From: a virus
DNA: 23,824 nt
Direction: 5' to 3' (one strand)
IMG/VR virus record: IMGVR_UViG_3300009376_000086
Location: 1 to 23,824 of that record
The notes under the pieces were generated by a model. That model did not search any database and was not told the DNA's origin. It saw only the letters and a list, made by a program, of their open reading frames with translations. Below are positions 1 to 23,824 of this stretch, piece after piece. Position numbers and translations under genes: made by a program. The first letter of the stretch is position 1, and every line of letters starts with the position of its first letter.

Positions 1-402
1 CCTGTTAAGGAAAAACATACCTCACTTAAATTAAGTCCTACATATTCCTATGCAAGAATTTATAAAAAAGGTGATGTATTAGCTCGACATAAAGATAGAT
101 ATTCTTGTGAAATATCTACTACTTTAAATTTAGGTGGAGATGATTGGCCTATATATTTAGACCCAACAGGTAAAGAAGGTCAAGCAGGTATTAAAGTAGA
201 TTTAAAACCAGGTGATATGCTTATTTATTCAGGATGTGAACTTGAACACTGGAGAGAAGAATTTACTGGTAAAGACTGTGGACAAGTATTTTTACATTAT
301 AATAAAAAAGGTTCTAAAGCAGCTAAAGAAAATGAATTTGATAAACGTCCATTTCTAGGACTTCCTGCGTGGTATAAAGGCTTTACTTTGCCTAAAAAGT
401 AA
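1..402 (+). CDS. 2OG-Fe(II) oxygenase, prolyl-4-hydroxylase-like (5' end outside window)
   Basis: The reading frame is open from base 1, so this is the C-terminal 133 residues of a gene that starts upstream; the ATG at 217 is internal. The fragment shows the double-stranded beta-helix iron site of Fe(II)/2-oxoglutarate dioxygenases: His-Lys-Asp at fragment residues 30-32 (HxD), the distal His in ELEHWREE (H83), and a basic/His strand (QVFLHYNKK) where the 2OG-binding residue would lie. The piece 'LKPGDMLIYSG' is typical of the strand before the distal His in P4H-like phage proteins. Such enzymes hydroxylate side chains of proteins or other substrates; the target cannot be read here. It sits at the end of a transcription unit, followed by a hairpin. 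Family assignment is fairly firm, substrate unknown. Confidence 0.8.
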   Translation, partial: PVKEKHTSLKLSPTYSYARIYKKGDVLARHKDRYSCEISTTLNLGGDDWPIYLDPTGKEGQAGIKVDLKPGDMLIYSGCELEHWREEFTGKDCGQVFLHYNKKGSKAAKENEFDKRPFLGLPAWYKGFTLPKK

Positions 403-418
403 TATAAAATATAATCTT

Positions 419-457
419 GGGGCATGAGATATATATCCACACCACCCCTCATGCTCC
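419..457 (+). terminator. Hairpin after the oxygenase gene, possible terminator
   Basis: GGGGCATGAG (419-428) can pair with CTCATGCTCC (448-457): ten pairs, one of them G-U, with a 19-nt loop. This is strikingly GC-rich for the window. It lies 17 bases past the oxygenase stop and is followed by TCAAATTTTAG, which is only a weak U-tract. A terminator, or an mRNA 3'-end stabiliser between two late operons, is the natural reading. The long loop and poor U-run leave room for another structured RNA role. Confidence 0.5.
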
Positions 458-490
458 TCAAATTTTAGTATAAATTTAATAATTTTGTTA

Positions 491-503
491 TATACTTATT
501 ATT
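491..503 (+). promoter_or_regulatory. Possible -10 element directly upstream of the stabilisation-protein start
   Basis: TATACT at 491-496 is a fair -10 hexamer, and the expected transcription start falls at or next to the ATG at 504. There is no Shine-Dalgarno sequence in the preceding 20 bases. This would give a leaderless or nearly leaderless late transcript. No convincing -35 is visible, and such matches are frequent by chance in DNA this AT-rich. Confidence 0.2.
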
Positions 504-2348
504 ATGCCATTAACAAAGTTAAATTTTCAACCCGGATTAGATACCGAAAATACAGAAACTGGTGCTGAAGGTAGATGGATTGACGGAGATAAAATCAGAT
601 TTCGTAAAGGACTTCCTCAAAAATTAGGTGGCTGGAATAAATTTAGTACAGCTTATTATGTAGGAGTAGGAAGAGCTTTAGAGCAATGGTTTTCTTTAAC
701 AGGAGCTAGATATGAAGCTTTAGGAACAGATAGAAAAGTCTATACTTATGCTTCAGGAGATAGTCAAGATATTACTCCTATTAGAGCTACAGCCAATTTA
801 GTTAATGCTTTTACAACCACTAACACGAGTGCTAATGTCACTATTTCAGATACAGGTCATGGAGCTACAACTGGAGATTTTGTAACTTTAAGTAGTACAA
901 GTTCATCTATTGGAGGAATTCCCGCAGCTACTTTAGATGCTGAATATGAAATATTATCAATTACTAATGTAGATGCTTATGTAATTTCAAGTAATGCTAC
1001 TGCTACTTCAACAATTGGTCCTACTGGTAATTGTACAGCAACTTATCAATTAAATATAGGACCAAGTGAACAAACATTTGGTTATGGTTGGAGTTCAGGA
1101 GCTTGGAGTGCAAGTACATGGGGAACACCTAGAACAACATCTAATGTAACTATTGATGCAAGATTATGGTCTATCAATAATTGGGGAGAAGATTTAATTA
1201 TTACTCAAAAAGATGGTGGAACTTATGAATGGGATTTATCAGGAGGAATGACTGGTAATAGAGCTACAGTAATTGCTAATGCTCCTACTACTTCTACTTT
1301 ATCAATGGTATCAACAGAAACTAGACATGTCGTATGTATGGGTACAGAAACTTCTATTGGTAATACTTCAACTCAAGATAAAATGTTTATTCGTTGGTCT
1401 GATCAAGAAGAATATAATCAATGGACTCCTAATGTAACTAATTCAGCAGGTTCACAAAGAATAGCAGGAGGAAGTGAAATTAGATGTGCACGTCCTGCTA
1501 AAGGAACTATTCTAGTATGGACTGATACTACAATGCAATCAATGTCATTTATTGGTCCTCCTTTTATATTTGGTTTTAGACAATTAGGTAATGATTGTGG
1601 AGCTGTAGGTCTTAATTCTGCAATAGTAATAGATGATATAGCTTATTGGATGTCTGATGGACAATTCTTTAGATATGCTGGTGCTGTTCAAGAAATACCT
1701 TGTCCAGTATTAAATCATGTATTTAATAATATTAATAAAGTACAATATGCTCAGGTTTATGCTGCACAAAACTCTAATTTCTCTGAAGTAATATGGTATT
1801 ATCCTTCTAGTTCCTCTGATCAAAATGACAGATATGTTATTTATAATTATTTAGAAAACTCTTGGTGTTTTGGTACTATGAATAGAAGTACATATCAAGA
1901 TAATGGAGTTGAACTAAATCCTTTAGCTAGTGAATATACAAGTAATTCTACAGCTAATACTATTTCTCAAATTAATGGTTTAACAGCAGGTAGAAGTTTA
2001 ATTTATAGAATGGAAGATGGTGTAGATGCTGATGGATCAGCTTTAACTTCTTATATTCAATCTGGTGATGGGGATTTAGCTGATGGAGAACAATTTATGT
2101 TTATAAACAAAATAATACCTGATTTTCAAAATCAAACAGGAAATGCTTTAATTACTTTAACTACAAGAGATTATCCTTATGGTAATACTACTACTGGAGA
2201 AACTGTGACAGTAAGTAACACAACAGGGTTTATTAATACTAGGATCCGTGGTAGACAATCTAATATAAAAATAGAAAATACAGCGATAGGAGACAATTGG
2301 AGATTTGGAACTTTAAGAGTTAATTTAAGAGCTGATGGAAAAAGATAA
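504..2348 (+). CDS. P22 gp10-like packaged-DNA stabilisation / tail accessory protein
   Basis: 614 residues. The N-terminus (PLTKLNFQPGLDTENT..., then GRWIDGDKIRFRKGLPQKLGG at about 24-44) is the signature of the phage stabilisation family related to P22 gp10. In P22, gp10 joins the tail hub below the portal, closes the head after packaging, and forms part of the channel. The rest is rich in Ser, Thr, Asn and Gly with many short beta-like stretches, as expected of a tail hub built from beta structure. It is somewhat longer than P22 gp10. It is the first gene after the hairpin at 419-457, has no visible Shine-Dalgarno, and its 3' end overlaps the next start by 14 bases. Function rests on family resemblance recalled from memory; confidence in a structural tail role is high. 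Confidence 0.82.
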   Translation: MPLTKLNFQPGLDTENTETGAEGRWIDGDKIRFRKGLPQKLGGWNKFSTAYYVGVGRALEQWFSLTGARYEALGTDRKVYTYASGDSQDITPIRATANLVNAFTTTNTSANVTISDTGHGATTGDFVTLSSTSSSIGGIPAATLDAEYEILSITNVDAYVISSNATATSTIGPTGNCTATYQLNIGPSEQTFGYGWSSGAWSASTWGTPRTTSNVTIDARLWSINNWGEDLIITQKDGGTYEWDLSGGMTGNRATVIANAPTTSTLSMVSTETRHVVCMGTETSIGNTSTQDKMFIRWSDQEEYNQWTPNVTNSAGSQRIAGGSEIRCARPAKGTILVWTDTTMQSMSFIGPPFIFGFRQLGNDCGAVGLNSAIVIDDIAYWMSDGQFFRYAGAVQEIPCPVLNHVFNNINKVQYAQVYAAQNSNFSEVIWYYPSSSSDQNDRYVIYNYLENSWCFGTMNRSTYQDNGVELNPLASEYTSNSTANTISQINGLTAGRSLIYRMEDGVDADGSALTSYIQSGDGDLADGEQFMFINKIIPDFQNQTGNALITLTTRDYPYGNTTTGETVTVSNTTGFINTRIRGRQSNIKIENTAIGDNWRFGTLRVNLRADGKR

Positions 2349-2790
2349 ATATAAAATACGAAAAGCACAGATTTCTGATGCTGTTCGAATAAGAGAATTA
2401 TTAAAAACATGGTTAATAGAGGCTCCTTTTAACTTTGGAAATACTAATAATAAAAAAGCATTAGAAAATATAGTATTTTACATTAAGAATAGTTTTGTTA
2501 TAGTAGTAGAATATGAAAATATTATTGTAGGAACATTAGCTGCTACAGTAGATGAAACGTGGTATAGTGATAAAAAGTTTATGAGAACTTTATGGTTACA
2601 TGTAAGTCCACAACATCGAAGATTTAGCATTTTTCGTTCTTTAATGATAGTATTTAAGGAATATGCATTAGCTAATAAAGTTACGGCTATATGTGAAATA
2701 TTCCAAGGTAAAGACGTTGAAAGAAAAAACAATGCCTTTATTAAATTAGGTTTTAAAGTTATAGGAGGAACTTTTATCGTCAATGGGTAG
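2335..2790 (+). CDS. GNAT-like N-acetyltransferase domain protein
   Basis: 151 residues with the N-terminal pattern of GNAT acetyltransferases ('YKIRKAQISDAVRIRELL') and a central strand-helix unit, TLWLHVSPQHRRFSIFRSLM (about 85-104), at the place of acetyl-CoA motif A. Normally this loop reads Q/R-x-x-G-x-G/A; here it is QHRRFS, lacking the glycines, so CoA binding may be altered or lost. The C-terminus (AFIKLGFKVIGGTF) matches the usual last strand. GNAT-like proteins are often found beside tail and head-completion genes of podoviruses, where the substrate is unknown. It overlaps the stabilisation-protein gene by 14 bases and the next gene by 8, so translation is probably coupled. Fold likely; activity uncertain. 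Confidence 0.6.
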   Translation: MEKDKYKIRKAQISDAVRIRELLKTWLIEAPFNFGNTNNKKALENIVFYIKNSFVIVVEYENIIVGTLAATVDETWYSDKKFMRTLWLHVSPQHRRFSIFRSLMIVFKEYALANKVTAICEIFQGKDVERKNNAFIKLGFKVIGGTFIVNG

Positions 2791-3859
2791 TATATTCAAA
2801 CCAAGCACAACAGTAGTACAGGCACCATCGCAGTCATCGACTAGCTATGATATACCTGAATACTTTAAAGAAATTCAAGAACGAACTTTAAGAACAGCAG
2901 AGAATGTTTTTAGTCAACCTTATACAGCGTATCAAGGTCAACGTATAGCTGCACTTGATCCTCAAGAAATTGCTGCTGAAAATGTATATTCTCAACAAGT
3001 AATTCCTCAAGCTGGCCAATTAGCTGGTATAGGTCAACAAATAGCAAATGCGGGTGCGCAAACTTATGATACAGCAACAGCTGCAACTTATGCTAATCCA
3101 TATGAAGCTCAAGTTATTTCAGGAGCATTAACAGATTTAGGTGATGCTTATGGTAGAAGTAGAACAGCTATGGATGCTTCTGCTGTAGGAGCAGGTGCTT
3201 TTGGTGGATCAAGACAAGGTATAGAAAATGTTTTAGGACAAGAAAGATATTTAGATCAAGTTGCAGATACAACAGCAAGATTAAGACAAGCAGGTTTTGA
3301 ATCAGGTGCAAGTAGATTTGCACAAGATAGAGCTGCACAAATGGGAGGACTAGGTCAACAACTAGGTGCTGCAACTACTCAAATAGGAGCTTTACAATCA
3401 GGTGCACAAGGTCTTCAAGCTTTTGGTGCACAAGCACGTGGAATAGAACAAGCTAAATTAGCAGAAGGATATCGTGACTTCATAGAAGCAAGAGAATATC
3501 CTGCTGGACAAATAAGACAAATGGTTGGAGCTTTATCAGGTGCTCCTATAAGAAGTTATGGAGAAGAAAGATCAGGATCAGTAGGTACACCAGTAGGTGG
3601 TCCGAGTATCTTTGGTCAAGTGGCCGGTGCAGCATTAGCTGGATCACAATTTATGTCTGATATTAGAATGAAAGAAGATATTAAATTAGTAGGAAAATCT
3701 CCGATGGGAATTAATATTTATACTTTTAAATATAAAGGTGATGATAAAATATATCAAGGTGTAATGGCTCATCAAGTACCTCAAGCTTCAAGTGTAAATA
3801 CTGATGGATATTTAATGGTAGATTACTCTAAATTAGATGTAGACTTTAAGGAGGTTTAA
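2783..3859 (+). CDS. Virion protein with C-terminal S74-type chaperone domain
   Basis: 358 residues. The N-terminus (MGSIFKPSTTVVQAPSQ..., IPEYFKEIQERTLRTAENVF) and the Ala/Gln/Gly-rich middle (about 60-230) are typical of a structural protein common in marine podoviruses, probably a tail or ejection component. The last 67 residues start with SDIRMKEDIKLVGKSP (292-307), followed by NIYTFKYKG and GVMAHQVPQ. This matches the short peptidase-S74/intramolecular chaperone domain of tail fibres and endosialidases, which trimerises the protein and in some cases cuts itself off just before the conserved Ser. An AGGAGG at 2763-2768 lies 14 bases before the ATG, a longish spacing; the start overlaps the acetyltransferase stop by 8. 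The exact structural role is not certain. Confidence 0.7.
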   Translation: MGSIFKPSTTVVQAPSQSSTSYDIPEYFKEIQERTLRTAENVFSQPYTAYQGQRIAALDPQEIAAENVYSQQVIPQAGQLAGIGQQIANAGAQTYDTATAATYANPYEAQVISGALTDLGDAYGRSRTAMDASAVGAGAFGGSRQGIENVLGQERYLDQVADTTARLRQAGFESGASRFAQDRAAQMGGLGQQLGAATTQIGALQSGAQGLQAFGAQARGIEQAKLAEGYRDFIEAREYPAGQIRQMVGALSGAPIRSYGEERSGSVGTPVGGPSIFGQVAGAALAGSQFMSDIRMKEDIKLVGKSPMGINIYTFKYKGDDKIYQGVMAHQVPQASSVNTDGYLMVDYSKLDVDFKEV

Positions 3860-5325
3860 TGGCTGAAGTTTATGAATTTGATGAATTAGATCACGAAAAA
3901 AATAAAGAAAGATTAATAGAGCTTGGTATTTTAGATAAAGACGGAAATAGAGTTTATAAAAATTATAAAAATTTAGAAAAATATGAGGACATTGAATCTT
4001 CAGATAAAAATGTAAAAAGCACTAAAGACATATCTAGTCATCCTGATTATTGGGAAAAGCAACCGAAAGATCATGGATATATATACAATGAAGAAGGAGA
4101 GCCGGAGTGGGGTAGCTTAAATGAAGAAGGTAAATTTATTTTTGATGAAAAGGTAGAAGATGATAAAGATGAAATAGTAGTAGATGATAAAATAGAAATT
4201 AATGGCGGAGCTGCTTTAAGTGATAAAATTATTTTACCAAAGAAAAAACCTGATCAAGAAAAAACTGGTTTAGCCAAATTTACAGAAGCTGTCGGATCAG
4301 CTTTTGAAAATATTGCTACAAAGTTACCTAATAAAATTGAAGAAGTATGGTCTGATAAAAATAAAAGAAGAAATATATTAAGAGGTTTAGAAATTATAAA
4401 TGCTTCTTCTGGTATTACACCACTTTCTCAAGCTAAATCACCTTTAGGTAAAATTTCTGAAGGACTACTTAAAGCTGAAGGAAAATTTATTGCTGAAGAT
4501 ATAGCGAAATATAAAGCTATGAATCCAATAAGAAGATATGAATCCATTGGTGAAAAAGCTATTTATGAAGATTTCAAAGGTTGGAAAGAAAGAATAAGAG
4601 ATAGTAAAAAAGCATTTGCAGTTGCTGATAAATATAATTTAGCTAAAAATATTGCTTTAGATGAAAAAGAACTTCCAACTGGTATTCTTAATAAAACATT
4701 TGCAAACTTAAAAGCATTTTTATCAGAAGTTCCAGGTGGACAAGAAATATATGATCAATTAGCTGCAACATTTGCAGATGAAGATTATATTAAAAAACAT
4801 GGAAATAAAATGGGATTAGATGAACAAGTTATATTTAATGATTTATTTCAAGCTGCAACTTATGCACAAGTTGTTAAAGAAGTTAAAGAATTATATCCAG
4901 TATCTAATAAGGATATTGAAACTTTATTAAAAGCGAAAGGTGATATAGGTTCTAAACCTGAAGCTTTAAGAAGATTAATAGCTGCACAAATGGCAGCCAG
5001 GGAAATAAGTTTAGGAAGTGAAAAGTTTGCATATGAATTCTTTAGATTAGAGGATCCTCAATTTGAAAGTAAATCTATTACTGCAGCAGAAGAAATGATC
5101 GCTAATAAATTAAGAAAAGAAAATATAGTAACTGATGAAACTTTAAAAACATTATTTGGAAGTACAAAAGATGTAACTAATGCTGGTTATATTTCAGCTT
5201 ATTATTATCAAACAATGAAAGTTAAAGAAAAAGACTTAATAGATGATCCTTATACAATTTTTGTAACTGCTGAAAAGAAAAAAGAGGAAATTAAAAAAAA
5301 GAAAATTAAAAAATACCAAGAATAA
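3859..5325 (+). CDS. Probable internal virion / ejection protein
   Basis: 488 residues, highly charged, no recognised enzymatic motif. The first 120 residues are acidic with short repeats of 'DKD/EDDKDE'; a more structured part begins near residue 130 (GLAKFTEAVGSAFENIA) with RRNILRGLEIINASSGITPL (about 170-189), a segment I associate with internal virion proteins of marine podoviruses. The C-terminal 15 residues are almost pure Lys/Glu. A very strong Shine-Dalgarno (AAGGAGG, 3848-3854) precedes the ATG, which overlaps the previous stop as TAATG. Its position between the S74 protein and the 1170-residue protein is that of ejection genes in podoviruses. Role inferred from position and composition only. 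Confidence 0.5.
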   Translation: MAEVYEFDELDHEKNKERLIELGILDKDGNRVYKNYKNLEKYEDIESSDKNVKSTKDISSHPDYWEKQPKDHGYIYNEEGEPEWGSLNEEGKFIFDEKVEDDKDEIVVDDKIEINGGAALSDKIILPKKKPDQEKTGLAKFTEAVGSAFENIATKLPNKIEEVWSDKNKRRNILRGLEIINASSGITPLSQAKSPLGKISEGLLKAEGKFIAEDIAKYKAMNPIRRYESIGEKAIYEDFKGWKERIRDSKKAFAVADKYNLAKNIALDEKELPTGILNKTFANLKAFLSEVPGGQEIYDQLAATFADEDYIKKHGNKMGLDEQVIFNDLFQAATYAQVVKEVKELYPVSNKDIETLLKAKGDIGSKPEALRRLIAAQMAAREISLGSEKFAYEFFRLEDPQFESKSITAAEEMIANKLRKENIVTDETLKTLFGSTKDVTNAGYISAYYYQTMKVKEKDLIDDPYTIFVTAEKKKEEIKKKKIKKYQE

Positions 5326-5336
5326 AGTAAAATGAT

Positions 5337-8300
5337 ATGGTTGAAAACGAAAAAATTATTAAAGAAAATATTAAATTTCCCGATAATATCGTATCGGAAA
5401 CTGACGAAGTAAAAATAGAAGAACCTGATAAAGAAATTATAAAAGAAGAAATAAAAATAGAAGAACCTGAAAATATAAAAGTTGCTGAAGTTAAATTTAC
5501 TGAAGAGCAGCAAAAAGATATTAATGAACTACTTGAAGCAGATGTATCTCTTGAAGATGCTAAAAAAATAGTAACAGGAACATATGAAGAAGGAGATACT
5601 AAAACAATTAATTATGAAGGTAAATCAGAATACGAAGGTGATAAAGAATTTTTAGCTAAAGACGGAATAGATTTAGATTTAATTATAAAAACTAAACCTG
5701 AAGCTCTTAAAAAATCAGAAGCAGTGATTGTTGATGAGATCGGAATGGAAGTTGGAGATAAGCATATCTCAGCTAAAATGTTATATGAAGTTAATGGATA
5801 TAAAGCTGATAAAGATAGTGAAATAAAAGGTAGTATTAGATTTGATTTAGGATTTGGACTAGATGGAGCGCAGTTTAAAGAAAATAATATTAAAAATTTA
5901 CTTATTAAAAGAATAAGCGATAGTGGAGAATATGATAAAGAAACTCTTAAAAACTATTTAGATAAAATAGAAGTTAAAACTGTTTCATTAAATTTTAAAG
6001 GTCAAGAAAAAAAAGGATTAGTTTATAGAATACCTAAAGAACTAGGTGGAACTAATATGTTTGCAGCAGTTGATTCTCCTAAAATAGGTATGGCAGACCT
6101 TTCTGATGCTGTAGCTGATAGTGGTCCTATCGTTGCTTCGATAATAGGGGGTACTTTTGGAAGTACCTTAGGTCCAGTCGGTACAGTTGCAGGTTCTGCT
6201 GTGAGTGCTGGTTTATCTGAATTTACAAGACTAATGTATGGTTACCACAAGTTAGGTTTACAAAACGATTTATATACTCCCGAAAAATTTTTGGATGTTG
6301 CTGTTAATGCATCTATAAAATACGCTGCGATTGATGCTGCTGCAACTGGAGTATTTTTAGCAGGCGCTAAATTAATTCTTCCTACTATTTTAGGTAAATC
6401 TCAATTAAGCACGAGCACTATTAAAGAATTTATAGAAACTCAAGGTAAAACTAATACAGGATTATTTAAAGAAGTAAATAAAGTTAAAGCAATGATAAAA
6501 AAAGAATTTAACTTTACCGATGCAGAAGTAGATAATTATTTTTCAGTAGCAGTTGGAAAAGCTATGTTAAACTCTGATCAATTAATTAAAAAAAGTAGTG
6601 CTGCGCAACGAGCTTTATTATCTGATGAAGTAAAAAGATTAGAAAATATGGCTGAATATAAAGCTCTTGAAAATAAAATTATTTTAGCAACTACTAAAGT
6701 GTCAGAAGTAGGAAATAAAGCTGCAGATGATATTATTAAAAATATACAAAATCAAGTAGTAGGTCAAGCTGAATTGGCTTTACTTACTAATACAAAACAA
6801 GTTGCGGCATTAAAATCAAAATTTATTGATGATTTAACAGTAAATTATTTAGATGAATTTGGAGTTACAATGAATACTGTTTATAAAAATATTCAAGCTC
6901 GTCTAGATATTTTAAATGATTCTATTGACAAAACTCTTTTAAAAAATAATGATTTATTTGCATTTAATTTAAGTAAAATTATTAGAAAAATGAGTACAGA
7001 ATCAAAAAGTTTGCAATTTTCAAAAGGTCTATTTCCTTCAAAATTATTAAAAATTCCTAAAAATGCAAATAAAGTTCTAAAAACAAAAATTATAAATCAT
7101 AATCTAATATATCAGCTTGGAAAAGAATTAGAGGAAAGTGGTATTAAAGTAACTGGTAAAAAAATGGACGTAATGTCCAAAGGTTTTAAAGAATTATCAA
7201 AGAAAGATGTAAAAATAAAAGATATGGTTCTTATAAATAAAACTGTTAAAGAACTTATTGAAAGAAATGCTGACAAACCATTATATAAAGGTCAACTTAT
7301 ACAATTAAAAAAAGCTATTGATGCTAATATATATGAAGCAATAAGTACCGGAACAAATAAAAAACTTGCTGCTGAATGGGTAGAACGTAAGAACTTATTA
7401 GAATTTAAGAAAACTTCATTTTGGGATAACTTTACTAATGAATTTGGTCACAGTGGTACTGAAATAGGAATAGCTAATTTAAGACAGAGTTCTGATATGT
7501 TATTTAATAGCATTATTAATACTACAAGCAAATCTATTGCTAATGCTATGAAATTAGGCGATTTAATTAAAAGAGGAATTGTTCCTAATTCAACAAAATT
7601 AAATATTGAAAGTACATTATATACAAATTATTTCAATAAAGTAATTCCAGATCAAGCTACAGGAAAAGCTCTAATGTCTCATGCTGAATTTTTTAGCAAA
7701 TTTGGTAAAAACTATGAAGCTATATTAGGAAAGGAAAAATATAAAGCACTCTATAATACTAAACAAGTATTTAAGGCTTTAGATAATGTAACAGCTGAAG
7801 TTGCTAATATTAATGCAGTTGTTCATAAATTTTTAGGGATACCTAATTGGAGTTCTTTAAGTAACGCAGGTCCTGGTGAAATAGTCGAGGCTATTCTTTC
7901 TAAAGAATTTACTAAAACACAAAATCTTACAAAATTAATACAAGCATTACCGGAGTCAACAGTAAAACAAATTCGTGAAATTTATTTAACTAGAATGATG
8001 AAAGAAGTAACAGACGGAACTTTTACTCCTGGTTGGGTTGCTAAAGGTTTAGGCGGTCAATCAACAACAACTATTAATGGTTTTAAGATGAATGCTTTTT
8101 TAAATAGTAATAGATCAGCTCTTATACAATTATATGATCCTTCTTTTTTTACCACAATGAGAGCAATGGCAGATGTTTTAGAAATGTTACAAGTTCCTAA
8201 AAATCTTGCTAAAGCTGCTAATATGAGTGTTAAAGATGCTACAGAAAATGCAGCTTTATTTATTGATATGATTTACGGACCACTAAATCATAAAAGATTA

Positions 8301-8849
8301 ATTCTTAATAGATTTGCAAGATTATTAGATAAAACTAAAATGAATACTGATAATATATTTTTATTTACAGACTATGCAATGTTTACAGAAGCTGCAAAGA
8401 AAAACTTTTTAGCTGGTAATTATCCAGCTTTTATTGACAAACTTCCTACAAAAAAAAGAGGAGTTTTTATAGATAAAGTAGTAAATCTACTTAATAGAGT
8501 ACCAACTTTAGGTTTGTATGATTTAGGTCAAGGAGCAGGTTTAAGAAAAACTTTTAATTTAATTCCTAAAAAAGGAAATTGGACAGCACCTTTAAAAAAT
8601 CCTATGGTTCAAAAAGAATATTTAGAAGATAAATATTCAGAAATGAAAGGTGATGATAGAATGCAAGGTAATGCTGACATGTTTTTTCCTGTAGATGTTA
8701 CAGCAAAGTATGCTGTTAAATCTCTTATGGCGGTCTTTAACGGATTAAGGAAAAGTAAGGAATGGGTTGGAGAAAGAATTAGTGAAGCTAGTGAAGAAGA
8801 AAAAAGAGATATTAAAGAAGAAAAATTTAAAGAAGAACTTACTCAATAA
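5337..8849 (+). CDS. Large internal virion / DNA ejection protein
   Basis: 1170 residues, the largest gene in the window. The N-terminal 60 residues are acidic with the repeat KIEEP (26-30 and 40-44). Two glycine/alanine-rich hydrophobic stretches, about 263-293 (IVASIIGGTFGSTLGPVG...) and 330-353, look able to enter a membrane. The remaining 800 residues are mainly helical, Lys/Glu/Asn-rich and without a recognised enzymatic motif. Size, composition and place as the last big structural gene before lysis match the gp16-type core/ejection proteins of podoviruses, which leave the virion to form a channel across the cell envelope. No transglycosylase motif was seen. The ATG at 5337 was chosen because the nearby ATG at 5332 is in another frame. 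Its stop overlaps the next ATG (TAATG). Confidence 0.6.
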   Translation: MVENEKIIKENIKFPDNIVSETDEVKIEEPDKEIIKEEIKIEEPENIKVAEVKFTEEQQKDINELLEADVSLEDAKKIVTGTYEEGDTKTINYEGKSEYEGDKEFLAKDGIDLDLIIKTKPEALKKSEAVIVDEIGMEVGDKHISAKMLYEVNGYKADKDSEIKGSIRFDLGFGLDGAQFKENNIKNLLIKRISDSGEYDKETLKNYLDKIEVKTVSLNFKGQEKKGLVYRIPKELGGTNMFAAVDSPKIGMADLSDAVADSGPIVASIIGGTFGSTLGPVGTVAGSAVSAGLSEFTRLMYGYHKLGLQNDLYTPEKFLDVAVNASIKYAAIDAAATGVFLAGAKLILPTILGKSQLSTSTIKEFIETQGKTNTGLFKEVNKVKAMIKKEFNFTDAEVDNYFSVAVGKAMLNSDQLIKKSSAAQRALLSDEVKRLENMAEYKALENKIILATTKVSEVGNKAADDIIKNIQNQVVGQAELALLTNTKQVAALKSKFIDDLTVNYLDEFGVTMNTVYKNIQARLDILNDSIDKTLLKNNDLFAFNLSKIIRKMSTESKSLQFSKGLFPSKLLKIPKNANKVLKTKIINHNLIYQLGKELEESGIKVTGKKMDVMSKGFKELSKKDVKIKDMVLINKTVKELIERNADKPLYKGQLIQLKKAIDANIYEAISTGTNKKLAAEWVERKNLLEFKKTSFWDNFTNEFGHSGTEIGIANLRQSSDMLFNSIINTTSKSIANAMKLGDLIKRGIVPNSTKLNIESTLYTNYFNKVIPDQATGKALMSHAEFFSKFGKNYEAILGKEKYKALYNTKQVFKALDNVTAEVANINAVVHKFLGIPNWSSLSNAGPGEIVEAILSKEFTKTQNLTKLIQALPESTVKQIREIYLTRMMKEVTDGTFTPGWVAKGLGGQSTTTINGFKMNAFLNSNRSALIQLYDPSFFTTMRAMADVLEMLQVPKNLAKAANMSVKDATENAALFIDMIYGPLNHKRLILNRFARLLDKTKMNTDNIFLFTDYAMFTEAAKKNFLAGNYPAFIDKLPTKKRGVFIDKVVNLLNRVPTLGLYDLGQGAGLRKTFNLIPKKGNWTAPLKNPMVQKEYLEDKYSEMKGDDRMQGNADMFFPVDVTAKYAVKSLMAVFNGLRKSKEWVGERISEASEEEKRDIKEEKFKEELTQ
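5411..5470 (+). repeat. 18-bp perfect direct repeat encoding the KIEEP motif
   Basis: AAAAATAGAAGAACCTGA occurs at 5411-5428 and again at 5453-5470, 42 bases apart and in frame. It duplicates the acidic KIEEP(D/E) unit in the N-terminal tail of the 1170-residue protein. It is most simply a small in-frame duplication within a low-complexity, probably disordered tail. Confidence 0.85.
6148..6169 (+). repeat. Short perfect inverted repeat inside the ejection-protein gene
   Basis: GGTACTT (6150-6156) and AAGTACC (6161-6167) form a perfect 7-bp stem with a TTGG loop, extendable by two G-U pairs to 6148/6169. It lies in codons for the first glycine-rich hydrophobic segment (around residue 272). 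It may be accidental, or could slow ribosomes while the hydrophobic stretch is made. Confidence 0.5.
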
Positions 8850-9145
8850 TGCTGGCTAAAAATAAAGGATGTCTTTGTGAAAATCTAGCAACAGTGTGGT
8901 TACAAGAACAAGGTTATTATGTTTTTAAAGGAAGTCAAACACAATCACCTATTGATTTAATTGCCGTGGATCCAAAAACATTAGAACATAAATTTTTTGA
9001 TGTAAAAATGTTAGGTAAAAGAAAAGATGGAAGTATTATAGCTCGTCAACCTAGAATTAAAGACAAACGTATACATATTTTATCGGTAGACTTAATTAAT
9101 AAAAAATGTAGAATAGTCCCAAAAAGGAAAGCAACATGGAGTTAA
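8849..9145 (+). CDS. Small PD-(D/E)XK nuclease-like protein
   Basis: 98 residues. It has the compact layout of PD-(D/E)XK nucleases of the Hjc/UPF0102 kind: a first helix with E11 (KGCLCENLATVWLQEQGY), then PIDLIAVD with D36, then FFDVK with D51 and K53, and a following QPR segment. All metal-binding acids and the Lys are present, so catalysis is plausible. Possible roles are junction resolution, host or phage DNA processing, or trimming at packaging; the sequence does not choose. The ATG overlaps the stop of the ejection-protein gene (TAATG) and its own end overlaps the amidase gene by 10 bases, placing it in the late operon. Assigned by motif spacing, without any similarity search. Confidence 0.6.
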   Translation: MLAKNKGCLCENLATVWLQEQGYYVFKGSQTQSPIDLIAVDPKTLEHKFFDVKMLGKRKDGSIIARQPRIKDKRIHILSVDLINKKCRIVPKRKATWS

Positions 9146-9579
9146 GAAAAAAAACAGAAATGATCGTAGTACATTGTGCTGCAACTAAACCATCTATGGA
9201 TATTGGTTATAAAGAAATTCGTAAATGGCACGTAGAAGATAATGGTTGGGATGATGTAGGTTATCATTACATTATAAAACGTGATGGTATTGTAGAAGTA
9301 GCTAGATCAGAAGCTTTTCAAGGAGCACATGCTCCTGCTGTTAATTCTAAAAGTATAGCTATTTGTCTAGTAGGTGGTATGGCAGAAGATGGTGGTGCTG
9401 AAAATAATTTTACTTTAGAACAATTTTTATCATTAAAAGATTTAATTAAAAAAATTAAAATAACTAATCCTAATATTATAGAAATAGTAGGACATTGTGA
9501 TGTTCAAGATAATAAACCAAATTGTCCTGGATTTAATTTAAAAGAATGGTTAATTAAGGAGGATATAAATGTGGCTTAA
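9136..9579 (+). CDS. N-acetylmuramoyl-L-alanine amidase endolysin (T7 lysozyme type)
   Basis: 147 residues, the usual length of the single-domain Amidase_2 family. It cuts the amide bond between N-acetylmuramic acid and L-Ala in peptidoglycan at the end of infection. Zinc ligands are H13 (IVVHCAAT), H120 (IVGHCDV) and C130 (NCPGF); the catalytic Tyr is probably Y43 (VGYHYIIKRDG) and the Lys K127. There is no signal peptide, so release depends on a holin, and the next gene is a good candidate. In T7 the homologue also inhibits the phage RNA polymerase; no such polymerase is visible here. It overlaps its neighbours by 10 and 11 bases. Confidence 0.92.
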   Translation: MELRKKTEMIVVHCAATKPSMDIGYKEIRKWHVEDNGWDDVGYHYIIKRDGIVEVARSEAFQGAHAPAVNSKSIAICLVGGMAEDGGAENNFTLEQFLSLKDLIKKIKITNPNIIEIVGHCDVQDNKPNCPGFNLKEWLIKEDINVA

Positions 9580-9958
9580 TATTGCAGCTAAACTTGTACC
9601 GGGAATCATTAAAACTGGAATGAGTATAGCTTCTAATAGAAGAAGAACTAAAGAATTAGAATCAGTTGCAGAAATGAAGCATGCTGAACGTATGGCTTCT
9701 GGTGAATTAGAATATAAAAAAGCAGTAATAACTAATAATCAACAGGGATGGAAAGACGAGTTCGTGTTGATCCTGGTGTCAGCCCCAGTGATGTTATTAA
9801 TTTGGTCTATTTTTTCTGATGATCCAGAAATTATGGCTAAAGTAGAAAAGTTTTTTGAACAATTTAATAATATGCCATTTTGGTATCAAGCTTTATTTAT
9901 TGGTGTAGTATCAGCAATCTATGGATTAAAAGGTGCTGATATAATAAAGAAAAAATGA
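9569..9958 (+). CDS. Holin-like small membrane protein
   Basis: 129 residues. After a basic/amphipathic N-terminal half (IAAKLVPGIIKTG..., SNRRRTKELE, possibly a weakly hydrophobic first helix) there are two clear membrane helices: about 65-83 (EFVLILVSAPVMLLIWSIF) and 103-122 (WYQALFIGVVSAIYGLKG), separated by a short acidic loop, with a KKK end. The arrangement resembles holins of the gene-transfer-agent three-TM family. Position immediately after the amidase, with an 11-base overlap and a GGAGG at 9559-9563, supports a holin role: forming the membrane lesion that lets the amidase reach the wall. The codons of the first clear helix include an unusually GC-rich patch (9746-9793). Confidence 0.65.
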   Translation: MWLNIAAKLVPGIIKTGMSIASNRRRTKELESVAEMKHAERMASGELEYKKAVITNNQQGWKDEFVLILVSAPVMLLIWSIFSDDPEIMAKVEKFFEQFNNMPFWYQALFIGVVSAIYGLKGADIIKKK

Positions 9959-10047
9959 TAAAAAAATTATTTGAAAAACTTATAGATAAGATTTTTGGAA
10001 GACGTTGTAAATGTGGAAATAAATCACAAAGTTGTTCTAGTAAATAA
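9955..10047 (+). CDS. 30-residue Cys-rich small protein coupled to the holin gene
   Basis: Short frame whose ATG overlaps the holin stop (ATGA). It encodes 30 residues: an amphipathic, cationic helix (MIKKLFEKLIDKIFG) followed by RRCKCGNKSQSCSSK with three cysteines in a CxC...C pattern. Start/stop overlap, a coherent amphipathic-plus-Cys pattern and the otherwise empty gap argue that it is real, although no good Shine-Dalgarno is present. I do not recognise the family. It could be a lysis accessory peptide, a small metal-binding protein, or, given the radical SAM gene 40 bases downstream, a peptide substrate. The last idea is speculative. Confidence 0.5.
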   Translation: MIKKLFEKLIDKIFGRRCKCGNKSQSCSSK

Positions 10048-10087
10048 TTAATTATTATAAAATTTTTATTAATAACAACAGCAACCT

Positions 10088-11986
10088 ATGAAAAATATAT
10101 ACTTATTTGAATTAAGTGATGTATTTGCTAATCAAGTTTATTTACCTTATTCTAGTGGAGTAGTATGGTCTTATGTAAAAAATAATCCTTATATTAAAGA
10201 TCACTATAAATTAAAAGATTGGTTTTATGCTCGTGATGAAGCTAAAAATATTATTAATAAAATAGAAAATCCTCATATATTATTATTTAGTTGTTTTATG
10301 TGGAATTGGAATTTAAATTGTGAAATAGCTAAAACTATAAAACAAAATTATCCTTTTTGTAAAATAATGTTTGGAGGACAACATCAACCACTTGCTGATA
10401 GAGCTAAAGGTTTTTTTAATGAACATCCTTATGTAGATGTTTTAATACATAGTGAAGGTGAAGAAACAGTAAAAGAATTATTATATGAAAAACCTTATGA
10501 AGAAATAAAAGGTATAACTTATAATGATTCTAATAAAGAAATAAGAAATCCTCCACGTGTAAGATTGGAAGGTATACATGATAATCCTAGTCCTTTTCTT
10601 GATGGTAGTTTTGATTGGATAATAGAAAAAAATAAAAAAGATAAAAATTATAATTTTCACGCAACTGTAGAGTCAGCTAGAGGTTGTCCATTTAGTTGTG
10701 CTTTTTGTGAAATTGGAGATAAATATTATCAAAAATTAAAAACAAGTTACGATAAAACTAAAAAAGAAATTGACTGGATTGCTAAAAATAAAATAGAATA
10801 TGTAACAGATGCTAATTCAAATTTTGGTATTTTATTTGATCAAGATATGGATTTAGCAAAATATGTAATTAAAGTAAAAGAAGAAACCAATTTTCCTCAA
10901 GCATTTAGAGTTACATGGGCAAAAGGTCAAGCGGATAAAGTTTTACAAATAGCAAAACTTTTTGAAAAACATGATATACAAAAAGGTATGACTATTGCTT
11001 TACAATCTTTTAATCCCGATGTTTTAAAAGCAGTAAAAAGAAAAAACGTACATAGTGGTAAATTAAAAGAATTTATAGATATGTATGAAAAAGAAGGAAT
11101 AGGAAGTTATGTAGAATTAATTTGGGGATTACCAGAAGAAACTATTGATTCTTTTATTGATGGCGTAACTTATATAATGGAAGAAGGTTATCATACTTAT
11201 CTAGATGTACATTTAATGATGTTATTACCTAATGCACCTATTAATGAACCTGGATATAAAGATCAATTTGGAATTAAATCAGTAAATGCTCAACCTAGAT
11301 TTTCACATAGATCCAATCCAGAAAAATTAGTAGATGATTTAGTTTCTTTTGTTACAGCAACAAGAAAATGTAATCATCAAGATTGGATCAAAGGTCATCA
11401 ATTTAGATGGCTAGTTATCTTTGGTCATTATTTAGGTCCATTACAATTTATATCTAGAGCAATGAAAAAAATATATAATATATCTTATAAAGATTTTTAT
11501 ACGGATCTTTTATCTTTTTGCGAAAAAAATCCAGGCACATATATAGGAAAAGAATATTTAACTATTAGAAAAAATTTAACTAAAATATTAAAGAATAAAA
11601 GACATTGGGGAGATGTTATCCCTGGTGTAGGAAATATTAATTGGGAAGTAGATGAAGCAACATGTATTCGATTAGTTAAAAATAAAGAAATATTTTATAA
11701 AGAGATGTCAACTTATTTAATAAATAAATATAATACAGATGAACACGTATTAAGAGATATAATTAATTATCAAAAAGCTCGTTTACATCATCCTTTTAAA
11801 CAATATCCAATATATAAATATTTTAATTTTAATATACATGATGTTATAGAAAATAATAAATCATTTCAAGAAGAAAAAAATATAAAAACTTTTGTAGGTA
11901 AAAATTATGATAATCTTTATGAATGGGCTAAAAATACTTTATGGTTTGGTAGAAGAATAGCAAGATATAAGACTAAAGTTATTTAA
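10088..11986 (+). CDS. Radical SAM enzyme with N-terminal cobalamin-binding-like domain
   Basis: 632 residues. Residues 1-150 have the order of B12-binding domains fused to radical SAM enzymes (IYLFELSDVFANQVYLPYSSG..., ILLFSCFMWNWN, KIMFGGQHQP, DVLIHSEGEETVKELL), but without the classical DxHxxG cobalamin ligand motif. The radical SAM motif CPFSCAFC supplies C200, C204 and C207 for the 4Fe-4S cluster that cleaves S-adenosylmethionine. QSFNPDVLKAVKRKN and VELIWGLPEET are typical later barrel segments. About 200 C-terminal residues carry no motif I know. Members of this superfamily methylate or rearrange unreactive carbons in lipids, pigments, peptides and antibiotics; the substrate here is unknown. 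No Shine-Dalgarno is seen before the ATG. Its end overlaps the opposing helicase gene by 8 bases. Confidence 0.85.
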   Translation: MKNIYLFELSDVFANQVYLPYSSGVVWSYVKNNPYIKDHYKLKDWFYARDEAKNIINKIENPHILLFSCFMWNWNLNCEIAKTIKQNYPFCKIMFGGQHQPLADRAKGFFNEHPYVDVLIHSEGEETVKELLYEKPYEEIKGITYNDSNKEIRNPPRVRLEGIHDNPSPFLDGSFDWIIEKNKKDKNYNFHATVESARGCPFSCAFCEIGDKYYQKLKTSYDKTKKEIDWIAKNKIEYVTDANSNFGILFDQDMDLAKYVIKVKEETNFPQAFRVTWAKGQADKVLQIAKLFEKHDIQKGMTIALQSFNPDVLKAVKRKNVHSGKLKEFIDMYEKEGIGSYVELIWGLPEETIDSFIDGVTYIMEEGYHTYLDVHLMMLLPNAPINEPGYKDQFGIKSVNAQPRFSHRSNPEKLVDDLVSFVTATRKCNHQDWIKGHQFRWLVIFGHYLGPLQFISRAMKKIYNISYKDFYTDLLSFCEKNPGTYIGKEYLTIRKNLTKILKNKRHWGDVIPGVGNINWEVDEATCIRLVKNKEIFYKEMSTYLINKYNTDEHVLRDIINYQKARLHHPFKQYPIYKYFNFNIHDVIENNKSFQEEKNIKTFVGKNYDNLYEWAKNTLWFGRRIARYKTKVI

Positions 11987-13454
11987 ATAATTCTTTCCAA
12001 TTATCACCAGTTATTTGATCAGCGAGTTTCTTTTTAGTATTTAAAGTTTTCATTATCTTTTCATCTAAAGTATTAGGACATACAAAATCTATATATAATA
12101 CTTTATCTTTTTGTCCAATTCTATGTGCTCTATCTTCAGATTGAAGTCTTACTTCCATATCATAAGTATTATTAAAATAGATTACAGTTTTAGCATTAGT
12201 TAATGTAAGTCCATATCCTCCAGTTCTAGGTTGACCTACAAAAAATCTTAATTCTCCACTTTGAAATTTTTCTACAATATCTTGTCTATCTTCAGCTTTA
12301 GTATCACCAAAGAAAGCTGCAACTTTACTTGCTCCAAATTTTTTAGCTAATGTATCTCTAATTAATTTAATACTATTTCTATAAGTTGCCCATATAATTA
12401 TGTTACCTTGAGTTTCTTCTATTACACTTAATAGTTCCTGAATCCTTGGATTTTCACCTTCTATATTTTCTTCAGTTTTATTATCATATTTAATAAAACC
12501 ACATAATATCTGCTGTAATCTCAATATTCGTGTGATAATAAGAGGCGCAGTCACTAATTTCTCACGTTCTAGTTCTAGTATAGCACGTTTTTTAAGAATG
12601 ACGTACATGCGCTTTTGAGCTGGTGTCATGTCGATATGTCTTATTTGGCGTAGTTTAGGAGGTAAATCTAAACATTCTTCTTTAGTTACTCTAAAAGAAT
12701 GTTCATCTAATATTTTTTGAAGTTCATCTAGTCTTTGATAACCTACTACTTCATCAAAACTATGAGTAGATGTTCTTCTTCTTTGAATTACACAAAAAGT
12801 ATTTCTATAAGCATAGAAACTAGATTGAAGTATAAACTCATCTAGAAAATGCATTTGAGACCATAAGTCTAATGGACCTTGCGTCACTGGAGTTCCGGTT
12901 AATATTCTTCTATAAGTTGCAAGTTTACCAAGTTTCATACAAGCTTTAGTTCTTCTTGCAGTTCTATTTTTTATATTAGTGCTTTCATCTATACAGAAAA
13001 AAGATTTAGAAATATTTAATAATCGTTGTAAATAATTTTTACCTTTATCTGTAGAAAGAGCTTCTATATTAATAATAAAAAATTTTAATTTATAAGAAGG
13101 TCCTAAAAATTTAGTTAATCTTTCAATATTAGTTTTAGTTTCTGTAGGATTCCAGATACATACATCTGTAAAACTAACCACATCTTCAGGCATATGTGCC
13201 TTAAATTCCGAAGCAAACCAATTACGATACACACCTTTAGGGGCAGCAATAATAGCAGTATCAATACTGCCTCTACGATAAAGATAGGCAATGTTATCAA
13301 TAATAACTTTAGATTTTCCTGTACCTTGTTCCATAAATAAAGCATAATATTTTTTTTCTTTACTTTTATCAAATGCATCATATTGATGTTGATAAGGTTT
13401 ACTTTTAAAATTATATTTTAAAAATTTCTTTTCATTTATAAATTTTACTTGCAT
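11979..13454 (-). CDS. SNF2-like superfamily 2 DNA helicase/translocase
   Basis: 491 residues, the only leftward gene. Superfamily 2 motifs are in order: a Q-motif-like YQHQYDAF (21-28), Walker A MEQGTGKSK (41-49), Walker B FFCIDEST (152-159), motif III LTGTP (185-189), and near the C-terminus a motif V segment (GGYGLTLTNA) and motif VI QSEDRAHRIGQ, the hallmark of SNF2 proteins. It should be an ATP-driven double-strand DNA translocase. Phage versions are thought to act in replication, recombination or removal of bound proteins. The start at 13454 is preceded by a weak AGAAAG ribosome site and a candidate promoter. It shares 8 bases with the 3' end of the radical SAM gene, with no terminator visible between them. 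Confidence 0.88.
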   Translation of the reverse strand: MQVKFINEKKFLKYNFKSKPYQHQYDAFDKSKEKKYYALFMEQGTGKSKVIIDNIAYLYRRGSIDTAIIAAPKGVYRNWFASEFKAHMPEDVVSFTDVCIWNPTETKTNIERLTKFLGPSYKLKFFIINIEALSTDKGKNYLQRLLNISKSFFCIDESTNIKNRTARRTKACMKLGKLATYRRILTGTPVTQGPLDLWSQMHFLDEFILQSSFYAYRNTFCVIQRRRTSTHSFDEVVGYQRLDELQKILDEHSFRVTKEECLDLPPKLRQIRHIDMTPAQKRMYVILKKRAILELEREKLVTAPLIITRILRLQQILCGFIKYDNKTEENIEGENPRIQELLSVIEETQGNIIIWATYRNSIKLIRDTLAKKFGASKVAAFFGDTKAEDRQDIVEKFQSGELRFFVGQPRTGGYGLTLTNAKTVIYFNNTYDMEVRLQSEDRAHRIGQKDKVLYIDFVCPNTLDEKIMKTLNTKKKLADQITGDNWKELFK

Positions 13455-13474
13455 ATAAATCTTTCTGTTTTCTA

Positions 13475-13503
13475 ATTATAATTTTACTTTATATAGTTTT
13501 TAA
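13475..13503 (-). promoter_or_regulatory. Candidate leftward promoter for the helicase
   Basis: On the minus strand TATAAT, a perfect -10, covers 13480-13475. A weak -35 (TTAAAA, 13503-13498) sits at 17-base spacing. The implied start leaves about 14 bases of leader before the helicase ATG. The -10 is good, but AT-rich chance matches must be allowed for. Confidence 0.4.
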
Positions 13504-13511
13504 TATATAAG
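13483..13511 (+). promoter_or_regulatory. Candidate rightward early promoter
   Basis: TTTACT (13483-13488) and TATAAG (13506-13511) are separated by 17 bases and match sigma-70-type -35/-10 boxes at four and five of six positions. Transcription would begin near 13518, giving a 25-base leader that includes the strong ribosome site AGGAGA (13531-13536) of the gene at 13543. It lies back-to-back with the leftward candidate, so this 88-base gap appears to be the switch between the two transcription directions. Confidence 0.4.
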
Positions 13512-13542
13512 TAAATAATAAAAATGAGAAAGGAGAAACTTT

Positions 13543-13872
13543 ATGGCTAAAGTTTACATAGTACAAGAAAATCCAAATGTAAATGTTATTGGTGCTGGTC
13601 GTTTTGGAGATTTAATTCCATTACTACCACCAGGTCGACAAATTACTCTTTCATCAGCCCCAGTTGTAAAATTATTAAATGCTAAATTAAAAAATTTTAA
13701 TGATAAAGATTTTTTACTTGCAATGGGTGATCCAGTTGCTATTGCAATTGCTTCAATGGTAGCCTCGGATATTAATAATGGAAAAGTAAATATGTTAAAA
13801 TGGGATAGAGAAAATCAATGTTACTATAATGTTCCTATTGATCTTTATCAGAAAGGAGAAAATAATGAGTAA
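13543..13872 (+). CDS. Conserved small phage protein, first gene of the rightward early operon
   Basis: 109 residues, no recognised domain. It begins KVYIVQENPNVNVIGAGRFGDLIPLLPPGRQ, has a small hydrophobic helix in GDPVAIAIASMVASDINNGKV (about 65-85), and ends with a polar tail. No transmembrane segment, no catalytic motif. It has a strong ribosome site (AGGAGA, 7-8 bases before the ATG) and comes first after the candidate early promoter, so it is probably made early and in quantity. Its stop overlaps the next ATG by 8 bases (ATGAGTAA). The pattern looks like a family I have met as hypothetical proteins in marine podoviruses beside replication genes. Function unknown. Confidence 0.7.
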   Translation: MAKVYIVQENPNVNVIGAGRFGDLIPLLPPGRQITLSSAPVVKLLNAKLKNFNDKDFLLAMGDPVAIAIASMVASDINNGKVNMLKWDRENQCYYNVPIDLYQKGENNE

Positions 13873-14449
13873 AGAAAAGTGGATTTTTGATTCAGTCGAA
13901 AAACACAAGAAGAAAGAAAGTTTACCAAAAGGTGGATTAGAAATAGTTACAGCTATTGGAAATAAACTTATAAAAAAGAAGAAAAATCTTATGAAAGAAG
14001 AAGAAAAACTTAAAGAGTTAAAAGCTGAAATTCGTGAGATTGAAGAAAAAGAATTACCTGATGCTATGGCATCATGTAATAATATGACTAGATTTGATTT
14101 AGCCGATGGCAGTCAAATTTCAGTTAAAGATGATTTATTTTGTTCTATACCAGAAGATAAAAGAGCAGGTGCTCTTAAATGGTTAGAAGAAAATGGACAC
14201 AGCGAACTAATTAAACATGATGTTAAAGTTAGTTTTGCAAAAGGCGAGTATGATGAAGCTGATAAACTAATTAAGGTATTGAATAAAAATTTTAAAAATA
14301 TACCTTATGACGAAAAATCTTCAGTTCATGCTGGCACATTAAAAGCTTTTGCTAAAGAAAGATATAGTCTTGGTGAAACATTACCAGAAGAATATTTTTC
14401 TGTCTACGAAGCCAGTATAGCAAAAGTTAAACTCGGAAAGGAGAAATAA
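13865..14449 (+). CDS. Coiled-coil protein of the phage replication module
   Basis: 194 residues. The ATG at 13865 is preferred over one at 13829 in the same frame because it has GAAAGGAGAA just upstream and overlaps the previous stop by 8 bases. Residues 30-70 are a Lys/Glu-rich coiled coil (NKLIKKKKNLMKEEEKLKEL...). Then comes a conserved-looking part: FDLADGSQISVKDDLFCSIPED, ALKWLEENGHSELIKHDVKVSF, and a C-terminal HAGTLKAFAKERYSLGETLP. This order is familiar from proteins encoded next to single-strand-binding or recombination proteins in many phages, but they have no agreed function. Its tight linkage to the candidate SSB immediately downstream suggests they work together on DNA. No catalytic motif was seen. 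Confidence 0.65.
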   Translation: MSKEKWIFDSVEKHKKKESLPKGGLEIVTAIGNKLIKKKKNLMKEEEKLKELKAEIREIEEKELPDAMASCNNMTRFDLADGSQISVKDDLFCSIPEDKRAGALKWLEENGHSELIKHDVKVSFAKGEYDEADKLIKVLNKNFKNIPYDEKSSVHAGTLKAFAKERYSLGETLPEEYFSVYEASIAKVKLGKEK

Positions 14450-14450
14450 T

Positions 14451-15233
14451 ATGGCGGATAAACAAGTAGAAATCAAATCAAAAAATGAAATCGCAACAGG
14501 CGATATTTCACCTGATTTGATTATTAAATCTGCTGGTCGTGGTTTAGAAAATGTCACTAATGATGATATTACTATTCCTAGATTAGCAATAATACAAGCC
14601 GGCTCACCTCAAAGAAAAAAGAAAGATGAAAAATATCTTGAAGGTGCGGAAGAAGGTAATATCTTTAATACAGTTACTAATCAATTATATAGTGATTCGA
14701 TTACAGTTATACCTTGTGGATACAGAAAGTCCTATGTGGAATGGGTACCTAGAGAAAAAGGTGGAGGTCTTGTAGCAGTACATGATATGAAACCTGATGG
14801 AACTAAAACTGATCCAAAAACTAGAAAGTCAATGTTAGGCGAAAATCAAATTGTTGATACAGCTGAACATTTCGTTTTAGTTAAAAAAGATAAATCGTTT
14901 GAACCTGCGGTTTTAACGATGACATCTAGTAATCTTTCTGTTTCAAGAAAGTGGAATACACTTCTTAAAATGAAAAAGATGAATGTAAAAGGTCAGATGG
15001 TAGAACCACCTTCTTTTCTTTTTATGTTTAAATTATCAACTGTAAATGCTGAAAATGATTTAGGTAGTTGGTATAAATATAAAATAGAAGAAATAGGTAC
15101 AGTATCAAGTCAAGATATATTTAAACAGGCAGAAAGTCTTTCAGATTCAATATCTGAAGGTAAAGTAAAAGCTTCAGACCCTGTTGATACTGATACATCT
15201 TCAGAAGAAAAAGATACTAAAACACCATTTTAG
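14451..15233 (+). CDS. Candidate single-stranded DNA-binding protein
   Basis: 260 residues. The body is beta-rich with aromatic and basic residues (DDITIPRLAIIQAG, ITVIPCGYRKSYVEWVPREKGG, FEPAVLTMTSSNLSVSRKW, PPSFLFMFKLSTV), as expected of an OB-fold. The last 18 residues are acidic and end in Pro-Phe (DTSSEEKDTKTPF). That C-terminal arrangement is the partner-docking tail of bacterial SSB and the analogous acidic Phe-ended tail of T7 gp2.5. It lies just before the primase and in an operon with exonuclease and helicase. A strong ribosome site (GGAAAGGAG, 14435-14443) suits an abundant protein. I infer SSB from tail, composition and context; a recombination mediator is the main alternative. 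Confidence 0.6.
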   Translation: MADKQVEIKSKNEIATGDISPDLIIKSAGRGLENVTNDDITIPRLAIIQAGSPQRKKKDEKYLEGAEEGNIFNTVTNQLYSDSITVIPCGYRKSYVEWVPREKGGGLVAVHDMKPDGTKTDPKTRKSMLGENQIVDTAEHFVLVKKDKSFEPAVLTMTSSNLSVSRKWNTLLKMKKMNVKGQMVEPPSFLFMFKLSTVNAENDLGSWYKYKIEEIGTVSSQDIFKQAESLSDSISEGKVKASDPVDTDTSSEEKDTKTPF

Positions 15234-15235
15234 TT

Positions 15236-16741
15236 ATGCTTTATGAAGATTTTTTCAAGGTCTTTCCAGGCCTAACCAGAGCTTATGGCCAATTTTTCAT
15301 AACAGAAAGAAAAGGTCCTAAACTTGATGGCTATGGAAAGACCATAAGGGAAAATTATGTCGCTGAACTTTGGAAACAACACCTAGATGGTAAAACTGGT
15401 CTAGGTGTTATTCCAATTAATAAAGATAATAAATGTAAATGGGGTTGTCTAGATGTAGATGATTATTCTGTTGATATAGAAAAAATTAGTAAACAGTTTG
15501 TAAAAAAGAATTTAATAGTATGTAGATCAAAATCAGGAGGAGCACATATTTTTATTTTTACTAAAAATTTTGTATCTGCTTCTTCAATGATTAATAAATT
15601 AAAAGAAATTGTAAAAGCATTTGGCTTTGTTAAATATGATTTAAGACCACAGCAAACTAAATTAATTGATGATAATGATTGTGGTAGTTGGTTAAATATG
15701 CCATACTTTGGTGGAGAATCCACTGATAGATATGCTCTTTATGATGGACAAGTATTAACACCTGAACACTTTATTAAATGGATAGAAAAATTTTCATTAG
15801 ATTCACTTGAATCTCTGGATCTAACTTTTATTAAAAAACTTAATAAATCCAACGAAATTTTACCAGGCGGTCCACCTTGCCTCCAAGATTTACTTTCTAA
15901 AGGAGCATTAGGAGAAGGTAGTAGAAATAATGGTCTTTTTAATATTGGAGTTTATTTAAGGAAAAGATTTCCAGAAGATTGGCAAGATAAATTAGAAGAA
16001 TATAATGATGAATACATTGATCCTCCACTTAAACCTAGAGAATTTACAACAGTATTACAAAGTTTAGATAAAAAAACTTATAATTATAAATGTAAAGATT
16101 CACCAATTAATTCAGTTTGTAATAAAACTAAATGTATTACATGTGAATATGGTATTAATGATGATGGTACAATGCCTACTTTAAATAGTATTACTAAAAT
16201 ACTAACTAATCCACCACAATATTTTTTAACTTTAAGTGAAAAAAAAATTGGTCCATTATCAAGTAAACAAATTTATAATTTTTTAGATTTTAAACAAGTT
16301 GTATTTGAAAATTTAGATATGCTTCTTCCTAAAATAAATGATAAGTTATGGACTGAAACTGTAAATGATTTAATGTCTAGAGTTATTGCTGTTGAAGCAC
16401 CTAAAGATAGTAGTAATGAAGGTAGATTATTTGATTTATTAGAAAGATTTTGTACTGGTTCCACTTCTTCTACAGAGTCAGAAGATTTATTAAGAGGTAA
16501 AGCTATAATACAAGATAATATAACAGAATTTAGAATAAATGATTTTATGGAATTTTTAGATAGACATAGATTTAAAGAATTTAAATTACATGAAATTACT
16601 GCATATTTAAAAAATTTAGGTGCTACTCATAGCGGAAAAAAGATAAAAGGAAAATTTACGAATACTTGGTCAATTCCAAGTTTTCAAGTACAAACTGAAG
16701 AATTTAAACAACCAAATATAAATAAGGAGGCATATGAATAA
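15236..16741 (+). CDS. Archaeo-eukaryotic-type primase (AEP superfamily)
   Basis: 501 residues. The catalytic AEP signature is present: the metal-binding acids in CLDVDDYS (D73, D75), then SKSGGAHIFIFT (100-109) with the nucleotide-binding His H104, then SWLNMPYFGG. A helical PriCT-like domain follows (GSRNNGLFNIGVYLRKRF, about 229-245), and a Cys cluster C286, C295, C300, C303 that may hold zinc or an iron-sulphur centre. The last 190 residues lack motifs; no helicase P-loop is present, so this is a stand-alone primase. It would prime, or possibly prime and extend, phage DNA. It follows the candidate SSB by two bases with no clear ribosome site (probably re-initiation) and overlaps the next gene by 8. 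Confidence 0.8.
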   Translation: MLYEDFFKVFPGLTRAYGQFFITERKGPKLDGYGKTIRENYVAELWKQHLDGKTGLGVIPINKDNKCKWGCLDVDDYSVDIEKISKQFVKKNLIVCRSKSGGAHIFIFTKNFVSASSMINKLKEIVKAFGFVKYDLRPQQTKLIDDNDCGSWLNMPYFGGESTDRYALYDGQVLTPEHFIKWIEKFSLDSLESLDLTFIKKLNKSNEILPGGPPCLQDLLSKGALGEGSRNNGLFNIGVYLRKRFPEDWQDKLEEYNDEYIDPPLKPREFTTVLQSLDKKTYNYKCKDSPINSVCNKTKCITCEYGINDDGTMPTLNSITKILTNPPQYFLTLSEKKIGPLSSKQIYNFLDFKQVVFENLDMLLPKINDKLWTETVNDLMSRVIAVEAPKDSSNEGRLFDLLERFCTGSTSSTESEDLLRGKAIIQDNITEFRINDFMEFLDRHRFKEFKLHEITAYLKNLGATHSGKKIKGKFTNTWSIPSFQVQTEEFKQPNINKEAYE

Positions 16742-16922
16742 ATATCAAGCTATTAATATTTTATTAGCTCATGCAAAAAAAGTTAATGATCCACATTATA
16801 AACCGGAATTGCAAGGTTTAACTGCAGCGGTTTTATTTATGGATACATATCTTGCAGAGAATAAAAAAGATAGTAAAGTAGAAATTAAAGGTCTTGAATT
16901 TAAATTAACAAAAGGAGTATAA
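16734..16922 (+). CDS. Small hypothetical protein between primase and exonuclease
   Basis: 62 residues, no recognised family. An excellent ribosome site (TAAGGAGG, 16723-16730, close to the ATG), an 8-base overlap with the primase stop and a one-base overlap with the exonuclease ATG (TAATG) show that it is a real gene of the operon. Predicted mostly helical (YQAINILLAHAKK, ELQGLTAAVLFMDTYLAE), soluble, with a short C-terminal strand pair. It may be an accessory subunit for a neighbouring replication enzyme; that is only a guess from position. Confidence 0.6.
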   Translation: MNKYQAINILLAHAKKVNDPHYKPELQGLTAAVLFMDTYLAENKKDSKVEIKGLEFKLTKGV

Positions 16923-17734
16923 TGTATATATTTTTTGATACTGAAACTAATGGATTATGGAGAAGGGATTTACCTTCTAATCATAAAGATCAACCTAGAC
17001 TTGTAAGTATGGCTTTTCAAGTATGTGATGATAAAGAAAAAATTATAGCTCAATATTCAAGTCGAATAGAGCCAAAGTCAAGAGATGTACCTGATTTTAT
17101 TATTCCTAAAGAAGTTGAAGATATTCATGGAATATCTACTAAAGAAGCACAATATACTGGAATAGCTTTACAATATCCTTTAGCTATGATGACTTACTTT
17201 ATAAGTAAGTGTCATACAATGGTTGCTCATAATTTAGCTTTTGATTTACAAATATTAGAACGAGAATTAACACTTTTAAATTTTATTTATAAACAGCCTC
17301 AAAAATTACATTGTACTATGATGATGGCTAAAGATCAATTAAAATTAAAAGCTGATTATAATGATTATAAATTTCCTAAATTAGAAGAATGTTTTAAACA
17401 TTTTTTTCATAGAGGAGTTCATAATTATCACGATGCTTTATTAGATGTTCAATTATGTAGAGAATTATATTTTCATATGAAAAGAATAGGTATTAAAGAA
17501 GTTACTCATCAAGCTATTCCTAAAGAATTATTAAATAGAATAGAAGGAGATAAATATCAAAACTTAATTAATTTTTTAAATAATATTAATAAAAATAAAT
17601 TAAATGATTGGGAAAATAGTTTTTGTCAATCAGTAATTGAAAAAACAAATAAAAATGGTGATAAACATATTTTATTATCAGATAAACAACGTGCTACTTT
17701 AAGAAAAATATATAATAAACATAATGGAAAGTAA
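16922..17734 (+). CDS. DnaQ-like DEDDh 3'-5' exonuclease
   Basis: 270 residues. The exonuclease domain (1-190) carries all five catalytic residues: D6 and E8 (FFDTETNG), D108 (AHNLAFDLQIL), and H170 with D175 (NYHDALLDVQLC), which makes it the DEDDh class. Removal of nucleotides from 3' ends with two metal ions, as in proofreading subunits, is expected. After a low-complexity Asn/Lys linker (about 215-227), residues 228-270 (DWENSFCQSV..., LLSDKQRATLRKIY) form a small helical domain that recurs in phage replication proteins and may mediate contacts. No polymerase is fused, so it may proofread for a polymerase encoded outside the window or degrade host DNA. Ribosome site AAAGGAG at 16911-16917. 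Confidence 0.88.
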   Translation: MYIFFDTETNGLWRRDLPSNHKDQPRLVSMAFQVCDDKEKIIAQYSSRIEPKSRDVPDFIIPKEVEDIHGISTKEAQYTGIALQYPLAMMTYFISKCHTMVAHNLAFDLQILERELTLLNFIYKQPQKLHCTMMMAKDQLKLKADYNDYKFPKLEECFKHFFHRGVHNYHDALLDVQLCRELYFHMKRIGIKEVTHQAIPKELLNRIEGDKYQNLINFLNNINKNKLNDWENSFCQSVIEKTNKNGDKHILLSDKQRATLRKIYNKHNGK

Positions 17735-19235
17735 GACAATTAAAATTTTTGGTAGTCCTGGTACAGGAAAAACTACAACTCTTTTAAAACTTTTAGAAGA
17801 AAAAATTGCAGAAGGATATAAACCTGAAAAAATTGGATTTTTTTCTTTTACTCGTAGAGCAATTAGAGAAGCAAGAAGTAGGGTTATTAAAAAATTTAAT
17901 CTTTCAGAAGATGATTTAGAATATTTTAGGACTATCCATAGTTTATGTTATCGAACTTTAAATATAAATAGTGGTCAAGTTTTTAAAGGAGAACGTGTAA
18001 AAGAATTTAGTGAAATTGCTAGAATAGAAATGTCAGGTGTATCTGAAGAAGATACATCAGGATTAGCTGTAGGAAATAAAAGAGGTGATTTACTTTTATT
18101 CTGTGATGAAGTTTCAAGATCAAGTGAAAGAGATTTAAAAGAAGTATGGAAAGAATTAGAATGTGAACATACTTGGGAAGAACAAGAATACTTTTCTAAA
18201 GTATTAATTAATTTTAAGAAATCTAAAAATCTTTTAGATTTTACAGATATGTTAGATATTTTTATAAAAGAAGAAACTATTCCACAATTAGATATTATTT
18301 TTGTAGATGAAGCTCAAGATTTAACAACTAAACAATGGAAAGTAATAGAAAAATTAAATGAATATTGTAAATTTAGATATATAGCAGGTGATGATGATCA
18401 AGCTATCTATCGTTGGGCAGGAGCTGATGTTAAAAGATTTTTAAATATTAAAGGTAATATTGAAGTATTACCTATAAGTTATAGATTACCAAAAACTATT
18501 CATAAATTAGCTTGTGATATTTCTCATAAAATTTCTTTAAGACAAGTAAAAAATTGGACTTCAAGAAAGGATCAAGGATCAATAACTGATATTTATTCTA
18601 TTGAAGATGTAGATATGTCCGAAGGAGAATGGCTTATATTAGCAAGATCAGGTTATCAATTATTTAAAGCTGAAGCATATTGTAAAAGAATGGGTTGGTT
18701 TTATGAAAAAGGTCATCACGAATTTAAAACTAATAAATTTGTTATTGCTATTAGATCATGGATTAAATTAAATAGAGGTGAAACTATTTCTTTTGATGAA
18801 TTAAAAAAATTATATCAGTGTATTAAAAGTAAAACAGGAATTACTAGAGGTTTTAAAAAATTAGAAGGTATTGATCAAAATAAAGAATTTTCTCTTCAAG
18901 ATTTACGAGAAAATGTAGGATTAATTGCTAAAGGAGAATGGCAAGAAGTTATTTTTGGTCTTGATCCCGAAGATATTTTAATGTTTGAATCTTTAATTAA
19001 ATCGGGAGATATTTTTAAGAATAAAGCACGAATAAGATTATCAACTATTCATGGAATCAAAGGTGGAGAAAGTGATAATGTAGTAGTGATATCGGATATT
19101 TCTTATAAAACTTGGAGAAAATTTAATGTTGAACCTGATGATGAACATAGAGTTTTTTATGTAGCTGTAACACGAGCTAGAAAAAATTTGTTCTTGTTGC
19201 ATCCGGAAACGAAGTATAGTTACGAATTACGATGA
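17724..19235 (+). CDS. UvrD/Rep-like superfamily 1 DNA helicase
   Basis: 503 residues. Superfamily 1A motifs: Walker A GSPGTGKTT (10-18), motif Ia FFSFTRRAI (39-47), Walker B VDEAQD (194-199), motif III GDDDQAIYRWAGAD (222-235), motif IV ISYRLP (251-256), motif V STIHGIKGGESDNVVVI and motif VI FYVAVTRARKNLFL near the end. It is shorter than UvrD (about 720 aa), with reduced insertion domains, nearer to the compact phage helicases. It should unwind DNA 3'-5' using ATP during replication or recombination. It overlaps the exonuclease gene by 11 bases and the methyltransferase gene by 4 (ATGA), so it belongs to one operon. Together with the SNF2 protein, the phage encodes at least two helicases. 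Confidence 0.9.
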   Translation: MESKTIKIFGSPGTGKTTTLLKLLEEKIAEGYKPEKIGFFSFTRRAIREARSRVIKKFNLSEDDLEYFRTIHSLCYRTLNINSGQVFKGERVKEFSEIARIEMSGVSEEDTSGLAVGNKRGDLLLFCDEVSRSSERDLKEVWKELECEHTWEEQEYFSKVLINFKKSKNLLDFTDMLDIFIKEETIPQLDIIFVDEAQDLTTKQWKVIEKLNEYCKFRYIAGDDDQAIYRWAGADVKRFLNIKGNIEVLPISYRLPKTIHKLACDISHKISLRQVKNWTSRKDQGSITDIYSIEDVDMSEGEWLILARSGYQLFKAEAYCKRMGWFYEKGHHEFKTNKFVIAIRSWIKLNRGETISFDELKKLYQCIKSKTGITRGFKKLEGIDQNKEFSLQDLRENVGLIAKGEWQEVIFGLDPEDILMFESLIKSGDIFKNKARIRLSTIHGIKGGESDNVVVISDISYKTWRKFNVEPDDEHRVFYVAVTRARKNLFLLHPETKYSYELR

Positions 19236-20290
19236 AAGCATTAGGAACTTATATATTTGCTGGTGGATTTACTTTAGGAGTAAGTAAACATTTTGATGTT
19301 GAAGCTCATTTCGAAATGAAACCAGGTTTATATAAAAAAACTTTTAAAGCTAATTTTCCAAATATTCCTGTATATGAAGGTGAAGAAGAATGGCCTCGAA
19401 AAAAATTTAAAAATAAGATTGATTTTGTTTATTGTAATCCCCCATGTGCTCCTTGGTCTAATTTAGGAGGAGCACAGAAAGGAGCAGGAGCATGGAGAGA
19501 TGATCCTAGAATTGCATGTTGGAGAAATAGTTTTAATCTTTTAAAAGAATTAAATCCGACAGCTTTAGCTATTGAATCAGTTCCTCGAATTTACTCTAAA
19601 AATGGAGGATATCCCATGATTATGGAATTAACTAAAGAAGCAAATAAATTAGGTTATCAAGTTACTCATTTATTAATTGATGGTGGCTTTACTGGTTTAA
19701 ATCATAGTCGTAAAAGATTTTTTTTTATAGCAACGAAATATGGATTGAATCCACATATTTTAAATTTTCAACCATTACCAACAGCGGGAGAAGTTTTAAG
19801 TGAATTCAAAAAAGAACACGGATCCGATATAGGACATTTAATGAAGTTGGGAAAAAATGAAAAACCTTATCTTAAACATTGTAAACAAGGAGAAAGTTTA
19901 AGAGTAACATGGGAAAGATATAATCCACCAGAAACTTGGGTACGAGGAGGAATGAGAGGTGGAGTAAAAGGAAGACCTCAATTTATGAAATGGAGATTAA
20001 AAGATAATGCACATATACCAGTTATAGCTGGAGGATTTTATATACATCCTAATGAAGATAGACTATTTGGTCATAAAGAATTAGCTTATATGGCAGGTTT
20101 TCCAGTAGATTATAAATGGGAAGGACCAAGTTCTAGTATAGGATCACAAATCGCACGTGGAGTAATGCCACCTGTCGCTGAATATGTAGCAAGAATAATA
20201 AAAAATAGTATTAAAGAAAAGAATAAAAAAGAAGAAGAATTACAAATTATAGATTTTAGAAAGGCACCAACCCAAGAAAGTTTATTATGA
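19232..20290 (+). CDS. C5-cytosine DNA methyltransferase
   Basis: 352 residues. Motifs of the C5 family are in order: I (YIFAGGFTLGV, 7-17), IV with the catalytic Cys (CNPPCAPWS, C72), VI (LAIESVPRI, E115; normally ENV), VIII (GLNHSRKRFFFIA, 156-167), a variable target-recognition region (about 170-280), IX (LAYMAGFPVDYKW) and X (GSQIARGVMPPVAEYVA). It should transfer methyl from SAM to carbon 5 of cytosine in DNA. The usual Gln after the catalytic Cys is Ala and the Asn of ENV is Ser, so this is a divergent member. No endonuclease gene is adjacent, making it an orphan phage enzyme for protection from host restriction or a first step of further modification. Start overlaps the helicase stop (ATGA). 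Confidence 0.85.
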   Translation: MKALGTYIFAGGFTLGVSKHFDVEAHFEMKPGLYKKTFKANFPNIPVYEGEEEWPRKKFKNKIDFVYCNPPCAPWSNLGGAQKGAGAWRDDPRIACWRNSFNLLKELNPTALAIESVPRIYSKNGGYPMIMELTKEANKLGYQVTHLLIDGGFTGLNHSRKRFFFIATKYGLNPHILNFQPLPTAGEVLSEFKKEHGSDIGHLMKLGKNEKPYLKHCKQGESLRVTWERYNPPETWVRGGMRGGVKGRPQFMKWRLKDNAHIPVIAGGFYIHPNEDRLFGHKELAYMAGFPVDYKWEGPSSSIGSQIARGVMPPVAEYVARIIKNSIKEKNKKEEELQIIDFRKAPTQESLL

Positions 20291-20481
20291 GAAGTTTTAT
20301 AGAAAGTTTTATAGATGTGGGATCAGGATTTATTTTAGCTATATTAATACAGCTTTATATTTTTCCATTTTTTGGATTATATCCAACTATTATGGATAGT
20401 ATTGGAATTGCTTTAATATTTACAGGAGTATCTATTACAAGATCATGGCTATGGAGAATGGCATTTAAAAAATATGAATAA
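20287..20481 (+). CDS. DUF7220-like small membrane protein
   Basis: 64 residues with two membrane helices, about 15-30 (GFILAILIQLYIFPFFG) and 36-52 (MDSIGIALIFTGVSITR), and a basic C-terminus (RSWLWRMAFKKYE). The arrangement 'F...P.FGL...I..IFT..SI.RS...R..F' matches a widespread phage family I know as DUF7220. Function unknown; inner-membrane location expected. ATG overlaps the methyltransferase stop. It is the first of three successive genes for envelope proteins. Confidence 0.7.
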   Translation: MRSFIESFIDVGSGFILAILIQLYIFPFFGLYPTIMDSIGIALIFTGVSITRSWLWRMAFKKYE

Positions 20482-20487
20482 TAAAAG

Positions 20488-20994
20488 ATGATAAAAATAA
20501 TTGTAACATTTTTATTTATTTCAGGAATTCTTACTTTAGGAAGATTAATTCCTCATCCGCCAAATTTTACACCAATTTTAGCTACAGCAATTTATACTCC
20601 ATATATCATTAATGATAAATGGATAGCAGTGTTGATTCCACTTTCTGCTATGTTTATTGCAGATATTATTATTGGCTTTCATCCGTATATGTTATGGGTG
20701 TATGGAGCAATAGGTTTATCAACTTTAATTAGTAATTGGTCAATGCGTTTTAATAAAAAATATATTCAATTAGGAGTAATGGCAATCTTATCTTCTATAT
20801 TATTTTTTATAATAACAAATTTTGCAGTGTGGATTATATGGGATTATTATCCAACAACGATTGATGGTTTAATAATATGTTATATAAAAGCAATTCCCTT
20901 TTTTCAAAATACATTATTAGGAACTATAATATATACAGCTCTTATAACTATAACAATACAGAAAGGAAGGAAATATGCGAACAATTATTTTTAG
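20488..20994 (+). CDS. DUF6580-like integral membrane protein
   Basis: 168 residues, four to six membrane helices covering most of the chain (about 2-20, 46-64, 68-86, 94-121, 133-160). The early segment GRLIPHPPNFTPILATAIYTPYI and the later SAMFIADIIIGFHPYMLWVYGAIG fit the bacterial DUF6580 family, whose layout resembles substrate-binding components of ECF vitamin transporters. If the resemblance holds, the phage may supply a small-molecule uptake component, or alter the host membrane during infection. No energising ATPase or coupling subunit gene is nearby. Six bases after the previous gene; its end overlaps the lipoprotein gene by 20 bases. Assignment from recalled sequence pattern. Confidence 0.65.
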   Translation: MIKIIVTFLFISGILTLGRLIPHPPNFTPILATAIYTPYIINDKWIAVLIPLSAMFIADIIIGFHPYMLWVYGAIGLSTLISNWSMRFNKKYIQLGVMAILSSILFFIITNFAVWIIWDYYPTTIDGLIICYIKAIPFFQNTLLGTIIYTALITITIQKGRKYANNYF

Positions 20995-21160
20995 TATAAT
21001 TTTAATAATTGGATTAGTAGGATGTTCAAATCATACATTTAACCCAGATACTACAACATTAAAATATGGTAATACTGGTCAAGATGGTGATAGTGTAAAT
21101 GGCGATTATAATTCAGAAAATTTCACTATTACACAAACATTTAAATGGTCACAAAATTAA
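20975..21160 (+). CDS. Small phage lipoprotein
   Basis: 61 residues with a clear lipoprotein signal: basic start (MRT), hydrophobic core IIFSIILIIG, lipobox LVGC (14-17) with C17 as the lipidated residue and Ser at +2, which favours the outer membrane. The mature part is only 45 residues, polar, rich in Thr, Asp, Asn and Gly, ending in a Phe-Trp strand (ITQTFKWSQN). A strong ribosome site (GGAAGG) lies just ahead of the ATG, and it overlaps the previous gene by 20 bases. Small phage lipoproteins made with early genes are often superinfection-exclusion factors. An outer-membrane spanin is an alternative, but the lysis genes are 11 kb away. Confidence 0.75.
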   Translation: MRTIIFSIILIIGLVGCSNHTFNPDTTTLKYGNTGQDGDSVNGDYNSENFTITQTFKWSQN

Positions 21161-21166
21161 ATAATT

Positions 21167-21613
21167 ATGAAAAATTCAGATATTTTTAATTTACACGAAG
21201 ATTTATTAGGAGATATAAATAGATTTCATAATAAATTTGGTTTTGAAAAGAATGAAAAAGTAGGAATACCAGATAATCCAGAATTAGTTAATTTTAGAAC
21301 TTCTTTTTTAATGGAAGAATTAGCTGAATATACTCAAGCTATAACTAAAAAAGATGATGCTGCAGCATTAGATGCTCTTATTGATATAGTTTATATAGCT
21401 TTAGGTACTGCTTGGTTATTTAATTTACCTTTTGAAAAAGCTTGGAAAGAAGTACAAACAGCTAATATGAAAAAAGTAAGAGCTAAAAGTAAATCAAAAA
21501 AACGAGGAACAGCATTTGATGTAATTAAACCTAAAGGTTGGCAAGCTCCTAATATAGATCAAATTGTTGAGGAAGAGAAAGAACAAAATGAAAATATTAA
21601 TAACAGGCTTTAA
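21167..21613 (+). CDS. MazG-like nucleoside triphosphate pyrophosphohydrolase
   Basis: 148 residues of the all-alpha NTP-PPase superfamily. The metal-binding motif is seen in FLMEELAEYTQA (E50, E51, E54) and ALDALIDIVYIALG (D69, D73), followed by the conserved Asn in VQTANMKKV (N100). A basic tract (KSKSKKRG) and GWQAPNI follow, the usual end of phage MazG-like proteins. It should hydrolyse nucleoside or deoxynucleoside triphosphates to the monophosphate and pyrophosphate. In phages this has been proposed to tune (p)ppGpp or clear unwanted dNTPs. Next to kinase and TS-family genes, a role in shaping the nucleotide pool is likely. No ribosome site is obvious before the ATG. Confidence 0.85.
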   Translation: MKNSDIFNLHEDLLGDINRFHNKFGFEKNEKVGIPDNPELVNFRTSFLMEELAEYTQAITKKDDAAALDALIDIVYIALGTAWLFNLPFEKAWKEVQTANMKKVRAKSKSKKRGTAFDVIKPKGWQAPNIDQIVEEEKEQNENINNRL

Positions 21614-22622
21614 TGCATTAGCTGTAGGTACAGCAAGAAGTACATTAAATATATCTACATCAGCTAGAATATTACCTAGAGTTTTAAAAGATTTAGGACA
21701 CGATGTTACTCAAAAAGCAATCGTTCCAGGAGAAGATGTTTCTCAATATGATAAAGTTTTTGTATTTGTATTTGGTCCTAATAGTCTATCAGCACGTTTT
21801 TGGTATGGTGCAGCATATACTTTAATAAAAAGACCTGATGCAATAGTATCAATAGATGATTGGCAAACTAAAGATTCAGTAAGTGGTTTTGGAACTTTTA
21901 GTAGAGGTCATTGGAGAATATGGAAAAAATTAAGTAAAGCAGGAAATCCAGTAGGAAAAGTTAATTGGGATGAGGCTCAAGTTTATAAAAAAGAAATAGA
22001 AGATTTTGTAGATACATTCGCTTTTGAAGAATGGCCTTATAAACTTTTAATTCCAGCTTATGATGGCGGTAATTATGAAACTTTAGGAATGAAAGCTAAA
22101 GAAATTATAAATTGGGATCCTTCAATTTATTGTGATTTACATTTAAATCATCCTGATTTAATAAATTTATTTTCAAGTCAGTCTCATGAAAGAAAAAAAG
22201 AATGGGCTTGTGCTAGTTTAGTAAGTAAACAAAACTGGTTAAAACAACAATATTTTAATTGGCCTGTGAAAACTTTTGGAAATATAAAAGAAGGACAGAC
22301 AAGATTAAAAGAACATGAATTATTCGCAGAGTATTGTAAAATATGGGGAATAATAAGTCCACCGCATTATCATACTTTACAAGGAAGTGGTTGGTGGAGA
22401 GTAAGATATAAAATGGCATTAGATGCAGGATGTATTATCTATGGTCATCCTGAAGAAACTAAAGTATTAGGTTTTTATCATAATCCTGAAAATTTAGAAA
22501 AATGTAGTAATGACGAATTAATTAAAGTATTTAATAGTCAAGCTGAAATTTTAAAAAATAAATTTTGGTCAAAAGAAAGAACGAAAGAATTTTTTAAATG
22601 TTTATTAGAGGAAAAATCTTAA
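21588..22622 (+). CDS. GT-B-like glycosyltransferase
   Basis: 344 residues from the ATG at 21588; an upstream TTG at 21564 is less likely. The N-terminus is a Rossmann start (MKILITGFNA), with the first-domain pattern 'LGHDV...YDKVFVFVFGPNSLSAR' common to GT-B enzymes. The C-terminal part has the donor-site layout: WWRVRYKMALDAGCIIYGHPEETKVLG spans residues 269-295, followed by YHNPENLEKC and a closing helix. The middle (about 90-230) is divergent. I associate this domain pattern with uncharacterised glycosyltransferase-like proteins of phages, some near DNA-modification genes. Acceptor could be DNA, a nucleotide, or an envelope sugar. It overlaps the MazG gene by 26 bases and the kinase gene by 25, so it is embedded in the nucleotide operon. 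Confidence 0.6.
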   Translation: MKILITGFNALAVGTARSTLNISTSARILPRVLKDLGHDVTQKAIVPGEDVSQYDKVFVFVFGPNSLSARFWYGAAYTLIKRPDAIVSIDDWQTKDSVSGFGTFSRGHWRIWKKLSKAGNPVGKVNWDEAQVYKKEIEDFVDTFAFEEWPYKLLIPAYDGGNYETLGMKAKEIINWDPSIYCDLHLNHPDLINLFSSQSHERKKEWACASLVSKQNWLKQQYFNWPVKTFGNIKEGQTRLKEHELFAEYCKIWGIISPPHYHTLQGSGWWRVRYKMALDAGCIIYGHPEETKVLGFYHNPENLEKCSNDELIKVFNSQAEILKNKFWSKERTKEFFKCLLEEKS

Positions 22623-23173
22623 TTTTTGATGGACCAGATGGTGTAGGTAAAACTACATTAATTAATTATATAAAAAAGAAATATAATAACTCTTATTATA
22701 TGCATTTAAGAGTTCATAAAAATATGAAATTGTGGCATACAGCTAGTGCTAGATATGCTATTAGAAAAAAATTAGAAGGAAAATTAGTTTTATTAGATAG
22801 ACATTGGCCAAGTGAACAATGCTATGCTTATATTTATAGAAATGGACCTAGTTATAATCCTAGGTTTTTATATAATAGATTAAAAGATCAAAAAACTTTT
22901 TATGTATGGTGTATTCCTGAAGATATTGAAAGAGTAAAAGAAAATCATAGAATTAATAGAGAATTAAGACATGAAGAATATCATGATATTGATAAAGTAG
23001 TAGATTATTATTACTATCATTGGTTTGGTAAACCTGATCGAAATAATTTTTTATCCACGCTATCGCCTCTGCGTAACAGAAAAGATTTTATGAGATATGA
23101 TATGTTCAAAGATGGATACAAATTAGATGAATTTACAAATAAAATTATGAAAAATTATGCGATACACTTATAA
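22598..23173 (+). CDS. P-loop nucleotide kinase, thymidylate-kinase-like
   Basis: 191 residues. Walker A GPDGVGKTT (12-20) in the context ILIFDGPDGVGKTTL closely follows the dTMP kinase pattern. The DR motif LLDRHWPSEQ (65-74, D67-R68) matches the base/phosphate-binding DRY/DRH of nucleoside monophosphate kinases. A lid with basic residues (VKENHRINRELRHEEY, about 113-128) follows. It should phosphorylate a deoxynucleoside monophosphate such as dTMP, or a modified monophosphate. 5-hydroxymethyl-dU DNA kinases of hypermodifying phages are also small P-loop kinases, so this cannot be excluded. It overlaps the glycosyltransferase gene by 25 bases; only a weak ribosome site is seen, suggesting coupled translation. 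Confidence 0.75.
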   Translation: MFIRGKILIFDGPDGVGKTTLINYIKKKYNNSYYMHLRVHKNMKLWHTASARYAIRKKLEGKLVLLDRHWPSEQCYAYIYRNGPSYNPRFLYNRLKDQKTFYVWCIPEDIERVKENHRINRELRHEEYHDIDKVVDYYYYHWFGKPDRNNFLSTLSPLRNRKDFMRYDMFKDGYKLDEFTNKIMKNYAIHL

Positions 23174-23345
23174 AATTAAAACTAAAGATAAAGAAGAAAT
23201 GATAGAGGCAATGTCTTTTAAAAAAATGTTACAATCTTTGGTTCTTAAATTTCCTAAAATGAATGTTTTATGTATGTATAAAAATAAAAAAGGAAATAAT
23301 TTAGCAAAATGGATAGATACTAATAAAATTAAAGTGAAATATTAA
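23157..23345 (+). CDS. Small basic hypothetical protein
   Basis: 62 residues, strongly basic, no recognised family: MRYTYKIKTKDKEEMIEAMS, then FKKMLQSLVLKFPKM, then two likely strands ending KWIDTNKIKVKY. The alternation of strand-helix-strand suggests a small compact fold. It starts inside the kinase gene (17-base overlap) and stops directly before the ATG of the TS-family gene, with no gap, so it is plausible as a coupled gene despite the absence of a clear ribosome site. Function unknown. Confidence 0.5.
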   Translation: MRYTYKIKTKDKEEMIEAMSFKKMLQSLVLKFPKMNVLCMYKNKKGNNLAKWIDTNKIKVKY

Positions 23346-23824
23346 ATGAAAGAAACTAATATCAGATATAAAAAAATGTTATGGGATATTTATAAACTTC
23401 CTGAGTTTATGTGTAAACCTAGAGGATTAAATATAAAAGAAAAAATTAATCACTCTTTTAAAATAGGTATGGAAGACCCTATTATAACGATACCTGAAAG
23501 AAAATTATCTTATAGTTTTATGTTTGGTGAAGCAGCATGGATGTTGAGTGGCAGAAATGATGTTGCAAGTGTATCTAAATATGTTGATGGAGTTAAAAGA
23601 TTTAGTGATGATGGTATAACTTTTTTTGGAGCTTATGGTCCTAAAATTATTACTCAAACATCTTATATAATTAATACTTTAATAAAAGACAATGATAGTA
23701 GACAAGCTGTTATAAATATATGGAGAGAGAATCCTAGATCAAGTAAAGATATTCCTTGTACTTTATCTTTACAATTTTTATTAAGAGAAGCAAGTGATGA
23801 GTTATGGTTACATACAATTGCTAC
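23346..23824 (+). CDS. Thymidylate synthase / dCMP-dUMP hydroxymethylase family (3' end outside window)
   Basis: The first 159 residues of a TS-superfamily protein. Matches: FMFGEAAWMLSGRNDVASVS (58-77, the EL-W-L-G-NDVA helix), FSDDGITFFGAYGPKI (86-101, the GxYG segment), DSRQAVINIW (117-126, phosphate-binding R119), and the catalytic nucleophile in IPCTLSLQFLL (C138). TS enzymes normally have Cys-His; here it is Cys-Thr, as in T4 dCMP hydroxymethylase. The second Arg of the SRR pair is Gln. The enzyme would use methylene-tetrahydrofolate to add either CH3 (making dTMP) or CH2OH (making a hydroxymethyl pyrimidine). The residue that separates dUMP from dCMP use (Asn versus Asp) is beyond the window. 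It begins one base after the preceding stop codon. Confidence 0.82.
   Translation, partial: MKETNIRYKKMLWDIYKLPEFMCKPRGLNIKEKINHSFKIGMEDPIITIPERKLSYSFMFGEAAWMLSGRNDVASVSKYVDGVKRFSDDGITFFGAYGPKIITQTSYIINTLIKDNDSRQAVINIWRENPRSSKDIPCTLSLQFLLREASDELWLHTIA

Follow-up and report, generated by a model that had tools for sequence, protein, structure and literature searches.

A candidate T4-like pathway for glycosylated cytosine in the genome of an uncultured non-T4 phage

Introduction

Phage T4 makes glucosyl-hmC through gp42, gp56, gp1, cd and its alpha- and beta-glucosyltransferases. The locus described here resembles this pathway in having dCMP-type hydroxymethylase residues, an NTP pyrophosphohydrolase, an NMP kinase, a dCMP deaminase, a phage polymerase and a glycosyltransferase (GT) with a fold like that of T4 DNA beta-glucosyltransferase (BGT). 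However, it is a compact operon in a non-T4 phage, its GT lies outside the Pfam BGT family, its pool enzymes are of the MazG and TMPK types, and it adds a nucleotide-sugar dehydrogenase, NadE and a C5-cytosine methyltransferase (MTase) homologue without an ENV motif. The arabinosyl-dC pathway of Mosigvirus RB69/NP likewise combines a TS-family base maker, a nearby TMPK-like kinase, sugar-nucleotide genes and a DNA GT, but its candidate GTs have no detectable kinship to the GT studied here, its TS homologue is of another subtype, and no C5-MTase was seen in the RB69/NP region.

Three other systems share parts of the set. Bacillus phage SP-15 encodes a UDP-glucose dehydrogenase and glycosyltransferases and has glucuronate in its DNA (PMC5977210); unlike the present locus, it makes a thymine-derived base (phosphoglucuronated dihydroxypentyluracil) with a dUMP-type hydroxymethylase and a phosphodiester-linked glucuronolactone. 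Sewage phage contigs with carbamoyl-hmC, described by MetaGPA, carry the same set of TS homologue (Asp177), PRA-PH and dCMP deaminase, but there hmC is decorated by a carbamoyltransferase rather than a GT. The Manatee Spring podophage ct3Et533 (MW202510) has the same MazG-TMPK-HMase-dCDA-PolA block along with Pam3-like replication genes, but has neither GT nor C5-MTase, and a class I SAM methyltransferase occupies that position. We found no paper in the literature on the GT family or on the cassette.

Results

Organization and conservation of the cassette

We analysed a 23,824-nt stretch (the window), IMG/VR virus record IMGVR_UViG_3300009376_000086. The initial annotation named five part types in one operon, and all five are present there on the same strand (Table 1), with neighbouring gene ends that overlap or abut. 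The window is a contig fragment, and its missing 3′ part was taken from a near-identical 52-kb sister contig (L050; 97–98% amino acid identity for TS homologue, GT and MTase). The sister contig encodes the full TS homologue followed, in the same operon, by dCMP deaminase and DNA polymerase A (PolA), and also a nucleotide-sugar dehydrogenase and NadE.

Table 1 Features of the cassette in the window, with the full-length TS homologue
Feature	Position	Strand	Evidence or remark
C5-cytosine-MTase homologue, 352 aa	19232..20290	+	PF00145 2.6e-28
DUF7220 small membrane protein	20287..20481	+	PF23858 1.9e-17; local insertion, not core
DUF6580 membrane protein	20488..20994	+	PF20221 8.1e-41; local insertion, not core
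Putative lipoprotein, 61 aa	20975..21160	+	function by inspection only; local insertion, not core
MazG/PRA-PH-like NTP pyrophosphohydrolase	21167..21613	+	PF01503 6.5e-13, phrog_671 8e-29
GT-B-like glycosyltransferase, 344 aa	21588..22622	+	phrog_14998 3.7e-23; AF2 + Foldseek
Thymidylate-kinase-like P-loop NMP kinase	22598..23173	+	PF02223 5.8e-9, phrog_761 9.8e-11
62-aa ORF	23157..23345	+	found in nearest kin only
TS homologue, predicted dCMP-hydroxymethylase type	23346..23824	+	PF00303; cut at 159 aa by contig end
Full TS homologue, 277 aa	L050:6001-6834		PF00303 4.1e-15

Co-occurrence of the part set in related phages had been proposed as a check, and the order MTase-MazG-GT-kinase-TS-deaminase-PolA-dehydrogenase is indeed maintained across 24–30 related contigs, and in most of the related loci the kinase gene immediately precedes that for the TS homologue. 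Since this order persists down to about 59–79% protein identity under purifying selection (dN/dS being taken solely as a sign of such selection), we conclude that the arrangement is not due to chance. The hydroxymethylase and kinase genes evolve fastest, and the MTase gene is among the slowest. The membrane and lipoprotein genes that separate the MTase from the other parts had been thought to weaken the case for a single cassette. They do not: they are a local insertion, found only in the window and, in part, in its closest kin, and MTase, MazG and GT are immediate neighbours in 27 of the 30 evaluable relatives. The position of MazG in the cassette is conserved. DUF7220 occurs only in the window and in L012/L041, and the DUF6580 gene is not found in relatives; we therefore rejected these genes as core parts. 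The GT-MazG-MTase cassette also occurs in unrelated phages.

Specificity residues of the TS homologue

The Cys-Thr pair noted at the active site of the TS homologue is real and diagnostic, T4 gp42 carrying the identical pair. At E. coli positions 146/147/177 the homologue reads C-T...D, the gp42 signature, whereas ThyA has C-H...N and the SPO1 dUMP enzyme C-N...N. The catalytic Cys of the family is invariant across 92 sequences, and the best PDB match is the CMP 5-hydroxymethylase MilA (5.4e-27). MetaGPA tied Asp177, which marks dCMP preference, to modified-cytosine contigs, on which PF00303, PF01503 and PF00383 co-occur (PMC8670742). Because the homologue has C-T...D and not the C-H...N of ThyA, its target base is predicted to be cytosine, and by its specificity residues we assign it to the dCMP hydroxymethylase type. 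These residues led us to reject a dUMP hydroxymethylase and also plain ThyA, which has His147 and Asn177 where the homologue has Thr and Asp. D-type homologues also include 5-hydroxy-dCMP synthases and could include dCMP methylases, types that the residues separate only loosely.

Structural relationship of the glycosyltransferase to T4 BGT

The GT has no Pfam match above noise, and its profile gave no sequence-level match in the PDB. Its AlphaFold (AF2) model (pLDDT 83, pTM 0.82) bears out the GT-B-like fold suggested initially, with T4 BGT (1qkj) as top PDB match (Foldseek E 5.6e-6, prob 1.00, TM 0.57). Profile comparison with T4 BGT gave an hhalign probability of 93.4% (E 2.5e-7), compared with 0.2% for an unrelated control family. 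This match required deeper GT alignments; a shallow alignment gave nothing convincing against RB69 ORF003c, ORF050c, single T4 BGT or Gordonia GT4. Asp55, Asp90 and Arg273 align with the invariant Asp60, Asp100 and Arg269 of BGT. We conclude from the model that GT and T4 BGT are remotely related in structure.

The likeness to BGT is modest: the TM score is only 0.57, and the GT is outside the Pfam BGT model (PF09198, T4-Gluco-transf; eight records gave no hit even at E 10), which counts against a T4-like pathway. GT homologues acting on LPS, named at the outset as a refuting case, find no support: a weak scan with two peptide patterns found none in bacterial genomes, and the best matches among solved folds are DNA glucosyltransferases.

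Among 17 GT-bearing phage records checked (five from the window clade), 16 encode a TS homologue; in the other, C48C1, a Tet/JBP gene adjoins the GT. The GT thus accompanies makers of hydroxymethyl bases, whether TS-type or Tet/JBP. Cultured carriers of this GT are the Gordonia phages Forza and BlueNGold and Aeromonas phage phiAS4. Tet/JBP oxidation of 5mC in the window phage was rejected, as no Tet_JBP was found in the 52-kb sister contig or in clade relatives, contigs that may be incomplete. We conclude that this previously unannotated family is likely a DNA glycosyltransferase, and fold and neighbours together suggest that its acceptor is hmC in DNA.

Loss of the ENV motif in GT-linked methyltransferases

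The best PDB match of the MTase is M.HaeIII (1.4e-10), and its motif VI reads ESV in place of ENV. It keeps the catalytic Cys72 (PPC, motif IV), Glu115 and Arg160/Arg162 (RxR, motif VIII), of which Cys72, Arg160 and Arg162 are invariant. In several phage lineages, GT-linked MTases have lost ENV (ESV/ECV/ETT/ETG) and retained the catalytic Cys, whereas M.HaeIII has ENV, as do the three ordinary phage MTases whose motif could be read. We conclude that the MTase homologue belongs to the cassette as a regular partner of the GT.

Sugar genes near the GT

Sugar genes beside the GT differ by lineage: UDP-galactopyranose mutase (UGM) in some, arabinose-5-P isomerase and an NTP-transferase in others, and a UDP-glucose-dehydrogenase-like enzyme in the window clade. 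The latter belongs to the TIGR03026 nucleotide sugar dehydrogenase subfamily (222.8 bits, cutoff 189.8); among the substrate-specific equivalog models the best score was for AglM (165.6 bits, cutoff 670). Its active-site motif is kept in 31/31 copies, and the gene is present, co-directional and in the same operon, in 24/24 evaluable contigs. Its role in DNA modification is uncertain, because its nearest outside homologue (55.6%) is found in a 642-kb phage that has no cassette genes, where it lies beside a NadE gene in a cluster resembling those for surface glycans. Given the UDP-glucose-dehydrogenase-like gene, a uronate-type sugar is plausible and is our leading guess, the base being for example glucuronosyl-hmC.

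Discussion

The initial proposal of a modified pyrimidine is supported and can be made more precise: the TS specificity residues point to cytosine, the GT is BGT-like, and dCMP deaminase and PolA lie in the operon. We propose, with a probability of roughly 0.8, that this non-T4 phage uses the cassette to make glycosyl-hmC much as T4 does. Before replication, the MazG-like enzyme would convert dCTP to dCMP in a dCTPase-type pool role, and the TS homologue would hydroxymethylate dCMP. The TMPK-like kinase, a predicted hm-dCMP kinase, would then yield hm-dCDP, dCMP deaminase would turn leftover dCMP into dUMP, and the phage PolA would synthesise hmC DNA. After replication, the GT would place a sugar on hmC in DNA, the dehydrogenase probably supplying or altering the sugar nucleotide, and the ENV-less MTase homologue would take part in some step of the pathway.

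We considered whether the TS homologue might instead make 5-hydroxy-dCMP, with the sugar joined straight to C5 as in Mosigvirus arabinosyl-dC. Enzymes making 5-hydroxy- and 5-hydroxymethyl-dCMP are both TS relatives, and D-type homologues include the RB69-type 5-hydroxy-dCMP synthases (PMC13390438); moreover, the arabinose cluster of Morganella Rgz1, a phage whose enzyme is of the RB69 type, contains a member of the GT family. However, the RB69/Rgz1 enzymes have lost the ND..G block (RSQNCAVVMQLD), whereas the enzyme studied here has it (RSNDAWLGTPYD), in common with TS, T4 gp42 and MilA, and we regard this route as improbable. Even less probable, in our judgement, is that there is no hypermodified base, the TS homologue, MTase and kinase serving nucleotide supply and 5mC protection, and the GT and dehydrogenase acting on host surface glycans. 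The retained catalytic residues of the MTase, the dehydrogenase-NadE pair in a glycan-like cluster elsewhere, and the nucleotide-sugar dehydrogenases of other phages would all fit such an arrangement, but dCMP-type TS residues, a BGT-like GT, its adjacency to Tet/JBP in C48C1, and the GT-MazG-MTase cassette of unrelated phages argue against it.

Within the glycosyl-hmC pathway, the GT might add plain glucose as in T4, the dehydrogenase having an unrelated role. We take this as a serious, though not the favoured, possibility: UDP-glucose is used by the GT's closest solved relatives, and several GT-bearing phages have neither dehydrogenase nor UGM. The constant presence of an intact dehydrogenase in the operon, and the pairing of the GT family with other sugar-altering enzymes elsewhere, weigh against it. 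C5-MTases have a side chemistry in which Cys adds at C6 and the hydroxymethyl group is lost or replaced (PMC7176277, PMC11347137). A more speculative scheme, which we consider unlikely, is that the ENV-less MTase acts on hmC, by group swap or priming, and does not methylate C, while the GT adds uronate or uronamide, giving an undescribed cytosine hypermodification.

If the glycosyl-hmC pathway is correct, T4-style cytosine glycosylation extends to small uncultured phages. The GT family would carry it further, to phages of Gordonia and other actinobacteria, to Kyanoviridae and to T4-like Aeromonas/Erwinia phages, and swappable neighbour genes would set the sugar (galactofuranose, arabinose or uronate). 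The GT family would offer new enzymes for hmC labelling. The cassette also raises the question of why hmC-making phages retain a C5-MTase homologue in which one catalytic motif is altered. The modification would likely shield phage DNA from restriction and Cas nucleases, and such bases would matter for how phages evade these defences.

The operon and its continuation in a sister contig

The window is a 23.8-kb linear fragment comprising the entire IMG/VR record, and every gene from position 17724 to its end is on the + strand, each overlapping or abutting the next. Gene calls and family matches in the window agreed throughout with the initial annotation's description of these genes. The same annotation had seen the membrane/lipoprotein genes as weakening the case for a single cassette. 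This objection does not hold, since the C5-cytosine methyltransferase (MTase), MazG and glycosyltransferase (GT) genes are directly adjacent in 27 of 30 relatives; the membrane/lipoprotein genes have been inserted in the window, with part of the insertion shared by its nearest kin.

The operon runs on past the end of the window in a 52-kb sister contig, whose GT, MTase and thymidylate synthase (TS) homologue are 97-98% identical to those of the window. Every evaluable relative has the order MTase-MazG-GT-kinase-TS (MTase in 30/30, TS homologue in 29/29); the dehydrogenase is encoded in 24/24 and NadE in 21/24. The 134-aa ORF had no Pfam match; its label 'VRR' comes from the VRR-NUC annotation of its homologue in the Manatee Spring podophage ct3Et533 (MW202510). 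The Pam3-like genes and primase are common to the window, MW202510 and many other hydroxymethylase phages.

Features of the window, its sister contig and two other phages
Location	Strand	Feature	Remarks
Window 10088-11986		Methylcobalamin-dependent radical SAM protein, KedN5-like type	NF033712 1.8e-72, under model cutoff; also in sister contig
Window 13543-16741		Pam3-like gp32-gp33-gp34 genes, TOTE-type AEP primase	
Window, from 17724	+	UvrD helicase	
Window 19232-20290	+	C5-MTase	
Window	+	DUF7220, DUF6580, small putative lipoprotein, MazG/PRA-PH	In this order
Window 21588-22622	+	GT	
Window	+	Thymidylate-kinase-like P-loop kinase, 62-aa ORF	In this order
Window 23346-23824	+	TS homologue	5' half
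Sister contig, continuation of operon		Full TS homologue, small Cys-rich ORF, dCMP deaminase (PF00383)	TS homologue 277 aa
Sister contig, next		Family A DNA polymerase (PF00476), nucleotide-sugar dehydrogenase, NadE, 134-aa ORF	
Phage C48C1 (OQ984149) L004:6586-10033		Tet_JBP dioxygenase, GT of this family, UDP-galactopyranose mutase (UGM)	In a row
642-kb phage (LR756502) L151:7204-9215		NadE-like and nucleotide-sugar dehydrogenase genes	Adjoining, within glycan-like cluster

The predicted base

The TS homologue carries Cys-Thr...Asp at the positions equivalent to 146/147/177 of E. coli TS. T4 gp42 has identical residues there; they are Cys-His...Asn in ThyA and Cys-Asn...Asn in the dUMP enzyme of SPO1. 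Asp177 shifts TS to dCMP and was linked by the MetaGPA study to modified-cytosine contigs, in which PF00303, PF01503 and PF00383 co-occur (PMC8670742). Given these residues, the dCMP link of Asp177 and a closest solved relative that is the CMP hydroxymethylase MilA, we conclude that the modified base is, as predicted from sequence, cytosine. The RB69-type 5-hydroxy-dCMP synthase lacks the ND..G block, whereas this TS homologue retains it.

In dCMP-hydroxymethylase phages without the GT, a conserved class I SAM methyltransferase of ~280-290 aa occupies the GT/MTase place, mostly directly before MazG (L054, L056, L057, L062, L070, L071, L073, L082, L084, L089 and MW202510); it is possibly an alternative decoration of hydroxymethylcytosine (hmC).

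A glycosyltransferase resembling T4 beta-glucosyltransferase

The GT matched nothing above noise in Pfam and NCBIfam. An AlphaFold2 model built with 21 relatives was good (pLDDT 83, pTM 0.82), and its top two PDB matches were both T4 DNA beta-glucosyltransferase (BGT; 1qkj, E 5.6e-6; 1bgt, E 1.7e-5; both prob 1.00, TM about 0.57), with T4 alpha-glucosyltransferase ranked lower. A profile of 17 diverse members matched a profile built from seven beta-glucosyltransferases at 93.4% (E 2.5e-7, 292 columns), and an unrelated control family at 0.2%. Asp55, Asp90 and Arg273 line up with the invariant BGT residues Asp60, Asp100 and Arg269, of which we take Asp100 to be the catalytic base. The GT thus resembles BGT in its predicted fold and probably works like it. 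Because it does not match Pfam PF09198, we assign it, by sequence, to a separate family.

Proteins related to the GT at about 22-29% identity are found in T4-like phages of Aeromonas, Erwinia, Morganella and Providencia, in Gordonia phages, in one actinobacterial phage and in one Kyanoviridae phage, where the adjoining genes are UGM, or arabinose-5-P isomerase with an RB69-like NTP-transferase. We surveyed 18 records; MW202510 lacks the GT, leaving 17, of which 16 encode a TS homologue. All those checked carry the dCMP-type Asp, extra ThyA copies of T4-like phages aside. In the sole exception, C48C1, the GT is flanked immediately upstream by Tet_JBP and downstream by UGM. The common element is a maker of hydroxymethyl- (or hydroxy-) pyrimidine, and the case for a GT that would act on DNA rests chiefly on this. 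No TS or C5-MTase was found in the C48C1 genome, and its three genes could form a base-J-like route from thymine oxidation to galactofuranosylation. Gordonia and other actinobacterial phages (L008, L009, L125-L147) carry two GT-family members near each other, which might place a disaccharide on the base.

The sugar and the methyltransferase

The dehydrogenase scores over the cutoff of a curated nucleotide-sugar dehydrogenase subfamily, its nearest specific model is AglM-type UDP-glucose dehydrogenase, and all 31 copies retain an intact active-site motif. Phage SP-15, which encodes a UDP-glucose dehydrogenase and carries glucuronolactone in its DNA, offers a precedent (PMC5977210). NadE may supply NAD. 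Because NadE chemistry turns a carboxylate into a carboxamide, a uronamide sugar is an outside possibility. NadE and the dehydrogenase, neighbours in the 642-kb phage too, may be a functional unit, perhaps one that converts a uronate to a uronamide. The closest outside dehydrogenase homologue, in the 642-kb phage, also neighbours NadE, but lies in a glycan-like cluster, which counts against a DNA-sugar role.

A methylase beside an hmC maker is odd. The MTase-side search recovered 23 contigs of an actinobacterial group; in those with enough upstream DNA the MTase always follows GT-family genes, usually together with MazG and sometimes with UGM. The catalytic Cys and motif VI Glu are retained in the window clade, L087/L088, L083, Gordonia/actinobacterial phages and ctIqW946. 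Motif VI is ENV in M.HaeIII and in ordinary phage MTases whose motif is readable; here it is replaced by ESV (window clade, L083), ETT (L087/L088), ESV/ECV (Gordonia/actinobacterial) or ETG (ctIqW946). The ordinary MTases form their own group (support 0.993) in a small tree whose deeper nodes lack resolution. Few proteins of the window clade evolve as slowly as the MTase. Since C5-MTases can in vitro add formaldehyde to C, exchange the OH of hmC for thiols or remove the hydroxymethyl group (PMC7176277, PMC11347137), action on hmC is a chemically possible hypothesis.

A probable T4-like pathway in a non-T4 lineage

Sequence or structure prediction establishes the enzyme classes, the cytosine-type residues of the TS homologue, the BGT-like fold, and the operon with its conservation. 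We put at roughly 80% the probability that they represent a glycosyl-hmC pathway like that of T4, in a phage lineage other than T4 and with an odd MTase partner. Compared with T4, the lineage differs, the GT belongs to a separate family and the MTase is added; the sugar is possibly unusual. MazG would serve as a dCTPase, the kinase would act on hm-dCMP and the GT on hmC DNA; we infer both the sugar identity and the MTase role. The modification would serve to protect the phage DNA.
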